From Shinella fusca (GTDB taxonomy: Bacteria; Pseudomonadota; Alphaproteobacteria; Rhizobiales; Rhizobiaceae): a DNA stretch of 64,000 nucleotides. Shown piece after piece: positions 1 through 64,000 of the stretch (the first letter of the stretch is position 1; each line of letters starts with the position of its first letter). Made by a program: the position numbers and the translations under genes. The notes under the pieces are model-generated. The model was not told where the DNA came from. It worked only from the letters and a program-made list of their open reading frames with translations, and searched no databases. The stretch covers positions 186,001 through 250,000 of the forward strand of contig NZ_JACHIK010000004.1 in NCBI RefSeq assembly GCF_014203155.1. The letters run 5' to 3'.

Positions 1-251
1 TGATCAACGGGCTTGCCGCGCTGATGATCGGCGAGGCGATCGTCGGCAAGCAGAGCGTGCTGCGCCAGCTCGCCGCGCCCTTCGTCGGCGCGGTCGTCTA
101 TTACCAGCTCGTCTCCTTCTGCCTTGCCGCCGGCATGCCGCCGCCGGACCTCAAGCTGGCGACGGGCCTCTTCGTGCTCGCCATGCTGGCCCTGCCGAGC
201 CTCAAGCGCAGCCGCGGGCCGGCGCCCGCCCGCGAGACCTTCCGTGAATAG
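1..251 (+). CDS. C-terminal part of an ABC transporter permease (CmpB/COG4120-like), cut by the window edge
   Basis: The frame is open from base 3 with no start inside the window, so only the last 82 or so residues are present. The visible text has an early VGKQSVLRQLAAPFVGA stretch, two hydrophobic helices (about bases 70-140 and 155-205) and a short basic tail. This matches my memory of the C-terminus of the uncharacterised permeases found with tryptophan/tyrosine-type binding proteins. It lies 15 bases upstream of kynU on the same strand, so it may import tryptophan or kynurenine for that enzyme; that link is inference from position. An internal ATG at 24 should not be taken as the start, because the preceding residues continue the helix. 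Confidence 0.6.
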   Translation, partial: INGLAALMIGEAIVGKQSVLRQLAAPFVGAVVYYQLVSFCLAAGMPPPDLKLATGLFVLAMLALPSLKRSRGPAPARETFRE

Positions 252-266
252 CCAAGGACTGCCCTC

Positions 267-1514
267 ATGACCGCACTTCCCGATCTTGCCGCAATCGAGG
301 CCATGGACGCCGCCGACGGCCTGCGCGCCATGCGCGAGCGCTTCATCCTGCCGGAAGGGCTCGTCTATCTCGACGGCAATTCCCTCGGTGTCGCATCGAA
401 AGCCGCCTTCACGGAATTGCAGGCGGCCGCCGCCGAGGAATGGGGGCAAGACCTCATCCGAAGCTGGAACACGGCCGGCTGGTTCGACATGCCGCTCACG
501 CTCGGCGACCGGGTCGGGCGTCTCGTCGGGGCGGCCGCCGGCCAGACGGCCGTCTGCGACACGACGTCGATCAACATCTACAAGGCCCTGCACGCGGCAA
601 TGGCGCTGCGGCCGGACCGCACGATCATCGTCGCCGAGGCCGGCAGCTTCCCGACGGACATCTACATGGCCGAGGGCGTCGTCTCGACGCGTCCGGGCGC
701 ATCGCTCCGCCTCGAAGGCGTCGACGCGCCGGAGATCGAGGACCTGATCGACGGCGATGTCGCCGTGGTCCTCGTCAACCACGTCAACTACAAGTCCGGC
801 GAGCTGCGCGACATGGCGGCGCTGACGCAGAAGGCCCACGAACACGGCGCGCTCGTCATCTGGGACCTCTGCCACACGGCCGGCGCCCTGCCGGTCGATC
901 TCGACGGCGCGAAGGCCGACTTCGCCGTCGGCTGCACCTACAAGTATCTCAACGGCGGCCCCGGCGCGCCGGCTTTCGTCTATGCCGCGGCCCGCCACCA
1001 CGGCGCCATCAGCCAGCCGCTCAGCGGCTGGTGGGGTCACGCCCGGCCCTTCGCCTTCGAAAAGCACTATGCGGCCGGCGAAGGCATCCGCCGCTTCCTC
1101 TGCGGCACGCAGCCGATCCTCTCGCTTCGCGCGCTCAAGGGCGCGCTCGACATCTGGGACGAGGTCGACATGGCGGCGCTACGCGAAAAGAGCCTCGGCC
1201 TCACCGATCTCTTCATCGCGCTCGTCGAGGAAAAATGCGCGGCCTACGGTCTCGAATTCGAAAGCTCGCGCGAGCGGGAAAAGCGCGGCAGCCAGGTCTC
1301 GTTCCGCCATCCGCACGCCTACGAGATCATGCAGGCGCTGATCGCCCGCGGCGTCATCGGCGACTTCCGCGCCCCCTCGACCATGCGCTTCGGCTTCACG
1401 CCGCTCTACCTGCGCTATGCCGACGTGTGGCGGGCGGTCGAGATCCTGGAGGAGATCCTGCGCACCGGCGCGTGGCAGGATGCGCGCTTCGCGGTCCGGT
1501 CCGCCGTGACCTGA
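267..1514 (+). CDS. kynU: Kynureninase
   Basis: This PLP enzyme cleaves L-kynurenine to anthranilate and L-alanine in the kynurenine route of tryptophan breakdown. The 415-residue protein has the family length. The Schiff-base lysine is K226 in the motif CTYKYLNGGPGAPAF. The cofactor-binding IWDLCHTAGALPVDL lies at about 198-212, and the N-terminal substrate motif YLDGNSLG is at 34-41. The gene runs convergently to livF with only 8 bases between the two stops. The matching steps are encoded nearby (kynA 6108-6944, arylformamidase 8864-9697) and the product is consumed by the CoA ligase at 6946-8562, so the assignment is strong. A 3-hydroxykynurenine preference cannot be excluded from sequence. 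Confidence 0.95.
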   Translation: MTALPDLAAIEAMDAADGLRAMRERFILPEGLVYLDGNSLGVASKAAFTELQAAAAEEWGQDLIRSWNTAGWFDMPLTLGDRVGRLVGAAAGQTAVCDTTSINIYKALHAAMALRPDRTIIVAEAGSFPTDIYMAEGVVSTRPGASLRLEGVDAPEIEDLIDGDVAVVLVNHVNYKSGELRDMAALTQKAHEHGALVIWDLCHTAGALPVDLDGAKADFAVGCTYKYLNGGPGAPAFVYAAARHHGAISQPLSGWWGHARPFAFEKHYAAGEGIRRFLCGTQPILSLRALKGALDIWDEVDMAALREKSLGLTDLFIALVEEKCAAYGLEFESSREREKRGSQVSFRHPHAYEIMQALIARGVIGDFRAPSTMRFGFTPLYLRYADVWRAVEILEEILRTGAWQDARFAVRSAVT

Positions 1515-1522
1515 GGCCGCGG

Positions 1523-2209
1523 TCAGACGCCGAGATAGCGGTCCTGGAGCTCCGGCGTCAGCGCCGCCGGCGCGCCCTCGAAGACCGTCCTGCCCTTTTC
1601 CAGCACGAAACAGCGATCGGCCACCGGCAGGAGTTCGGCGAGCGTCTTGTCGACGACGAGGATCGATTGTCCCGCCGCCTTCAGCTTGCGGATCGCCGAC
1701 CAGATATCCTGCCGGATGACCGGGGCAAGCCCCTCCGTCGCCTCGTCGAGGACGAGGAGGCGCGGATTGGTCATCAGCGCGCGGCCGATGGCGAGCATCT
1801 GCTGCTCGCCGCCCGAGAGCGTCCTTGCATATTGATTGCGCCGCTCGCCGAGACGGGGGAAGAGGTCCACGACCTTCTCGAAGGTCCACGCGCTGCCGCG
1901 CGCGGTGGCAAGGAGGTTCTCCATCACCGTCAAGTTGGGAAAGCAGCGCCTTCCCTCCGGCACGAGGCCGAGGCCGAGCCGCGCGATCCGGTGCGGCCGC
2001 ATGCCGAAGATCGCCGTGCCGCCGAAATTGATCGCACCGGCGCGCGGGCGCACGAGGCCGATGATCGAGCTGATCGTCGTCGTCTTGCCCATGCCGTTGC
2101 GCCCCATCAGCGCGACGACCTCCCCTTCCCCGATATCGAGATCGACGCCGAAGAGCGCCTGCGAGGCGCCGTAGAAGGTTTCAAGGCCCCTGACTTCGAG
2201 AAGGGTCAC
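1523..2209 (-). CDS. livF: HAAT-family ABC transporter ATP-binding protein (LivF type)
   Basis: This is one of two cytoplasmic ATPases of a branched-chain-amino-acid-class importer. The 228-residue protein has Walker A GRNGMGKTT near residues 36-44, the signature LSGGEQQML near 134, and Walker B LLVLDEATEGLAP near 153-165. The start overlaps the livG stop by four bases (ATGA). It is the last gene of the operon ligase-kynA-livK-livH-livM-livG-livF. The operon context argues for tryptophan, kynurenine or anthranilate as cargo instead of Leu/Ile/Val; that is inference, as ATPases do not carry the specificity. Confidence 0.92.
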   Translation of the reverse strand: MTLLEVRGLETFYGASQALFGVDLDIGEGEVVALMGRNGMGKTTTISSIIGLVRPRAGAINFGGTAIFGMRPHRIARLGLGLVPEGRRCFPNLTVMENLLATARGSAWTFEKVVDLFPRLGERRNQYARTLSGGEQQMLAIGRALMTNPRLLVLDEATEGLAPVIRQDIWSAIRKLKAAGQSILVVDKTLAELLPVADRCFVLEKGRTVFEGAPAALTPELQDRYLGV

Positions 2210-2955
2210 GCGGCTTCTCCGAGATAGGCGCGGCGGACCTCCGGGTCGCTGCGGATTTCATCGACCGTCCCCGTCGCGACGATGCGGCCGTAGACGAGCA
2301 CCGAGACCCGGTCCGCCAGCGCGAAGACCGCGTCCATGTCGTGCTCCACCAGAAGCATCGGCGCTTCGTGGCGAAGCCCGTCGAGGAACCGGGTCAACTG
2401 CTTGGATCCTTCCGGCCCCATGCCCGCCATCGGCTCGTCGAAGAGGAAGGCCTTCGGCGAAAGGGCGAGCGCGATGGCGATTTCGAGCTGCCGGCGCTCG
2501 CCGTGTGAGAGCTCGGCCGCCGGCACATGAGCGCGGGCGGCAAGGCCGACGCGCTCCAGCATGGCCATTGCCGGCTCGATGAGGCTTTTGTCGCCCGCCA
2601 CCTGCCGGAAGAAGCGGAAGCTGCTGCCCTTCTTCGCCTGCACGGCCAGCATGACGTTGCGCAGCGCCGAGAACTCCTGGGCGAGCGAGGAGATCTGGAA
2701 GCTGCGGGCAAGGCCGAGTTGCGCACGCGCCGCCATGTCGAGCCCGCCGATATCCCGGCCGAGGAAGCGGATCGTGCCGCTGTCGGCGCGGAGCGTGCCG
2801 GCGATCTGGTGGATGAGCGTGCTCTTGCCGGCGCCGTTCGGGCCGATCAGCGCGTGGATCTGGCCGGGTTTGAGGTCGAGGCTGACCCCGTCCGTCGCCT
2901 TCAGCGCATTGAAGGACTTGCGCAGGTCCCGGATTTCGAGAACGGGCTCAGACAT
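2206..2955 (-). CDS. livG: HAAT-family ABC transporter ATP-binding protein (LivG type)
   Basis: This is the second ATPase of the importer, 249 residues from the ATG at 2955. An upstream ATG at 3000 would add 15 residues lying inside livM and looks unlikely. Walker A is GPNGAGKSTL, the signature is LSHGERRQLE, and Walker B is AFLFDEPMAGMGPE, the LivG form with a degenerate LSHGE signature. It overlaps the livM stop by 8 bases and livF by 4, so the three are translationally coupled. It acts at the inner membrane with LivF, energising LivH/LivM. Confidence 0.92.
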   Translation of the reverse strand: MSEPVLEIRDLRKSFNALKATDGVSLDLKPGQIHALIGPNGAGKSTLIHQIAGTLRADSGTIRFLGRDIGGLDMAARAQLGLARSFQISSLAQEFSALRNVMLAVQAKKGSSFRFFRQVAGDKSLIEPAMAMLERVGLAARAHVPAAELSHGERRQLEIAIALALSPKAFLFDEPMAGMGPEGSKQLTRFLDGLRHEAPMLLVEHDMDAVFALADRVSVLVYGRIVATGTVDEIRSDPEVRRAYLGEAA

Positions 2956-3919
2956 GGCGCGCCTTTCCCGAAAGAAGCCCCAGCAGGCCGCCGCGCGCAA
3001 AAAGCACGATGACGAGCAGGATGAGGCCGAGGAAGAATTGCCAGCGCTCGGTGATGCCGCCGAGCACGTATTCGAGGCAGACGAAGATCATCGCGCCGGC
3101 GACCGGCCCGAAGAGCCGCCCCTTGCCGCCGAGGATGATGAGGACGATGAGTTCGCCCGACATCTGCCAGGAGAGCATGGACGGGCCGACGAAGCGGTTG
3201 AGATCGGCATAGAGCGCGCCGGCAAGCCCGGTGATCATCGCCGACAGCGTGAAGGCGGCAAGCCGGATTTTGAAGGGCGGGATGCCGACGGCGGCAAGAC
3301 GCGTGCCGTTCTGCCGCGCCGCCTGCAGCGCGCTGCCGAAGCGCGAGCCCTCGACGAGGCGGAAGAGGAGGAGCGTCGCCATCAGCACGGCAAGGCAGAC
3401 GAGGAAATAGGGCAGCGGCTTCGCCGTGTTGACGCCGGGAAAGGCGTTGCGCACGTAGATCGACAGGCCGTCCTCGCCGCCGTAGGCCGGCCAGGAGATC
3501 GCGAAATAGTAGATCATCTGCGCGAAGGCGAGCGTGATCATGATGAAGTAGACGCCGGTGGTGCGCAGGCTGATCGCGCCGATCGGCAGGGCGACGAGGC
3601 CGGCGACCGCGACGGCCACGAGCCAGATCAGCGGCATGAAGGTCGTGCCCGGAATGCCGGCGAAGAGCGGCTCGGCGTTGAACGCATGGGTTGCCAGGAT
3701 GCCCGCGACATAGCCGCCGAGACCGAAGAAGGCGACATGGCCGAAGGAGAGCAGCCCGCCGAGGCCGAGCGCCAGGTTGAGGCCGGCAGCGGCGAGCGCC
3801 AGCACGACGACCCGGGTGGCGAGCGTCACGTAGAAGGGCTCGCCCATGCCGGCCGCGATCAGCGGCACGCCGATGAGCAGGAGAGCGAGCAGAAGGTTGA
3901 CGGCGGATTCGCGGTTCAT
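2948..3919 (-). CDS. livM: HAAT-family ABC transporter permease (LivM type)
   Basis: This is an inner-membrane permease subunit of 323 residues. I chose the ATG at 3919, which opens MNRESAVNLLLALLLIGVPL; the frame upstream is antisense to livH. It is strongly hydrophobic with 8-10 predicted helices. The LivM hallmark GLGGLLSFGHVAFFGLGGYV is near residues 45-65, and the ATPase-contact region GALYADLNRFVGPS is near 245. The gene lies 8 bases after livH and overlaps livG. Together with LivH it forms the pore; the context suggests aromatic tryptophan-pathway cargo. Confidence 0.92.
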   Translation of the reverse strand: MNRESAVNLLLALLLIGVPLIAAGMGEPFYVTLATRVVVLALAAAGLNLALGLGGLLSFGHVAFFGLGGYVAGILATHAFNAEPLFAGIPGTTFMPLIWLVAVAVAGLVALPIGAISLRTTGVYFIMITLAFAQMIYYFAISWPAYGGEDGLSIYVRNAFPGVNTAKPLPYFLVCLAVLMATLLLFRLVEGSRFGSALQAARQNGTRLAAVGIPPFKIRLAAFTLSAMITGLAGALYADLNRFVGPSMLSWQMSGELIVLIILGGKGRLFGPVAGAMIFVCLEYVLGGITERWQFFLGLILLVIVLFARGGLLGLLSGKARHV

Positions 3920-3927
3920 CGGCCCCC

Positions 3928-4848
3928 TCACGTCTCGGCCGCGAACAGGCCGCTCGGCCGGAAGGCGAGGATGAGGGCCATAACGACGTAGATCAGCATG
4001 GAGGCGAGCGCCGCGCCGATGGTGGTGGCCTGCGCGGCGGGCATGGTGAGCGCCAGAAGCGAGGGCAGCAGGAAGCGGCCCATCGTATCGACGACCCCGA
4101 CGATGACGGCGCCGACGAGCGCTCCCTTGATGGAGCCGATGCCGCCGATGACGATGACGACGAAGGCGAGGATGAGCACGGGCTCGCCCATGCCGACCTG
4201 CACGGACTGGAGCGCGCCGACGAGCGCGCCGGCAAGGCCGGCAAGCGCCGCGCCGAGCGCGAAGACGACCGTATAGAGCGTGCTGATATCGACGCCGAGG
4301 GCCGCGATCATCTCGCGGTCGGATTCGCCGGCGCGGATGCGCATGCCGAGGCGCGTCTTCGAGATCAGGAGATAGAGGCCGATGGCGACGAGGAAGCCGA
4401 CGGCGATGATCGCGAGGCGATAGAGCTGGTACTGCCCGCCGCCCGGCAGCGGCACCGCGCCCTGCAATTGCCTGGGGATGTCGAGATAGAGCGGGAACGA
4501 GCCGAAGAGCCAGCGCGCGCCCTCCGACAGGATCAGGATGAGGGCGAAGGTGGCGAGCACCTGGTCGAGATGGTCGCGGTCGTAGAGCCGGCGGATGACG
4601 GCGACCTCGATGAGCGCGCCGACGCCGGCGGCGGCCGCAAGGCTGGCGACAAGGCCGAGCCAGAAGGAGCCGGTCGCCGCCGCAATCGTCGCGCAGGCGA
4701 AGGCGCCGACCATGTAGAGCGAGCCGTGGGCGAGATTGATGAGGCCCATGACGCCGAAGATCAGCGTCAGGCCGGCGGCCATCAGAAACAGCATCACGCC
4801 GAGCTGCAGCCCGTTGAGCAATTGTTCGATCAGGAGTGCGGTGAACAC
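3928..4848 (-). CDS. livH: HAAT-family ABC transporter permease (LivH type)
   Basis: This is the inner-membrane permease partner of LivM, about 306 residues. The open frame reaches an ATG at 4887, but that codon lies inside a stable hairpin (4878-4911). The family N-terminus matches better from the GTG at 4848 (VFTALLIEQLLNGLQLG), which has a GGA 9-11 bases upstream, so I use the GTG. Conserved text includes TLIFGVMGLINLAHGS near residues 30-45 and an IGGIGSIKGALVGAVIVGVV stretch near 230. It follows the binding-protein gene with the hairpin between them. Confidence 0.88.
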   Translation of the reverse strand: MFTALLIEQLLNGLQLGVMLFLMAAGLTLIFGVMGLINLAHGSLYMVGAFACATIAAATGSFWLGLVASLAAAAGVGALIEVAVIRRLYDRDHLDQVLATFALILILSEGARWLFGSFPLYLDIPRQLQGAVPLPGGGQYQLYRLAIIAVGFLVAIGLYLLISKTRLGMRIRAGESDREMIAALGVDISTLYTVVFALGAALAGLAGALVGALQSVQVGMGEPVLILAFVVIVIGGIGSIKGALVGAVIVGVVDTMGRFLLPSLLALTMPAAQATTIGAALASMLIYVVMALILAFRPSGLFAAET

Positions 4849-4877
4849 GGCGTCGATCCAAACTTCGGGTCGGGAGC

Positions 4878-4911
4878 GCCCGGGCACCGGCGGAAGGCCG
4901 GATGCCCGGGC
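4878..4911 (-). repeat. Stable hairpin between the livK-like gene and livH
   Basis: Arms 4878-4891 and 4897-4911 pair over 14 bases with a single bulged A at 4902 and a five-base loop. No T-run follows on the minus strand, so it is less likely a terminator than an mRNA-stabilising or partially attenuating structure that raises binding-protein output over the permeases. Similar structures follow four other binding-protein genes in this window. Confidence 0.7.
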
Positions 4912-4930
4912 GGTCGGACGTCAGCGGTTC

Positions 4931-6067
4931 CTAGAGGCCGCACTGTTCGGCATAGGCGTCCTTGTGCTTTTCGAAGGCGGTCGCGATGATCTTGTTGGTC
5001 AGCACGTCGCCGTCCTTCACCACCTCGCGCACGTAGATGTTCTGGATCGGATGCTGGTTGTTGTTGAAGGCGAAGTCGCCGCGCACGGACTTGAAGTCCG
5101 CGGCCTTCAGCGCCGCGCGGAAGGCGTCCTTGTCCTTGACGCTGGCTTTCGACAGCGCCGAGAGGATGAGGTTCGCCGTATCCCAGCTCTGCGCCGCATA
5201 GATCGACGGCAGGCGGTCATATTCGGCCTTGAAGCTTTCGACGAAGGCCTTGCTCGCCTCGTTGTCGAGGTCGGGCGACCAGCTCGCGGAGTTCTTCACG
5301 CCGAGCGCCGCATCACCCACGGCCGGCAGCACGTCCTGGTCGAAGGAGAAGCTCGGCCCCATGACCGGAATGCCGACGCCGGACTGGGCATACTGCTTCA
5401 TGAAGGCGATGCCCATGCCGCCGGGCAGGAAGAAGTAGACGGAATCAGCGCCCGAGGCGCGGATCTGCGCGATCTCGGCCGCATAGTCCGTCTGGCCGAC
5501 CTGGGTATAGACCTCGCCGGAAAGCGTGCCCTTGTAGTAGCGCTTGAAGCCGGTCAGCGCGTCCTTGCCGGCCGGATAGTTGGGCGCCAGGATGAAGGTG
5601 TTCTTGTAGTCCTTGTTGGCGTATTCGCCCATCGCCTCGTGGAAGTTGTCGTTCTGGTAGGCGACGTTGAAATAGTTGGCGTTGCAGTTTGCGCCGGCAA
5701 GCGCCGACGGGCCGGCATTCGGCGACAGGTAGATGATGTCCTGCGCCACCGCATTCGGCACGACGGCCATGGCGAGGTTCGACCAGATGATGCCCGTCAT
5801 CAGGTCGACCTTGTCGCCCTGGATCATCTTCTCGGCGATCTGCACCGCCAGTTCCGGCTTCTGGGCGTCGTCCTCCACGACGAGCTCGATATCCTTGTTG
5901 CCCGACTGCTTGATGGCGAGCTGGAAGGCATCGCGCATGTCGATGCCGAGGCCCGCGCCGCCGCCCGAAAGCGTGGTGATGACGCCGATCTTCACCGGCT
6001 CGGCATGGGCAAGGCCGGATGTTGCCAGCGAAAGGCCGAAGAGGCTTGCCGTCAGAATGCGCTTCAT
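4931..6067 (-). CDS. Periplasmic substrate-binding protein, branched-chain amino acid/aromatic type (LivK-like)
   Basis: This 378-residue protein captures the substrate of the LivHMGF importer. Residues 1-22 form a classic Sec signal peptide (basic MKR, hydrophobic core, ALAHA-type cleavage before EPVKIG). The mature part opens with PVKIGVITTLSGGGAGLG, the start of a type I periplasmic fold of the Peripla_BP_6 family. A strong RBS (GAGGAG) precedes the ATG. It lies 40 bases after kynA in the same operon as the CoA ligase, so the ligand is probably tryptophan, kynurenine, anthranilate or another aromatic acid. Related proteins bind benzoate-type ligands; the exact ligand is not readable from sequence. 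Confidence 0.88.
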   Translation of the reverse strand: MKRILTASLFGLSLATSGLAHAEPVKIGVITTLSGGGAGLGIDMRDAFQLAIKQSGNKDIELVVEDDAQKPELAVQIAEKMIQGDKVDLMTGIIWSNLAMAVVPNAVAQDIIYLSPNAGPSALAGANCNANYFNVAYQNDNFHEAMGEYANKDYKNTFILAPNYPAGKDALTGFKRYYKGTLSGEVYTQVGQTDYAAEIAQIRASGADSVYFFLPGGMGIAFMKQYAQSGVGIPVMGPSFSFDQDVLPAVGDAALGVKNSASWSPDLDNEASKAFVESFKAEYDRLPSIYAAQSWDTANLILSALSKASVKDKDAFRAALKAADFKSVRGDFAFNNNQHPIQNIYVREVVKDGDVLTNKIIATAFEKHKDAYAEQCGL

Positions 6068-6107
6068 GCTGTTCTCCTCATTATGGTTCGATTATTATTG
6101 TGTTCTA

Positions 6108-6944
6108 TCAAAGGTCTGTACGTACATGCCATAACTCGGGGAAGAGTTCTACTTCGAGCATCTTCTTCAGGTAGGACGCGCCGGAGGTTCCGCCCGTGCC
6201 CCGCTTGAAGCCGATGATGCGCTCGACGGTCGTGACGTGGTTGAAGCGCCAGCGGCGGAAATAATCCTCGAAATCGACCAGCTTCTCGGCAAGCTCGTAG
6301 AGCATCCAGTAGCGCCTCGGATCGCGGTAGACGGCCTGCCAGGCCGCAAGGACCTTCTCGTTCTCCGCGCGCGTCTCGCGCCAGTCGCCGCGCTCCTCCT
6401 CCCCGCCGACGTCGAAGCCGTTGCGCGCGAGGAGCCGGATCGCCTCGTCGTAGAGCGAGGGCGCGGCAAGGATCGCCTCCAGCTTCTCAAGGATGTCCGG
6501 CCGGTGGGCGTGCGGGCGCAGCATGGCGAGGTTGCGATTGCCGGCCAGGAACTCGATCGCCCGGTATTGCCAGGACTGGAAGCCGGAGGACTGGCCGAGC
6601 GACTGGCGGAATTCGGTATATTCGCTCGGCGTCATCGTGCGCAGCACGTCCCAGGCGTTGTTGAGCTGCTCGAAGATGCGGGCGACGCGCGTCAGCATCT
6701 TGAAGGCGGGCTCCAGCCTGTCCTCGCGGATCGAGCGCACCGCCGAGCCGATCTCGTGCAGGGCGAGCTTCATCCAGAGCTCGGAGGTCTGGTGCTGGAT
6801 GATGAAGAGCATCTCGTCATGCGCGGACGAAAGCGGCTCCTGCGCGGTCAGCACCTTCTCCAGCATGAGATAGTCGCTATAGGACATGCGCCCTTCGAAC
6901 GACATCTGCGCGCCTTCGCCGGAAGGATCGTAGGGCTTGCCCAT
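6108..6944 (-). CDS. kynA: Tryptophan 2,3-dioxygenase
   Basis: This haem enzyme opens the indole ring of L-tryptophan to N-formyl-L-kynurenine, the first step of the pathway. The 278-residue length fits the bacterial family. Visible hallmarks are the substrate-side histidine in [16 protein letters not shown] (H51), the helix [20 protein letters not shown] carrying the expected proximal haem ligand (H236), and [11 protein letters not shown] at 249-259. The start at 6944 has an upstream GGGGAA and lies 1 base after the stop of the CoA ligase, so the two are co-transcribed. With the arylformamidase and kynureninase in this window, the route to anthranilate is complete. Confidence 0.96.
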
Positions 6945-6945
6945 C

Positions 6946-8562
6946 TCAGTTTCCCCGCAGGCGGAACCGCTGGATCTTGCCCGTCGCCGTCTTCGGCAGG
7001 GCCTCCAGGAATTTCACCGAGCGCGGATATTTGTAGGGGGCGATCATCGCCTTCACATGGTCCTGCAGGCGCTTGACCGTCAGCTCGTCCGCCGCGATGC
7101 CGGCGACAAGCACGACATGGGCCTCGACGACCTGGCCGCGCTCGTTGTCCGGCGCGCCGATAACGGCGCATTCCAGCACATCCGGATGGGCGATCAGGGC
7201 CGCTTCTACCTCCGGGCCGGCGATGTTGTAGCCGGAGCTGATGATCATGTCGTCCGAGCGGGCGGCGAAATGGAAGAAGCCGTCCTCGTCCTCGTAGAAG
7301 GCGTCGCCCGTCAGGTTCCAGCCGTCGCGGACATAGGCCTTCTGGCGGTCGTCGGCCATGTAGCGGCAGCCGGTCGGCCCGCGCACGGCGAGCTTGCCGA
7401 TCGTGCCGCGCGGCACCTCGCGCATGTCCTCGTCGACGATGCGCGCCTCGTAGCCGCCGACCGGCTTTCCGGTCGAGGCGGCCTTGCGGTCCGCGAAGCG
7501 GTTGGAAATGAAGATGTGCAGCATCTCGGTGGCGCCGATGCCGTCGAGGATCGGCTTGCCGGTCTTCTCGCTCCATTCCTCGAAGACAGGGCCGGGCAGC
7601 GTCTCGCCCGCGGAGATCGCGACGCGCAGCGAGGAAAGGTCGGCGCCCGCATCCATCGCCTTCAGCATGGCGCGATAGGCGGTCGGCGCGGTGAACGAGA
7701 TCGTCGCCTTGTAGGTCTCGATGATCTCCACCATCAGCGCAGGCGTCGCCTGTTCGAGGAGCGTCGCGGCCGCGCCGAAGCGCAGGGGGAAGATCGCAAG
7801 GCCGCCGAGGCCGAAGGTGAAGGCGAGCGGCGGAGAGCCGACGAAGATATCCTCCGGCGTCACGCCGAGAACCTCCTTCGCATAGCCGTCGGCAATCGCC
7901 ATCAGGTCGCGGTGGAAATGCATGGTCGCCTTCGGCACGCCGGTCGTGCCCGAGGTGAAGCCGAGGAGCGCCACGTCGTCCCGCCCCGTCCGCACGGCCT
8001 CGAAGGTGACGGACTTGTCGAGCGCGACCCGGTCGAGCTCGGCGTCGTGGTTGGCCGTGCCGTCGAAGCCGACGACCTGCCGGAGATGGCGGCTGTCCTT
8101 GGCGCAGGCGATCATCTCGTCCATCAGGCGCGTATCGCAGAGCGCAAGGCCGATCTCCGCCTTGTCGACGATCTTGGCGAGTTCCCCGGCCCGCAGCATC
8201 GGCATGGTGTTGACGACGACGGCGCCCGCCTTGGTGGCGGCAAGCCAGCAGGCGACCATGGCCGGGTTGTTCGCCGAGCGGATGAGGATGCGGTTGCCGG
8301 GCCTGACGCCGTAATTCTCGACGAGCGCGTGCGCCAGCCGGTTCGTCCAGTCCGAGAGCTCCTTGTAGGTCCGCCGCCGCCCGTTGCCGATCAGCGCGGT
8401 ACGGTCGCCGAAACCGCGGGCGACCATGGCATCCGTCAGTTCGACGGCCGCGTTGAGGTGGTCGGGATAGTCGAACCCTTCGAGCAGGAAATCCGGCCAT
8501 TCCTCGGGCGGGGGCAGGTTGTCGCGGGTGAACGTGTCGACATGTGCGGTCGGTCCAAGCAT
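6946..8562 (-). CDS. 2-aminobenzoate (anthranilate)-CoA ligase
   Basis: An acyl-adenylate-forming enzyme of 538 residues. It has the AMP-binding motif [19 protein letters not shown] (199-217), ATP-contact region [11 protein letters not shown], and the C-terminal catalytic lysine in [15 protein letters not shown]. The N-terminal text [20 protein letters not shown] and the gene neighbours match ligases that activate anthranilate for the 2-aminobenzoyl-CoA route. I use the ATG at 8562 (upstream GGGGAA); an extension to 8754 reads through noncoding-looking DNA. It heads the minus-strand operon with kynA and the Liv-type importer. No 2-aminobenzoyl-CoA monooxygenase/reductase is seen in the window, so the next step must be elsewhere. 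Benzoate or salicylate activation is the main alternative. Confidence 0.85.
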
Positions 8563-8863
8563 GTGGCGGCTATTCCCCTGTTCGTATCCTGCCTTCCGGA
8601 AAGGCCTGTTCAAAGCCGGCTGTTTTTCGGGTGATCGCGCGAGGACGGCCGGCCGGGCATGGCCGGACCGTGTCGTCGCGCGGGAAACGTCATCGATGGT
8701 GATGGGCACAGCGAAGACCTCCACTTCCGCGCTGAACATGGGGCAGCATGGCACCTGTCAAAAATCATTTCAAGCCTAAAGTTTCTTCCGCGACGCCATT
8801 GCCTTTGGCCGCCGTCCGGGCGATTGCTATGGCGCTGGCCGCATCAAAGGGAGGATTGCAGCG
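8563..8863. promoter_or_regulatory. Divergent promoter region between the anthranilate-CoA ligase and arylformamidase genes
   Basis: A 301-base gap without a convincing gene. On the minus strand a perfect TTGACA lies at 8756-8761, a candidate -35 for the ligase operon, but the -10 at normal spacing is poor (TGTTCA). On the plus strand a good RBS (GGGAGG) sits just before the ATG at 8864. I see no regulator gene and no clear palindrome here, so control of the tryptophan genes is unresolved. Confidence 0.45.
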
Positions 8864-9697
8864 ATGCTGGAACACCGCGTTTCGGACTGGGACGACGCCT
8901 ATGCCAACGGCGTGAACATCGCGCGCGGCGACCGCTGGCCGGCGGCCTGGGCGGGACCTGCCGAGACCTTCCGCAACGCGCTTTCCGCGGCGGAGCGCGC
9001 AAGGCTGGACCTTGCCTATGGCGGACGCCCGCGCAACCGCCTCGACCTTTTCCTCCCGGAAGGCAAGCCCAAGGGCCTCGTCGTCTTCGTGCATGGCGGC
9101 TTCTGGCTGCAGCTCGACAAGAGCGTCTGGTCGCATCTTGCGGCGGGCAGCGTGGCGCGCGGCTATGCCGTCGCCATGCCGTCCTATACGCTCTGCCCCG
9201 AGGTGCGCATCGCCGATATCGGCAAAGAGATCGCGGCGGCCGTCACGGAAGCCGCAGGTCTGGTCGACGGCCCGCTGATGCTGACCGGCCATTCCGCCGG
9301 CGGCCATCTCGTCAGCCGCATGGTCACGGCGACGGCGCCGCTGGCGCCCGAGGTCCAACGGCGCATCCGCAACGTCGTTTCCATTTCAGGGCTGCACGAC
9401 CTGCGCCCGCTGCTTCTCACCGCGATGAACGAGAGGCTTCGCCTCGACGAGGCGGAAGCGCTTGCGGAAAGCCCCGCCCTCCTCCGCCCGATGGCGAATG
9501 CCCGCATCACCTGCTGGGCCGGCGCGACGGAGCGCGCGGAATTCCTGCGCCAGAACGCCCTGCTCGCCAATATCTGGACCGGCCTTGGCGCAACCACCGC
9601 CGCCATCGTCGAGCCGAACAGGCACCACTTCGACATCCTCGACGGCCTGACGGATGCGAACCACCCGCTGACGCGGACGCTGCTGTCGGAGGCCTGA
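8864..9697 (+). CDS. Arylformamidase-type alpha/beta hydrolase (N-formylkynurenine formamidase)
   Basis: The likely role is hydrolysis of N-formyl-L-kynurenine to kynurenine plus formate, between KynA and KynU. The 277-residue protein has an HGGFW oxyanion motif (77-81), the nucleophile elbow GHSAGGH with Ser144, and a late histidine near 251-252 (EPNRHHFDIL). HGGxW plus GHSAG is the pattern of the esterase-like kynurenine formamidases, as opposed to the metal-dependent KynB family, so I leave the symbol blank. The gene has a strong RBS and diverges from the ligase-kynA operon. Context makes the assignment strong; a generic esterase is the fallback. Confidence 0.85.
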   Translation: MLEHRVSDWDDAYANGVNIARGDRWPAAWAGPAETFRNALSAAERARLDLAYGGRPRNRLDLFLPEGKPKGLVVFVHGGFWLQLDKSVWSHLAAGSVARGYAVAMPSYTLCPEVRIADIGKEIAAAVTEAAGLVDGPLMLTGHSAGGHLVSRMVTATAPLAPEVQRRIRNVVSISGLHDLRPLLLTAMNERLRLDEAEALAESPALLRPMANARITCWAGATERAEFLRQNALLANIWTGLGATTAAIVEPNRHHFDILDGLTDANHPLTRTLLSEA

Positions 9698-9711
9698 TCG
9701 CCCGCTTCGCG

Positions 9712-10554
9712 TCACGCCGCCTGCTGCTGCTTGGCCCTTGCGACGATCTGCGTCGGGCTGACGAATTGCAGGGCGAGCACCAGCCAGAAGAGCGTCGTGA
9801 CCATGTAGATCACCGCCATGGCGTCGATCGACTGGCCGGCGCGCACGCCGGAGGCGAAGACGGCATAGTAGAGCGAGACCACCAGCGTCTGGGTCGTCGG
9901 CCCGGCGACGAGGAAGGTCAGCTCGAACATGGCGATGGTGCGCACCAGCACGAGGAGCAGCGCGGCCAGCATGCCGGGCAGGAGCAGCGGCAGGAGGATG
10001 CGCAGGAAGAGGCTTCCGGTGCCGGCGCCGAAGACGCGGGCCGCCGCCTCGATGCGCGGGTCGATCTGCTCGATGAAGGGAATCATCACGAGGATGACGA
10101 AGGGCAGCGACGGCACGACATTGATGAAGACCACGCCCCAGAACGAGCCGCCGAGGCCGACCTGGTAGAGCACGGTCGCAAGCGGGATGCCGTAGGTGAG
10201 CGGGGGGATGAGGAGCGGCAGCAGGAAGAGCAGGATGACCGCCCGCTTGCCCGGAAAGTCCCGGCGCGCCAGCGCATAGGCGGTGACGACGCCGACGATG
10301 CCGGAGATCAGCACCACCGTGAAGACGATCTGGAAGGTGACGAGCACCACGTTGGAAAGCTGGAACTCGCGCCAGGCATCGAAATACCAGCGGGTCGTCC
10401 AGCCGGCGGGCAGCCATGTGCCGAGCCAGCGGGTGGCGAAGGAATTGACCAGCACCGCCGCGATGACGGCAAGGAGGTTGAGAACGAAGAGGCCGGCGAG
10501 CGCCCATACGGCAAAGCGCCACAGCTTCGAGCCTATGCCCTGGTCACGGATCAT
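9712..10554 (-). CDS. ABC transporter permease, spermidine/putrescine-iron (PotC) type
   Basis: Second inner-membrane permease of the importer co-transcribed with uxaC; 280 residues and about six helices. The ATPase-docking loop is visible as EAAARVFGAGTGSLFLRILL near residues 180-200. It is the last gene of the minus-strand series uxaC, binding protein, ATPase, permease, permease. Family members carry polyamines, iron, thiamine or phosphonates, but linkage to glucuronate isomerase suggests a hexuronate or related acid here (inference). Confidence 0.8.
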   Translation of the reverse strand: MIRDQGIGSKLWRFAVWALAGLFVLNLLAVIAAVLVNSFATRWLGTWLPAGWTTRWYFDAWREFQLSNVVLVTFQIVFTVVLISGIVGVVTAYALARRDFPGKRAVILLFLLPLLIPPLTYGIPLATVLYQVGLGGSFWGVVFINVVPSLPFVILVMIPFIEQIDPRIEAAARVFGAGTGSLFLRILLPLLLPGMLAALLLVLVRTIAMFELTFLVAGPTTQTLVVSLYYAVFASGVRAGQSIDAMAVIYMVTTLFWLVLALQFVSPTQIVARAKQQQAA

Positions 10555-10605
10555 GGCGTGCCCTTTCCGATGAATGGTGTCCGAAGGATCGCAGCGTGCA
10601 TGGCC

Positions 10606-11480
10606 TTATCCCTTCGTGCCGCCGGCAGGGCCGCGGTAGAAGAAGGAGCGCAGGCCCAGGACGGCCACGACGATGACCAGCTCGACGACGCCCATGATGA
10701 TGGCGATGGCCGTGCCCATCGAGTGGTCGTATTGCTCGAAGGCGGCCTGGTAGGCGGCAATCGAGATCACCCGCGTCGCCCCTGCCGGCGCACCGAGCAG
10801 GACGGCGGAGGGGAAGACCGCGAAAGCCTGCACGAAGGAAAGGCAGAAGGTGACGGCAAGCCCCGGCACGAGAAGCGGCAGGAAGACGCGCATGAAGCGC
10901 TGGCGCGGCTTCGCGCCGAGCGTGGCGGCGGCCTGCTCGATGGCCGGGTCGATGCCGGTTACGTAGGAGAGCGTCAGCAGGAATGCGAACGGAAAGCCCG
11001 TGATCAGCAGCGAGGCGAAGACGCCCCAGTAATTGTTGGTGAGCTTCACCGGCGCATCGAGGATGCCGACGAGGATCAGCGTCCGGTTGAACCAGCCCTG
11101 CGGGCCGAGGAAGGTCAGGAGCCCGTCCGCGACGAAGACCGTGCCGAGCGTCACCGGCAGGACGAGGATCGTCGTCAGGAGGCGCTGCCGGTTCATCAGC
11201 CGCACGCGGAAGGCGATCGGCAGGGCAAGGGCCATGTTGAGGATGGTGACGGGCAGCGCCAGCCAGAGCGTGGCGGCGATGGTGCCGTACTGGAAGCGGT
11301 CGCTGAAGAAGCGCGTATAGTTCGAATACCAGACGCCTTCCTTCGGCGTCAGCGAATCGACGATGCCGTAGAGGAAGGGATAGACGAACAGCGCCACCAT
11401 GACGGCGATGCCCGGCAGCACGAGCAGCGTCGTGCCGTCGATGCCGCGCGCGGCAAGGCGCGTGCCGAGCGACGGCCCGC

Positions 11481-11484
<4 letters not shown>
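10606..11484 (-). CDS. ABC transporter permease, spermidine/putrescine-iron (PotB) type
   Basis: First permease of the uxaC-linked importer; 292 residues and about six helices. The EAA loop is EQAAATLGAKPRQRFMRVFL near 175-195, followed by the PLLVPGLAV turn. The start overlaps the ATPase stop by four bases, so the two are translationally coupled. A 51-base gap separates it from the second permease. Orientation and order match PotABCD-like systems. Confidence 0.8.
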
Positions 11485-12614
<1,130 letters not shown>

Positions 12615-12615
12615 T

Positions 12616-12640
12616 GCGGCGCCCGTGACCGGGGCGCCGC
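12616..12640 (-). repeat. Hairpin between the binding protein and ATPase genes
   Basis: A perfect nine-base stem (12616-12624 with 12632-12640) with a seven-base loop lies in the 44-base gap after the binding-protein stop and immediately before the ATPase start. It lacks a T-tract. It probably stabilises the binding-protein mRNA or reduces ATPase translation. Confidence 0.6.
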
Positions 12641-12658
12641 GAGAGCACATGTTGGCGT

Positions 12659-13834
12659 TCAGCCCTTGGCCGAACCGACCTGCTCGTCCCAGATGCGGAA
12701 GGCATCGACCATCCGGGCAGGTTCCAGCGGAATCTCCAGCGGATTGTTGGCGATCCAGTCCTCGTATTCCGGGCGGCCGAATTCGGCGATCACGTCCTGG
12801 CTTGCCTGCGGCGCCATGTCGAGCGTCACGTCCTTGACGGCCGGGCCCGGATAGAAATAGCCCTCGTCATAGGCGATGGCCTGCTGCTTGGGCTGCAGGA
12901 TGAAGTTGATGACGTCGAGGAGGACATTCACCTTCTCGTCGGAAACGCCCTTCGGAATGACGGCATAATGCGCATCGGTGACCCAGTGGAAGCCGGCGAG
13001 CGTGCCGACCTTCGCCTCCGCCGGAACGATGCCGAGGGCGCGCGGGTTGATGTCCCAGCCGGTCGTCGAGACGATGATGTCGCGCGTGCCTTCGCCGAGC
13101 TCCTTCATGGTCTGGCCGGTACCCGTGCCGTAATATTCGACATGCTTGCCGAGTTCCTTCAGGTATTCCCAGGTCTTGCTCCAGCCTTTGACCGGGTCGA
13201 GCGGATCGCTGTCGCCGAGGAGGTAGGGAAGGCCCATCAGGAAGGTGCGGCCGGGGCCGGAATTGGCCGGGCGTGCATAGATGAACTTGTTCGGATTGGC
13301 CTTCGCCCATTCCAGCAGCTCTTCGGCCGACTTCGGCGGCGTGGCGACGCGGTCGGGCATGTATTCGATCAGCGGGCCGGAAGGATAATAGGTCACGACG
13401 ACGCCGCGGTCCTTGGCGAGCGCCTGCATCTTGGAGGCCTGCGGGATGTAGATCGAGGCAAGATCGGGAAGCTCGCCCTTGTGGGCGGAAAGGTCGATCC
13501 ACAGGTCCTGGTCGAGACCGGCGGAGAGCGCGTCGGTGCCGGTCAGCACGAGGTCGATATCGACATGGCCGGCGGCCTGCTGCGCCTGGATCTTGGCGGG
13601 AAGCTCGGGGGCCGGCGCCTTGGTGAAGGCGAAGCTCGAGACCCATTCGGGCTTGGCCGCCGCATAGTTCTCGAACATGCCCTGCGTCAGCGCGAGGTTG
13701 CCCGCGACGTCGACGATGGTGATCGTGACCGGGCTGGCGGGCGCCGTGAGGGCCGCGAAGCTGCGGGCGGGCAGCAGGCCGAGGCCCGCCATGCCGGCGA
13801 CGCCGCCGACGAATGTTCTGCGTGTGATCTGCAT
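12659..13834 (-). CDS. Tat-exported periplasmic binding protein of a spermidine/iron-class ABC importer
   Basis: A binding protein of about 391 residues from the ATG at 13834. The N-terminus MQITRRTFVGGVAGMAG is a twin-arginine signal, implying export of the folded protein. The mature part starts near VTITIVDVAGN and resembles type II periplasmic folds of the polyamine/iron group (SBP_bac_8). It follows uxaC by 54 bases, and the ATPase and permeases follow it. The ligand is unknown; operon membership points to a sugar acid. Confidence 0.8.
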   Translation of the reverse strand: MQITRRTFVGGVAGMAGLGLLPARSFAALTAPASPVTITIVDVAGNLALTQGMFENYAAAKPEWVSSFAFTKAPAPELPAKIQAQQAAGHVDIDLVLTGTDALSAGLDQDLWIDLSAHKGELPDLASIYIPQASKMQALAKDRGVVVTYYPSGPLIEYMPDRVATPPKSAEELLEWAKANPNKFIYARPANSGPGRTFLMGLPYLLGDSDPLDPVKGWSKTWEYLKELGKHVEYYGTGTGQTMKELGEGTRDIIVSTTGWDINPRALGIVPAEAKVGTLAGFHWVTDAHYAVIPKGVSDEKVNVLLDVINFILQPKQQAIAYDEGYFYPGPAVKDVTLDMAPQASQDVIAEFGRPEYEDWIANNPLEIPLEPARMVDAFRIWDEQVGSAKG

Positions 13835-13888
13835 TTCGTTCTCCTCCATCGTTAAACCGGCCGTCTCCGGGCGCCCGGCGTTTTCATC

Positions 13889-15289
13889 TCAAAGGCGATA
13901 GGCTTTCTTCGCGAGGCCGTAGGCAAGGTCACGCGCAAGATCGTGCGCCTCCGCCTCGTCGAGGCGGTGATCGGCAACGAGCCGGGCGAGGTAGGCGCAG
14001 TCCACCCGCCGCGCCATGTCGTGCCGCGCGGGGATCGACAGGTAGGCGCGGGTATCGTCGTTGAAGCCGACCGTGTTGTAGAAGCCGCAGGTCTCCGTCG
14101 TCGTCTCGCGGAAGCGGCGCATGCCCTCGGGGCTGTCGAAGAACCACCAGGCGGGGCCGAGCCGCAGCGCCGGATAGTGGCCGGCAAGCGGGGCGAGCTC
14201 GCGCGAATAGGTACTCTCGTCGAGCGTGAAGAGGATGAGCGTGAGGGCCGGGTCGTTGCCGACGGCATCGAGCAGCGGCTTCAGCGCGCGCACATAGTCC
14301 GTCGCCTTCGGGATGTCGGCGCCCTTGTCCGGCCCGAAGGCCTCAAAGAGCGAGGGGTTGTGGTTGCGGAACGAGCCGGGATGAAGCTGCATGACGAGGC
14401 CGTCGTCCTGGCTCATGCGCGCCATCTCCGTCAGCATCTGGCCGCGGAAGGCCTCGGCCTCCGCCGCATCCGCCTTGCCGGATAGCACCTTGTCGAACAG
14501 GGCGGCCGCTTCATCCGCCGGCAGGTTGCTCGTTTGCGCGCTGGGATGGCCATGGTCGGAGGCCGTCGCGCCCTGCGCCTTGAAGAAGGCGCGCCGGGCG
14601 TGGTGCGCGGCAAGGTAGCCCGCCCACGTCGCCGGCTCGCCCGTCATGGCGAGAAGCCGTTCCACGTTGCCCGCAAAACCGGCCGCTTCCGGGTCCACCA
14701 CGGCGTCCGGCCGGTAGGTCGGCAGGACGCGGCCGTGCCAGCCCGAGCGGCGCACTGCATCGTGGTGGGCAAGGTCGTCGAGCGCACCGTCCGTCGTGGC
14801 GATCGCCTCGATGCCGAAGGTGTCGTAGAGCGCACGCGGACGCAGTGCCGGGGTGGCGATGGCCGCGGCGATCCGGTCGTAGAGCGCATCGGCGTTCTGC
14901 GGCGTCAGGCGCTCGTCGATACCGAAGACGAGCTCCAGCGAATGCTCGAACCAGAGCCGCGTCGGCGTGCCGGCGAAGAGGTGGAAATGCTCGGCGAAGA
15001 GCCGCCAGATGCGGCGGCCATCGGGGCGGACACCCGTTCCGTCGCGCCGCGCCACGCCGAGGTCTTCCAGCCGCACGCCCTGGGAATAGAGCATCCGCGT
15101 GGCGTAGTGATCGGGCGTGATGAAAAGCGCGGCCGGATCGGGGAACGCCGGATCCTCCGCGTACCAGACGGGGTCCGTATGGCCGTGCGGCGAAACGATC
15201 GGCAGGCCCGCCACGCCGTCGTAGAGGCGCCGGGCGATTGCCCGGATGCCCGGCTCGGCAGGCAGAAGCCGATCAGGATGCAATGCCAT
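13889..15289 (-). CDS. uxaC: Glucuronate/galacturonate isomerase
   Basis: Converts D-glucuronate to D-fructuronate and D-galacturonate to D-tagaturonate at the head of hexuronate catabolism. At 466 residues it has the family length and the metal-binding motif SPHGHTDPVWYAED near 33-46, followed by the family text LFITPDHYATRMLYSQG. The start at 15289 has GGAG upstream. It is the first gene of the operon with the Tat-type ABC importer. A 24-base palindrome (15327-15350) overlaps its probable promoter, and a near-identical motif precedes the kdu operon, so both are probably controlled by the GntR protein at 54971-55741. Confidence 0.95.
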   Translation of the reverse strand: MALHPDRLLPAEPGIRAIARRLYDGVAGLPIVSPHGHTDPVWYAEDPAFPDPAALFITPDHYATRMLYSQGVRLEDLGVARRDGTGVRPDGRRIWRLFAEHFHLFAGTPTRLWFEHSLELVFGIDERLTPQNADALYDRIAAAIATPALRPRALYDTFGIEAIATTDGALDDLAHHDAVRRSGWHGRVLPTYRPDAVVDPEAAGFAGNVERLLAMTGEPATWAGYLAAHHARRAFFKAQGATASDHGHPSAQTSNLPADEAAALFDKVLSGKADAAEAEAFRGQMLTEMARMSQDDGLVMQLHPGSFRNHNPSLFEAFGPDKGADIPKATDYVRALKPLLDAVGNDPALTLILFTLDESTYSRELAPLAGHYPALRLGPAWWFFDSPEGMRRFRETTTETCGFYNTVGFNDDTRAYLSIPARHDMARRVDCAYLARLVADHRLDEAEAHDLARDLAYGLAKKAYRL

Positions 15290-15326
15290 TTCCGCCGTCT
15301 CCTCCCGCGGTCAAGTCCTCAGGGAG

Positions 15327-15350
15327 TTTTGTATACTAGTATGCAAAACC
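15327..15350 (-). promoter_or_regulatory. Palindromic GntR-type operator overlapping the uxaC promoter
   Basis: The 24 bases form an inverted repeat centred at 15338/15339 in which 11 of 12 base pairs match (half site GTTTTGTATACT). It resembles operators of FadR-subfamily GntR proteins such as ExuR/UxuR. On the minus strand it covers a -10-like TATACA (15331-15336), 16 bases from a -35-like TTGACT (15353-15358), so bound protein would block transcription of uxaC. Confidence 0.75.
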
Positions 15351-15545
15351 GAGTCAACCGACGGATTCCATATTACGAGCGACATTTCGCGCAGCTCGCG
15401 GAGCCCCGGCAGCGCGGGGTTTCGCAAGCACGCGCGCGCCGGAGCGGCGCGGTTGGCATGTCTGGATCAGGTGAAGAGGAGAGATGCGGCGATACGGCGC
15501 CGGTGCTGCCATCGCGCACGCCGTCGGCCGGCGGCAAGGCAAAGG

Positions 15546-15574
15546 GCGGCGGCGCCGGTCGATGGCGCCGCCGC
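15546..15574 (-). terminator. GC-rich hairpin after the seven-gene ring-cleavage operon
   Basis: A perfect 11-base stem (15546-15556 with 15564-15574) and a seven-base loop begin 6 bases downstream of the APC permease stop. The downstream minus-strand sequence is not T-rich, so it may be a weak or factor-assisted terminator, or a 3-prime end stabiliser. The rest of 15351-15580 shows no gene. Confidence 0.5.
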
Positions 15575-15580
15575 GGTCCG

Positions 15581-17023
15581 TCAGGTGTTGTTCTGGCCCA
15601 TCCGGGCGTAGGCGGCCGGGTTGGTCGCCTTGAGCCGGCTCGCCATGGCGAAGCCGACGATGCCCGCGGCGGGGATGAGCGCCGGCAGGATGATGCCGAG
15701 CGAACCGCCGGCAGTCTGCGTCAGGTCGCCGAAGTTGATGAAGATGTAGACGAAGAGCGCCGCCATCACGAGGCCGGACACGGCCGGCAGGATCAGCGTC
15801 GTCAGCGCCGGATTGCCGCCGCCCTTCTTGCGGAAGAAGACGATGACGGACAGCGAGGTGATCGTCATCATGCCGAGCACGCCGAGCGTGCCGATCTGGC
15901 TGATCCAGGTGAACATGTTGAGCACCGGATCGAGGCCGAGGCCGGCGAAGACGGCAAGCACGACGAGCGCCATGACCGTCTGCACGACCGAGCCGATATG
16001 CGGGCTCTGGTGGGCGTCGTGCGTGCGGCCGAAGGCGGCCGGCAGCAGGCCTTCGCGGCCGGCCACGTAGCTGTAGCGGGCAATGTAGTTGTGGAAGGCG
16101 CTGATCGCGGCAAAGAGACTGGAGACGAGCAGCAGGCCGGCAATCGCCGGCACCGGCCCGCCGACATAGGTGCCGGCCAGATCGAAGAAGAACGAGGTCG
16201 GATCCGGCAGGGCGCCGATGGCCGGCACGAGCTTGTCGGCCCCGACGCCCGCGATCATCAGCCACGTCGTGAAGACGAAGAAGAGGCCGATCATCAGCAC
16301 CGAGAGATAGGTGGCGCGCGGAATGGTCCTTTCCGGATCCCGCGCCTCCTCGGCATAGATCGTCGTCGCCTCGAAACCGATGAAGGAGCCGAGGCAGAAG
16401 AGGATCGCCGCGGTGAGCGAGCCGGAGAAGATCGCCGTCGTGTCGAAGAAGTTGAAGGAAAGGCCCTCGGCCCCGCCGCTGCCGAGGATCGCGAAATCGA
16501 CCAGCAGCACGACGAGGTATTCGAGCACGACCAGCACGATCATCACCTTTGCCGAGAGGTCGACCTGCCGGTAGCCGAGCGTGCCGACGAGGAGGACGGC
16601 GACGAGGCTCCACAGATACCAGGGCAGGTTGACGCCGAAGCCGGCGAAGACGCCGCTGGCGATGCCGCCGAGAAGGCCGATCAGGCCGAACTGCATGGCG
16701 TTGTAGGCGACGACCGCGATGATCGCGACCGCGCCGGCCATGCGCCCGCCAAGGCCGCGCGCGGCATAGGCGTAGAAGGCGCCGGCATTGGTGACATGGC
16801 GCGACATCGCCACGTAGCCGGCCGAAAAGGCCAGCATGATCAGCGTCATCAGGAGGAAGGTGGCCGGAATGCCGGTCCCGTTGCCGATGAGGAAGGAAAT
16901 CGGCACCGCGCCGGCAACGCCGGTCAAAGGTGCCGCGGCCGAGATCACCATGAAGGTCACGGCGATCAGCCCCAGCGAATTTCTGCGGAGCTGGTTCAGC
17001 CCCGCCGTTGTCACGTCTGTCAT
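15581..17023 (-). CDS. APC-superfamily amino acid/amine permease
   Basis: A 480-residue integral membrane protein with about 12 helices. The N-terminal signature AVTFMVISAAAPLTGVAG and the later FCLGSFIGFEATTIYAEEA mark the APC superfamily. It is the last gene of the operon starting with the nicX-like gene, 78 bases after the flavin reductase. It likely takes up the amine or amino-acid-like compound on which the operon acts. Together with the GS-like ligase this suggests an amino-bearing substrate; the cargo is unknown. Confidence 0.88.
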   Translation of the reverse strand: MTDVTTAGLNQLRRNSLGLIAVTFMVISAAAPLTGVAGAVPISFLIGNGTGIPATFLLMTLIMLAFSAGYVAMSRHVTNAGAFYAYAARGLGGRMAGAVAIIAVVAYNAMQFGLIGLLGGIASGVFAGFGVNLPWYLWSLVAVLLVGTLGYRQVDLSAKVMIVLVVLEYLVVLLVDFAILGSGGAEGLSFNFFDTTAIFSGSLTAAILFCLGSFIGFEATTIYAEEARDPERTIPRATYLSVLMIGLFFVFTTWLMIAGVGADKLVPAIGALPDPTSFFFDLAGTYVGGPVPAIAGLLLVSSLFAAISAFHNYIARYSYVAGREGLLPAAFGRTHDAHQSPHIGSVVQTVMALVVLAVFAGLGLDPVLNMFTWISQIGTLGVLGMMTITSLSVIVFFRKKGGGNPALTTLILPAVSGLVMAALFVYIFINFGDLTQTAGGSLGIILPALIPAAGIVGFAMASRLKATNPAAYARMGQNNT

Positions 17024-17101
17024 TGTTCTCTCCAGTTTTGGTTCCCCATTCGCCGGCTCACCGCACCGGCATCCGCAGCCTCGGTTTGTTTTTCTTGCGC
17101 G

Positions 17102-17608
17102 CTACGACAGTTGAACCGCCCGGTGATAGGCCCGGTGGCCGTAGAGCAGAGAGGCCGGGTTTTCCGACAAGCGGACGTTCATGACACGTCCGATGATGAT
17201 GTGATGCGTTTCCCAGAGCACGGAGGTCGCGACCTGGCACTGGAAGCTCGCCGTCGCGCCGACGAGGGCCGGCTGGCCGAGCTCGCCCGGCGACCAGGGC
17301 GCCTGCTCGAAGCGGGCCGCGTGTTCGCCGGCGGCAAGGCGTCCCGCGAAGAGATCGGAGACCTGATGCTGGTCCTCGTGGAGGAGATTGGCGCAGAAGG
17401 CGCGGTTCTTCAGGATCGCCGCCGCGACGGGGCTCATGTGGTGGAGGCAGGCGAGCAGCGACGGGTGGTCGCCATCGGCCGAGACCGAGGTCAGCGAACT
17501 GATCGTGACGCCGAAACGTCCCGCCTCGCCATCCGTCGTCACCACCGCGACGAAGGTGGCCGCACGGCTCATGCCTTCGAGGAATTGCATGCGAAGTTCC
17601 GGTTTCAT
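17102..17608 (-). CDS. Flavin reductase (HpaC/DIM6-NTAB family)
   Basis: A small NAD(P)H:flavin oxidoreductase of 168 residues from the ATG at 17608, 4 bases after the GS-like gene. The family text FGVTISSLTSVSADGDHPSL (about 32-51) forms the flavin-binding turn and ILKNRAFCANLLHEDQ follows. Such proteins supply reduced FMN/FAD to two-component monooxygenases. The only plausible oxygenase partner in the operon is the acyl-CoA-dehydrogenase-like protein at 20884-22194. That pairing is inference but fits known two-component systems. Confidence 0.88.
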   Translation of the reverse strand: MKPELRMQFLEGMSRAATFVAVVTTDGEAGRFGVTISSLTSVSADGDHPSLLACLHHMSPVAAAILKNRAFCANLLHEDQHQVSDLFAGRLAAGEHAARFEQAPWSPGELGQPALVGATASFQCQVATSVLWETHHIIIGRVMNVRLSENPASLLYGHRAYHRAVQLS

Positions 17609-17612
17609 GGCG

Positions 17613-18956
17613 CTACCCCAGGTCAAAGAAGCGTTGCAGTTCTACATCGGGCACTTTCTTGCAGAATTCGTCGTGCTGGCTCTGGCGGCTGGCGGCGAAG
17701 GCCTCGACGAAACGCTCGCCGAGCCAGTCCTTCGCGAAGGAGGAGGTGCGCAGCCGCGCGATCGCCTCCGGCATGGAGCGGGCGAAATCCGGCCCCGCGC
17801 CTGCCTGCACATAGCCGTTGCCGATCACCTCCGGCTCCGGCTCGATGCCTTCCAGAATGCCGGCAACGCCCGCCGCCACGGTCGCGGCGACCGTCAGGTA
17901 AGGATTGGTGTCGGCGCCCGGCAGGCGGTTTTCGACGCGCAGCGAGCCCGCGTCGTGGCCGACGACGCGGAAGCAGGTCGTGCGGTTCTCGAAGCCCCAG
18001 GTAAGGCCCGGCGGGGCGAAGGTGCCGGGCGCAAAACGCCGGTAGGAATTGACGGTCGGCTGGAAGATCAGCGTCATGTCGCCGATATATCTCTGCAGGC
18101 CGCCGATGAAGTGGCGGAAGGCCTGCGACATGCCGTTTCGGCCGGCCGGATCGTGGAAGACCTTTCGCCCCTGCCCGTCCGTCAGGCTGACATGGAGGTG
18201 GATCGACTGGCTGTCGGCATCCTCCGTCCAGCGCGGCATGAAGGTGACGCACTTGCCCTGCCGTTGCGCCAGCGCCCGCACGAAATTCTTCAGCAGCACG
18301 AGCTGGTCGGCCGGCTCCAGCCCCGTGCCGGCCGCAATGCACGCCTCGAGGAAACCGCCGCCGATCTCCTCGTGCATCTTGGCAAGGTCGATCCTCAACG
18401 GCTCGCAGATCCCGGCCAGCGCCTCGTACCATTCCGTCTGCTGCACCTGGTAGAGCACGAGGTCGTGGCTCTTGTGCATGGTCGCGGTCCTGAGATTGCG
18501 GTAGCCCTTTTCGCGGGCGCTTTCCGGCGTCTCGTCGAACAGCGTGTATTCCAGCTCCATGCCGTAGCGCGGCGCAAAGCCCGCCTTGCCGGCGCGGGCC
18601 AGAACGCGCGTCAGGAGCGAGCGCGGGCAAAGCTCGGCCATCGGCCCGCCATAGTTGGAAAGGACGAGCAGGTCGTGCCCCGGCTTCGACCAGGGCAGGC
18701 GTCGCACCGTCGCGGGATCCACCACCAGCGGGTCGTCGTGGAAATCCGACGCGTCGTCGGAGACGCCCGGGATGTTGAGGACGACGTCCGTCGGGTCCAG
18801 CGCGAAGGTGACCGGGGACATGCCCATGCCGGCGCGGGCGATGCCGGCGAGCGACCGCACGGACACCATCTGCCCGCGAAGAAGGCCGTTCGTATCGGTC
18901 ATGGCGACGGTGGCGAAACGGCTTGCAGGATCGGCGAGGTAGGCGTCGAGGGTCAT
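17613..18956 (-). CDS. Glutamine-synthetase-like gamma-glutamyl ligase
   Basis: A 447-residue glutamine synthetase superfamily member of the type that ligates glutamate to amines (PuuA, IpuC, aniline-type GS-like ligases). The catalytic-domain start GMELEYTLFDE supplies the metal-binding Glu residues. NRTTCFRVVGHDAGSLRVE with ENRLPGADTNPYL forms the substrate region. It is shorter than housekeeping GlnA, and the adenylylation-site region is not recognisable. It is 2 bases downstream of the TetR gene. In this operon it could gamma-glutamylate an aryl amine or amino acid before ring oxidation, or recycle nitrogen; the substrate is unknown. Confidence 0.8.
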   Translation of the reverse strand: MTLDAYLADPASRFATVAMTDTNGLLRGQMVSVRSLAGIARAGMGMSPVTFALDPTDVVLNIPGVSDDASDFHDDPLVVDPATVRRLPWSKPGHDLLVLSNYGGPMAELCPRSLLTRVLARAGKAGFAPRYGMELEYTLFDETPESAREKGYRNLRTATMHKSHDLVLYQVQQTEWYEALAGICEPLRIDLAKMHEEIGGGFLEACIAAGTGLEPADQLVLLKNFVRALAQRQGKCVTFMPRWTEDADSQSIHLHVSLTDGQGRKVFHDPAGRNGMSQAFRHFIGGLQRYIGDMTLIFQPTVNSYRRFAPGTFAPPGLTWGFENRTTCFRVVGHDAGSLRVENRLPGADTNPYLTVAATVAAGVAGILEGIEPEPEVIGNGYVQAGAGPDFARSMPEAIARLRTSSFAKDWLGERFVEAFAASRQSQHDEFCKKVPDVELQRFFDLG

Positions 18957-18958
18957 GG

Positions 18959-19636
18959 TCACTCCGTTTCGGTGGCCGGCGGCGGCGTCAGGGATGAGAG
19001 AACGGCAAGGTCCCTGTCCGGCGCCGTGGAATAGGCGCGCAGGAAGACGCGAAGGCCGTTGCGGATGTAGCGCTCGATGGTCGCCCGGTCGGGCACGGCA
19101 TCGGGAATGTGCAGCGCCTTGTTGCGCGGCGCCGAGAGGATGAGGCCCCAGAGGTCTTCCGCCGCAAGCTCGGCATCGTCGAAGACGAGCCGGCCCGCCG
19201 CGCGCTGGCGTTCCAGATAGGCGATCATGCCGGCGAGCACCCGGTCGGGGCCGGACGCCTGGTAGGCGCGGCCGACATCCGGCAGCCGCTGCGCCTCGCC
19301 GATGATCAGCCGGGCGAGGTTCAGCATGTCTGGACGGAGCACGACATCGGCATAGTGCCAGGAGAAGGCATAGAGTTCGGCGACCATGCCCGAGGCGGTG
19401 GGATACTCGAAGGATTCGAGCATGTGGTCCCGCTCCTCGGTCATCATGGCGGTGAAGAGCTCGTCCTTCGAGGGGAAATACTGGTAGAGCGTCGGCTTGG
19501 AGAGCCCCGCTTCCGCCGCGATGTCGTCCATCGAGGCGCTGACGAAGCCCTTCTGCGAGAAGACGGTGAGCGCGGCATCGAGAATGCGGCGCTCGCGCAG
19601 GATGCGGTTCTGCTGGCGCTTGGGAAGAGCGGTCAT
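18959..19636 (-). CDS. TetR-family regulator inside the ring-cleavage operon
   Basis: A 225-residue one-component repressor. The helix-turn-helix spans about 30-55 (SMDDIAAEAGLSKPTLYQYF). The rest is an all-helical ligand domain with low similarity, resembling AcrR-type C-terminal domains. Its ATG overlaps the stop of the hydrolase gene (ATGA), so it is translated from the same mRNA, implying autoregulation. The probable target is the AT-rich promoter upstream of the nicX-like gene (23301-23350). The inducer should be the pathway substrate or an intermediate. Confidence 0.9.
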   Translation of the reverse strand: MTALPKRQQNRILRERRILDAALTVFSQKGFVSASMDDIAAEAGLSKPTLYQYFPSKDELFTAMMTEERDHMLESFEYPTASGMVAELYAFSWHYADVVLRPDMLNLARLIIGEAQRLPDVGRAYQASGPDRVLAGMIAYLERQRAAGRLVFDDAELAAEDLWGLILSAPRNKALHIPDAVPDRATIERYIRNGLRVFLRAYSTAPDRDLAVLSSLTPPPATETE

Positions 19637-20880
19637 CGCACGACCTCCGACAGGAACGCGCAGAGGACCCTGTTATAGGCCTCGGGCCGCTCGACATTGC
19701 AGACATGGCCCGCATCCTCGATCACCTCGAAGCGGACGAAGGCGCGCGGCGCGGCCGCGACGATGCGGCCCGCAACCCCGCGGATCTCATCGGGGGACGC
19801 GAGCCGGTCGTGCCGCCCCGTCATCATCAGCACCGGCATGGCGAGCCGGGAGAAGTCGAAGCGTTCCGGCGGATGGGTGAAGCAATGGAGCGCATCGCGG
19901 TAGGTCGCGGCCGGAATGGCCGCCATGGAGGCGAACAGCGCCTGCCGGACCGCCTCGTCCGCATCCGGCCCTGCCAGCACGTCGACGACCGCCGGCGCGA
20001 AATCGGCCGGCGTCCTGCCGGCGTTCAGCGGCACTTCGCGGGCGGCCTGGAATGCCTCGCGCTCGGCGATGCCGGCCTCCGACATGCCCGTGCAGCCGCC
20101 GGAAAGGACGAGGCCCGCCAGCCTCTCCGGATGGCGCATGGCGAAGGACGTGGCGATCCACGACCCGTAGGAAAGGCCGCAGAGCACGAGCCGCGCCGCG
20201 CCCAGCGCATCGGCGACCCGGAGGATGTCGCCGCAATAATCCTCGACCGTGCTCTGTGCCGCGCCGCGCCCGCTTTCGCCATAGCCGCGCAGGTCGAGCG
20301 CGGCGGCCCGCGCCGCCGGCGCCACAGCGCGAAGCTGCGCCAGCCAGTTCGTCCGCCCGCCGCCGATGCCGTGCAGGAAAAGCACGAGCGGCCCCGGCCT
20401 TTGCGGCGTGACGGTCAGCGCCAGCGGCGGCTCGCCGTCGAGGAAGACGGTTTCGAGGTCTCCGGAAAGCTCGCCGAGCGCGGCGATCCCCATCTCGAAG
20501 ATCGCCTTCGTGCCGGCGGCAATCGCCGGGGCGCGCTCGGCGGAGGCGGAAAACCGTGCCGACCATTCGATCCGGCTGCCACCGCCCTCGTCGGGAAAAA
20601 CCGCAAGCCGGGCGTCGTAACGCTCCACCCCGGCAATGCCTTCGAGATGCGTATAGGCGAGCACCCGGTCGGTATCGGAGCGGTAGGTGAGCTGTTCGCG
20701 GTAGAGCGTGTCCTCGCCCTTTGCCGTGAAGGCGCGGATCAGGGCGCCGCGCGCGTCGCGCTCGGCCCGGATCTCCGCAATCGCCGGGTGCCAGGCGCCG
20801 CAGAAATTCCCGGCAACGGCCCACACCGCGGCAGGTTCCGCCGCGCAATGCCCGATGACCTGAACCTGCTCCTCGGCCAT
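19633..20880 (-). CDS. SRPBCC-domain/alpha-beta hydrolase fusion protein
   Basis: A 415-residue two-domain protein. Residues 1-145 look like an SRPBCC (polyketide cyclase/START-like) domain. Residues 160-415 are an alpha/beta hydrolase with HGIGGGRTNW (170-179), nucleophile elbow GLSYGS with Ser237, Asp358 in TGRHDRL and His392 in DAGHVC, so the triad is intact. Next to a NicX-like dioxygenase, the hydrolase half would be expected to act as a NicD-type deformylase on N-formylmaleamate or an analogue. The SRPBCC half may bind a hydrophobic ring intermediate. I do not recognise this fusion from characterised pyridine pathways. Confidence 0.75.
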   Translation of the reverse strand: MAEEQVQVIGHCAAEPAAVWAVAGNFCGAWHPAIAEIRAERDARGALIRAFTAKGEDTLYREQLTYRSDTDRVLAYTHLEGIAGVERYDARLAVFPDEGGGSRIEWSARFSASAERAPAIAAGTKAIFEMGIAALGELSGDLETVFLDGEPPLALTVTPQRPGPLVLFLHGIGGGRTNWLAQLRAVAPAARAAALDLRGYGESGRGAAQSTVEDYCGDILRVADALGAARLVLCGLSYGSWIATSFAMRHPERLAGLVLSGGCTGMSEAGIAEREAFQAAREVPLNAGRTPADFAPAVVDVLAGPDADEAVRQALFASMAAIPAATYRDALHCFTHPPERFDFSRLAMPVLMMTGRHDRLASPDEIRGVAGRIVAAAPRAFVRFEVIEDAGHVCNVERPEAYNRVLCAFLSEVVR

Positions 20881-20883
20881 GGC

Positions 20884-22194
20884 TCAGCGAAGCCCCTTCA
20901 GCGTTCCGCCCGTGCCGCGCCAGAGCGAGGAGCGCGCGCCGCCCTCGTCGCCCGGCGCCTTGTCGAGCTCGTCCAGGTCGTAGAGCGTCAGCACGGAGAG
21001 GTAATCCTCCATGATCTCGGACGTATAGGGCAGCATCAGCGCGCCGCAGCGGCTGTCGCGATACATGCGCTCCAGCGGCAGGGATTTCAGCATGGACTGC
21101 CCGCCGCAGGTGCGGATGGCGAGCGCCGCGATCTCCTGCACGCCCTCCATCACGTTGTACTGGGCGGCATACATGCGCATGACCTGCGCCTTGCTCGGAA
21201 AGCCCTGCGCCTCCATGAAGGCCTGCCACCAGAGCGCGCGCATGGCGGCGAGCTGGGCGTACATCTTGCCGACGGTGATGCGCTTCGTGCCGAACATGCG
21301 CCGGTCGGCCGGCGGCTGGCCGGGCAGCTCGCCGCGCAGATACGCCACGGTGAAATCGAAGGCCCCCTGCGCCACGCCCATATAGGTCGGCGAGAGCGTC
21401 GCCATCATGTGCGGCCAGTGCGGCAGGGTCTTGATGAAGATGCCGCGCGGCATCATCAGGTCTTCCTCGGTGACGAAGACGTCCTTCAGCACGAGGTCGC
21501 GGCTGTTGGTGCCGCGCATGCCGAGCGGATCCCAGCTTCCGGTGACGGAAAGGCCGGGCGCATCCTTGTGCACGACGAAGATCATCGTGTCCTCGTGACG
21601 CGGCTCCACGCCCTCGAAATGCTCGGTGCAGACGATGGAATAGTAGTCGCAATAGCCGGCGAGCGAGGCGAACTTCTTGAAACCGTTGATGACCCAGCCG
21701 CCGTCGACCTTGCGGCAAGCAGTCTGCGCAGGCTTCGACGTCCAGTTCTGCCCGGCCTCGGAGATGGGCTGCGAATAGATGCCCTGCTCCTTGACCGCGC
21801 GGCGGAACTGGCGCTCGCGCAGCGGGGCGAAGGCGGCGCGGTCCTCGTCGGTGAGGCTCGGCAGTTCGTACATGAACCGCGACCACATCATGGAGGAGTT
21901 GTGCATGTTGAAGGTGAGTGCCGTCGCGCCGCAATACTTGCCGATCTCCGCGCCGACCATCGCATATTCGCCGAGGCTGAAGCCGTGCCCGCCGAATTCC
22001 TGCGGCACCGTCAGCGTCAGGAAGCCCTCGGCGGCGAGGTCCTTGTAGTTCTCCACCGGAAAGGACGCCTCGTCGTCGATGGCCCTTGCGCGCGGCGCGA
22101 AACGCTCGCGGCCGAGCTCGTTGATGCGGGTGAGGACCGCCAGCACTTCGGGCCGGATGCGGGAGAGGTCGTAGTAGTCTGCAGGTTCGCTCAT
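20884..22194 (-). CDS. Acyl-CoA dehydrogenase-like flavoprotein, probable monooxygenase
   Basis: A 436-residue protein with the acyl-CoA dehydrogenase fold: N-terminal helical domain, FAD region around 142-240 (LGMRGTNSRDL near 224-234) and C-terminal helices (RTCGGQSM 361-368, ERMYRDSR 375-382). The segment that should carry the catalytic YEGT glutamate reads LMLPYTSEI (386-394), with no acidic residue at the position. The alternative base position seen in isovaleryl-CoA dehydrogenases is also not Glu. Fold members that lost the base (DszC, IacA type) are flavin-dependent monooxygenases. A flavin reductase in the same operon supports an oxygenase role. An acyl-CoA substrate is not excluded. 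Confidence 0.75.
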   Translation of the reverse strand: MSEPADYYDLSRIRPEVLAVLTRINELGRERFAPRARAIDDEASFPVENYKDLAAEGFLTLTVPQEFGGHGFSLGEYAMVGAEIGKYCGATALTFNMHNSSMMWSRFMYELPSLTDEDRAAFAPLRERQFRRAVKEQGIYSQPISEAGQNWTSKPAQTACRKVDGGWVINGFKKFASLAGYCDYYSIVCTEHFEGVEPRHEDTMIFVVHKDAPGLSVTGSWDPLGMRGTNSRDLVLKDVFVTEEDLMMPRGIFIKTLPHWPHMMATLSPTYMGVAQGAFDFTVAYLRGELPGQPPADRRMFGTKRITVGKMYAQLAAMRALWWQAFMEAQGFPSKAQVMRMYAAQYNVMEGVQEIAALAIRTCGGQSMLKSLPLERMYRDSRCGALMLPYTSEIMEDYLSVLTLYDLDELDKAPGDEGGARSSLWRGTGGTLKGLR

Positions 22195-22216
22195 CGTCAG
22201 TCCTTCTCAAATCCGG

Positions 22217-23266
22217 TCAGAGGGCGAGATCGCCCTGGAGACGGCCTTCCTTCACCACAACGAGGCCATCGAGCGTGATCGTGCACTTGCGCATCGGCAG
22301 GTCGAAATGCCCCTCGGTGAAGCGGCCGGCATATTGGTTGGCGCCGGTCGACCAGAGGAAATTGCCGGCCCAGGCGCGGAACTCGACGGCCTGCATGTCG
22401 CGCTTGTCGTAGAGCGCGCCGGAGACCCAGCGGGCGGCAGGGTTCATGCCCCAGCCGACATGGGAAAAGCCGTAGGCCAGCGGATCCTCCCAGGCTTCCA
22501 TGTAATCGCGGAAGAGCTCGGCATCCAAACCGTCGCCCTTGATTTCCTTGACGAAATCGTTCTCGACGGTGAAGTCGATGCGGCTCGTCAGGTAGCTCTT
22601 GAAGGTGAGGTTCATGTCGCCGACATCCATGACGATGCGGCCGTTGACCGTGTTCGGCCCCGGGAAGGCGAGGCAGAGCCCGCCCGGCCAGTGGGCGACC
22701 GCGCCCGGCGTGGTGCCGAAGCCCGGCGTGCCGCCGCAGGGGGCGTTGCGAAGGTCGATGGCAAGGTCCGTGCCCGCCGCCGAAGTCACGCGCATTTCGC
22801 TCGCCTCGCGCAGCATGCGGATGCCGAGCGCCACCTTCGGGCCGAGCTCGGCCTTCGGCTCGCAGCGCTCGAGGATTTCCGGATGCTCGTTGCAGATCAC
22901 GAGGATGCGCGCGCCCGCCTCCTCGATCTCCGGCCATTCGGCGGCGTGGATCATGCCCTCGACGGTGCAGTCGACGATGATCTCGCACTGCTTCATGGCC
23001 TCGATCGCCGCCCGGTTGCCCTGGATGGCAAGGGAGGTGCCCGTCGACTTGACGGGAACCGGCGCCGTCTGGCGCGGCGTCGGCATGGTGATCATGCAGT
23101 AGTCGGCACCAAGATCGTGGCAGGCAAGGTCGGCAAGCTGCACCAGCACGGGCCGCGACTGCGTCTCCGCAACGATGGCCACGCGCGTTCCACGGCCTAT
23201 GCCATTGAGCACGAATACCCGTCGGAAGCAGGCAAGCCACTTCCCTTCAATGCGCTCCTGCAACAT
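22217..23266 (-). CDS. nicX: NicX-type 2,5-dihydroxypyridine 5,6-dioxygenase
   Basis: A 349-residue extradiol-like enzyme of the NicX family, which opens 2,5-dihydroxypyridine to N-formylmaleamate. The iron ligands of NicX are conserved in context: His in YGFSHVGWGM (H269), and His and Asp in GHFDLPMRKC (H320, D322). Further family text is IVMDVGDMNLTFKSYL (211-226) and WAGNFLWSTGANQYAG (299-314). Databases sometimes label this family aminopeptidase T-like, but the ligand set fits the dioxygenase. The start has a GGGAGAA RBS. It heads the seven-gene operon; the true ring substrate could be a substituted hydroxypyridine. Confidence 0.82.
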   Translation of the reverse strand: MLQERIEGKWLACFRRVFVLNGIGRGTRVAIVAETQSRPVLVQLADLACHDLGADYCMITMPTPRQTAPVPVKSTGTSLAIQGNRAAIEAMKQCEIIVDCTVEGMIHAAEWPEIEEAGARILVICNEHPEILERCEPKAELGPKVALGIRMLREASEMRVTSAAGTDLAIDLRNAPCGGTPGFGTTPGAVAHWPGGLCLAFPGPNTVNGRIVMDVGDMNLTFKSYLTSRIDFTVENDFVKEIKGDGLDAELFRDYMEAWEDPLAYGFSHVGWGMNPAARWVSGALYDKRDMQAVEFRAWAGNFLWSTGANQYAGRFTEGHFDLPMRKCTITLDGLVVVKEGRLQGDLAL

Positions 23267-23300
23267 TGAATTCTCCCGGTTCTGGATCGCCCCTCAGCGA

Positions 23301-23350
23301 TTTCTTTACTTATGAGTTAAAAATTCTTTTAAGTCTGAAGTTTTGTCAAG
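23301..23350 (-). promoter_or_regulatory. Candidate promoter of the nicX operon
   Basis: An AT-rich stretch in otherwise GC-rich DNA. On the minus strand a perfect TTGACA lies at 23344-23349, with an AT-rich but imperfect -10 about 17 bases away (GAATTT, 23321-23326). Weak dyad symmetry (ACTTA...TAAGT) around 23308-23334 could be the TetR site. The leader to the ATG is about 50 bases. The rest of 23267-23471 has no gene. Confidence 0.5.
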
Positions 23351-23471
23351 TGATAATTCCAGAGGGAATTTCACGCCGCGAAACTGGACGATTTCCGCCC
23401 GTTCGCCGGCGATGGGAAAGCGCACGGCGTTGCTCGATATGTGCTTGTTTTGTCGGGAAAAGACGGTGCCG

Positions 23472-24212
23472 TCAGTAGGTGGCCCGGCCGCCCGAGAGGT
23501 CGAAGACCGCCCCGGTGGTGAAGCTGTTTTCCTTCGAGACCAGCCAGGCCACCATGGCGGCGGCTTCCTCGACGTCGAGGAAGCGCCCGCGGGGGATCTT
23601 GCCGCGCATGTATTCGATGAATTCGGGCGTGAGCTGTTCGAGGATGCGCGTTTCGGCCGTCGCCGGCGTTATGGCGTTGACGGCGATGTCGTAGCCGGCA
23701 AGTTCCTTGCCGAGCGACTTGGTAAGCCCGATCACGGCAGCCTTCGATGCCGAATAGGCCGAGGCGTTCGGATTGCCCTCCTTGCCGGCGATGGAGGCGA
23801 TGTTGACGATGCGCCCGTAGCCGCGCGCCTTCATGCCCGGCACCGCCGCGCGGCAGACATGGAACGTGCCGTGCAGGTTGACGTCGATGATCGCCTTCCA
23901 CATCGCCACGTCATAGGCGTCGAGCGGCGCGGCGGGGCCGGCGATGCCGGCGGAGTTGACGACGATCGAGACCGGCCCGGAAATATCCTCGCTCGCTTTC
24001 ATCGCGGCCTCGACGGCGGCATGGTCGGTGACGTCGACAGCGATGCTGCCGCCACCGAGGCTCGCCGCCGCATCGCGTGCGAGCGGGCCGTCGATGTCCC
24101 ACAGCGTCACCCGGGCGCCGGACGCCGCCATGCGCCTCGCCATGGCATAGCCGAGGCCCTGGCCGCCGCCGGTGACGACGGCATGCTGCCCGGAAAGGTC
24201 GATCTGGTTCAT
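23472..24212 (-). CDS. Short-chain dehydrogenase/reductase, sugar or polyol type
   Basis: A 246-residue classical SDR: cofactor motif TGGGQGLG (15-22), NSAG near 85, catalytic Ser and YSASK (about 137-157). An acidic residue after beta-2 (WDIDG) favours NAD over NADP. It closes the minus-strand operon with the CUT1 importer, 12 bases after permease 2. It may oxidise an imported sugar or polyol (for example a tetrose or tetritol) towards erythronate or threonate; that is inference from context. I cannot assign a substrate. Confidence 0.8.
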   Translation of the reverse strand: MNQIDLSGQHAVVTGGGQGLGYAMARRMAASGARVTLWDIDGPLARDAAASLGGGSIAVDVTDHAAVEAAMKASEDISGPVSIVVNSAGIAGPAAPLDAYDVAMWKAIIDVNLHGTFHVCRAAVPGMKARGYGRIVNIASIAGKEGNPNASAYSASKAAVIGLTKSLGKELAGYDIAVNAITPATAETRILEQLTPEFIEYMRGKIPRGRFLDVEEAAAMVAWLVSKENSFTTGAVFDLSGGRATY

Positions 24213-24224
24213 GGCTCCGCCTTC

Positions 24225-25127
24225 CTATTCCTTCACCGCGCCCGTCATGGACGAGACGTAGTAGTCGACGAAGAAGGAATAGAGGATGACGACCGGCAGC
24301 GAGCCGAAGAGCGCGCCCGCCATCAGCGATCCCCATTCGAAGACGTCGCCGCGCACGAGCTCCGTCAGCACGCCGACGGGCACAGTCTTGTTCTCGGAGG
24401 ACTGGATGAAGGTGAGCGCGTAGATGAATTCGTTCCACGACAGCGTGAAGGCGAAGATGCCCGCCGAGATCAGGCCGGGCACGGCGAGCGGCAGGATGAT
24501 CCTGACGAGGATCTGCCAGCGCGAGGCGCCGTCCACCAGCGCGCTTTCCTCCAGCTCGAAGGGGATCGAGCGGAAGTAGCCCATCAGCAGCCAGGTGCAG
24601 AAGGGGATGAGGAAGGTCGGATAGGTGAAGATCAGCGCAAGGCGCGAATCGTACATGCCGAGCTTGAAGACGATGAAGGCGAGCGGAATGAAGAGGATCG
24701 ACGGCGGCACGAGATAGGCGAGGAAGACGAGCAGGCCGACGGAGCGCGAGCCGGTGAAGCGCACGCGCTCGATCGCATAGGCGCCGAAGACGGAGGCGAA
24801 GAGCGACAGGGCCGTCGAGCAGACGGCGACCAGCATCGTGTTCCACAGCCAGCCCGGATAGGACGTCTGGAAGAGCAGGTACTTGATGTGGTCGAGCGTC
24901 GGCCCCACGACCCAGAACGGGCTGTAATTGTTGTAGTCGGTGAGCTGCGCATTCGGCTTCACCGCCGTGATCGCCATCCAGTAGAACGGGAAGAGCAGCA
25001 CGAAGACGAAGACGGCCATCGGCAGGTAGAGAACGACGATGCGGCGCGGCAGGCGGTTGAGATAGCTCATGCCCTCGTTGTCGTCGGTGAGAACGTCGGC
25101 GGGGATCGTGGTCCTGGTCGTGTTCAT
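24225..25127 (-). CDS. Carbohydrate ABC transporter permease, CUT1 (MalG) type
   Basis: An inner-membrane permease of 300 residues with six helices. The docking loop EESALVDGASRWQILVRIIL (about 207-226) is the MalG-class EAA motif. The start at 25127 has a GGGAGGAAG RBS, 16 bases after permease 1. It forms the pore with the 25144-26076 product for the sugar or sugar acid feeding the erythronate/threonate enzymes. Confidence 0.9.
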   Translation of the reverse strand: MNTTRTTIPADVLTDDNEGMSYLNRLPRRIVVLYLPMAVFVFVLLFPFYWMAITAVKPNAQLTDYNNYSPFWVVGPTLDHIKYLLFQTSYPGWLWNTMLVAVCSTALSLFASVFGAYAIERVRFTGSRSVGLLVFLAYLVPPSILFIPLAFIVFKLGMYDSRLALIFTYPTFLIPFCTWLLMGYFRSIPFELEESALVDGASRWQILVRIILPLAVPGLISAGIFAFTLSWNEFIYALTFIQSSENKTVPVGVLTELVRGDVFEWGSLMAGALFGSLPVVILYSFFVDYYVSSMTGAVKE

Positions 25128-25143
25128 GGTCTTCCTCCCGGTC

Positions 25144-26076
25144 TCAATCCTGGCCGCCCTGCTGCCATTTGCGGCGTTGCAGGCCGAAGAAACTGAACAT
25201 GATGGCGGCGAGCAGGAACGGCACCATCGCCACGGCGATCGCCGCGCCTTCGCCGAGCTGCCCGCCCGGAATGCCGCGCTGGAAGGAGAGCGTCGCCATG
25301 AGGTGCGTCGCGTTCACCGGCCCGCCCTTCGTCAGCACGTAGATGAGCTGGAAATCGGTGAAGGTGAAGAGGACGGAGAAGGTCATGACCACGGCGATGA
25401 TCGGCGTCAGCATGGGCAGCGTCACATAGCGGAAACGCTGCCAGCTCGTGGCCCCGTCGAGCGAGGCGGCTTCCTGCAGCGAGGCCGGAATGGTCTGGAG
25501 GCCGGCGAGCAGCGAGATCGCGACGAACGGAATGCCGCGCCAGACGTTCGCCGCGATGACAGAGGCCCTGGCATTCTGCGGGTCGCCGAGGAAATTGATC
25601 GGCCCGTCGATGACGCCGAGCTTCATCAGGGACCAGGAAACGATCGAGAACTGGCTGTCGTAGATCCACCAGAAGGCGAGCGCCGACAGCACCGTCGGCA
25701 CCACCCAGGGCAGAAGGACGATGGCGCGCAGGAACGACTTGCACGGCAGGTTCTCGTTGAGCAGCAGCGCGAGCCACAGGCCGAGGGCGAATTTCAGCAC
25801 CGAGGCGACGGAGGTGTAGAGCAGCGTGTTGAAGACGGAGAGCCAGAAGACCTTGTCCTGCGCCAGGAACTCGTAGTTCTCCAGCCCGATGAAGACGCCG
25901 TCCCGGCCGATCCGCGTATCGGTGAAGCCGAGCCACACGCCGAGGCCGAGCGGATAGGTGAGAAAGCAGACGAGGAACACCGCGGCCGGCAACATGAAGA
26001 GGAAGCCGAGCACATTGTTGTTCTGCATCAGCGACGCCATGGCGGATGGCGGCTTACCGGACGGCACGACGGACAT
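25144..26076 (-). CDS. Carbohydrate ABC transporter permease, CUT1 (MalF) type
   Basis: A 310-residue inner-membrane permease with about six helices. The docking loop QEAASLDGATSWQRFRYVTL (about 209-228) is clear. A GGGGAG RBS precedes the ATG at 26076. The 72-base gap to the binding-protein stop contains a strong hairpin. Confidence 0.9.
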   Translation of the reverse strand: MSVVPSGKPPSAMASLMQNNNVLGFLFMLPAAVFLVCFLTYPLGLGVWLGFTDTRIGRDGVFIGLENYEFLAQDKVFWLSVFNTLLYTSVASVLKFALGLWLALLLNENLPCKSFLRAIVLLPWVVPTVLSALAFWWIYDSQFSIVSWSLMKLGVIDGPINFLGDPQNARASVIAANVWRGIPFVAISLLAGLQTIPASLQEAASLDGATSWQRFRYVTLPMLTPIIAVVMTFSVLFTFTDFQLIYVLTKGGPVNATHLMATLSFQRGIPGGQLGEGAAIAVAMVPFLLAAIMFSFFGLQRRKWQQGGQD

Positions 26077-26104
26077 GGCTTCTCCCCTGGATCTCGTCTG
26101 GAAA

Positions 26105-26129
26105 CCCCGGCGGCAACGCGCCGCCGGGG
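26105..26129 (-). repeat. Hairpin between the CUT1 binding protein and permease genes
   Basis: A perfect ten-base stem (26105-26114 with 26120-26129) and a five-base loop lie 19 bases after the binding-protein stop. No T-run follows on the minus strand. It fits an mRNA-stabilising element that favours binding-protein over permease expression. Confidence 0.7.
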
Positions 26130-26148
26130 CCTGGAGCTGTGCGTCGCG

Positions 26149-27456
26149 TCAGACGCGGTAGTAGCGGTTGGCGCGGCGTTCGGCTTCCGCGGCCGCCTCT
26201 TCGGGCGTCATCTGGCCGGTCACGGCCGCGGCGAACATGTCGACGAGCACGTAGTCGGCCATCACGCCGGCGGAGGCATAGCCCAGCGGGCCGGCATAGC
26301 CGTTCGGGCGCAGCGTCTCCGAGGCGCGCGCATAGGGCGCGTGGATCGGGTCGGCCGTCCAGACCGGGTTGTCGGCGAAGGCCTTGAGCGGCTGGCAGCA
26401 ATAGGCGCTCGCCCCGGTGATCCAGGAATTCATCTGCTCGGCTTCCATCATGAACTTGATGTAGGCCTTGGCCGCTTCCGGATACTTCGTGTGGCTGAAG
26501 AGCAGGAGCGAGCTGGTCTGGTGCAGCTCGACGCTCTGGCCGACGGGGCCGATCGGGAAGTTGGTCGTGCGGATGTCCGCCGCGATCTCGGCGAGCGCCG
26601 GGTCCTTCTTCGCCGCGTAGTAGACCGAGACGCCGTTGGCGATCAGCGATACCTGGCCGGCAAGGAAGGCGCGGTTGTTGTTGATGTCCTGCCAGCTCTC
26701 GGTGCCCGGGATGAAGGTCTCGTAGAGCGCCTTGGCATAGTTGATCGCCTTGATCGTCTCCGGGCTGTTGATGGTGACGGCACCGCCCTCGTCCACCATC
26801 TTGCCGCCGTGGCTCCACAACAGCCAGTGGGCATAGTTGTTGCCGTCGCCGACGGCCTTGCCGTGCGGGAAGCCGGCGGGCGTGCCCTTGGCCTTCAGCG
26901 CCTTGCACAGTTCGAGGAAGCCGTCCGTATCCTTCGGGAACTCCTTGAAGCCGGCGGCCTCCATGTGGCTCTGGCGGTAGACGACCGCGTTGCCGATGGC
27001 CGTCAGCGGCATGGCGATGAACTTGTCGCCGCGCATCGCATAGCCCTTCATGCCGTCGTACCAGCCGCCGTACTTGCCGCCGAGATAGTTGGCGAGCTCC
27101 GTCAGGTCGACCAGCTTGTCGGGATACTGGTGGGCATCGTCGAACCAGCACATGACGAGGTCCGGCCCGGAGCCGACATTGGCGGCCACGGCAGCCTTCG
27201 GGCGGATGTCCTCCCAGCTTTCCTTGTCGACGCGGACCTCGACGCCGGTCGCCTCGGTGAACTTCTTGGTATTGGCGAGCCAGGCGTCCTCGTCGCCCTG
27301 CACGAACGGCGTCCAGCGCAGGAGGCGAAGGCTGGCGCCCTCCTCCGGCGTGTAGGTCGGCTCGGCCGCCTGGGCGAAGCTCGGTCGGATGCCGAGACCG
27401 GCAAGGCCGGCCGCAGCGGCGGATGCTGCAAGAAAATCGCGTCTTTTGAACGTCAT
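26149..27456 (-). CDS. Carbohydrate ABC transporter binding protein (CUT1, SBP_bac_1 type)
   Basis: A periplasmic protein of 435 residues from the ATG at 27456, which has an excellent RBS (AGGAGG). The N-terminus MTFKRRDFLAASAAAAG resembles a Tat or Sec signal with cleavage near FAQA. The mature part begins AAEPTYTPEEGASLRLLRW and the length fits the MalE/UgpB group. It binds the cargo of the importer encoded around it. Proximity to denD, ltnD and otn genes suggests a C4 sugar acid or its precursor, but the ligand is not visible. Confidence 0.88.
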   Translation of the reverse strand: MTFKRRDFLAASAAAAGLAGLGIRPSFAQAAEPTYTPEEGASLRLLRWTPFVQGDEDAWLANTKKFTEATGVEVRVDKESWEDIRPKAAVAANVGSGPDLVMCWFDDAHQYPDKLVDLTELANYLGGKYGGWYDGMKGYAMRGDKFIAMPLTAIGNAVVYRQSHMEAAGFKEFPKDTDGFLELCKALKAKGTPAGFPHGKAVGDGNNYAHWLLWSHGGKMVDEGGAVTINSPETIKAINYAKALYETFIPGTESWQDINNNRAFLAGQVSLIANGVSVYYAAKKDPALAEIAADIRTTNFPIGPVGQSVELHQTSSLLLFSHTKYPEAAKAYIKFMMEAEQMNSWITGASAYCCQPLKAFADNPVWTADPIHAPYARASETLRPNGYAGPLGYASAGVMADYVLVDMFAAAVTGQMTPEEAAAEAERRANRYYRV

Positions 27457-27602
27457 TTGCACTCCTCCTAGGATGCGGGCTTTGCTCGTTCGAGCATTCG
27501 CCGTCCCGCTTCGGCGAATGCCTCGCATCGGTGCCCGGCCTTGCCGGGACCCAATCGCCGCCAGCACCTCCGGGCCCTCCTCCCGGCGGCGCTGGGCGAT
27601 GT

Positions 27603-28670
<1,068 letters not shown>

Positions 28671-28766
28671 ATACGTTCCTCCCAGAACCGATTTGCCGTG
28701 CCGTGCCGGGGCGGGTCCTCCTCAAGACCTTGCGCCCCGGCGGTCCGCCACGCTTATTCCTGCCCG

Positions 28767-29759
28767 TCAGCCATGCCCGATGCGACCCTGCAGCTCATCC
28801 TCGATATGGATGCGGATGATCTCGTCGAACGTGCTCTCGGCCGTAAAGCCCAGTTCGCTCGCGCGCTGCGCGTCGAAGTCGGTCGCCCAGCCGGCGACGA
28901 TCCGGCGGATCACCGGATCCGGCTCACGGCGGATGAGGGCGACCGTCTTCGGCCCGGCGATCCGCCCCAGCGCCTCGATCTCCTCGCCGACGAGGGCGGA
29001 AAGGCCGGGCATCGTCAGATTGCGGCGCGGGCCGATGCGGGCCGTGTCCATGCGCGCGGCATGGACGAAGAACCCCACCGCCGAGCGCGGGCTTGCGAAC
29101 CAGTGGCGCACGCTCTCGTCCACCGGCAGCACGGCTTCCTTGCCGGCGAGCGGCTCGCGCAGGATGTTGGAGAAGAAGCCGGACGCCGCCTTGTTCGGCG
29201 TTCCCGGGCGGATGCAGATGGTCGGCAGGCGGATGCCGATGCCGTCGAAGACGCCCTTGCGCGTATAGTCGGCAAGCAGCAGTTCGCAGATCGCCTTCTG
29301 CGTGCCGTAGCTCGTCAGCGGCGTGGTGAAGAACGTATCGCCGATCTTCTCCGGGAAGGGCTCGCCGAAGACCGCAATGGAAGAGGCGAAGATGACGCGC
29401 GGCGCATAGGGCGCCCGAAGGCCCTCCTGCCGGATCGCCTCGAAGAGGAAGCGCGTGCCGTCGAGGTTCACCTTGTAGCCGAGGTCGAAATCGGCCTCGG
29501 CCTCGCCCGAGACGATGGCGGCGAGATGGAAGATGACATCGGGGCGACTAGCGACGAGCCCCGCGGCGACGCCGGGATCCGAAACGTCGAGCGCCAGCGC
29601 GGAGGCAACCACCGAAAGCCCGGCGGGAACCGGCGGAAGCACGACATCCACCAGCGTCATCGCCGTAACGTCATAGCCGAGCGCGCCGGGATCGGCCGCG
29701 ATCTTCTCCACCAGCTTGCGGCCGATCATGCCGGCCGCTCCGATCACCATTACATGCAT
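28767..29759 (-). CDS. denD: D-erythronate dehydrogenase
   Basis: A 330-residue NAD-dependent epimerase/dehydratase-fold enzyme. The Rossmann motif GAAGMIGRKL is at 7-16, and the catalytic Ser/Tyr/Lys triad is seen as FASSIAV and SYGTQK. The overall text (FHLAAIVSGEAEADFDLGYK, IRPGTPNKAASGFFSNILRE) is that of DenD, which oxidises D-erythronate to 2-oxo-tetronate. OtnI, OtnK and OtnC genes for the following steps are within 7 kb, which secures the call. It sits between the GntR gene and the importer ATPase. Confidence 0.9.
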   Translation of the reverse strand: MHVMVIGAAGMIGRKLVEKIAADPGALGYDVTAMTLVDVVLPPVPAGLSVVASALALDVSDPGVAAGLVASRPDVIFHLAAIVSGEAEADFDLGYKVNLDGTRFLFEAIRQEGLRAPYAPRVIFASSIAVFGEPFPEKIGDTFFTTPLTSYGTQKAICELLLADYTRKGVFDGIGIRLPTICIRPGTPNKAASGFFSNILREPLAGKEAVLPVDESVRHWFASPRSAVGFFVHAARMDTARIGPRRNLTMPGLSALVGEEIEALGRIAGPKTVALIRREPDPVIRRIVAGWATDFDAQRASELGFTAESTFDEIIRIHIEDELQGRIGHG

Positions 29760-29801
29760 ATGCGGCGGACCTCCCCGTCGTGCCTGTCCGTAGACCGGAC
29801 C

Positions 29802-30578
29802 TTATTGCTGCTCTTGCCCGGAACCCTTCATGCGGCTGCCGGCATCCGCGACCAGTTCCCTCGTGGTCGCGTAGATGCGCTGCAGATGTTTACGGAATGC
29901 CTGCGTCACCGCCTCGCGGTCGCGCCGGCGCAATGCCTCGACGATCTCCACATGGTCGCGGTAGCTCGCGTCGATCGCCCCCGGCCGCGACATGGCCGAG
30001 CGGCGGAAATCCATCATGTAGGTGTAGAGATCGGTGACGAAATCGGCGAGCAGCGGGTTGCCGCAGGCCCGGTAGATCGAGACGTGGAATTCGCGGTCGC
30101 AGATGAGGAAGCGCATGGCGTCGTCGCCGCCGAGCCGGTGCGCCTCCAGCAGGTCCTCGAGCTTGGCGATTGTCTCGTCGTCGATGGCCTCGGCCGCATC
30201 GCCCACCACCTTCAGTTCGACATGCAGGCGCGCGGCATGCACGGCATCCAGATCGTAGCTGTTGATGGCGTTGGACGAGACGATCGTCACCGGCAGGTGG
30301 CTGAGGTCGATATTGCTGATGCGCGTGCGGCTGCCCTGGGCGACGTCGAGGATATTGCGCGCGGCAAGCTGCTGGATGGCGCCGCGCACCGTCTCCCGGC
30401 TGACATGCATGACATTGGCAAGCTCGCGCTCGCCCGGCAGCTCGTCTCCCGGCCGCAGCATGTTGGTCGCGATCAGGACCATGATCTTCTCGGCGATGAT
30501 GTCGCGCGCGGTGCGCCGGTCGAGCGACTTGCCCACCTTCGGCATTTCGACCAGCACGGGGCGTTCGCCCATCGCCAT
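29802..30578 (-). CDS. GntR-family (FadR/FCD) regulator of the erythronate/threonate genes
   Basis: 258 residues from the ATG at 30578, chosen because GGGAGG lies 5-6 bases upstream and a palindrome immediately precedes it. The N-terminal winged helix-turn-helix contains ELANVMHVSRETVRGAIQQL (about 50-69). The FCD-type C-terminal domain (from about 90) has the metal-ligand pattern Asp/His in FHVSIYRACGNPLL. It is encoded between otnI and denD on the same strand. It likely senses a C4 acid and represses its own operon via the site at 30590-30620. Confidence 0.88.
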   Translation of the reverse strand: MAMGERPVLVEMPKVGKSLDRRTARDIIAEKIMVLIATNMLRPGDELPGERELANVMHVSRETVRGAIQQLAARNILDVAQGSRTRISNIDLSHLPVTIVSSNAINSYDLDAVHAARLHVELKVVGDAAEAIDDETIAKLEDLLEAHRLGGDDAMRFLICDREFHVSIYRACGNPLLADFVTDLYTYMMDFRRSAMSRPGAIDASYRDHVEIVEALRRRDREAVTQAFRKHLQRIYATTRELVADAGSRMKGSGQEQQ

Positions 30579-30589
30579 CCCGACCTCCC

Positions 30590-30620
30590 ACTGATCTACT
30601 GGTTGGTCCAGCAGATCAGT
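30590..30620 (-). promoter_or_regulatory. Autoregulatory palindrome before the GntR gene
   Basis: An inverted repeat with 13-base arms (30590-30602 and 30608-30620, 12 of 13 pairs matching) and a five-base centre TTGGT; the half site is ACTGATCTACTGG. It ends 12 bases before the GntR start codon, next to the RBS. The CTGGTTGGTCCAG core resembles FadR-subfamily GntR sites. Confidence 0.75.
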
Positions 30621-30676
30621 TGCCAGCAAAGCCGGAAAGGCCGGGGCCGTCAAGTGAGCTTCGTCGCCGCGCCGCA

Positions 30677-31492
30677 TCAAAAGGGCGCCCTCCAATTGTG
30701 CGCCGCACGGCTATCCTGTGGGTCGCATGCGCGCTCCAGCCAGCCGAGGCCGTCGAGGGTCGCGCCGGCGGGGCGGTATTCGCAGCCCACCCAGCCCTCG
30801 TATCCGAGCGCATCGAGCGCCGCGAAGATGCGGAAATCGTCGAGCTCGCCGGTGCCGGGTTCGTGGCGCAGCGGCACGGAGGCGGTCTGCACATGGCCGA
30901 TCGCCGGCAGCAGCGCTTCGAGGCCCTTCAGCACGTCGCCGTGCAGGATCTGGCGGTGGTAGATGTCGAACTGGAGTTTCAGGTTCGGATGCCCGAGCCT
31001 GTCGATGATCTCGGCCGCCCGGCCGAAATCGTCGAGGAAATAGCCCGGCATGTCGCGCCGGTTTATCGGCTCAATGAGGAGCGTGCGCCCCGCTTCGCCG
31101 GCCGCATCCGCCGCAAAGCGCAGCGCGTCGAGATAGGCGGCGGTCGCAGCCGGCTCTCCGGCCGGGGCAAGGCCCGCCATCGCATGCAGCATGGGCGCAT
31201 CCAGCGCCCGGGCATAATCGAGCGCCGTTGCGACCGACCGGCGGAATTCCTCCGCGCGCTCCGGCAGGGCCGCAAGCCCGCGCTCGCCCTTCGCCCAATC
31301 TCCCGGCGGCAGGTTGAAGAGCACCTGCCGCAGGCCCGCCGCCCGCAGGGCCGCAGCAACCTCATCGGCCGGATGATCGTAGGGGAACAGGTATTCGACC
31401 GCCTCGAACCCCGCCGCCGCCGCCGCGCCGAACCGCTCGAGGAACGGCCGCTCGGTGAACATCATGGAGAGGTTGGCGGCAAATCGCGGCAT
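30677..31492 (-). CDS. otnI: 2-oxo-tetronate isomerase (hydroxypyruvate isomerase family)
   Basis: A 271-residue TIM-barrel of the hydroxypyruvate isomerase/xylose isomerase-like family. Visible motifs are the N-terminal ANLSMMFTERPFLERFGAAA, the metal-binding EPINRRDMPGYFL with its Glu, QFDIYHRQILHGD with Asp/His, and a C-terminal GCEYRPAG Glu. In the Den/Ltn/Otn pathway OtnI interconverts 2-oxo- and 3-oxo-tetronate. It lies 1 base after ltnD. Its immediate neighbours favour OtnI over Hyi. Confidence 0.87.
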   Translation of the reverse strand: MPRFAANLSMMFTERPFLERFGAAAAAGFEAVEYLFPYDHPADEVAAALRAAGLRQVLFNLPPGDWAKGERGLAALPERAEEFRRSVATALDYARALDAPMLHAMAGLAPAGEPAATAAYLDALRFAADAAGEAGRTLLIEPINRRDMPGYFLDDFGRAAEIIDRLGHPNLKLQFDIYHRQILHGDVLKGLEALLPAIGHVQTASVPLRHEPGTGELDDFRIFAALDALGYEGWVGCEYRPAGATLDGLGWLERACDPQDSRAAHNWRAPF

Positions 31493-31493
31493 C

Positions 31494-32414
31494 TCAGTCC
31501 TTCTCCTCCGGCCCCATGCCGGGCAGCGTGAGCCCGGATATGCCGGCGAGAAGCCGGGCGACGGAGGAATCGTCGTCGCGCCCCATGCCCGCCGCCTCCG
31601 TCATGACGAAGAGCTGCAGCGCAGCGCTCGTCACCGGCAGCGGGAACTTCTGCCTTCGCCCGAGATCGGAGACGATGCCGAGGTCCTTGGTGAAGATCGA
31701 GACCGCGCTCATCGGCGTGTAGTCGCCGGCCAGCACATGCGGGATGCGGTTCTCGAACATCCAGCTATTGCCGGCCGATTTCGTGATGACGTCGAAGACA
31801 CGGGAGATGTCGAGCCCGAGGCTGCCTGCAAAGGTGATCGCCTCGCATGCGGCGGCGATGTGGACGCCGGCCAGAAGCTGGTTGACGATCTTGAAGGACG
31901 AACCGATGCCGACGCTGTCGCCGAGCCGGTAGACGGTCTCCGCCATGGCATCGAGCGCGGGCGCGGCCGCGGCGAAGGCTTCCGGTGCGCCCGAGGCCAT
32001 GACCGTCAGCGCCCCGGCCGCCGCCTTCGCGGCGCCGCCGCTGATCGGCGCGTCGAGATAGAGAAGACCCGCGGCTTCCGCGCGCCGTGCGAAATCCTGC
32101 GCTTCCTGCGGGGCCATGGTCGGCGATGCGATGACGACCGCGCCGTCGCCAAGCGCCGCCGCGGCGCCCTCCGCGCCGAACAGTGCGCTTTCGACCTGCG
32201 CGGCGTTGACGACGACGAGAACGAGGATATCGGCGCCGCGCGCGGCCTCTGAGGCGCTCGCCCCTGCCCGGCCGCCCGCGGCCTTCAACGCGTCGAGCGC
32301 ATCGGGATTGGTGTCGTAGCCGGAAACGGAAAGGCCTGCGCGCAACAGCGAGCGCGCCATGCCGAGACCCATGGCGCCAAGGCCGATCACGGCGACCGAT
32401 TTCGCTGGATCCAT
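31494..32414 (-). CDS. ltnD: L-threonate dehydrogenase
   Basis: A 306-residue member of the 3-hydroxyisobutyrate/tartronate semialdehyde reductase family. The Rossmann motif VIGLGAMGLGMA is at 9-20, substrate loop DAPISGGAAKAAAG near 122-135, and the catalytic lysine in SSFKIVNQLLAGVHIAA. The text SAGNSWMFENRIPHV matches LtnD, which oxidises L-threonate to 2-oxo-tetronate, merging with the erythronate route at OtnI. It diverges from the LacI gene across a region with two operators. Confidence 0.88.
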   Translation of the reverse strand: MDPAKSVAVIGLGAMGLGMARSLLRAGLSVSGYDTNPDALDALKAAGGRAGASASEAARGADILVLVVVNAAQVESALFGAEGAAAALGDGAVVIASPTMAPQEAQDFARRAEAAGLLYLDAPISGGAAKAAAGALTVMASGAPEAFAAAAPALDAMAETVYRLGDSVGIGSSFKIVNQLLAGVHIAAACEAITFAGSLGLDISRVFDVITKSAGNSWMFENRIPHVLAGDYTPMSAVSIFTKDLGIVSDLGRRQKFPLPVTSAALQLFVMTEAAGMGRDDDSSVARLLAGISGLTLPGMGPEEKD

Positions 32415-32436
32415 GCCGTCCTCCCCCCGCCGTTCT

Positions 32437-32454
32437 TATGACAGCGCTAACATA
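32437..32454. promoter_or_regulatory. LacI operator 1 (ltnD side)
   Basis: The 18-mer TATGACAGCGCTAACATA is an imperfect palindrome centred on AGCGCT. It lies 22 bases upstream of the ltnD start. A central CG within a dyad is the hallmark of LacI-family operators. An exact reverse-complement copy occurs at 32495-32512. Confidence 0.85.
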
Positions 32455-32494
32455 AACCCAGTCAAACACATTGACGCGGACCCTGCAAGAAAAA

Positions 32495-32512
32495 TATGTT
32501 AGCGCTGTCATA
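32495..32512. promoter_or_regulatory. LacI operator 2 (lacI-type gene side)
   Basis: TATGTTAGCGCTGTCATA, the exact reverse complement of operator 1, lies 28 bases before the regulator start codon. Centres are 58 bases apart, suited to cooperative or looped repression of both divergent units. Confidence 0.85.
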
Positions 32513-32540
32513 GAGCTTGAAACCGCCTGAAAGACCGCGC

Positions 32541-33542
32541 ATGCCGCCGATCAAACCCACGCTGACCGATGTCGCCCGCCTTGCCGGCGTGAGCGAGATC
32601 ACCGTCTCCCGGGTCGTGCGCGGCAAGGGGCCGATCGCCGAGGAGACGCGGCTTCGGGTGCGCGGGGCGATCGAGGCGCTCGGCTACGTGCCGAACCGGG
32701 CGGCCGGCACGCTCGCCTCTTCCGCCTCGCTGTTCATCGGCGTCATCCTGCCCTCGATGCACAACATCGTCTTTCCCGAAGTGCTGCGCGGCATCTACGA
32801 GGGGCTGGCCGGCAGTCCCTACCAGCCGCTGCTCGGCGTCAGCGAATACGACCGCGACAAGGAGCAGGAGATCCTCGCCTCCCTGCTCGCCTGGCAGCCG
32901 ATGGCGATCATCACCGCCGGCTCGGACCATACGGACGTCACGCGCCGGCTCCTGTCGGAAAGCGGCGTGCGCGTCGTCGAACTGATGGATACGGAGGGCG
33001 ATCCCGTCGACCTCGTCGTCGGCTTTTCCCACCGGCAGGCCGGCTATGACAGCGGCCGGCACCTGATCGCCCGGGGCTATCGCCGCATCGGCTATGTCGG
33101 CCACGACTGGGCCGCCGACCGGCGCGCGCGGCTCCGCTACGAAGGCCTCGTCGCGGCGCTTGCCGATACGGGCCTTTCCCTTGCCGCGGAGGTGCATGCG
33201 GACGGGCCGAGCTCCGTCACGGGGGGAACGGAGATGCTGCCGAGGCTGCTGGCCGCGGCGCCGGATATCGATGCCGCGGTTTTCGTCAACGACGACATGG
33301 CGGTCGGCGGCTATTTCCATTGCCTTGCCGCCGGCATCGCCGTGAAGAAGGACCTCGCGCTCTTCGGCTTCAACGGGCTCGATATCGGCCAGGCGATCCC
33401 CATGCCGCTGTCGACCGTGCGCTCCAACCGCTTCGAGATCGGCCGCATCGCCGCCGAGCGCATCATCGCGGAGCCGAAGCGGCCGGCCGTAACCGAGGTG
33501 GTGAATACCGGATACGAGATCATCGAGGGCGCGACCGCCTGA
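32541..33542 (+). CDS. LacI-family regulator of the otnKC and ltnD-otnI units
   Basis: 333 residues from the ATG at 32541; a TTG at 32517 is possible but adds a Pro-rich tail. The DNA-binding domain is TLTDVARLAGVSEITVSRVV (about 6-25) with a hinge helix near 55. The rest is a sugar-binding fold of the GntR-gluconate type (text IGVILPSMHNIVFPEVLRGI). It sits upstream of otnK on the same strand, 19 bases apart, so it is probably autoregulated through the paired operators. The inducer is likely a tetronate or phosphorylated derivative. Confidence 0.9.
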   Translation: MPPIKPTLTDVARLAGVSEITVSRVVRGKGPIAEETRLRVRGAIEALGYVPNRAAGTLASSASLFIGVILPSMHNIVFPEVLRGIYEGLAGSPYQPLLGVSEYDRDKEQEILASLLAWQPMAIITAGSDHTDVTRRLLSESGVRVVELMDTEGDPVDLVVGFSHRQAGYDSGRHLIARGYRRIGYVGHDWAADRRARLRYEGLVAALADTGLSLAAEVHADGPSSVTGGTEMLPRLLAAAPDIDAAVFVNDDMAVGGYFHCLAAGIAVKKDLALFGFNGLDIGQAIPMPLSTVRSNRFEIGRIAAERIIAEPKRPAVTEVVNTGYEIIEGATA

Positions 33543-33561
33543 CGGGCGCAAGGAGGACGAG

Positions 33562-34818
33562 ATGTTCATTGGGGCCATTGCCGACGACCTGACGGGGGCG
33601 ACCGACCTCTGCCTCATGCTGGCGCGCGGCGGCATGCGCGTGGTGCAGGTGATCGGTGTGCCTGAGGCGGCCTTCGATTTCGGCGCGGCGGATGCGGTCG
33701 TCGTGGCGCTCAAGTCGCGCACCGTCCCCAAGGAAGATGCCGTCGCCCAGTCGCTCGCGGCCGCCCGCCGGCTGCTGGATGCCGGCGCGCGGCAGATCTT
33801 CTTCAAATATTGCTCGACCTTCGATTCCACCGACGAGGGCAATATCGGCCCGGTCACCGAGGCGCTGCTGGAGGCGACCGGCGCGGCGCTGACGATCGCC
33901 TGCCCCGCCTTTCCGGCCAATGGCCGCACGGTCTACAGGGGCCACCTCTTCGTCGGCGACCTCCTGCTTTCCGACAGCTCGATGAAGGACCATCCGCTGA
34001 CGCCGATGCGCGACGCCAACCTGGTGCGCGTGCTGGGCAGGCAGACGGCGCTGCCGGTCGGGCTCGTCGGCTACGAGACGGTGGAAAAAGGCGCAGGCGC
34101 GATCCGGGCCGCATTCGACAGGGCCGGAGGCGAGGGCCTGCGCATGCTGATCGTCGACGCCGTCACGGACGACCAGCTGAGGGCCATCGGCAAGGCGGCG
34201 GCGGGGCTGAAGCTCGTCACGGGCGGCTCGGGCGTCGCCATCGGCCTGCCCGCCAATTTCGGCTTTCAGGAAGGGGCGGCGAGCGCCCATCCCTTCTCCG
34301 CCCCGGCAGGGCGCGCGGCCATCATCGCCGGCTCGTGCTCGGCGGCCACCCGGCGGCAGATCGCCGCCGCGCGCGCGGCCGGCGTTCCCGCGTTGAAGGT
34401 CGACCCGCAGGAGATCGCCGAAGGGCGGATGACGGCGGAAGCCGCCGCCCGCTGGGCCATCGGCAGCGACCACGCAACGCCCCTCGTCTTTTCGAGCGAC
34501 GATCCGGCGGAGGTCGCCCGGGCGCAGGCCGCCCTCGGCCGCGATGAGGCCGGCGCGCTGGTCGAGCATCTTCTGGCCGAGGTCGCGGTGCGGCTCAGGG
34601 CGGCCGGCTTCCGCCGCTTCGTCGTCGCCGGCGGCGAGACGTCCGGCGCGGTCACCCATGCGCTCGGCCCCAAGGCGCTCGCCATCGGGCCCGAAATCGA
34701 CCCGGGCGTGCCCTGGACCGTCAGCCTCGGCGACGACGAGCCCGTGGCGCTGGCGCTGAAATCCGGCAATTTCGGCACCGACGATTTCTTCCTCAAGGCA
34801 TGGGACCTGCTGCGATGA
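33562..34818 (+). CDS. otnK: 3-oxo-tetronate kinase
   Basis: A 418-residue four-carbon acid sugar kinase (formerly DUF1537). The N-terminal substrate-binding motif GAIADDLTGATDLCLMLA (4-21) and the C-terminal nucleotide-binding text RRFVVAGGETSGAVTHALG mark the family. It phosphorylates 3-oxo-tetronate at O4. It is followed by otnC with an ATGA overlap, giving strong functional coupling. Confidence 0.92.
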   Translation: MFIGAIADDLTGATDLCLMLARGGMRVVQVIGVPEAAFDFGAADAVVVALKSRTVPKEDAVAQSLAAARRLLDAGARQIFFKYCSTFDSTDEGNIGPVTEALLEATGAALTIACPAFPANGRTVYRGHLFVGDLLLSDSSMKDHPLTPMRDANLVRVLGRQTALPVGLVGYETVEKGAGAIRAAFDRAGGEGLRMLIVDAVTDDQLRAIGKAAAGLKLVTGGSGVAIGLPANFGFQEGAASAHPFSAPAGRAAIIAGSCSAATRRQIAAARAAGVPALKVDPQEIAEGRMTAEAAARWAIGSDHATPLVFSSDDPAEVARAQAALGRDEAGALVEHLLAEVAVRLRAAGFRRFVVAGGETSGAVTHALGPKALAIGPEIDPGVPWTVSLGDDEPVALALKSGNFGTDDFFLKAWDLLR

Positions 34819-35465
34819 CCGCCACTCTCTCGGAGGAAACCAGGGCGCGCGACGCGATCGCCGCCGTCGGCAAGTCGATCTTCGATCGCGGCCTCACCTT
34901 CGGCTCGACGGGCAATATCAGCGTGCGGCTTTCGACGGGCGAGACGCTGATGACGCCGACCAATGCCTCGCTCGGCGCGCTCGATCCGGCGCGGCTCTCG
35001 CGCTTTTCCGCGGAAGGCGTGCACACCGGCGGCGACAAGCCGACCAAGGAAGCCTTCCTCCACCAGTGCATGTACTGCAAGCGTCCGCAAAGCGGCGCGG
35101 TCGTGCACCTGCATTCCACCCATTCCGTCGCCGTCAGCATCCTTGCCGATACCGATCCCGAGGACGTGCTGCCGCCGCTCACCGCCTACTACGTCATGCG
35201 GGTCGGCAGGCTGCCGCTGGTGCCCTACTTCCCGCCGGGCGCGACGGCGCTCGCCGAGGCCGTCGCCGCAAGGGCGGAGAAGAGCCATGCCGTGCTCCTG
35301 GCGAACCATGGCCCCGTCGTCGCAGGAAAGACGCTCGCGGACGCACAATATGCGACGGAGGAGCTGGAGGAGACGGCAAGGCTTTTCCTCCTCCTGCGCG
35401 GCTCCAATATCCGCCCGCTGACGGAAGAGCAGCGCAAGGCTATAGAGGAGAATGCAAGCCGCTAG
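34815..35465 (+). CDS. otnC: 3-oxo-tetronate 4-phosphate decarboxylase (class II aldolase family)
   Basis: 216 residues from the ATG at 34815, which overlaps the otnK stop. Class II aldolase/adducin fold: phosphate-binding TFGSTGNISVRL, catalytic Glu region, and zinc histidines in VVHLHSTHSVAVS and ANHGPVVAG. OtnC decarboxylates 3-oxo-tetronate 4-phosphate to dihydroxyacetone phosphate, which enters glycolysis. The alternative, an L-fuculose phosphate-type aldolase, is disfavoured by the neighbours. Confidence 0.9.
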   Translation: MTATLSEETRARDAIAAVGKSIFDRGLTFGSTGNISVRLSTGETLMTPTNASLGALDPARLSRFSAEGVHTGGDKPTKEAFLHQCMYCKRPQSGAVVHLHSTHSVAVSILADTDPEDVLPPLTAYYVMRVGRLPLVPYFPPGATALAEAVAARAEKSHAVLLANHGPVVAGKTLADAQYATEELEETARLFLLLRGSNIRPLTEEQRKAIEENASR

Positions 35466-35550
35466 CGGCCTTCCATCGCGCCGTTCGCCCGGAACCATTC
35501 CGCCCCGTCCGCCTTGAAGACGTGTTCAGTTTTCCGAACGGCAGGGAGGG

Positions 35551-36258
35551 ATGGAATTGCCGATCATCGCAACGGCCGCCTGGTCTATCCCGAAGGCGGT
35601 CGCGCACCGCTTTCCCGAGGAGGGCACGGTTCTCAGCCGGTATGCGGCGGTCTTCAGAGGCGTGGAGATCAACTCCACCTTCTATCGCCACCACAGGCCT
35701 TCCACCTATGCCCGCTGGGCCGGGTCCGTGCCGGATGATTTCCGCTTTGCCGTGAAGATACCGAGGGAGATCACCCACGGCCGGAGGCTGCGGGACATCG
35801 GCGCACCGTTCCAGCACTTCATCGGGGAGATTTCCCCGCTCGGCGAAAAGACGGGCCCCCTGCTGTGCCAGTTGCCGCCCTCGCTCGCCTTCCATGCCGG
35901 GGAGGCGGAGCGGGCGTTCGCCGCGATGCGGCAGGCCCATGCCGGCCCGCTCGCCGTCGAGGTCCGCCACAGGAGCTGGGCATCGGAGCCGGCGCTGACG
36001 CTGCTGCGCCGCTACGCGCTGGACCGGGTGCTCGCGAGCCCCGCCCCCGTCTGGCAGGCGGACGATTTTTCCGAGCCGCCGCGATATGTCCGCCTGCACG
36101 GCACGCCGCAGATGTACTATTCCAGCTACGGCGACGAGGAGATCGCCGCCTTCGCGCGGCTGCTTGCCGACGATGGCTGGTGCGTCTTCGACAACACGGC
36201 CTCCGGCGCTGCCGGCGAAAACGCGCTGGCGATGCTGGAGCTTTGCGGTCAGGGGTGA
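35551..36258 (+). CDS. DUF72 (YecE-like) protein
   Basis: A 235-residue protein of the DUF72 TIM-barrel-like family, with text GVEINSTFYRHHRPSTYARW, DFRFAVKIPREITH and CVFDNTASGAAGENAL. The function is unknown. It follows otnC by 85 bases on the same strand with its own good RBS (GGGAGG). Its 3-prime end overlaps the convergent SDR gene by 10 bases. Nothing in the family establishes a role in tetronate use. Confidence 0.8.
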   Translation: MELPIIATAAWSIPKAVAHRFPEEGTVLSRYAAVFRGVEINSTFYRHHRPSTYARWAGSVPDDFRFAVKIPREITHGRRLRDIGAPFQHFIGEISPLGEKTGPLLCQLPPSLAFHAGEAERAFAAMRQAHAGPLAVEVRHRSWASEPALTLLRRYALDRVLASPAPVWQADDFSEPPRYVRLHGTPQMYYSSYGDEEIAAFARLLADDGWCVFDNTASGAAGENALAMLELCGQG

Positions 36259-37025
36259 TGCAGCACGCTCATGCCGCCGTCGACCGTCAGGCAGGTGGCG
36301 TTCATGAAGGGGCATTCGTCCGAGACCATGAAGAGCGCGGCCCTGGCGATCTCCTCTGGCGCCGCGATGCGCCCGCCGGGATGCAGCTTCATCGTCGCCG
36401 CTTCCGCGGCGGCCGGATCGGGGAAGCCGTTCCAGTAGTCGACGACCTTCTGCGTGCGCACATAGCCGGGCGCGAGCGCATTCACCCGCACGCCCCTGCC
36501 GGCATATTCGAGGCCCAGCGCCTTGGTCATGCCGAGCAGCGCATGCTTGGCGACGGGATAGGGAAAGGTGTGCGGGATGATGGTGAAGGCGTGGGTAGAG
36601 GCGATGTTGAGGATGACGCCGCCGCCCTCCTCCAGGAGCCCCGGCAGGACGGCCCTGCTGCAATTCCACGCGCCCTTGAGATTGATGTCGAAGCAGCGCT
36701 GCCAGTCGGCATCCGAAAGGTCGAGCGGCTCGGAAAAGACGTTGACCCCGGCATTGTTGACGAGGGCGTTCGGCCGGCCGATCTTTCGCGTTGCGGCGGC
36801 GACGGCCTCCTCGATGGCCGCGGCATCGGTGATATCGGCCGCGGCGTGACCGACGATGCCACCCGCCGCGCGGAGCCTCTCCGCTTCGCGCGCGAGGAGA
36901 TCGCCGTCGCGGTCGATCAGGAAAAGGCGTGCGCCCTCGGCAAGGAAGACCTCGGCGATGGTGAGGCCGATCCCCTGCGCCGCGCCGGTCACGACCACCC
37001 GCTTGCCGTCCAGTCGTCCAGCCAT
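36249..37025 (-). CDS. Short-chain dehydrogenase, probable aldose dehydrogenase
   Basis: A 258-residue classical SDR: TGAAQGIG (14-21), NNAG (about 91-94), catalytic Ser in NIASTHAF and YPVAKHALLG as the YxxxK motif. Asp after beta-2 (FLIDRDG) indicates NAD use. It lies 11 bases after the GntR gene and opposite araFGH, so it may oxidise the pentose or hexose imported by AraFGH to a lactone or acid. No araBAD-type isomerase route is visible, which supports oxidative catabolism (inference). Confidence 0.78.
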   Translation of the reverse strand: MAGRLDGKRVVVTGAAQGIGLTIAEVFLAEGARLFLIDRDGDLLAREAERLRAAGGIVGHAAADITDAAAIEEAVAAATRKIGRPNALVNNAGVNVFSEPLDLSDADWQRCFDINLKGAWNCSRAVLPGLLEEGGGVILNIASTHAFTIIPHTFPYPVAKHALLGMTKALGLEYAGRGVRVNALAPGYVRTQKVVDYWNGFPDPAAAEAATMKLHPGGRIAAPEEIARAALFMVSDECPFMNATCLTVDGGMSVLHHP

Positions 37026-37036
37026 CCCGTTTCTCC

Positions 37037-37807
37037 TCAGCGCTCGGCAGGTGCCGGGTGGTTGCGGACGGCGATCGCGATGTCACGGGCGGCGATATCC
37101 AGCATGCGGTGCGAGCATTCGCGCGCCGCCGCCCTGTCGCGCATGCGCAGCGCCTCGACGAGCCGCCGGTGGATCTCCACCGCCTCGTCGCGCGCATCCG
37201 CCGCCTCGTTCGAGGCGTGCAGCGAGAATTCCAGCGCCGCCTGGATAATGCTCGCAAGCTGCATGAAGACCTGGTTGTGACTGGCCTTCAGCAGGCCGGC
37301 ATGGAAGGCGACGTCCGCCTTCGTGAAGGCTTCGAGGTCCCCTTCGGCATCCCGCATCGCCTGCCAGGCCCGCTCGATCTCGGCCACTTCCTGCACCGTG
37401 GCGCGCTCGGCGGCGAATTCCGCGGCGAAGGGCTCGATGGCGCGGCGCGCATCGAGCACGCAGGTCAGAAGATCGAGCTCGAAGATGCGCGGGCCGATCC
37501 ATTCCAGCACCTGCTGGTCGAGGATGTTCCATTCCTCCTTCGGGCAGACCACCGTGCCGACGCGCGAGCGCCCGCGCACCAACCCCTTGGATTCGAGGAT
37601 CTTCAGCGATTCCCGGATGACGGTGCGGCTGACGCCGTAGCGCAGGCACAGTTCCGCCTCCGTCGGCAGGAAGGCGCCGATCGGGAAGACGTCGGCACAG
37701 ATGTCGGTGGCGATCGCCCGTGTCACGTTCTTCTGCACGCGGGGGCGGCGCACGCTCCCCTCGCCTTCGGGCGCATTCGAGCGCCCACTCTGTTCCTGCA
37801 CGGTCAT
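37037..37807 (-). CDS. GntR-family (FadR/FCD) regulator diverging from araFGH
   Basis: A 256-residue regulator. The winged HTH contains ELCLRYGVSRTVIRESLKIL (about 52-71). The FCD domain from about 90 shows DARRAIEPFAAEFAAE and a C-terminal His-rich helix. It has a Pro/Gly-rich, basic N-terminal tail. Divergent placement beside araF and co-transcription with the SDR suggest it controls both, through repeats at 37887-37943. The ligand is likely an aldose or aldonate. Confidence 0.88.
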   Translation of the reverse strand: MTVQEQSGRSNAPEGEGSVRRPRVQKNVTRAIATDICADVFPIGAFLPTEAELCLRYGVSRTVIRESLKILESKGLVRGRSRVGTVVCPKEEWNILDQQVLEWIGPRIFELDLLTCVLDARRAIEPFAAEFAAERATVQEVAEIERAWQAMRDAEGDLEAFTKADVAFHAGLLKASHNQVFMQLASIIQAALEFSLHASNEAADARDEAVEIHRRLVEALRMRDRAAARECSHRMLDIAARDIAIAVRNHPAPAER

Positions 37808-37886
37808 TCTCCACCCCGTTCCGTCTGCGATGCATACCGCGTTTCCTTCGCGATGGCGACGACCGGATCCGCATCATTCCGACATG

Positions 37887-37943
37887 AATGTCATACATTG
37901 ATAGACAATTCATCATACAAAGGCAATTGACGAATATGATGAA
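37887..37943. promoter_or_regulatory. Operator-like repeats in the araF/GntR divergent promoter
   Basis: AT-rich stretch with a perfect nine-base inverted repeat (TTCATCATA at 37909-37917 and TATGATGAA at 37935-37943, 17-base spacer) and a neighbouring dyad TGTC...GACA around 37889-37907. TCATACA occurs twice as a direct repeat. These are candidate sites for the adjacent GntR protein. Confidence 0.6.
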
Positions 37944-37993
37944 AGCCACTACACCCAAGGGACTGCTGGCGCAGTTAATTTGGGAGAGAGACA

Positions 37994-38977
37994 ATGGGCT
38001 TTATCAAGACAGCCATCCTGGCTGGCACCGTCGCCGTCATCGCCGCAACCTCCGCCTTCGCTGCCGACGTGAAGATCGGCTTCATCGTGAAGCAGCCGGA
38101 AGAGCCGTGGTTCCAGGACGAATGGAAGTTCGCCGACGTCGCCGCCAAGGAGAAGGGCTTCACCCTGGTCAAGATCGGCGCCGAGGACGGCGAGAAGGTC
38201 CAGTCGGCCATCGACAATCTCGGCGCACAGGGCGCGCAGGGCTTCATCATCTGCACGCCCGACGTGAAGCTCGGCCCCGGCATCGTCGCCAAGGCCGCCG
38301 CCAACGACCTCAAGCTGATGACCGTCGACGACCGCCTGGTCAACGCCGACGGCAGCCCGATCGAGGACGTGCCGCACATGGGCATCTCGGCCACCAAGAT
38401 CGGCGAGGCCGTCGGCCAGTCGATCGTCGACGAGATCAAGAAGCGCGGCTGGGACATGAAGGACGTCGGCGCGATCCGCGTCTCCTACGACCAGCTTCCG
38501 ACCGCCGTCGACCGCGTCGAAGGCGCGCTCTCGGTGCTGAAGGCCGCCGGCTTCCCAGAAGCCAACATCTTCGACGCCCCGCAGGCCAAGACCGACACGG
38601 AAGCGGCCCTCAACGCCGCGACGGTCGTTCTCAACAAGAATGCCGGCATCAAGAAGTGGGTGGCCGTCGGCCTCAATGACGAAGCCGTGCTCGGCGCCGT
38701 GCGCGCCAGCGAAAGCGTCGGCATTCCCGCCGACAGCATGATCGGCGTCGGCATCGGCGGCGCGGACTCGGCCATCAACGAGTTCAAGAAGCCCGCGCCG
38801 ACCGGCTTCTTCGGCACCGTGATCATCTCGCCGAAGCGCCATGGCTACGAGACCGCACTCAACATGTACGAGTGGATCGCCAACGGCAAGGAGCCGGAAA
38901 AGCTGACGCTCACCGCCGGCCAGATCGCGCTGCGCGACAACTACGAGCAGGTTCGCAAGGACCTCGGCATCGAATAA
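37994..38977 (+). CDS. araF: L-arabinose-type periplasmic binding protein
   Basis: A 327-residue binding protein with a Sec signal (cleavage after AFA, near residue 23). The mature N-terminus ADVKIGFIVKQPEEPWFQDE and later GFIICTPDVKLGPGIVAKA closely follow E. coli AraF as I recall it, including the pyranose-binding positions near KQPEEPW. RBS GGGAGAG precedes the ATG. It is the first gene of araFGH. Galactose and fucose are also bound by this family, so L-arabinose is probable but not exclusive. Confidence 0.9.
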   Translation: MGFIKTAILAGTVAVIAATSAFAADVKIGFIVKQPEEPWFQDEWKFADVAAKEKGFTLVKIGAEDGEKVQSAIDNLGAQGAQGFIICTPDVKLGPGIVAKAAANDLKLMTVDDRLVNADGSPIEDVPHMGISATKIGEAVGQSIVDEIKKRGWDMKDVGAIRVSYDQLPTAVDRVEGALSVLKAAGFPEANIFDAPQAKTDTEAALNAATVVLNKNAGIKKWVAVGLNDEAVLGAVRASESVGIPADSMIGVGIGGADSAINEFKKPAPTGFFGTVIISPKRHGYETALNMYEWIANGKEPEKLTLTAGQIALRDNYEQVRKDLGIE

Positions 38978-39000
38978 TCATCGTCTCGTGATGATTTCAT

Positions 39001-39022
39001 CCCGGCGGCACCAGCCGCCGGG
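39001..39022 (+). repeat. Hairpin between araF and araG
   Basis: A perfect nine-base GC stem (39001-39009 with 39014-39022) with the loop ACCA lies 23 bases after the araF stop. No T-run follows. It is a probable mRNA-stability element raising AraF over AraGH. Confidence 0.75.
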
Positions 39023-39041
39023 CCTCCTTACGGAGCCGACC

Positions 39042-40586
39042 ATGCAGGACTTTCTCGAATTCAGGGCGATATCCAAGGGATATCCCGGCGTGCAGGCGCT
39101 CGCCGACGTTTCCTTCTCCGTGAAGAAGGGGGCCGTGCACGGCCTGATGGGCGAAAACGGCGCGGGCAAATCGACCCTCATCCGCGTGCTTTCCGGCGAC
39201 CAGTCCGCCGATACCGGCGACATCCTCATCGACGGCAAGCCGCAGCGCTACCGTTCCGTGCGCGATGCCTTCGAGGCGGGCGTCATCGTCATCCACCAGG
39301 AACTCCAGCTCGTGCCCGAGCTGACCGTCGCCGAGAACCTCTGGCTCGGCCGCTTTCCCGGCAAGGCCGGCGTCATCGACCGCACGCGCCTGACCGGCGT
39401 GGTCAAGGAGAAGCTCGCGGAGATCGGCATCGCCATCGATCCGGCCGCCAAGGTCGCCTCGCTTTCCATCGGCGAGCGCCAGATGGTGGAGATCGCCAAG
39501 GCCGTGATGGCTGATGCGCGCGTCATCGCGCTCGACGAGCCGACCTCCTCGCTCTCCTCGCGCGAGAGCGAAATCCTCTTCGCTCTGATCGACCGCCTGC
39601 GCGCGCAGGGCAAGGTCATCCTCTACGTCTCGCACCGGCTCGACGAGATTTTCCGCTTGTGCGACAGCCTCACCGTATTGCGCGACGGCAAGCTTGCCGC
39701 CCACCATCCTGATATATCCGAGGTGACGCGCGACCAGATCATCGCCGAAATGGTTGGCCGGGAGATTTCCAACATCTGGGGTTTTCGCCCGCGCGAGCGC
39801 GGCGCGGTCCGGCTGGAGGTCAGGGACCTTGCCGGGCGCAAGCTGCGCACGCCGATCAGCTTCTCCGTCCGGCAGGGCGAGATCCTCGGCTTCTTCGGCC
39901 TCATCGGCGCCGGCCGCAGCGAGATGGCCCGCCTCGTCTACGGCGCGGACAGCCGGTCGCAGGGCACCGTCAGCGTCGACGGCAAGGCCGTCACGCCGGA
40001 CAGCCCGCCGCAATCGATCCGCTCCGGCATCGTGCTCTGCCCGGAGGACCGCAAGTCCGACGGCATCGTGCAGGGCCGCAACATCGAGGAGAACATGGCG
40101 ATCTCCTCGCGACGGCATTTCTCCCCCTTCGGCCTTCTCCAGCCGAAGAAGGAGGCCGAGCTTGCCGAGCGCTTCATCGCGAAGCTGCGCGTGCGCACGC
40201 CCTCGCGCAAGCAGGACATCGTCAACCTGTCGGGCGGCAACCAGCAGAAGGTCATCCTCGGCCGCTGGCTTTCCGAGCAGGGCGTCAAGGTCCTCATCAT
40301 CGACGAGCCGACGCGCGGCATCGATGTCGGCGCCAAGTCGGAAATCTACGAGATCCTCTATGAACTCGCCGGCCAGGGCATGGCCATCGTCGTCATCTCC
40401 AGCGAGCTGCCGGAGGTGATGGGCATCACCGACCGCATCATGGTCATGTGCGAGGGCAAGGTCGCGGCAAATATCGAGCGGGCCGATTTCGACGAGCGCC
40501 GCATCCTCGCCGCCGCCCTTCCCGATGTGGCCCCCGATGGGGCCAATGCCAGCGAACTTCCCAACCAGCAGGTCCAGTCCCGATGA
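39042..40586 (+). CDS. araG: Arabinose-type ABC transporter ATPase with two nucleotide-binding domains
   Basis: 514 residues from the ATG at 39042 (GGAG RBS); a GTG at 38988 lies before the hairpin and is unlikely. Two fused ABC domains: the first with Walker A GENGAGKSTL and signature LSIGERQ; the second with a degenerate Walker A GLIGAGRSEM and canonical LSGGNQQKV. That asymmetry is usual for CUT2 ATPases. The C-terminal end overlaps araH (ATGA). Confidence 0.92.
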   Translation: MQDFLEFRAISKGYPGVQALADVSFSVKKGAVHGLMGENGAGKSTLIRVLSGDQSADTGDILIDGKPQRYRSVRDAFEAGVIVIHQELQLVPELTVAENLWLGRFPGKAGVIDRTRLTGVVKEKLAEIGIAIDPAAKVASLSIGERQMVEIAKAVMADARVIALDEPTSSLSSRESEILFALIDRLRAQGKVILYVSHRLDEIFRLCDSLTVLRDGKLAAHHPDISEVTRDQIIAEMVGREISNIWGFRPRERGAVRLEVRDLAGRKLRTPISFSVRQGEILGFFGLIGAGRSEMARLVYGADSRSQGTVSVDGKAVTPDSPPQSIRSGIVLCPEDRKSDGIVQGRNIEENMAISSRRHFSPFGLLQPKKEAELAERFIAKLRVRTPSRKQDIVNLSGGNQQKVILGRWLSEQGVKVLIIDEPTRGIDVGAKSEIYEILYELAGQGMAIVVISSELPEVMGITDRIMVMCEGKVAANIERADFDERRILAAALPDVAPDGANASELPNQQVQSR

Positions 40587-41533
40587 CGTCCTTGAAAAAA
40601 CTCCTCCTCGGCGAGCAGGGCCTCGTCGTCATCTTCGCCGTCGCCTTCGCCGTCGTCGCGCTCACGGTGCCGAACTTCCTGACCGAGCGCAACATGCTGG
40701 GCCTGCTGCAGTCGGTCGTCACCATCGGCATCGTCGCCTGCACCATGATGTTCTGCCTCGCCTCGCGCGACTTCGACCTTTCGGTCGGCTCGACGGTCGC
40801 CTTTTCCGGCATGATCGCCGTCATGGCCTCGAACGCCTCGGGCTCGATCGTCGTCGGGCTTGTCGCCGCGCTCCTGTGCGGCGGCGCCGTCGGTTTCGTC
40901 AACGGCCTCGTCATCGCCCGCTTCCGCATCAATGCGCTCATCACGACGCTCGCCACCATGCAGATCGTGCGCGGCTTCGCGCTGATCGCCTCGGACGGGC
41001 GCGCCGTCGGCATCAACGATCCCGGCTTCTACCAGCTCGCCCTCTCCAAGTTCCTCGGCATCCCGACGCCGATCTGGGTCATGGCGATCTTCTTCATCGT
41101 CTTCGGCTTCGTGCTGAACCGCACCGTCTTCGGCAAGAACACGCTGGCGATCGGCGGCAATCCGGAGGCCTCGCGCCTTGCCGGCGTCGACGTCTCCAGC
41201 ATGCGCATCTGGATCTTCGCGCTGCAGGGCCTCGTCTGCGCCGTCGCCGGGGTTCTGCTCGCCTCGCGCATCACCTCCGGCCAGCCGAATGCCGCCACCG
41301 GCCTCGAGCTCTCGGTCATCTCGGCCTGCGTGCTCGGCGGCGTATCGCTTGCCGGCGGGCGTGCGGCCATGACGGGCGTCATCGTCGGCGTGCTCATCAT
41401 GGGCATCGCCGAGAACGTCATGAACCTCCTCAACATCCAGGCCTTCTACCAGTATGTCGTGCGCGGCCTGATCCTGCTGCTCGCGGTCCTGCTCGACAAC
41501 CTGCGCTCGGCCGCCGCCGGCCGGCGCGGCTGA
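40583..41533 (+). CDS. araH: Arabinose-type ABC transporter permease
   Basis: A 316-residue CUT2 permease with 8-10 helices. Family text: SRDFDLSVGSTVAFSGMIAV and ALITTLATMQIVRGFALI, then GGNPEASRLAGVDV. It homodimerises to form the channel for AraG. Translation is coupled to araG by the four-base overlap. Confidence 0.92.
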   Translation: MTSLKKLLLGEQGLVVIFAVAFAVVALTVPNFLTERNMLGLLQSVVTIGIVACTMMFCLASRDFDLSVGSTVAFSGMIAVMASNASGSIVVGLVAALLCGGAVGFVNGLVIARFRINALITTLATMQIVRGFALIASDGRAVGINDPGFYQLALSKFLGIPTPIWVMAIFFIVFGFVLNRTVFGKNTLAIGGNPEASRLAGVDVSSMRIWIFALQGLVCAVAGVLLASRITSGQPNAATGLELSVISACVLGGVSLAGGRAAMTGVIVGVLIMGIAENVMNLLNIQAFYQYVVRGLILLLAVLLDNLRSAAAGRRG

Positions 41534-41537
41534 CGCC

Positions 41538-42431
41538 GTGGCAGAGGATATCGTCCGCCTCGAAAGGAACGGGCTCACCGTCGATGTGAGCCCGCTCGGC
41601 GGTGCTGTCCTCGCCGCGCACTGGCACGGCGTCCCCATCCTTGCGCCGACACCGTCGCCGGGCCTTGCCTCGCAGGCCTTCGGCGCGGAAGCCTGCTTTC
41701 CGCTCGTTCCCTTCGGCAACCGCATCGAGGGCAACGCCTTCCGCTTTGCCGGCGAAACTTATGCGCTGGCGCCGAACACCGCCGATCCGCTCGTCCTGCA
41801 CGGCGACGGCTGGCTTCGGCGCTGGTCGATCCTGCGGCAAGAACCGCACGGTATCGTCTTCCACGACCGGCACGAGGCAAGCAGCGCCTCCCCTTTCGCC
41901 TACGAGGCCACGCAGGCCATCACGCTCGGCGACGACAGCCTGACGCTGTCGCTCACCGTCACCAACAGGGCGCCGCGAGCGTTACCTTACGGCCTCGGCT
42001 TCCATCCCTATTTTCCCCGCACGCCGAAGATGCGGCTCGTCGCCCGGGCAGAGCGCTTCCGGCCGGAACGGGAAAACCACCTGCCGGGCGCTGCCGGCCC
42101 GCTGCCGCGGGATCTCGACCTTGCGGCAGGCACGACGCTGCCGGACCGCTGGCTGAACAACGCCTTCGACGGCTGGGACGGGCGCGCGCGGATCGAATGG
42201 CCGGAGACCGGCCTTGTCTTGTCGCTGGAGGCCGGCGAAGGCCTCCGCCATTTCGTCATCTATTCGCCTTCGGCGTCGGACGGGTTCGTCTGCTTCGAGC
42301 CGATGAGCCACCGGCCGCACGCCCACCATGACGACGAGGGCGGCGGCCTCGTCGCACTCGCGCCGGATGCCGAACTTGCCGGGCGGATGACCTTGCGTTT
42401 GACGCAAGCCGGCCGCCCTACTTCCGCGTGA
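41538..42431 (+). CDS. Aldose 1-epimerase family protein
   Basis: A 297-residue galactose mutarotase-fold protein, beginning at a GTG 4 bases after the araH stop. The catalytic histidines are in VLHGDGW and GLGFHPYF, and the base Glu in FVCFEPMSH. It likely interconverts the anomers of the imported aldose for the dehydrogenase. The 3-prime end overlaps the convergent HutC-type GntR gene by 14 bases. Confidence 0.85.
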   Translation: MAEDIVRLERNGLTVDVSPLGGAVLAAHWHGVPILAPTPSPGLASQAFGAEACFPLVPFGNRIEGNAFRFAGETYALAPNTADPLVLHGDGWLRRWSILRQEPHGIVFHDRHEASSASPFAYEATQAITLGDDSLTLSLTVTNRAPRALPYGLGFHPYFPRTPKMRLVARAERFRPERENHLPGAAGPLPRDLDLAAGTTLPDRWLNNAFDGWDGRARIEWPETGLVLSLEAGEGLRHFVIYSPSASDGFVCFEPMSHRPHAHHDDEGGGLVALAPDAELAGRMTLRLTQAGRPTSA

Positions 42432-43149
42432 AGCTGAAGGTGAAGTGGCTGCCGCGGTGATAGTCGCGGGCGAAGTTGACCGGCGCGCCGACGGCGTTGA
42501 AACAGGTCTCGGTGATCAGCAGCGCGGGGCCGAAATTCCTGAGGTCGTGCCGCTCGACGGCATCGTCGGGAAGCATCACGGCCGAGACGTTCGCCGCCGA
42601 CATGCGCGGGCGGTTGCCGTATCGCTCGAGCAGGTCCATCAGCGACCCGGTCCAGTCCACGTCGTAAAGCCTGCCGGCGACGATGCCGCGCGGCACGTAG
42701 TCGATGCAATAGAGGATCGGCTCCTCGTCGTGCAGGCGCAGGCGCTCGATGCGGATGACGCGGTCGGCCGCGCCGAGCCGTAGGCATTCCGCGACATGCC
42801 TGTCCGGCGCCTCCTCCGAGATCGACAGGACCTTGTTGACGGTGCGGTAGCCGTACTGCCGCGCCATGTCGGTCACGCTCTCGAAGACGGTGATCGGCCG
42901 GTCGACCTGCACGGCGGAAAGCGCGGAGACGAAGCGGCCGCGGCCGTGCTCCACATAGATCACGTCGTCCTGTTCCAGCAGCTTCAGCGCCTCGCGCAGC
43001 GCCGGGCGCGAAATGCGGAAGCGCTGGGTGAGCTGCGCCTCGGTCGGCAGCTTGTCGCCCGGCTTCAGCCCCTCTTCCCGGATGAGATCGGCGATCCGGT
43101 CCCTGAGCTGGACGGCGAGCGTGCGCGAATCGCGAAGGGGTTCTTCCAC
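42418..43149 (-). CDS. GntR-family (HutC/UTRA) regulator of the Amadori-product locus
   Basis: 243 residues from the GTG at 43149, chosen for its AGG-type RBS; longer frames run into promoter DNA. The wHTH (about 25-75) contains QLTQRFRISRPALREALKLL, and the UTRA effector domain (about 90-240) has EEPILYCIDYVPRGIVAG and FGPALLITETCFNAVGAPV. It diverges from the FrlB-like gene. It probably binds the GTTGTCTKACAAC sites at 43183, 43304 and 49335 and responds to a fructosyl amino acid or its 6-phosphate, as FrlR does. Confidence 0.85.
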   Translation of the reverse strand: MEEPLRDSRTLAVQLRDRIADLIREEGLKPGDKLPTEAQLTQRFRISRPALREALKLLEQDDVIYVEHGRGRFVSALSAVQVDRPITVFESVTDMARQYGYRTVNKVLSISEEAPDRHVAECLRLGAADRVIRIERLRLHDEEPILYCIDYVPRGIVAGRLYDVDWTGSLMDLLERYGNRPRMSAANVSAVMLPDDAVERHDLRNFGPALLITETCFNAVGAPVNFARDYHRGSHFTFSFTRK

Positions 43150-43182
43150 CGCCTGCCTCGTTCGATGATTGGTTTCCTCTTC

Positions 43183-43194
43183 TTGTCTGACGAA
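43183..43194. promoter_or_regulatory. Half-conserved GntR site upstream of its own gene
   Basis: TTGTCTGACGAA matches nine consecutive bases of the palindrome at 49335-49347. It lies 34 bases upstream of the regulator start, as expected for autoregulation. Confidence 0.5.
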
Positions 43195-43278
43195 TCCCGG
43201 AGGGTCAAGCGGAAGGCTGGAAAACCCGGAGGACGCCGCCGCCCTCGCCGTGCTCCGTCCTACCCCAGCGGGCGCGGC

Positions 43279-43316
43279 TTGACAGCGCGAAACCATGATG
43301 TCAGTTGTCTTACAAC
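43279..43316 (+). promoter_or_regulatory. Promoter and GntR operator of the frlB-like gene
   Basis: A perfect -35 TTGACA lies at 43279-43284. The operator GTTGTCTTACAAC at 43304-43316 (arms of six, one mismatch) covers the -10 position, which is itself poorly conserved. The start codon is 26 bases further on. Confidence 0.65.
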
Positions 43317-43341
43317 TTTGATCTATCTATCGGGGCAGGAC

Positions 43342-44355
43342 ATGCTGAATTTTGACGAACAGAGATTCCTTCGCATCCAGTCGGGCGCGGTCGGCCTGCA
43401 GAAACGGCTGGAAACGGTGATCGCCTCCTGCCTTGCGGCCGGCGCGGAGAACATCTTCTTCCTCGGCACGGGCGGCGCGGCGATCCTGATGCAGCCGGCA
43501 GCGCAGCTCCTCCAGTGCCGCTCGCGCTTTCCCGCCTTCATCGACATGCCGGCCGAACTCGTCATCACCGGCTCGGCGCACCTGACGGAAAAGTCGATCG
43601 TCGTGATGCCCTCCCTTTCCGGCACGACGAAGGAGAGCGTGGCGCTCCTTGCGAAGCTGAAGGAGACCGGCGCGACCGTCCTCACGCTCGTCGGCCACGC
43701 GGAAACGCCGCTCGGCAAGGGCGGCGACCACGTCTTCGTGAACTTCGCCGAGGACGACACGTCCTGCGAATCCTTCTACCTGCAATCCCTCTTCATCGCG
43801 CTCGCCGTCATGAAGCACCGCGGCGAGATCGCCAACCACGACGCGATCGTCGCCGAGCTCGCCCGGATGCCGGACCTGCTTCTGGAGGTGAAACGCGCCT
43901 ACGAGCCGAAGGCCGAGGCCTTCGCGAAAGTGCTGGCCGGCGCGGATTACCACATCGTCACCGGCGCGGGGAACGTCTGGCCGGAGGCCTTCTACTACGG
44001 CATGTGCATCCTGGAAGAGATGCAATGGATCCGCACCCGCCCCGTCCATGCCTCGGACTTCTTCCACGGCACGCTGGAACTGGTGGAGAAGGGCGTCAGC
44101 GTCATCCTCTTCAAGGGCGAGGATGCCCTGCGGCCGCTGGCCGACCGCGTCGAGACCTTCGCGCCGACCTATACCGACAGGCTGACCGTGCTCGATACCG
44201 CCGAATTCGACCTGCCCGGCATTTCGCCGGAGGTGCGGGCGCTCGTCTCGCCGGTGCTGCTGGCGACCGTGCTCGAGCGCATCAGCGCCCATCTTGAAGT
44301 CCTGCGCGACCATCCGCTGACGACGCGCCGCTACTACAAGCGCGTCGCCTACTGA
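43342..44355 (+). CDS. SIS-domain deglycase, FrlB-like (fructosyl-amino acid 6-phosphate)
   Basis: A 337-residue protein with two SIS domains (about 30-165 and 190-320). Motifs: NIFFLGTGGAAILMQPAA, MPSLSGTTKESVALL, DFFHGTLELVEKGVSVIL and the terminal TTRRYYKRVAY, which parallels the end of E. coli FrlB. FrlB splits fructoselysine 6-phosphate into glucose 6-phosphate and the amino acid. The next gene encodes the matching kinase. The amino acid released (Lys, Gln, Asn or other) cannot be read from sequence. Confidence 0.85.
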   Translation: MLNFDEQRFLRIQSGAVGLQKRLETVIASCLAAGAENIFFLGTGGAAILMQPAAQLLQCRSRFPAFIDMPAELVITGSAHLTEKSIVVMPSLSGTTKESVALLAKLKETGATVLTLVGHAETPLGKGGDHVFVNFAEDDTSCESFYLQSLFIALAVMKHRGEIANHDAIVAELARMPDLLLEVKRAYEPKAEAFAKVLAGADYHIVTGAGNVWPEAFYYGMCILEEMQWIRTRPVHASDFFHGTLELVEKGVSVILFKGEDALRPLADRVETFAPTYTDRLTVLDTAEFDLPGISPEVRALVSPVLLATVLERISAHLEVLRDHPLTTRRYYKRVAY

Positions 44356-44384
44356 AAACCGCGGCTTGACGCATGCCCCTCCCA

Positions 44385-44415
44385 GGCCGCGAATGCACCA
44401 TCCGCATTCGCGGCC
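44385..44415 (+). repeat. Long hairpin between the frlB- and frlD-like genes
   Basis: A perfect 12-base stem (44385-44396 with 44404-44415) and a seven-base loop, followed only by TTGT. It is possibly a partial terminator or stabiliser giving more deglycase than kinase. Confidence 0.65.
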
Positions 44416-44437
44416 TTGTCGCCCATTCGAGACCCGC

Positions 44438-45250
44438 ATGAAGACCTTCCGCTTCGCCGCCGTCGGCGACAATTGCATCGACCGCTACCGTCCCCCCGTC
44501 TCGCAGGCGCTTGTCGGCGGGAACGCGGTGAACGTCGCGGTGCAGCTTGCGCTTCTCGGGCATGCCGCCTTCTATTTCGGCGCCGTCGGGCCGGACGATG
44601 CGGGGCGTCACACGCGGCGGCTTCTGGAGGAGAACGGCGTCGATGTCACACATCTGCGCGAGCGCCCCGGCGTGACGGCCTGTACGGACATCGAGACGCT
44701 GCCCTCCGGCGACCGGGTCTTCCTCCACGAGGACTTCGGCGTCTGCGCCGGCTACCGCCCCGATGCCGCCGGGATCGCCTTCCTTGCGACCATGGACCAT
44801 GTGCATATCGGCTGGATGGACGACGGAGGCGCGCTGCGCCGCGCGCTTGCGGGCGCGGGGGTCAGCGTCTCGCAGGACATTTCCGTCAATGCCGACCCGG
44901 CCGATCTCGGCACCGAGGGCCTTTCCATCGCCTTCGCCTCGGCGGGCGACGACGATGCGGCCCTGGAGGCCCTGCTGCGACGCCTTGGCGACGACGGCGT
45001 GCCGCTCGCCGTCGTCACCCGCGGCGGCAGGGGATCGGTGGCGAGCAACGGCAAGGTGCGCGTCGAGGCAGGCGTAAGGCCTGTGGAGGTCGTCGATACG
45101 ACCGGGGCGGGCGACAGCTTCATCGCCGGTTTCCTCGCCGCGCATATCGCCGGCCTGCCGCTTTCCGATTGCCTTGCAGCGGGGCGGGACCGGGCCGCGC
45201 GCACCTGCACCCATGTCGGCGGATTCCCGCAGGTGCCGCAGCCGCTTTGA
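44438..45250 (+). CDS. PfkB-family kinase, FrlD-like (fructosyl-amino acid 6-kinase)
   Basis: A 270-residue ribokinase-fold enzyme. N-terminal text AAVGDNCIDRYRPP with GGNAVNVAVQLALLG matches FrlD well. The C-terminal PfkB signature DTTGAGDSFIAGF carries the catalytic Asp. FrlD phosphorylates O6 of the fructosyl moiety before FrlB acts. The stop is 6 bases from the convergent EamA gene. Confidence 0.85.
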   Translation: MKTFRFAAVGDNCIDRYRPPVSQALVGGNAVNVAVQLALLGHAAFYFGAVGPDDAGRHTRRLLEENGVDVTHLRERPGVTACTDIETLPSGDRVFLHEDFGVCAGYRPDAAGIAFLATMDHVHIGWMDDGGALRRALAGAGVSVSQDISVNADPADLGTEGLSIAFASAGDDDAALEALLRRLGDDGVPLAVVTRGGRGSVASNGKVRVEAGVRPVEVVDTTGAGDSFIAGFLAAHIAGLPLSDCLAAGRDRAARTCTHVGGFPQVPQPL

Positions 45251-45256
45251 CGCGGC

Positions 45257-46141
45257 CTACTTCAGGACGAGCCAGCCCGAGACGATGATGATCGCCGCGC
45301 CGGCGAGCGTGTGCACCTCCACCGGCGTTGCAAAGAGAATGAGGCCGTAAAGGCATCCCCAGATGATCTGGCTGTACTGGAACGGCGCGACCACCGAGGC
45401 CTCGCCGACGCGGAAGGCCCGCACCAGCAGCGCATGGCCGCCCAGCATCATCGCCCCGCCGACGGCGCCAAGAAGAAGGTCTGCCGAAGCCGGCATTACC
45501 ATTCCGCCGGAGGCTGCCGCGACGGAAAGGGCGACCGGCGTCAGCACGACGAGGAGGCTCGCGACGAGCGCCTCGTCCGTCTCCGCCACTTTCGCACGGC
45601 GCAGCAGGATGAGCGAAAGGGCGAAGAAGACCGCCGAGCCGAAGGCGGCCGCATGGCCGAGGTTGAGCGGCGCCACGCCGGGCTTCAGCGCCACCACGAC
45701 GCCGGCGAACCCCACCAGCACGCCCGCCCAGCCGATGGCCGAAAGCCGCTCCCGCAGGAAGACGAAGCCGAGGACGGCAACGAGGATCGGCGTCAGGAAG
45801 GCGATGAGATAGGCATCCGCCAGCGGCAGCCGCGCGAAGGCGTAGTGGATCAGCAGCGTGTCGAGCGCAAGCAGCAGCGCCCGCCAGAAGGCGAGCGACG
45901 GCTGGCGCGGCAGTAGGCGGTGCAGGCGGCCGGTAGAAAGCGCATGGAGCAGCAGCAAGGCAAGCGCGGCGGCGGTGACGAGGAACGTCACCTGCGGCGC
46001 CGGCATCGCCGCGGTCATGATCTTCACGACGGCATCCGTCGCCGAGAAGATGGAGAAGGCGGCAAGGACGAGCACCGCGCCGCGCCCGTTCGACGGCGTG
46101 AAGGGAGCGCCGCCCTCCATTGCGGAGGCGTCAGCGGGCAT
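45257..46141 (-). CDS. EamA/DMT-family transporter
   Basis: About 294 residues with ten hydrophobic helices in two repeated halves, the drug/metabolite transporter pattern. I use the ATG at 46141 (GGA 9 bases upstream), which overlaps the permease stop; ATGs at 46120 and 46180 are alternatives. It is the last gene of the binding protein-oxidoreductase-permease operon. Family members export amino acids or metabolites, so it could expel surplus amino acid freed by deglycation (inference). Confidence 0.8.
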   Translation of the reverse strand: MPADASAMEGGAPFTPSNGRGAVLVLAAFSIFSATDAVVKIMTAAMPAPQVTFLVTAAALALLLLHALSTGRLHRLLPRQPSLAFWRALLLALDTLLIHYAFARLPLADAYLIAFLTPILVAVLGFVFLRERLSAIGWAGVLVGFAGVVVALKPGVAPLNLGHAAAFGSAVFFALSLILLRRAKVAETDEALVASLLVVLTPVALSVAAASGGMVMPASADLLLGAVGGAMMLGGHALLVRAFRVGEASVVAPFQYSQIIWGCLYGLILFATPVEVHTLAGAAIIIVSGWLVLK

Positions 46142-47102
46142 TGAAGCGTCCGAAGCGTTCCTCGATGCGGGACTGGGCATATTCCAGGCAGATCGACAGG
46201 ATCCAGTAGATCATCGAGGCGGTGATCAGCATCTCGATGTGGCGGAACTCGGTCTGGCCCTGGGTGCGGGCGAGATACATGATCTCCCAGACGCCGACGA
46301 CCGACACGAGCGAGGAATCCTTCAGCATGGCGATGAACTGGTTGCCGGTCGGCGGGATGATCACCCGCATGGCCTGCGGCAGGATGACGAGCGCCATGGT
46401 CTGTGCCGGGCTGAGGCCGAGCGCCGTCGCCCCCTCCGTCTGCCCGCGGTTGATGCTCTGGATGCCGGCGCGGAAAATCTCGGTCATGTAGGCGCCGTAG
46501 CAGAGCGACAGCGCCAGGATGCCGGCCGGCACGGCGCTGATCACATAGCCGACCTGCGGCAGGCCGAGATAGATGATGTAGATCTGCATGAGCAGCGGCA
46601 GGCCGCGGAAGAGCGAGGTGTAGAAGGTCGCAAGGCCGTAGATGACGCCGTTGCTCGACAGTTTCGCGATGGCGCCGGCGAGCGCGATCACCGTGGCGAT
46701 GACGATGGAAATGGCGGAGATGTAGAGCGTCGTCGTCACGCCCTGCGTGATGAGGAAGCCGATCTTCTTGGCGATGAAGGCGAAGGAGAGATCGAAGGAA
46801 TAGAAGAACAGCATCAGGAGCACGAACAGCTCGATCCAGACCGCGACGACCTGCTGGCGCCGCGAAAGCTGGCGCAATGCCTTCCAGTTGGCGGCGAGGA
46901 TGAGCGCGATCAGCAGCGCGGAGACCAGCCGGCCCGCCGCCGGGTTCTCGCCGAGCCAGCTTGCCGAGGGCGGCAGGAGATGGCCGATCCAGGCCGAGCT
47001 GATGCCCATGGAATAGAGCCCCGCCACGACGACGGCGAGAACCATGAGGGCCCCTGCCCGCCGCGAGGCTTCGGGATAGGTGAGTATCAGACGACCGATC
47101 AT
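46131..47102 (-). CDS. Polar amino acid-type ABC permease with extended N-terminus
   Basis: A 323-residue permease from the ATG at 47102. The conserved half (about 125-323) has the docking loop EGATALGLSPAQTMALVILP and VIIPPTGNQFIAMLKDSSLV. The first 120 residues add about three helices beyond the usual 220-residue permeases. It is the only permease of this operon and no ATPase gene accompanies it, so it may borrow an ATPase such as that at 51287-52015. Confidence 0.85.
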   Translation of the reverse strand: MIGRLILTYPEASRRAGALMVLAVVVAGLYSMGISSAWIGHLLPPSASWLGENPAAGRLVSALLIALILAANWKALRQLSRRQQVVAVWIELFVLLMLFFYSFDLSFAFIAKKIGFLITQGVTTTLYISAISIVIATVIALAGAIAKLSSNGVIYGLATFYTSLFRGLPLLMQIYIIYLGLPQVGYVISAVPAGILALSLCYGAYMTEIFRAGIQSINRGQTEGATALGLSPAQTMALVILPQAMRVIIPPTGNQFIAMLKDSSLVSVVGVWEIMYLARTQGQTEFRHIEMLITASMIYWILSICLEYAQSRIEERFGRFNAR

Positions 47103-47118
47103 GTTCCGCCCTTCCTTC

Positions 47119-48399
47119 TTACGCCGCGCGTTCGCGCCACCAGTCCTGCGCCTGGAGCTTCCAATAGGTGAGCTGGGCGACCGCAAGGCCCGCAAGGCCG
47201 CCGGCCCAGACGAGGCCGAAGGGCTCGTAGAGCCGGTGGCGCTCGCTTGTCCCGAGAATGCCTTCCGCGATGACCTTGCCGCCGATCGCCGTCGTGTTGA
47301 GGCCGTGGCCGCCGAAGGCGGTGCAATACCAGACGCCGGGGCTCATCCGCCCGATCTGGGGCATGAGGTGGCGGGCATAGGACATGAGGCCGGACCAGGC
47401 GAGCTCCGTCCTGAGGCCGGCAAGCTGCGGATAGGTGCCGACCATTTCGGCGCGCAGCTCCTTCACGAGGCCGGCGGTCGAGGCGGCATGGGTGGTGATG
47501 CGGCCGCCCCAGAGGACGCGCCGGCCGTCGTCGATCACGCGGTAGTAGTCGCCGGCCCGGCGGTTGTCGCCGATGGCGTCCGTCGTGGCGATGGCCGAGG
47601 CGATCAGCTCCGGAGCCTCCTCGCTGACCATGACATAGGTGGCGATGGGCAGGAAGGCGCGCTTCAGCCGGCCGTTGAGCGGGCCGGTATAGCCGCCCGT
47701 CGTGAAGAGGACGTCGCGCGCCTTCACCGCGCCGCCGGCCGTCGCCAACCGTTTTTCCGCGCCCCCGAGATCGGTGGCCGTTACCGGCGACTGCTCGCAT
47801 ATGCGCCCGCCGAGCCGCTCGATCTCGCGCGCGATGCCGCGCAGATAGTTGAGCGGGTGCATGTGGAAGGCATTGGGATTGCGCAGCGCCTGGAAATAGC
47901 GTTCCGACTTCAGCACCGCGCGGACCGCGTCGCGGTCCATGTATTCGAGCTCGTAGCCGTATTCCCGCTGCACCTCCTGCGCATAGGCCTTGAGGCTTGC
48001 GCCGTCGTCGTAGCGCAGCACACTCATGATGCCCGGCACGGGCCTGGCGTCGGCAATGCCGAGCGTGCGGATGTTGTCGCGGACGAAATCCACGCCCTCG
48101 ACGGAAAGAAGATGAAGCTGGCGCGCCTTCTCCTTGCCGGCGATACGGGCGATCTCCTCGCCGCCCGTCGCATAGCCGGGGCTGACGAAGCCGCCGTTGC
48201 GGCCGGAGGCGCCGAAGCCGACGCTTTCGGCCTCCAGCACCGTGACGCTCCTGCCGGCACGGGCAAGCTGCAGGGCCGCCGAAAGGCCGGCAAGGCCCCC
48301 GCCGACGATCGCCACGTCGCATTCCACCGTGCCCGAAAGCGCCGGCCGCGCGGTCTGGTCCGCCATGGTGCGTTTGTAATAGGTATCCGGATAGGCCAT
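47119..48399 (-). CDS. FAD-dependent oxidoreductase of the DAO family, amadoriase candidate
   Basis: A 426-residue glycine/D-amino acid oxidase-fold flavoprotein. The dinucleotide motif VGGGLAGLSAALQLARAG (about 32-49) and GRNGGFVSPGYA follow the PuuB/amadoriase subgroup. The C-terminal FAD contact is FGGHGLNTTAIGGK. RBS GGGGGAG precedes the ATG. Lying between a binding protein and a permease under a regulator shared with frlB/frlD-like genes, it may oxidatively deglycate fructosyl amino acids (SocD/AgaE-like). Gamma-glutamyl-amine oxidase is the main alternative. Confidence 0.75.
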   Translation of the reverse strand: MAYPDTYYKRTMADQTARPALSGTVECDVAIVGGGLAGLSAALQLARAGRSVTVLEAESVGFGASGRNGGFVSPGYATGGEEIARIAGKEKARQLHLLSVEGVDFVRDNIRTLGIADARPVPGIMSVLRYDDGASLKAYAQEVQREYGYELEYMDRDAVRAVLKSERYFQALRNPNAFHMHPLNYLRGIAREIERLGGRICEQSPVTATDLGGAEKRLATAGGAVKARDVLFTTGGYTGPLNGRLKRAFLPIATYVMVSEEAPELIASAIATTDAIGDNRRAGDYYRVIDDGRRVLWGGRITTHAASTAGLVKELRAEMVGTYPQLAGLRTELAWSGLMSYARHLMPQIGRMSPGVWYCTAFGGHGLNTTAIGGKVIAEGILGTSERHRLYEPFGLVWAGGLAGLAVAQLTYWKLQAQDWWRERAA

Positions 48400-48420
48400 G
48401 TCGCTCCCCCTCAGGCATGG

Positions 48421-48446
48421 GGCGCGGGCACGAATGCCCCCGCGCC
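48421..48446 (-). repeat. Hairpin between the binding protein and oxidoreductase genes
   Basis: Stem of eight bases (48421-48428 with 48439-48446), extended inward by CA/TG pairing, 16 bases after the binding-protein stop on the minus strand. It has the same placement as the other post-binding-protein hairpins in the window. Confidence 0.6.
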
Positions 48447-48462
48447 GAAAGTTCCGGCAGCC

Positions 48463-49290
48463 TCAATCGGCGCTGTAGTCCTTGCCGTACCACTTGGTGG
48501 TCAGCGCGGCGAGCGTGCCGTCCTTCTTCATCTCCTCGATGATGCCGCCGACCTTGGCGGTCCATTCGGCATCGCCTTTCTCGGCGATGACGACGAGCGG
48601 CTCGCGGAAGGCATATTCGCCCTCGATGACCTTGACCGGGTAGCCGTTCTTGATGGCGTTCATCGCCGTCTGCTCCGGCGCGATGACCGCGTCGAGGCGC
48701 ACGCCGTTGCCGAGGCGCAGGTCGTCGAAGGGCAGCATGGAATCGGCGAAGGTGCGCACCTCGCCGGGCTCCAGCTTGTATTCGATCGGCGGCAGGCCCG
48801 GCGCGTCGATCTCCAGGCGGCGGTTGATGAAGTCCTCCGAGGTCGTCGCCGTCTCGACGCCGATCACCTTGCCGTTGAGATCGGTGACAGTCTTGGCGTC
48901 GCTGTCCTTGTGGACCACGTAGACATAGGGGCTGTAGTAGTAGATGCCGACGAAGTCGATGACCTGGGCGCGCGCCTTGGTCGGTGTCACGGAGCCGACG
49001 CCGAGGTCGTAGCGCCCCTGCCAGCGGCCGCCCGTCAGCGTCGCCCAGTCCGGCGTCTCGAAGCTGACCTCGACGCCGAGGCGCTTGGCGATCTCGCGCG
49101 AGACGTCGATGTCGAAGCCGACCATCTCGTTGTTGTCGTCGAGATAGCTCTGGGGCGGCCAGCCGCTGTTGGTGGCGACGACCATCGCCTTCTTTTCCAT
49201 CACACGGTCCAGCGTCTGGCCGGCATGGGCCGAGACGGCGGCAGCGACGAAAGCGGCCCCTACGGCCAATCGCATGAAGAGCTTTTTCAT
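48463..49290 (-). CDS. Polar amino acid-type periplasmic binding protein of the Amadori locus
   Basis: 275 residues from the ATG at 49290, which has an AGGAGG RBS. Sec signal to about residue 23 (VSAHA cleavage). The SBP_bac_3 fold shows EMVGFDIDVSREIAKRLGVE and YDLGVGSVTPTKARAQVIDF. The ligand is probably a fructosyl amino acid or opine-like compound given the regulator-sharing with frlB/frlD-like genes. It is the first gene of the operon, with a palindromic operator 45 bases upstream of its start. Confidence 0.85.
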   Translation of the reverse strand: MKKLFMRLAVGAAFVAAAVSAHAGQTLDRVMEKKAMVVATNSGWPPQSYLDDNNEMVGFDIDVSREIAKRLGVEVSFETPDWATLTGGRWQGRYDLGVGSVTPTKARAQVIDFVGIYYYSPYVYVVHKDSDAKTVTDLNGKVIGVETATTSEDFINRRLEIDAPGLPPIEYKLEPGEVRTFADSMLPFDDLRLGNGVRLDAVIAPEQTAMNAIKNGYPVKVIEGEYAFREPLVVIAEKGDAEWTAKVGGIIEEMKKDGTLAALTTKWYGKDYSAD

Positions 49291-49334
49291 GTGTCCTCCT
49301 TGTGATCCGTCAGGCTGGATCCCCATTTATGTAA

Positions 49335-49379
49335 GTTGTCTGACAACCATATGTCTCAATACCCCTCGACCGGAGTCAA
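49335..49379 (-). promoter_or_regulatory. Promoter and perfect GntR palindrome upstream of the Amadori-locus importer operon
   Basis: GTTGTCTGACAAC (49335-49347) is a perfect palindrome around a single central T. On the minus strand it lies just downstream of a candidate promoter with -35 TTGACT (49374-49379) and -10 near 49351-49356 at 17-base spacing. It is the same motif as at 43304-43316, upstream of the frlB-like gene. Confidence 0.7.
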
Positions 49380-49460
49380 GGGGCTTGCCCGTCGTCTTCA
49401 TGAAAGATTCAGATTATCGCATGCCCGCGCGCAATGACCTTGCGGCGCGCCGGCCTTTGC

Positions 49461-49712
49461 CTACCGGCTTGCGAGCGTGAAGAGGAGGAGAAGGGCGGCG
49501 GCACCCGCCATGCGCTGCCAGAGCGGCATCGCCCGCCCGCGGCGGGCCCTTGCGCGAAGGCGGCCCCGCAATGCCGCAAGGTCGGCGCGCAGGGCCGCAA
49601 GGTCGCGGCGCGCGCGGTTTTCGGCCGAGCGGGCCTCCATGTCCTCGATCTCCTCGAGGTGTTCCCGCCACTGCGCATCGCTTTCGAAACCGTGCCTGCG
49701 GATGTCCGTCAT
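49461..49712 (-). CDS. Small protein with a charged helix and C-terminal membrane anchor
   Basis: 83 residues from the ATG at 49712. The N-terminal half is Glu/Arg-rich and probably coiled (EHLEEIEDMEARSAENRARR, then repeated LAALRADLAALR). The last 18 residues are a hydrophobic helix (AGAAALLLLFTLASR). The function is not recognised. An AAGG-type RBS precedes the start. It stands alone between the Amadori-locus promoter and another small gene. Confidence 0.55.
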   Translation of the reverse strand: MTDIRRHGFESDAQWREHLEEIEDMEARSAENRARRDLAALRADLAALRGRLRARARRGRAMPLWQRMAGAAALLLLFTLASR

Positions 49713-49771
49713 GGTCGACCTTTCGGGCAAGCAACGCCCCCGGGCGCTGGGCGAACCGGGGGCGGTGGGGA

Positions 49772-50056
<285 letters not shown>

Positions 50057-50064
50057 TCACGGAT

Positions 50065-50316
50065 TCAGCAGCGGTCGATGTAACGGCGGCCGTAGCGGTC
50101 GCGATAGTAGCACTGGCCGGGCTGGTCTTCGACGCTGCCGATCAACGCGCCGGCGACACCGCCAACGGCTGCGCCGACCGCGGCGCCGCGGACATTGCCG
50201 GTCGCAACCCCGCCGACGACGGCGCCCGTCGCCGCACCGACCCCGGCGCCCCGTTCCGTTGCGGTACAGGCGGCAAGCGACATGCCGATGCAGGCAATAA
50301 GGATCATCTTCTTCAT
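50065..50316 (-). CDS. Small glycine-zipper lipoprotein
   Basis: 83 residues. A lipoprotein signal ends in the lipobox LAAC (Cys17). Residues 23-61 are a glycine zipper (GAGVGAATGAVVGGVATGNV), and the C-terminus QCYYRDRYGRRYIDRC is rich in Tyr/Arg with two further cysteines. GGAGG precedes the ATG. Such proteins sit in the outer membrane of many alphaproteobacteria; no specific role is known. Confidence 0.8.
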   Translation of the reverse strand: MKKMILIACIGMSLAACTATERGAGVGAATGAVVGGVATGNVRGAAVGAAVGGVAGALIGSVEDQPGQCYYRDRYGRRYIDRC

Positions 50317-50390
50317 CGTAGCCTCCGTGTTTCAACGAGCGGATAACCCGCAGAAGCCCGGTAAGTTCCGACGAAGCGGGACCTTGACGC

Positions 50391-50420
50391 AAAACGCCGG
50401 GGCATCCACCCCGGCGTTTT
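50391..50420. terminator. Bidirectional intrinsic terminator
   Basis: A perfect 12-base stem (50391-50402 with 50409-50420), loop CATCCA, flanked by AAAA on the left and TTTT on the right so that it terminates both strands. It ends the kdu/importer operon 12 bases after the last stop. The remaining 50317-50431 holds nothing else. Confidence 0.9.
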
Positions 50421-50431
50421 CCTCTCCGCGC

Positions 50432-51226
50432 TTAGCGCGAGGTCAGGTCGTCGGGCAGTTCGGCATTGTGGAACTCGCGATAGATGTCGCGCAGCACCTT
50501 GTTGTCGAAATTGGTCTTGACCCACTTGTCGAGCCATTCCTTCAAAGCCGTCTCGCCCTTCGGGATGCCGATGCCGAGAACGGTTTCCTTCTGGATGAAC
50601 TTCGTCTCCAGCGGGTTGCTCGCCATCTTCTTGTTGATGCCGTTGATGACCGCCGACTGGCTGGAGAGGATGTTCACCTGGCCGGAAACGACGGCCGTGA
50701 TCAGCGTCGCGTCATCCTCGAAGCGGACGATATCGGCGCCCGGCGCATTGGCCGTGATGTCCTGGTCGTTGGTCGTGGCGCGCGTCACGGCGATGCGCTT
50801 GCCGGCAAGGTCGGCATAGTCCTTGATCGCAACGTCCGCCGGCGCGGCGACGACGAGCGCCAGCGTCGCATAGGGAACCGAATAGTCGATCGCCTTCTTG
50901 CGCTCGTCGGTGATGCCGAGCGAGGAGACGACCATGTCGGCCTTGCCCGTCTGGACCGAGGGAACGCGGGCGGCATTGGTGATTTCCACCAGTTCCAGCT
51001 CGACGCCGAGGTCCTTGGCGATCAGCTTCGCGGTCTCGACGTCCGAGCCGGTCGGCTTCAGGTTCTCGTCCACGAAGGAATATTCCGGAATGCCCATCGC
51101 CACGGCGATGCGCACCTTGCCGGCCTTCTTGATGTTGTCCAGCACATCGGCATTGGCGACCGATGCGAAGGCCAGAAGGCTTGCGCCGGCCAGGACGGCC
51201 AGCTTCGAGATCATTTTCGTCGGCAT
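50432..51226 (-). CDS. Polar amino acid-type periplasmic binding protein in the kdu operon
   Basis: A 264-residue binding protein. Sec signal to about 26 (ASVANA cleavage). SBP_bac_3 fold: VRIAVAMGIPEYSFVDENLK and ADMVVSSLGITDERKKAIDY. It is the last gene of the operon GntR-kduI-kduD-permease-permease-ATPase-binding protein, directly before a strong terminator. The ligand is unknown; operon membership suggests a compound consumed with ketouronates. Confidence 0.85.
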   Translation of the reverse strand: MPTKMISKLAVLAGASLLAFASVANADVLDNIKKAGKVRIAVAMGIPEYSFVDENLKPTGSDVETAKLIAKDLGVELELVEITNAARVPSVQTGKADMVVSSLGITDERKKAIDYSVPYATLALVVAAPADVAIKDYADLAGKRIAVTRATTNDQDITANAPGADIVRFEDDATLITAVVSGQVNILSSQSAVINGINKKMASNPLETKFIQKETVLGIGIPKGETALKEWLDKWVKTNFDNKVLRDIYREFHNAELPDDLTSR

Positions 51227-51286
51227 GTGAGTCTCCTCTCTCGTTGATCCGACCCTGCGCGAAAGCGCAGGTCCTCCTCCTTGAAT

Positions 51287-52015
51287 TCAAAGCTCCTCGG
51301 CCATGAACTCCTTCAGTTCCGGCGTCTGCGGGTTGGAGAGGATGTCTGCCCCTCCCGTCTCCCAGACCTTGCCGGTATGCATGTAGATGACGCGGTTGGC
51401 GGCCCGCTTGGCGAAGCCCATCTCGTGGGTGACGACGATCATCGTCATGCCGCCGCGGGCGAGGTCCTCCATCACGCGCAGCACCTCGCCCGTCAGCTTC
51501 GGGTCAAGCGCGGACGTCACCTCGTCGAACAGCATCACCTTCGGCTGCATGGCGAGCGAGCGGGCAATCGCCACGCGCTGCTGCTGGCCGCCGGAAAGCT
51601 GCTCGGGATAGCTGTCGATCTTCTCCGAAAGGCCGACCTTGGCAAGCACGGGCTTGGCGACCTCGTAGGCCTCGTCCTTGCGCATGCCCTTCACGCGGCG
51701 CAGCGCCAGCATGATGTTCTGCGCCACCGTCATGTGCGGGAAGAGATTGTAGCTCTGGAACACCATGCCGATATCGCGGCGCAGCGCCCGCACGTCGAGC
51801 TTCGGGTCCTCGACGCGGTGGCCGCACACCTCGATGGAGCCGCCCTGGATCGTCTCGAGCTGGTTGATGCAGCGCAGCGCCGTCGACTTGCCCGAGCCCG
51901 ACTGGCCGATGAGCGCGACGACCTCGCCGGAATTGATCTCGAAGGACACGCCCTTCAGCACTTCCAGCTCGCCGAAGCGCTTGACGACATTGGTGAGTTT
52001 AACGGCGACCGACAT
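51287..52015 (-). CDS. Polar amino acid-type ABC transporter ATPase (GlnQ type)
   Basis: A 242-residue ATPase with Walker A GQSGSGKSTALRC (about 37-49), signature [14 protein letters not shown], Walker B VMLFDEVTSALDP and the switch His in VTHEMGFAKRAA. It overlaps the preceding permease by 17 bases. As the only PAAT ATPase in the window it might also serve the ATPase-less system at 46131-49290. Confidence 0.92.
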   Translation of the reverse strand: MSVAVKLTNVVKRFGELEVLKGVSFEINSGEVVALIGQSGSGKSTALRCINQLETIQGGSIEVCGHRVEDPKLDVRALRRDIGMVFQSYNLFPHMTVAQNIMLALRRVKGMRKDEAYEVAKPVLAKVGLSEKIDSYPEQLSGGQQQRVAIARSLAMQPKVMLFDEVTSALDPKLTGEVLRVMEDLARGGMTMIVVTHEMGFAKRAANRVIYMHTGKVWETGGADILSNPQTPELKEFMAEEL

Positions 52016-52652
52016 TGAGTTTCCTCTCGAGCGAACGGCTCCATGCCGACAGCGGGTAGCAGACGCAGAAGTAGAAGAAGGCTGCGACGCCGAAGACCAG
52101 GAAGGGCTGGAACAGCGAGTTGTTGATGACCTGCGCCGCGCGCGTCAGCTCCAGGAAGCCGACGACGGAGGCGAGCGAGGTGTTCTTGACGAGTTGCACC
52201 AGGAAGCCGACCGTCGGGGGCGTCGCGATCTTCAGCGCCTGGGGCAGGATGACGTCCTGCAGGGCCTGCCAGCGCGTCAGGCCGAGGCATTCGGCCGCCT
52301 CGAACTGCGTCTTGGCGATGGAGCCCACGGCCCCGCGCCAGATCTCGCCGAGATAGGAGCTGGTATAGACCATCATGCCGAGGCCGGCGGCGGCGAGCGG
52401 CGGCACCGAGATGCCGAAGACGCCGAGGCCGAAATAGAGGATGAACATCTGGATCAGCAGCGGCGTGCCCTGCACGATCTGGATATAGACGAGCGCCACG
52501 CGCCGCAGCCAGCGGAAGCGCGAGATGCGGGCCAGCATCACGAAGAAGCCGGCGATGCCACCGAGCAGGAAGGCGAGCGCGGACAGGATGACCGTCCACA
52601 GGAGGCCGTCGAGCAGGTAGATCAGATGGTTGGTGGAAAAGGCTCCGAACAT
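51999..52652 (-). CDS. Polar amino acid-type ABC permease (second)
   Basis: A 217-residue permease from the ATG at 52652, with five or so helices. The docking loop EAAECLGLTRWQALQDVILP (about 130-149) and QALKIATPPTVGFLVQLVKN are typical. It is 8 bases after the first permease. Confidence 0.9.
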   Translation of the reverse strand: MFGAFSTNHLIYLLDGLLWTVILSALAFLLGGIAGFFVMLARISRFRWLRRVALVYIQIVQGTPLLIQMFILYFGLGVFGISVPPLAAAGLGMMVYTSSYLGEIWRGAVGSIAKTQFEAAECLGLTRWQALQDVILPQALKIATPPTVGFLVQLVKNTSLASVVGFLELTRAAQVINNSLFQPFLVFGVAAFFYFCVCYPLSAWSRSLERKLNVGRR

Positions 52653-52660
52653 CCTGGTCC

Positions 52661-53344
52661 TCACACGCCGAGCCCGAGCCGGCGACGGCGCGGGAATGCG
52701 ATGAGGCCGAGCCCGAAGAAGGCGGCGCGCATCAGGTAGGTGATCGCGATATAGAGCAGCGCGACGACGAAATAGGTCTCCAGCGAGCGGAAGGTGTTCG
52801 ATTGGATGTTGTTGGCGACCCCCGTCAGCTCCTCCGCGGAGATCTGCGAGCAGATCGAGGTCGCCAGCATCATCAGGATGAACTGGCTGGAGAGCGAGGG
52901 ATAGACCCGCTCGATGGCCGGCAGCATGATGATGTCGCGGTAGATCTGGAACTTCGACAGGCCGAGCGCCTGGGCCGCCTCGATCTGGCTCGGATGGATG
53001 GAATCCATGCCGGCGCGCACGATCTCGGCCGTATAGGCGCCCACGTTGATGACCATCGCGAAGACCGAGGCCGCGATGATCGGCATGCGGATGCCGACCG
53101 ACGACAGGCCGAAGAAGATGAAGAAGATCTGCACGATGAAGGGCGTGTTGCGGACGGCCTCGATATAGACGCCGACGACCGCGCGCAGAACGGCGACCTG
53201 GGAGCGGCGGGCAATCGCGCAGGCGATGCCGATCCCCAGGCCGATGATCACCGAGAAGACGGTGATCTCGATGGTGGTCAGCGCGCCCGACAGGAAGCTC
53301 TGCCAATAGGGCAGGAGCGCCCCGAAATCGAACTGATAGTGCAT
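52661..53344 (-). CDS. Polar amino acid-type ABC permease (first)
   Basis: A 227-residue permease from the ATG at 53344 (RBS GGAGGA). The docking loop IEAAQALGLSKFQIYRDIIM is near 127-146. It begins 33 bases after the kduD stop, so the importer is part of the kdu operon. Confidence 0.9.
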   Translation of the reverse strand: MHYQFDFGALLPYWQSFLSGALTTIEITVFSVIIGLGIGIACAIARRSQVAVLRAVVGVYIEAVRNTPFIVQIFFIFFGLSSVGIRMPIIAASVFAMVINVGAYTAEIVRAGMDSIHPSQIEAAQALGLSKFQIYRDIIMLPAIERVYPSLSSQFILMMLATSICSQISAEELTGVANNIQSNTFRSLETYFVVALLYIAITYLMRAAFFGLGLIAFPRRRRLGLGV

Positions 53345-53377
53345 TTCCTCCTCCAATGCGTGCGGATCACGCTGCGG

Positions 53378-54133
53378 CTAGCGGGCGAGCCAGCCCCCAT
53401 CCACCGGGATGACCGTTCCGTGGACGTAGTCGGACGCGGCCGACGCCAGGAAGACGGCCGCTCCTCCAAGCTCGGCCGGCGTCCCCCAACGCCCGGCCGG
53501 TATGCGCGCGAGGATCGCCGCGCTGCGGTCCGGGTCCTCCCGCAGGGCCGTCGTGTTGTTGGTCGAGAAATAGCCCGGCGCGATAGCGTTGACGTTGACG
53601 CCCCTGCCCGCCCATTCGCAGGCGAGCAGCTTGGTGATGCCGGCAAGGCCGCTCTTGGAGGCCGTGTAGGACGGGATGCGGATGCCGCCCTGGAAGGACA
53701 GGAGCGAGGCGATGTTGATGATCTTGCCGCTCCCCTGTTCGAGCATGTGGCGGCCCGCCGCCTGCGACAGGAAGAACGCCGTCTTCAGGTTGGTGTCGAT
53801 GACGGCGTCCCAATCCTCTTCCGTGAAGTCGACGGCGTCGGCCCGCCGGATGATGCCCGCATTGTTGACGAGGATATCGAGGCGGCCGAAGGCCGAGAGC
53901 GTCTCGGCGACGATGGCCTTGACGGGTTCGATGGTCGAAAGGTCGGCCTTGATGGCGTGAAAGCGGCTGCCCGCCTTCGAGACCAGGGCCTCGGTTTCCT
54001 CCATCGAGGAACGGCCGACGGCGGCAATCGACGCGCCTGCCTCGGCAAGCGCCACGGCGATCGCCTGGCCGATGCCGGTATTGGCGCCGGTGACGATGGC
54101 GGTGCGGCCGGAAAGATCGAAGGGATTGGCCAT
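53378..54133 (-). CDS. kduD: 2-dehydro-3-deoxy-D-gluconate 5-dehydrogenase (KduD)
   Basis: A 251-residue SDR: VTGANTGIGQAIAVAL (14-29), NNAG (about 90), Ser and YTASKSGLAG as catalytic residues, and the family end GTVIPVDGGWLAR. KduD reduces the diketo acid made by KduI to 2-keto-3-deoxygluconate. It starts 4 bases after kduI; the adjacency fixes the assignment. Confidence 0.92.
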   Translation of the reverse strand: MANPFDLSGRTAIVTGANTGIGQAIAVALAEAGASIAAVGRSSMEETEALVSKAGSRFHAIKADLSTIEPVKAIVAETLSAFGRLDILVNNAGIIRRADAVDFTEEDWDAVIDTNLKTAFFLSQAAGRHMLEQGSGKIINIASLLSFQGGIRIPSYTASKSGLAGITKLLACEWAGRGVNVNAIAPGYFSTNNTTALREDPDRSAAILARIPAGRWGTPAELGGAAVFLASAASDYVHGTVIPVDGGWLAR

Positions 54134-54137
54134 CGTC

Positions 54138-54974
54138 CTACCTCAGGTCCGCAATCGCGATATGGTCCATGTCGGTGAAGCTCTTGTTGTCACCGCCCAT
54201 CGCCCAGATGAAGCTATAGTTCTTCGTGCCGGCGCCCGAATGGATCGACCAGGGCGGCGAGATGATCGCCTGCTCGTTGGCGACCAGCATGTGGCGCGTC
54301 TCCTGTGGCTCGCCCATGAAATGGAAGACGCGCTGGTCGGCATCGAGGTCGAAATAGAGATAGGCCTCCATGCGCCGGTCGTGCGTGTGGGCGGGCATGG
54401 TGTTCCAGACGCTGCCCTCCTCGATCATGGTGAAGCCCATGGTGAGCTGGCAGGACTGGCAGACCTCGGGATGGATGAACTGGTAGATCGAGCGCTTGTT
54501 GGCGGTCGCCGCCTCGCCGGGCGTCAGGTGGCGCGCCTTGTCGCGGGTGAGCAGCACCGTCGGATGGGCCTGATGGGCCGGCGTGGAGACGAGATAGAAC
54601 TTGGCCGGCGCGGCGGCGTCGACGCTTTCGAAGCGGACATCGCCTGCACCCTTGCCGACATAGAGGCAATCGTATTTCGAAAGCGCGTGGCGCGTTCCGC
54701 CGACGACGACATGGCCGGCCCCGCCGACATTCAGGACGCCAAGCTCGCGCTCGGCCAGGAAGCTGTCCTGGCCGATCTCCTTCGGCGCGCCGAGGGCGAG
54801 CGCCTCGCCGAGCGGCGTCGCGCCGCCGACGACCATGCGGTCATAATGGGAATAGGTGAGCCGGATCTCGCCGGCGGCAAACACCGTCTCGATCAGGAAG
54901 TGCCGGCGCAGCGTCTGCGTGTCGTAACCGCGGACCGCTTCGGGATGGGAGGCGTGACGCACCTCGATCTTCAT
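54138..54974 (-). CDS. kduI: 5-dehydro-4-deoxy-D-glucuronate isomerase (KduI)
   Basis: A 278-residue cupin enzyme from the ATG at 54974, overlapping the GntR stop (ATGA). Family text: YDTQTLRRHFLIETVFAAGE, the zinc site MPAHTHDRRMEAYLYF and SIHSGAGTKNYSFIWAMGGD. It isomerises the product of unsaturated oligouronide breakdown, so the cell can probably use pectin- or glycosaminoglycan-derived unsaturated uronates. Confidence 0.95.
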   Translation of the reverse strand: MKIEVRHASHPEAVRGYDTQTLRRHFLIETVFAAGEIRLTYSHYDRMVVGGATPLGEALALGAPKEIGQDSFLAERELGVLNVGGAGHVVVGGTRHALSKYDCLYVGKGAGDVRFESVDAAAPAKFYLVSTPAHQAHPTVLLTRDKARHLTPGEAATANKRSIYQFIHPEVCQSCQLTMGFTMIEEGSVWNTMPAHTHDRRMEAYLYFDLDADQRVFHFMGEPQETRHMLVANEQAIISPPWSIHSGAGTKNYSFIWAMGGDNKSFTDMDHIAIADLR

Positions 54975-55741
54975 GGGTTCTTCTCCTTCTGTTCGGCGGA
55001 TGCCACGGGAGATTTCGCATCCTCGATGAAATAGTTCGGATCCCAGATCTCGGCCGTCTCGACCTCGCCGAGCAGCTTGCCGAGATGGAAGCTCATGGCG
55101 GCCGTGGCGCCCGCCTTGTCGCCGGCCTTCATGCAGTCGATCACGGCCGAATGCTCCTCGATGACGCGGGCAAGGCGGCCCTCCTGCGGCAGGGTGAGGA
55201 GGCGGTAGCGGTCCGAATGGACCTTGACCTGCTGGATGAGGGCCCAGATGCCCGGGAAGCCGGCGATATCGCTGATCAGCTTGTGGAAATCGTTGTCGAG
55301 CACATGGAAGGCGGCGACGTCGTCGTCCCGCACGCAGGCGCCGAGATCGGCAAGGTTGCGCTCCAGCGCGCGAAGCCCCGCCGGCGTCATCTTCTCGACG
55401 GCGATGGAAACGGTCGTGTCCTCCAGCGCCTTGCGCACCAGGATCGCCTCGTAGAGGGCATGGCGCGGGATGCGCGAGACGAAGGTGCCCGACTGCGGGA
55501 AGACGTCGACGAGGCCTTCGTCGGAAAGCCGCAGCATCGCCTCGCGGATCGGCGTCCGGCTGACGCCGAATTCGGCCTCCAGTTCCTTCTCGTTCAGGAG
55601 GTCCATCGGCTTGCGGCGGAGCGAGATGATGTCGTCGCGCAGCGCATTGTAGACGAGCGTCGCCGCACGCGGGGCCGCCGCGCGCTGATGGGAGATCGGC
55701 GTGACGCCGGCAAGCGAACGCTTCCTGCGGGCCTGGGTCAC
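54971..55741 (-). CDS. GntR-family (FadR/FCD) regulator of uronate genes
   Basis: 256 residues from the GTG at 55741 (GGAGG nearby upstream); an ATG at 55801 reads into the promoter. The wHTH includes ELEAEFGVSRTPIREAMLRL (about 53-72), and the FCD domain has the metal-site pattern FHVLDNDFHKLISDI. It is the first gene of the kdu operon. A motif at 55821-55841 in its promoter recurs upstream of uxaC, so I infer that it controls both uronate operons. E. coli ExuR/UxuR, of the same subfamily, provide precedent. Confidence 0.88.
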   Translation of the reverse strand: MTQARRKRSLAGVTPISHQRAAAPRAATLVYNALRDDIISLRRKPMDLLNEKELEAEFGVSRTPIREAMLRLSDEGLVDVFPQSGTFVSRIPRHALYEAILVRKALEDTTVSIAVEKMTPAGLRALERNLADLGACVRDDDVAAFHVLDNDFHKLISDIAGFPGIWALIQQVKVHSDRYRLLTLPQEGRLARVIEEHSAVIDCMKAGDKAGATAAMSFHLGKLLGEVETAEIWDPNYFIEDAKSPVASAEQKEKNP

Positions 55742-55820
55742 GACAGAGCCCTCCCCGCCCGCACAACGATATGACGCCCGTTCCTGCCCACCGACCAGCA
55801 CCTCCGTTTGATCGACAGAA

Positions 55821-55841
55821 GTAGTATATTAGTATCCAACT
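55821..55841 (-). promoter_or_regulatory. GntR operator overlapping the kdu operon promoter
   Basis: Imperfect palindrome sharing TWGTATAYTAGTATSCAA with the uxaC operator (here positions 55822-55839). On the minus strand it includes a -10-like TATACT (55823-55828). The remaining 55842-55989 has no recognisable gene. Confidence 0.7.
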
Positions 55842-55989
55842 AAGCGCAACAGTCTTCGCAAGAAAATTGGAGACGCCCGCCGAAAACGCGATTCCGCGCG
55901 CTATCGGATCGTGCCTTTTCCATTGAAAAAGCTCGGCAATTATCGACAGGGATTTTGGCGGGAAGAAGAGACGGCCGCGGCCTTCTGCT

Positions 55990-56208
55990 TTATGCCGGCA
56001 GGTTTTCCGTCAGGCGGAATTCCGGGCTCCAGCCAAGTTCCGCAATGGCCTTTTCCGTCGCGACCGCGTCGTTCGGCTCGGCGATGTTGAAGGCGCCCGG
56101 CGCGCCGCGGTCGACCGCGAGGAATGCGGCATAGGCGGCCGCATCCACATGAAGCGGCAGGGCGGCGGGAGGCGCCGCAAAGCCGGTGCCCGGCCCGTAG
56201 CCCTTCAC
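55990..56208 (-). pseudogene. C-terminal remnant of an NAD-dependent epimerase/dehydratase
   Basis: The last 70 or so residues (LPLHVDAAAYAAFLAVDRG, GAFNIAEPNDAVATEKAIAE, LGWSPEFRL) look like the end of an extended SDR/epimerase, but the Rossmann domain and catalytic residues are absent. Coding similarity stops near 56208, where a piece of another gene begins in the opposite orientation. No RBS is obvious. Confidence 0.65.
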
Positions 56209-56332
56209 CGAGGCGTCGCCCCTTTACACCGGCGCCATCGAGCAGGACATCGTGAACGGCCTGTCGGCGGAGGAAGAGACGGCCATCCGGCGCTGGCTGG
56301 CCCGCGTCGCTTCCCCCGAAAGGCAGGAATGA
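56201..56332 (+). pseudogene. C-terminal remnant of a MarR-like regulator
   Basis: An open stretch of 43 codons ending at 56332 reads PLYTGAIEQDIVNGLSAEEE and AIRRWLARVA, typical of the last helix pair of MarR-family regulators. A stop at 56198-56200 closes the frame upstream and there is no helix-turn-helix. It abuts the epimerase remnant, indicating a deletion or rearrangement junction. Confidence 0.55.
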
Positions 56333-56344
56333 GGGACGCGTCCG

Positions 56345-58009
56345 TCAGTTGAGGAAGGCGGCGCCGGTCTTGCGCCGGGTCATCATGAGGAACGCCTGCA
56401 CATCGATACCGGCGGGCGGGGCGGGTGGCGGATTGATGAGGATGCCGCGGTTCGGCCGTCTTGCCACCGGCAGACGGTTGAGGGCCCGCCGCGCCTTCTC
56501 CACGTAATCCGTCCGCGTCCCGGTGGGGGCGCCGTGCTCGACGAGCTGGGACCAGGCCTGCCTTGCCGCTTCGCGCTCGCCGAGCACCAGCGAGGCGACG
56601 CCGAGCTTGTAGAGCGCCTCGCCCTTGTACGGCTCGAGGCGAAGCACGTCGCGCAGGGCCTCGATCGCCCGCGGATAGGCGGAGCGGGCAAGGCACACGT
56701 CGGCAAGGCGCATCAGCACGGGCCTCGGGTCCGGCGTGCGCGGCAGGAGCGCGCGGAAGGCCTCCTCGGCCTCGGCCAGGTTGCCGCGCAGGACCTGGAG
56801 ATTGGCAAGGCCGAACTCCGCGCCGAGATGGTCGGGAGCCGCCTCCACCACCTGGCGGAAGGCGCGCTCGGCATCGACCCGCTTGCCGCGGCGGTTGAAA
56901 TCGAGCGCCTGCCGGTAGACGAAATCGATGCTGTCCGGATTGAGCTTGCCTCCGAGGTTCTTGCCGTCGCGGGTCTTGAACTCGACGCAGCTTATCCGGT
57001 GCTCCTCGACGCCGAACATGTATTTGTAGGGCTCGTTGCCGCGCAGGAAATCGTAGAGGCGGAAGCCGTCCGCAATCGCCCGGCGGATGCAGTAGCCGTG
57101 GAGGATCAGCCCCGGCGAGGGCGTGGTCCAGGTCTCGTCGCGTCCGGTGATGTAGAAGCGGATCGCCTTCTTGCCGGCGTCGACGATATTGGCGAGCGCG
57201 GCCAGCGGCCGCTCGCCGTGCCAGAGCACCGGCACGTCGAGATCGCCCTCCTCGAAGCAATCCATGAGCATCTGCCGCGTGCTGCGGATCAGTTCTTCCG
57301 TCCTTTCCGCCCCCTTGACCGGCGACCAGCGGGTCCGCCAGAAATCGAAGAGGATGGTGAGGTCGCGATCGATCGTCTCGGCATCGGCATGGGTGATGCG
57401 GAATTCGTCGCCCCCTTCCACCTTGCGCAGGAACCGCCGCAGCTTCTGCCGAGTCTGGCTGCTCATGTGCCGTTCCAGATAGGCGTCCCAGCTCTCTGGA
57501 AGATGGATCTGCGGGCAGATCGTGGCGTCGATCTTCTGCTCGTTGAGCGGGGTTCTCCTGCGGAACATCACCCGCGGGCCCTCCAGCGCGCGGATCATCG
57601 CCTCGCGCCGCTCCGGCGGGCCGTTGAAATAATCGAGCTTGATCTCCTTCCAGACCTGCTGCCTGAGGACCTTGCAGAAGCCGGCCACGGCATAGCGCTC
57701 GTACTCCGGAAGGCACAGGAAGCCGGTATAGTCGGCGGCATAATTGCCGGCCATGACGATCTCGTCGAAGAACAGGCCGTCCTTGTCCTGCCGGGTCTGG
57801 AGACGCAGCGGAAAGAAGGCGACGAAGGGGGCGCCCGGATCCTTCTCCTTCAGGGCGAGGATGAACCATCGCTTCTTGCGGGCAAGGAAACGCCGGAGCC
57901 AGCCATGAGAGAGGAAATGCTGCGCATGGGGATCGGCCGCAAACACCGCCTCCCAGTTGTCCTTCAAAGCGACGAAGGCCTCCATCGTCTCGATGCATTT
58001 GACCTGCAT
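56345..58009 (-). CDS. GNAT (BioF2/CelD-like) acetyltransferase domain plus TPR repeats
   Basis: 554 residues from the ATG at 58009. Residues about 1-330 resemble the acetyltransferase_6 fold of CelD-like proteins (HFLSHGWLRRFLARKKRWFI, then AIRFYITGRDETWTTPSPGL and YDFLRGNEPYKYMFG). Residues about 360-510 contain tetratricopeptide-like repeats (RRGKRVDAERAFRQVVEAAP, RGNLAEAEEAFRALL, PRAIEALRDVLRLEPYKGEA). It lies downstream of the type I secretion genes on the same strand, separated by about 110 bases. The role is unknown; modification of a secreted or envelope component is possible. Confidence 0.7.
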   Translation of the reverse strand: MQVKCIETMEAFVALKDNWEAVFAADPHAQHFLSHGWLRRFLARKKRWFILALKEKDPGAPFVAFFPLRLQTRQDKDGLFFDEIVMAGNYAADYTGFLCLPEYERYAVAGFCKVLRQQVWKEIKLDYFNGPPERREAMIRALEGPRVMFRRRTPLNEQKIDATICPQIHLPESWDAYLERHMSSQTRQKLRRFLRKVEGGDEFRITHADAETIDRDLTILFDFWRTRWSPVKGAERTEELIRSTRQMLMDCFEEGDLDVPVLWHGERPLAALANIVDAGKKAIRFYITGRDETWTTPSPGLILHGYCIRRAIADGFRLYDFLRGNEPYKYMFGVEEHRISCVEFKTRDGKNLGGKLNPDSIDFVYRQALDFNRRGKRVDAERAFRQVVEAAPDHLGAEFGLANLQVLRGNLAEAEEAFRALLPRTPDPRPVLMRLADVCLARSAYPRAIEALRDVLRLEPYKGEALYKLGVASLVLGEREAARQAWSQLVEHGAPTGTRTDYVEKARRALNRLPVARRPNRGILINPPPAPPAGIDVQAFLMMTRRKTGAAFLN

Positions 58010-58118
58010 GACACCCACCCCATCGACCGACCTCGCCCCATAGTAGAGGCTTTCGGGGGGCGCCGACATGGACCGAAGGGGTCATCGGCCCCATCAAATA
58101 GGGCTAATCCGGCACAGC

Positions 58119-58610
58119 TTAGAGGGCATCCTTCAGGAAGGGGCTCGCATGGATGAAGGCCCACAGCGCCTTGCTGATGTCGGCGATCTCGGAAATGCCC
58201 TTTTCAAGCTGACGCAACTCCCGCTGGTCCATCTGCTCGACCTTGCCGTAGAGGATGGACTGCTCCGTCTCGACGAGCCGCATCAACTGGGTGCTTGCGA
58301 TATCGCCCTTCTCGTCGAAGGCGTAGATGCTGTGGTTGTACTTGTTGCGGACCTTGCTGACCCGCTTCAGCCGGCCCATGGCGGCGAGGATGAAATCGCG
58401 GTCGGCCGGCGCCGTCGTGCCGCGCTTGGCGAGGCGCTCGACGAGGTCGATGCGCGCCCGCGTCGTGTTCAGCGTGAGGAAGATCACGACGGCGGTTTCC
58501 TTGTCGACGCCGAGCTGGTGCGCGATCACGTAGATCAGCAGGCTCTCGGTGTTCGTCCAGACATAGTTGAGCCTGCCCACCTGAAGGAGAACATCAGGCA
58601 TGTTGCCCAT
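58119..58610 (-). CDS. Hypothetical protein linked to the type I secretion operon
   Basis: 163 residues from the ATG at 58610 (GGGAGG RBS), 20 bases after the HlyD stop. It is predicted mostly helical: NYVWTNTESLLIYVIAHQLG, then charged segments RVSKVRNKYNHSIYAFDEKG and QMDQRELRQLEKGISEIADI. There is no signal peptide. I do not recognise the family; co-transcription suggests a role in secretion or its control. Confidence 0.65.
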   Translation of the reverse strand: MGNMPDVLLQVGRLNYVWTNTESLLIYVIAHQLGVDKETAVVIFLTLNTTRARIDLVERLAKRGTTAPADRDFILAAMGRLKRVSKVRNKYNHSIYAFDEKGDIASTQLMRLVETEQSILYGKVEQMDQRELRQLEKGISEIADISKALWAFIHASPFLKDAL

Positions 58611-58630
58611 GGCCACCTCCCGACCAACGG

Positions 58631-59980
58631 TCACCGCTCCTTGAACGCCCGCGACATGCTATCGGCGATCGGCTTGGTGATATACTGGAAAAACGTGCGC
58701 TCCGATGTCTGGATCAGCACGTCGGCGGGCATGCCCGGCACCGGATGGAAGCCGGTCACGCGCTTGATCTCCGTTTCGGGCACGCGCACGCGCACGATAT
58801 AGACGTCCTTGGGCGAGGTCACGGGACCTTCCTCGACCGAATCGGCCGAGACATAGATCACCTTTCCCTCCAGCACGGGTGTCGTGCGGCTGTTCAGCGC
58901 CGAAAGGCGGACGGTCGCCTTCTCGCCCTGATGAATCTGGTCGATGGAGGTGCGCAGCACCTGCGCCTCGATGATCAGGGGAACGCCGGCCGGCAGGATT
59001 TCCATGATCGGCTTGCCGGTCGTGATGACGCCGCCGGCCGTGTGGTAGTAGGAGCGCACCACCGTGCCGGTGACCGGCGAACGGATGACCGTGCGATCCA
59101 GCACCTCGGATGCCTCGCGCATCTGCTCGCGCACGCCGTCGAGGTCGGATTCGGCCGTCTCCAGCGCGTCGAGCGCCGATTGCTTGAGCGTGTTGACGGC
59201 GATGACGGCCTCCTGCTTGTAGCGGTCGATCTGCGCGTCGCTCTCGTTCACCTCGCCCTGGATGCGCGAGATGTCGCCCATGGCGTCGGCGATGGCCCGC
59301 TCGACGGCGAGGTAGTCCGTCCGCTTCATGTAGCCGATCTTCGCCAGCTTCTCCTTGGAATCGCGCTCTTCCGACAGGAGCGCGACCTGGCGCTCCAGCG
59401 CCGCCATCTGGCCGCGATAACCCTTGGAGCGGTATTCCAGCGAGCGGATGTTCTTCTCGATCAGGTTCAACTGCTCTTCCAGCTTGACCTTGCGGCTGTT
59501 GAAGATGACGTGCTGGCTCTCGGCGATGGCGACGACATCGGGGTCGCTGGCTTCCTTGCGCACCAGCTCGGGCAGTTCGAAGACCTTTTTCCCGAGCGCC
59601 TCGGCCCGCAGCCGCGCGACGACGGCCTCGAGGCGCAGCCAGCGCAGCTTCAGGGCGCGTTCGTTGGAAAGCGCGGCCGTATCGTCGAGCGTCACGAGCA
59701 TGTCGCCCACGCGGACCTTGTCGCCCTCGTTGACATGCAGCTCCTTGATGATGCCGCCTTCGAGATGCTGGATGATCTTGTTGTTGCCGGTCGCCACGAA
59801 GCTGCCGGAGGTGATGATCGCCGAGGCGAGCGGCGCCGTGCCGGCCCACACGCCGAACCCGCCGAACGTCACCCCGATCGCGGTGAGGCCGACGAGCACA
59901 TGCGAGCGGATCGACCGCGGCACGTCGGCATACCAGTCGGACTGGTCGTGGATCGCCGGTACTTTCCTGTCCTTCGCCAT
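58631..59980 (-). CDS. HlyD-family periplasmic adaptor of a type I secretion system
   Basis: 449 residues. One membrane helix near 30-50 (GLTAIGVTFGGFGVWAGTAP), lipoyl half-motifs (IIKELHVNEGDKVRVGDMLV near 75-94; VIRSPVTGTVVRSYYHTAGG near 295-315), a long coiled coil (about 120-280) and the C-terminal RVRVPETEIKRVTGFHPVPG. It bridges the inner-membrane exporter and an outer-membrane TolC-like channel not encoded here. It starts 1 base after the exporter stop. Confidence 0.92.
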   Translation of the reverse strand: MAKDRKVPAIHDQSDWYADVPRSIRSHVLVGLTAIGVTFGGFGVWAGTAPLASAIITSGSFVATGNNKIIQHLEGGIIKELHVNEGDKVRVGDMLVTLDDTAALSNERALKLRWLRLEAVVARLRAEALGKKVFELPELVRKEASDPDVVAIAESQHVIFNSRKVKLEEQLNLIEKNIRSLEYRSKGYRGQMAALERQVALLSEERDSKEKLAKIGYMKRTDYLAVERAIADAMGDISRIQGEVNESDAQIDRYKQEAVIAVNTLKQSALDALETAESDLDGVREQMREASEVLDRTVIRSPVTGTVVRSYYHTAGGVITTGKPIMEILPAGVPLIIEAQVLRTSIDQIHQGEKATVRLSALNSRTTPVLEGKVIYVSADSVEEGPVTSPKDVYIVRVRVPETEIKRVTGFHPVPGMPADVLIQTSERTFFQYITKPIADSMSRAFKER

Positions 59981-59981
59981 C

Positions 59982-62291
59982 TCACTTGCCCTCGATGGTG
60001 GGGTTGCCCTGGCCGTTCGTGGCGCGCGTCAGCGCTTCCAGCACCTTCACGCGCTCCCCGAACATCGCGACCGTGCCTTCCTTCAGGACGAGGATCTTGT
60101 CGACGACCTGCAGCAGGGAGGGCCGCTGGGTGATGGTGACGGTGGTGATGCCCGCCCGCTTGGCATGCTGCAGGGCGCGCGCGAGGGCGGCCTCGCCGGG
60201 AGGATCGAGGTTGGAATTCGGCTCGTCCAGCACGACGAATTTCGGATTGCCGAAGAAGGCACGGGCGAGCGCGATGCGCTGCTTCTGGCCGCCGGAGAGC
60301 GGTGAGCCGTCGGCTGTCACGATCGTCTCGTAGCCCTGGGGGAAGCTTGCGATCAGCTCGTGCACGTCGGCCAGCATCGCGGCCTCGAAGATCGTGCGGT
60401 CCTCCACGTCGTCGCGCATGCGGGCGATGTTGGCCTTGATCGTGCCGGGGAAGAGCTGCACGTCCTGCGGCAGGTAGCCGATGCTCTCGCCGAACTGCCG
60501 CTGGTCCCAATTGCGCAGGTCCATGAGGTCGAGCCGCACGGAGCCGGAGGTCGGCATGATCGAGCCGACGAGCATCTTGCCGAGCGTCGTCTTGCCGGAG
60601 CCGGAATTGCCGATCACGGCAAGCGATTCCCCCTTCTTCAGCGAGAAGGAGAGGCCGTTGAGGATGACGCGCTTCTGCGGCGGCGGGACGAACAGGATGC
60701 GCTCGACATCGAGCCGGCCTTCCGGCTGCGGCAGGCGCAGGCGGGCGAAGTTCAGCGGCGAGGAGAGGAGGAGCTGCTTGATGCGGCCATAGGAGGCGCG
60801 CGACTTGTTGAACTGGTTCCAGCCTTCGATCGCCCCTTCGATCGGCGCCAGCGCGCGGCCCGAGATGATGGAGGCGGCGATCACCATGCCGCCGGTGAGC
60901 TGCCCCGTCAGGGCGAGATGGGCGCCCCAGCCGAGAAGGGTGATCTGCGTGAGCATGCGGCACGCCTTGGAGCAGCCCGTGAAGACGATGTTACGGTCCT
61001 GCGCCCTGACATGCGCCTTCAGCGAACCCGCCGTGTCATGCCCCCACATCTTCACCGCTTCCGGGATCATCGCCAGCGCGTTGATGATCTGCGAGTTGCG
61101 CGACATGGAATCGAGCTGGAGATTGGCGCGGCTGAGGAACCCGGTCGCCTCAGCATAGTGCCGCGCCGTGAACCTCTGGTTCAGGAAGGCGATGAAGAAC
61201 AGCACCGAGCAGCAGGTCATGATGATGATGCCGAGATGCGGATGGACGAGGTAGACCACCAGCACGAAGAACGGCATCAGCGGCGCATCCAGGAAGGCGA
61301 TCAGCGTGCCCGAGGTCAGGAAGCTGCGAAGCTGCTGGAGGTCCTGCAGCGTCTGGTAGTCCTTGCCGCTGCCGTGCAGCGAGGCGCGCGCGGCCGCGCT
61401 GAGGACGGGCGCGCCGAGCTGCACCTCCAGCTCGACCGCCGTGCGCATGAGGATGAAGCGCCGGATGCTGTCGGCGAAAGCCTGCAGCAGGACGGCCCCG
61501 ACGACGACGACCGTCAGCATGATCAGCGTGTCCATGGACCTGCTGGTGAGGACGCGGTCGGAAATCTGGAAGAGATAGAGGGGAATGGCGAGAAGCAGGA
61601 TGTTGATCGCCACCGTGAACACCATGACGATCGAAAGGTTGTGGCGGACAACCGCCATGGCCTTGGCAAGACTCGCGGCGAAATTGACCGGGCCGCTGCG
61701 CTTGTGGAACGCCGCGCCGTCGCCGCCTCCACCGCCGCCCCCTCCGCCATTGCCGGAGGAGATCCCGCCATCGCCGCCGCCACCGCCCTGAGGTCGCCGT
61801 TCCGCTGCGCGAACCGGGCCTGTATCGCCCTCGATCGTGCGGCCGAACGGCTGGACCGGCGTTGCCTTCTCCACTTCGGCCTCGCGCAGCCGCGCCTGCG
61901 GTTCGGCCTTCTCCTGCACGCTTTCCTCCGCGGCGGCCTGTCCTTTCTCCGCCTTGCGCCTCGATGCGGGCTTTTGCCGGGGAGCGGGGAGCGGCCGGGC
62001 GGATTTTTCGGCCATGCGCCTGTTGGCGGCGTCGAGCTCTTCCCGCCGGAGGGAAACCGGCTTTTCCGCCGGGGGCTCCCGAACCTCCGATATGGCGGCC
62101 GGCTCCGAGCCGTCCTCCGCCATCTTCGTCAGCGCCGCGACGGCCTCGTCTATCGCCGCGATGCACAGTTCGGTGACCCTGTTCTCGCTCTCGGGATCGG
62201 CCTCGGAATGGCGCTTGCCCTTCCTGCCGATATCGACCGAAAGCGACGTATGGACGCCGAGCCGGCGGGTATTCTGCGGAATGAAGTTCAT
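59982..62291 (-). CDS. Type I secretion ABC exporter (PrtD-like) with a long disordered N-terminus
   Basis: 769 residues from the ATG at 62291. Residues 1-215 are charged, Pro/Ala/Glu-rich and end in a glycine run (about 169-192) before the first helix, an extension absent from the usual 570-residue PrtD proteins. The membrane domain is about 217-480. The ATPase has Walker A GNSGSGKTT (561-569), signature LSGGQKQR (665-672) and Walker B FVVLDEP (685-691). The switch-His position reads TITQRPS, with Gln722 in place of His. It lies between the candidate substrate gene and hlyD. Confidence 0.9.
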   Translation of the reverse strand: MNFIPQNTRRLGVHTSLSVDIGRKGKRHSEADPESENRVTELCIAAIDEAVAALTKMAEDGSEPAAISEVREPPAEKPVSLRREELDAANRRMAEKSARPLPAPRQKPASRRKAEKGQAAAEESVQEKAEPQARLREAEVEKATPVQPFGRTIEGDTGPVRAAERRPQGGGGGDGGISSGNGGGGGGGGGDGAAFHKRSGPVNFAASLAKAMAVVRHNLSIVMVFTVAINILLLAIPLYLFQISDRVLTSRSMDTLIMLTVVVVGAVLLQAFADSIRRFILMRTAVELEVQLGAPVLSAAARASLHGSGKDYQTLQDLQQLRSFLTSGTLIAFLDAPLMPFFVLVVYLVHPHLGIIIMTCCSVLFFIAFLNQRFTARHYAEATGFLSRANLQLDSMSRNSQIINALAMIPEAVKMWGHDTAGSLKAHVRAQDRNIVFTGCSKACRMLTQITLLGWGAHLALTGQLTGGMVIAASIISGRALAPIEGAIEGWNQFNKSRASYGRIKQLLLSSPLNFARLRLPQPEGRLDVERILFVPPPQKRVILNGLSFSLKKGESLAVIGNSGSGKTTLGKMLVGSIMPTSGSVRLDLMDLRNWDQRQFGESIGYLPQDVQLFPGTIKANIARMRDDVEDRTIFEAAMLADVHELIASFPQGYETIVTADGSPLSGGQKQRIALARAFFGNPKFVVLDEPNSNLDPPGEAALARALQHAKRAGITTVTITQRPSLLQVVDKILVLKEGTVAMFGERVKVLEALTRATNGQGNPTIEGK

Positions 62292-62308
62292 GGGTCCCCT
62301 CCCCGGTC

Positions 62309-64000
62309 TCAGGCAACCACGGTCTGCATGGCATCGGACGGCATGGCGGTGTTCCATGAATAGTCATGGCCGGACGTGATGGCGCCGTCCGCCGCATCCG
62401 GGTTGTCGTCGCCGGCGTCGTCGAGGAAGGCAATCACCTCGTTGGCGAGCCGCGTTTCGACCGGCTGGGGCTGCGTGTCGTCCTCCTCGATCAGTCCGCC
62501 CTGGATGAGGATGGCATCCGTATAGAGGCCGCCGCCCAGATAGGTGGTGGAACCGAAAGCGTCGTAGTCGACGATTTCTGCGATGTTGACGACGGCATTG
62601 TTGCCGGTCCGAACCGTGACCTCCGCATCGTCGTTTTCGGCGAGATATTCCACCGCCGCCTGGCTGACATGGTCGGCATCGCCGAGGACGCTCACCTGGC
62701 TGACATAGTTCAGCTTGTAGAAATCGCCGGTGATGTAGAGCACGCTCAGCGTCTGCTGGCCCTCGAACAGGCTGTCGCCCGCAAGGCCCTTCGGCATGTC
62801 GACATCGCGGTCGTCGATGGCCTGGACGACATTCTGCATGTAGTCCGGCATGGCCTCGAAACGGTCGCCCGCACCCACATTGGTGATGGAGGCCTGGTTC
62901 CAGAGGAGATTGCCGCTGGAATCGAACGTGGTCGCGCTCGGCGTTTGCCCTTCGCGCACCAGCCAGTCGTTGTCGTAGAGGACGGCGACCTGGTTGATGA
63001 CGTTCATGTCGTAGACGTCGCCGCCGATGATCACGAGATCGTAGTACATGCTCATGCCGAAGAAGGTCGACACGTTGATCGCGGTGTTGCCGCCGGTCAG
63101 GATGGTCACGTCGCTGCCCGTCGACGTGATGACGAGCTGGTCGTTGTCGGTGACGAAATTGTACTGTTCGATCCACTCCATGAAGCAGACGTCGCCGTCG
63201 ATCCGGCTGACGATCCAGTCGGTCGGGAAGACCGGCGCCCCGCCGTCGCCCGCCTCGCCGCCGCCGGCCTCGAAGAGTACCTCCTGGAAGGAGGCGATGT
63301 TGAACGCCTGCGTGGTCGAGCCGCCGTGGCCTGCCGCCACGCCACCGGCATCGCGGCTGTCGTCGTCCACGTCGCTGTAGATCGTCGCCTGGGCGATCAC
63401 GTCGACCTGATGGTAGTTGCCCATCACGCTCATGACCGGGGTCACGATGCCGACATTGGTGACGGCGGCGACGTTGGCGACGACGTTCGCGCCGGCATCG
63501 ATGACGAGGTTGTCGGCCGGGGGAGCGGTTTCGGCAAGCTCCGTCTCTTCATCCTCCTCGTCCGGATCTTCCGGCGGTTCGGCAAGGCCCCGATCGGGCA
63601 GGAGGTCCTCGAGCGAAGGGATTACCTCGCGCAGCTCGCCGTTGACATGGATGCCGGCGACATCCGCGCCGGTCGCGACGAACTCGCTGCCGGCGCCCTC
63701 GTGGATCGGCGGGCGGTCCTGCCTCGCCAGGTCGTCCTCCAGCGTATCGAGGAAGCCTGCGATCCTGCCGAAGGTCTCGTAGCTGTCGGTCCGCAGGAAG
63801 GTGGTCCGGTCGGTGTAAACGGATGCCTCGTCGACATATTCGAGCATGCGCTCGTGCACGAAGGCCGTGCTCACCAGCGGATGCGGCTCGCCGGTCATGT
63901 TGACGTAATCGTTGTCGAAAAGCAGGTTGACCTGGATCATGTGCGTATGCGCCGAACCGGGGCCTGCGAAGATGAAGAGCTCGGGCGTCGGCATTTCGAT
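62309..64000 (-). CDS. Acidic repetitive protein, candidate type I secretion substrate (N-terminus beyond window)
   Basis: At least 563 residues; the frame continues past the right edge, so the Met at 63994 is probably internal. It is very acidic (PEDPDEEDEETELAE near 141-155 of the visible part). Four copies of a motif around G[DN]xYxxNxIxQVxVLxDxD occur at about 63949-63902, 63427-63362, 63028-62960 and 62734-62666, alternating with GxNxxxNxA segments, which suggests a beta-solenoid. Canonical RTX nonapeptides are absent. The C-terminus SDAMQTVVA is small and hydrophobic. The position 17 bases upstream of the exporter gene supports a secreted substrate; the function is unknown. Confidence 0.7.
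   Translation of the reverse strand: MEMPTPELFIFAGPGSAHTHMIQVNLLFDNDYVNMTGEPHPLVSTAFVHERMLEYVDEASVYTDRTTFLRTDSYETFGRIAGFLDTLEDDLARQDRPPIHEGAGSEFVATGADVAGIHVNGELREVIPSLEDLLPDRGLAEPPEDPDEEDEETELAETAPPADNLVIDAGANVVANVAAVTNVGIVTPVMSVMGNYHQVDVIAQATIYSDVDDDSRDAGGVAAGHGGSTTQAFNIASFQEVLFEAGGGEAGDGGAPVFPTDWIVSRIDGDVCFMEWIEQYNFVTDNDQLVITSTGSDVTILTGGNTAINVSTFFGMSMYYDLVIIGGDVYDMNVINQVAVLYDNDWLVREGQTPSATTFDSSGNLLWNQASITNVGAGDRFEAMPDYMQNVVQAIDDRDVDMPKGLAGDSLFEGQQTLSVLYITGDFYKLNYVSQVSVLGDADHVSQAAVEYLAENDDAEVTVRTGNNAVVNIAEIVDYDAFGSTTYLGGGLYTDAILIQGGLIEEDDTQPQPVETRLANEVIAFLDDAGDDNPDAADGAITSGHDYSWNTAMPSDAMQTVVA

Follow-up and report, generated by a model that had tools for sequence, protein, structure and literature searches.

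A conserved seven-gene operon with a NicX-like dioxygenase, a probable flavin monooxygenase, and a glutamine synthetase-like ligase in Shinella fusca

We analysed a 64-kb stretch of the Shinella fusca genome (contig NZ_JACHIK010000004.1), here called the window, in which seven genes lie between positions 15581 and 23266 (Table 1). An ORF check places all seven on the minus strand and reproduces the order and the spacing of -4 to 78 bases given in the earlier note: read from the nicX-like gene to the permease gene, the intergenic distances are 22, 3, -4, 2, 4, and 78 bases. For these distances the flavin reductase gene starts at its first ATG (17608), set by comparison with the related locus L060, in place of the mechanical TTG start at 17626. 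The G+C content at third codon positions is 0.85 to 0.91 in all seven, which fits real coding genes, and Pfam supports six of the seven gene names; the exception is the NicX-like protein, which matches neither a Pfam nor an NCBIfam family.

Table 1. Genes and predicted regulatory elements of the operon (positions within the window).
Feature	Position	Strand	Evidence
-35-like box TTGACA of operon promoter	23344..23349	-	sequence
Palindrome TTAACTCATAAGTAAA, probable TetR operator (predicted)	23305..23320	-	recurs upstream of relatives' operons
NicX-like non-haem iron ring-cleavage dioxygenase, 349 aa	22217..23266	-	7cn3 E 4e-56; Fe ligands kept
ACAD-fold protein, probable oxygenase component of two-component flavin monooxygenase, 436 aa	20884..22194	-	Pfam ACAD domains
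SRPBCC (Polyketide_cyc2) + alpha/beta hydrolase fusion, 415 aa	19633..20880	-	PF10604, PF00561
TetR/AefR-like regulator, 225 aa	18959..19636	-	PF00440, PF14246
GS-like ligase, 447 aa	17613..18956	-	PF00120
Flavin reductase, 168 aa from ATG	17102..17608	-	PF01613
APC amino acid/amine permease, 480 aa	15581..17023	-	PF13520, PF00324
Intrinsic terminator, 11 G-C pairs	15546..15574	-	6 bases past APC stop codon

The palindrome TTAACTCATAAGTAAA sits at the promoter of the operon that encodes the TetR regulator. Its exact sequence occurs once in the 4.85-Mb genome, and the 64-kb window holds a single match at up to two mismatches. Upstream regions were compared for 53 loci and the window, with close relatives counted repeatedly: of these 54, 40 carry the palindrome with at most one mismatch and 46 with at most two. 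Because the pattern was picked after inspection of these regions, the counts characterise it but do not test it independently. At up to three mismatches it is present in 51 regions, 44 of which have TTGAC at most 45 bases ahead of it (at a distance of 27 to 30 bases in 41 of the 44) and seven of which have none. The single exact genomic site and the TTGAC spacing are less touched by the post hoc choice of motif. A strict promoter scan of 15250-23500 returned no sigma-70-type site. Terminator-like sites number five in the region against 4.2 expected by shuffling, so the argument for the terminator behind the permease gene is its position and stem strength. The seven genes appear to be transcribed as a single unit, which TetR probably represses as a whole.

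A synteny search shows that the gene order is kept, with differing flanks, across Rhizobiaceae and Rhodobacteraceae, with Mesorhizobium loti LU and Cypionkella aquatica among the strains that have the whole cassette. The core around the nicX-like gene extends to some Gammaproteobacteria and to a SAR116 cell. These results support one catabolic-type operon, conserved far past close relatives. All seven genes lie in order in 11 of the 14 Rhizobiaceae regions examined, if one includes L036, where the hydrolase match is split in two, and L037, where the contig ends within the permease gene; we conclude that the arrangement is not due to chance. They also lie on one strand in 26 of the 51 window-type loci (out of 64) that have at least 7 kb of downstream sequence, a set with some genomes in common with the 14 regions. 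Some window-type loci are without the GS, flavin reductase, or permease gene.

The only PDB sequence match of the NicX-like protein is the solved NicX (7cn3), to which it is 35% identical over 329 NicX positions. Its predicted model superposes on 7cn3 with a TM score of 0.86 and is weak at residues 273-303. The iron ligands of NicX are given as His265, Ser302, His318, and Asp320 in PMC7910607; all four are kept in the window protein and in 107 of 107 aligned rows, and His105 and His189 are kept in the window protein as well. The alignment covers loci in which the gene chooser found a nicX frame, and some genomes appear in it twice. Glu177 of NicX corresponds to Thr180 in the window protein, and Thr is found here in all 74 window-type rows and is confined to them; Glu is found in three of the 107 (NicX and two nic-type clusters), and the other 30 have Gly, Val, Gln, Ile, Ser, or Ala. 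In NicX, Glu177 binds N1/O1 of 2,5-dihydroxypyridine (2,5-DHP); according to PMC7910607, the E177A variant retained 2.7% activity, and no other NicX substrate had been reported. These data support a NicX-type iron site, but 2,5-DHP as its ring-cleavage substrate becomes doubtful because of the Thr shared by the window-type rows.

The adjacent gene had been described as acyl-CoA-dehydrogenase-like, with the flavin reductase serving a two-component oxygenase. Its ACAD-fold product lacks the catalytic Glu at both known positions, that of the medium-chain enzyme (MCAD) and that of isovaleryl-CoA dehydrogenase. Among loci where the gene chooser found an ACAD frame, Glu is missing at both positions in 64 of 65 nicX-adjacent frames from named genomes, the exception being a minus-strand gene in a sister-type locus (L187), whereas all five more distant ACAD-type frames in the same loci have Glu at one of them. 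This position-based recount replaces an earlier split (66 cluster-type, 6 other) that used the C-terminal motif itself. The missing Glu makes a flavin monooxygenase more likely. The best PDB sequence matches, 5gj7 and 5z8t, are 27-28% identical, and a literature search found no papers on these two entries; with Foldseek and VIA-align, dehydrogenases and monooxygenases rank alike on the predicted model. The flavin reductase, RutF/HpaC-like and below the NCBIfam cut-offs, is encoded in the window and in 37 of the 51 window-type loci whose downstream sequence reaches 7 kb or more. The oxygenase and reductase pair is thus supported, with the supposed dehydrogenase itself now read as probably the oxygenase component. 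A Dolichospermum relative of the ACAD-fold protein (45% identity) is surrounded by mobile, toxin-antitoxin, and unnamed genes, which give no clue to function.

The GS-like protein keeps the ATP, metal, and glutamate motifs, and has GTFAP where the organism's own GlnA-like protein (L203) and the solved 8oow have GYEAP. The Glu of this motif, the ammonia-side Glu327 of glutamine synthetase, is thereby replaced, which agrees with the proposal that the enzyme is a ligase not built for ammonia, and it is probably not an ammonia ligase. It scores far below the NCBIfam cut-offs for gamma-glutamylputrescine synthetase and type III GS (173.8 of 650 and 175.6 of 469.6 bits). The SRPBCC-alpha/beta hydrolase has an intact nucleophile motif, GLSYG at residues 235-239, followed by Asp and His motifs. 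Deformylation of the NicD type is weakened, because its identity to the hydrolases of the two nic-type clusters is only 29.6% (98 residues) and 28.4% (74 residues). The hydrolase is fused to TetR in a single polypeptide in nine related loci; Pseudooctadecabacter has such a fused protein. Long ORFs (694-878 aa) before GS in L124, L128, L162, and L168 were not counted as such fusions, since they share the reading frame of GS and not that of TetR.

From the gene identities, the iron site, the missing ACAD base, the altered GS site, the gene order, the palindrome, and the terminator, all read in the sequence, we infer the reactions, their order, and the repression as follows. TetR would occupy the palindrome, close to where transcription starts, until the substrate or an early product releases it, and the APC permease would import the compound. 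Reduced flavin from the flavin reductase would let the ACAD-fold oxygenase hydroxylate the ring, the NicX-like iron dioxygenase would open the hydroxylated ring by extradiol-like C-C cleavage, and the SRPBCC-alpha/beta hydrolase would hydrolyse the ring-opened product. The GS-like enzyme may join the gamma-carboxyl of glutamate to an amine, either the incoming one, as protection, or one released after ring opening. The evidence supports a conserved operon for hydroxylation, ring opening, and hydrolysis with a GS-like ligase, and stops short of naming a particular substrate. We give about even chances to a catabolic operon under repressor control whose substrate is an N-heteroaromatic or aminated aromatic compound resembling an amine or amino acid. 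No known pathway with this gene set was found in open-licence PubMed Central titles and abstract openings; in the mimosine/3-hydroxy-4-pyridone pathway, considered as a match and rejected, PydA is described as a class III extradiol dioxygenase and is not NicX-like (PMC3637104).

Several genes beside the operon bear on what the substrate might be. A split glutamate synthase, which we take to resemble N-methylglutamate synthase, adjoins it in L127, L143, L169, and L179 (profile-checked only in L169), and TMADH-like and GcvT genes adjoin it in L060 and L169. These neighbours would suit an operon for homarine (N-methylpicolinate) or a close relative, in which hydroxylation, a NicX-style cut next to the nitrogen, and deformylation give a product leading to N-methylglutamate and glutamate. 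A homarine catabolism operon was reportedly described in Nature Microbiology in 2026, with carriers said to be Rhodobacteraceae, SAR116, and also SAR11; our clade is common in Rhodobacteraceae and present in a SAR116 cell. Cleavage at C5-C6 followed by deformylation would yield the glutamate skeleton, and an N-methyl picolinate would not need Glu177. We nevertheless consider homarine unlikely: GS would have no obvious role, many carriers come from soil or freshwater, the neighbours in question occur in few loci, and no SAR11 is among the matches listed. In its favour, PMC13390433 places N-methylglutamate dehydrogenase in homarine catabolism.

A divergent nic/pic-type route through 2,5-DHP, with an ACAD-fold hydroxylase and the maleamate branch encoded elsewhere, would explain why NicX is the sole PDB sequence match and why the iron ligands and both His residues are kept. 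The maleamate branch is absent from the operon; elsewhere in the genome the only matches, counted in favour of this route, are distant maleate-isomerase-like (30%) and isochorismatase-like (34%) proteins. With Thr for Glu177 in every window-type row, the low activity of NicX E177A, and no nicC-, nicE-, or nicF-type partner in the operon by ORF and Pfam analysis, unlike the two nic-type clusters, this route seems quite unlikely. More doubtful still is a benzenoid aminophenol or aromatic amine (tyramine-like) substrate whose para-dihydroxylated ring the NicX-like enzyme would cut. Amines would be apt substrates for both the APC permease and the GS-like ligase, L060 has an annotated tyramine oxidase subunit beside the operon, a gentisate/5-aminosalicylate dioxygenase-like cupin lies beside it in 18 of the 54 window-type loci (of 64) used for upstream counts, and genes that we read as homoprotocatechuate-type adjoin it in L165 and, judged by gene families in common with that locus, in L135, L137, and L142. 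The homoprotocatechuate reading was made mostly by eye, however (of two L165 neighbour proteins scanned, one has glyoxalase/extradiol-type domains and the other matches nothing in Pfam), such neighbours may belong to pathways of their own within catabolic islands, and we know of no NicX-family enzyme acting on a benzenoid ring. A detoxification or biosynthetic side branch, or separate functions grouped together, could account for the substrate not being pinned down and for the loci that drop GS, flavin reductase, or permease, but is very improbable given the conserved order, the one palindrome, the one terminator, and the permease alongside a ring-cleavage enzyme.

Returning to the repressor-controlled catabolic operon, a more specific version is a tentative proposal, short of even chances: the pathway would be widespread and horizontally transferred, with a new clade of NicX proteins opening some ring other than that of 2,5-DHP, a dehydrogenase-fold monooxygenase hydroxylating that ring, and the GS-like ligase gamma-glutamylating a pathway amine; in part of the clade the TetR repressor is fused to the hydrolase of the pathway itself, making enzyme and switch one molecule. 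The natural fusion allows regulation by an enzyme of the pathway to be tested. A clade with the iron site retained and the substrate-holding residue altered permits a direct test of how this enzyme family changes substrate. The cassette or its core is common to soil rhizobia, freshwater and marine Rhodobacteraceae, and a SAR116 cell, a spread that suggests a common natural compound as substrate.

Compared with NicX (7cn3/7cup), the dioxygenase has the same modelled fold, iron ligands, and His pair, and differs in overall identity, in Thr for Glu177, and in an operon without nic/pic partners. The ACAD-fold protein shares with two-component flavin monooxygenases (5gj7/5z8t; HpaH/HsaA/DszC and nitrososynthase type) its fold, the lack of the catalytic Glu, and a flavin reductase in the operon, whereas identity to the solved pair is low and solved dehydrogenases fit equally well. 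GMAS, gamma-glutamylputrescine synthetase, and the GS-like 5dm3 and 11zs have the same GS catalytic domain with its ATP, metal, and glutamate motifs, and 5dm3 and 11zs also an altered ammonia-side residue, although the window protein falls far below curated cut-offs. The homarine operon possibly has the same chemistry and similar taxa. The nic-type clusters on plasmids of Pantoea dispersa and Azospirillum ramasamyi likewise combine a NicX homologue, a monooxygenase, and a hydrolase, but their monooxygenase is FAD-dependent, they include Asp/Glu racemase-family and isochorismatase-family genes, and their NicX homologues have Glu177.

All seven genes that the earlier note had placed on one strand were found in the order given (nicX-like, acyl-CoA dehydrogenase [ACAD]-like, SRPBCC-alpha/beta hydrolase, TetR, GS-like, flavin reductase, and APC permease), and the spacings measured between them (22, 3, -4, 2, 4, and 78 bases, with the reductase starting at ATG 17608) agree with the claimed -4 to 78 bases. 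Pfam gives names to six of the seven proteins; the NicX-like protein matched no Pfam or NCBIfam model, and NicX is its sole PDB sequence match. The pattern TTWACTNNNNAGTWAA, which describes the palindrome upstream of the nicX-like gene, has one exact match in the whole 4.85-Mb genome. Across 54 upstream regions, one from the window and the others from 53 window-type loci among the best 80, the pattern occurs exactly in 28, with one mismatch in 12, two in 6, and three in 5, and is missing from 3; random 250-base stretches from the same loci match at rates of 0.06% at one mismatch and 0.36% at two. TTGAC lies at most 45 bases before the palindrome in 44 of the 51 matching regions, with a spacing of 27-30 bases in 41. 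A strict sigma-70 scan reported no promoter. Together, TTGACA, the palindrome, and the terminator-like stem fit one repressed transcription unit, and we infer that TetR binds the palindrome.

Coordinates of features in the window and in relatives' loci (L-numbers)
Feature	Position	Strand	Remark
Seven-gene operon	23266 to 15581	-	
TTGACA	23349-23344	-	upstream of nicX-like
Palindrome TTAACTCATAAGTAAA	23320-23305	-	begins 29 bases past start of TTGACA
Terminator-like stem			11 G-C pairs, T-rich tail; begins 6 bases past last stop codon
uxaC (glucuronate isomerase)	13889-15289		directly downstream of operon; ABC transporter genes either side
SRPBCC-alpha/beta hydrolase-TetR fusion	L166:11355-13352		about 650-690 aa
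SRPBCC-alpha/beta hydrolase-TetR fusion	L177:11335-13335		about 650-690 aa
Flavin reductase-LysR substrate-binding domain fusion	L060:10251-11429		Aminobacter; lacks DNA-binding part
Split glutamate-synthase-like set	L169:13331-17850		adjoins cassette without GS; class II amidotransferase, FwdC-like, GltB-like FMN domain, class I amidotransferase

Among 297 genomes of the family, 53 encode a NicX-like protein, with 72-100% identity in 15 (the own genome counted). The synteny search that had been proposed recovered the seven genes in order in 11 of 14 fetched orthologous regions; the other three comprise one without the reductase, one ending at a contig edge, and one without GS, reductase, and permease. 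The SDR, uxaC, and solute-binding-protein genes that flank the operon in the window were not closely matched by anything at the ends of these 14 regions, and uxaC adjoining the operon was not seen in the relatives compared. A class sample gave matches at E 1e-60 or better in 31 of 385 genomes, the best besides the own genome being 59% identical. The best 80 loci of a scan of named genomes comprise 64 window-type and 16 sister-type loci, the latter from a related nicX-like clade. Among these 80, 51 window-type loci have at least 7 kb downstream; 26 carry all seven genes, with ACAD in 49, hydrolase in 50, TetR in 49, GS in 40, reductase in 37, and APC in 27. We regard the operon and its conservation as solid. 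In a 50-row NicX tree, the window type forms a clade of 28 rows (support 100/100), separate from NicX, in which Rhizobiaceae, Rhodobacteraceae, SAR116, Gammaproteobacteria, and one Chloroflexota bin are intermixed, which suggests transfer. Plasmid-labelled records with copies come from Ensifer adhaerens, Sinorhizobium RAC02, Aminobacter, and Shinella PSBB067 (4.6 Mb, perhaps a chromosome).

The NicX-like protein belongs to the NicX superfamily: its predicted model superposes on 7cn3 with a TM of 0.86 (mean pLDDT 76.9, with parts of 273-303, close to two iron ligands, under 50), and the four iron ligands that the NicX paper names, His265, Ser302, His318, and Asp320 (PMC7910607), are all present in each of 107 aligned rows. 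That it opens 2,5-dihydroxypyridine (2,5-DHP), as NicX does, is doubtful, because Glu177, which according to the same paper holds DHP together with His189 (PMC7910607), is replaced by Thr. Glu occupies this position in 3 of the 107 rows, NicX and two nic-type clusters; among the matches listed, all 74 window-type rows have Thr, whereas 26 rows of the sister type show G, V, I, S, or A and a further four, more distantly related, show Gln. By its residues, the protein is thus probably not a 2,5-DHP dioxygenase. The sister clade (56-59% identity), with different residues at position 177 and an adjoining CoA-ligase-like gene, includes loci from Acidimicrobiia and other Actinomycetota (L186, L188, L190-L195, L198) and Burkholderiales (L196, L199, L202); the pairing, with the ligase named from sequence rather than profile search, holds in 14 of 16 sister-type loci among the best 80, possibly marking another pathway.

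In the ACAD-fold protein, the MCAD base position is occupied by Pro, and the position used by isovaleryl-CoA dehydrogenase likewise lacks Glu. Among the best 80 loci, counted by position, Glu is absent at both in 64 of 65 ACAD-type frames adjoining the nicX-like gene, the exception being a minus-strand gene of a sister-type locus (L187); all five frames farther away have Glu at one of them. Its nearest solved sequences are 5gj7 and 5z8t, the latter entitled a flavin-containing monooxygenase, and structure ranking placed monooxygenases and dehydrogenases alike. The operon's GS-like protein, one of seven GS-family proteins in the genome, retains its motifs for ATP, metal, and glutamate, has GTFAP in place of the GYEAP of the GlnA-like L203, and scores well under amine-ligase equivalogs. 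The remaining five likewise lack the Glu of GYEAP, so this change is common among GS-like ligases.

Hydrolase and TetR form a single ORF in nine of the best 80 loci (L164, L165, L166, L167, L169, L171, L173, L177, L181), with domains confirmed by search in L173 and in the named strains L166 and L177; of the seven in the NicX tree, six group together (99/95) and L164 lies beside or outside them. The L173 fusion, from a metagenome bin, extends in frame into GS, for a total of 1139 aa, but includes a repeat that could be due to faulty assembly. A LysR-type substrate-binding domain is encoded at 8 of the 51 window-type loci (among the best 80). Of the 54 loci (among the best 80) whose upstream sequence is long enough, 18 have a cupin and a FAH-family hydrolase there, on either strand; the Aminobacter (L060) cupin scores with gentisate/5-aminosalicylate dioxygenase models, below their cut-offs, and is accompanied by a nitrilase-family gene and a flavin reductase. 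Upstream of nicX-like in L060, L129, and other loci we observed a gentisate-dioxygenase-like cupin, FAH hydrolase, Nit6803-type nitrilase, and second flavin reductase. Parts of the split glutamate-synthase-like set also occur in L143, L127, and L179.

The type of chemistry is likely; homarine (N-methylpicolinate), an aromatic amine, and 2,5-DHP are leads as substrates. For the maleamate branch, the maleate-isomerase-like and isochorismatase-like proteins that a genome search returned were all distant. In the hydrolase, a GLSYG motif is intact and is followed by Asp and His motifs; its resemblance to the hydrolases of nic-type clusters is weak. We read the operon as a variant of known ring-cleavage operons, perhaps one already covered by an existing paper.
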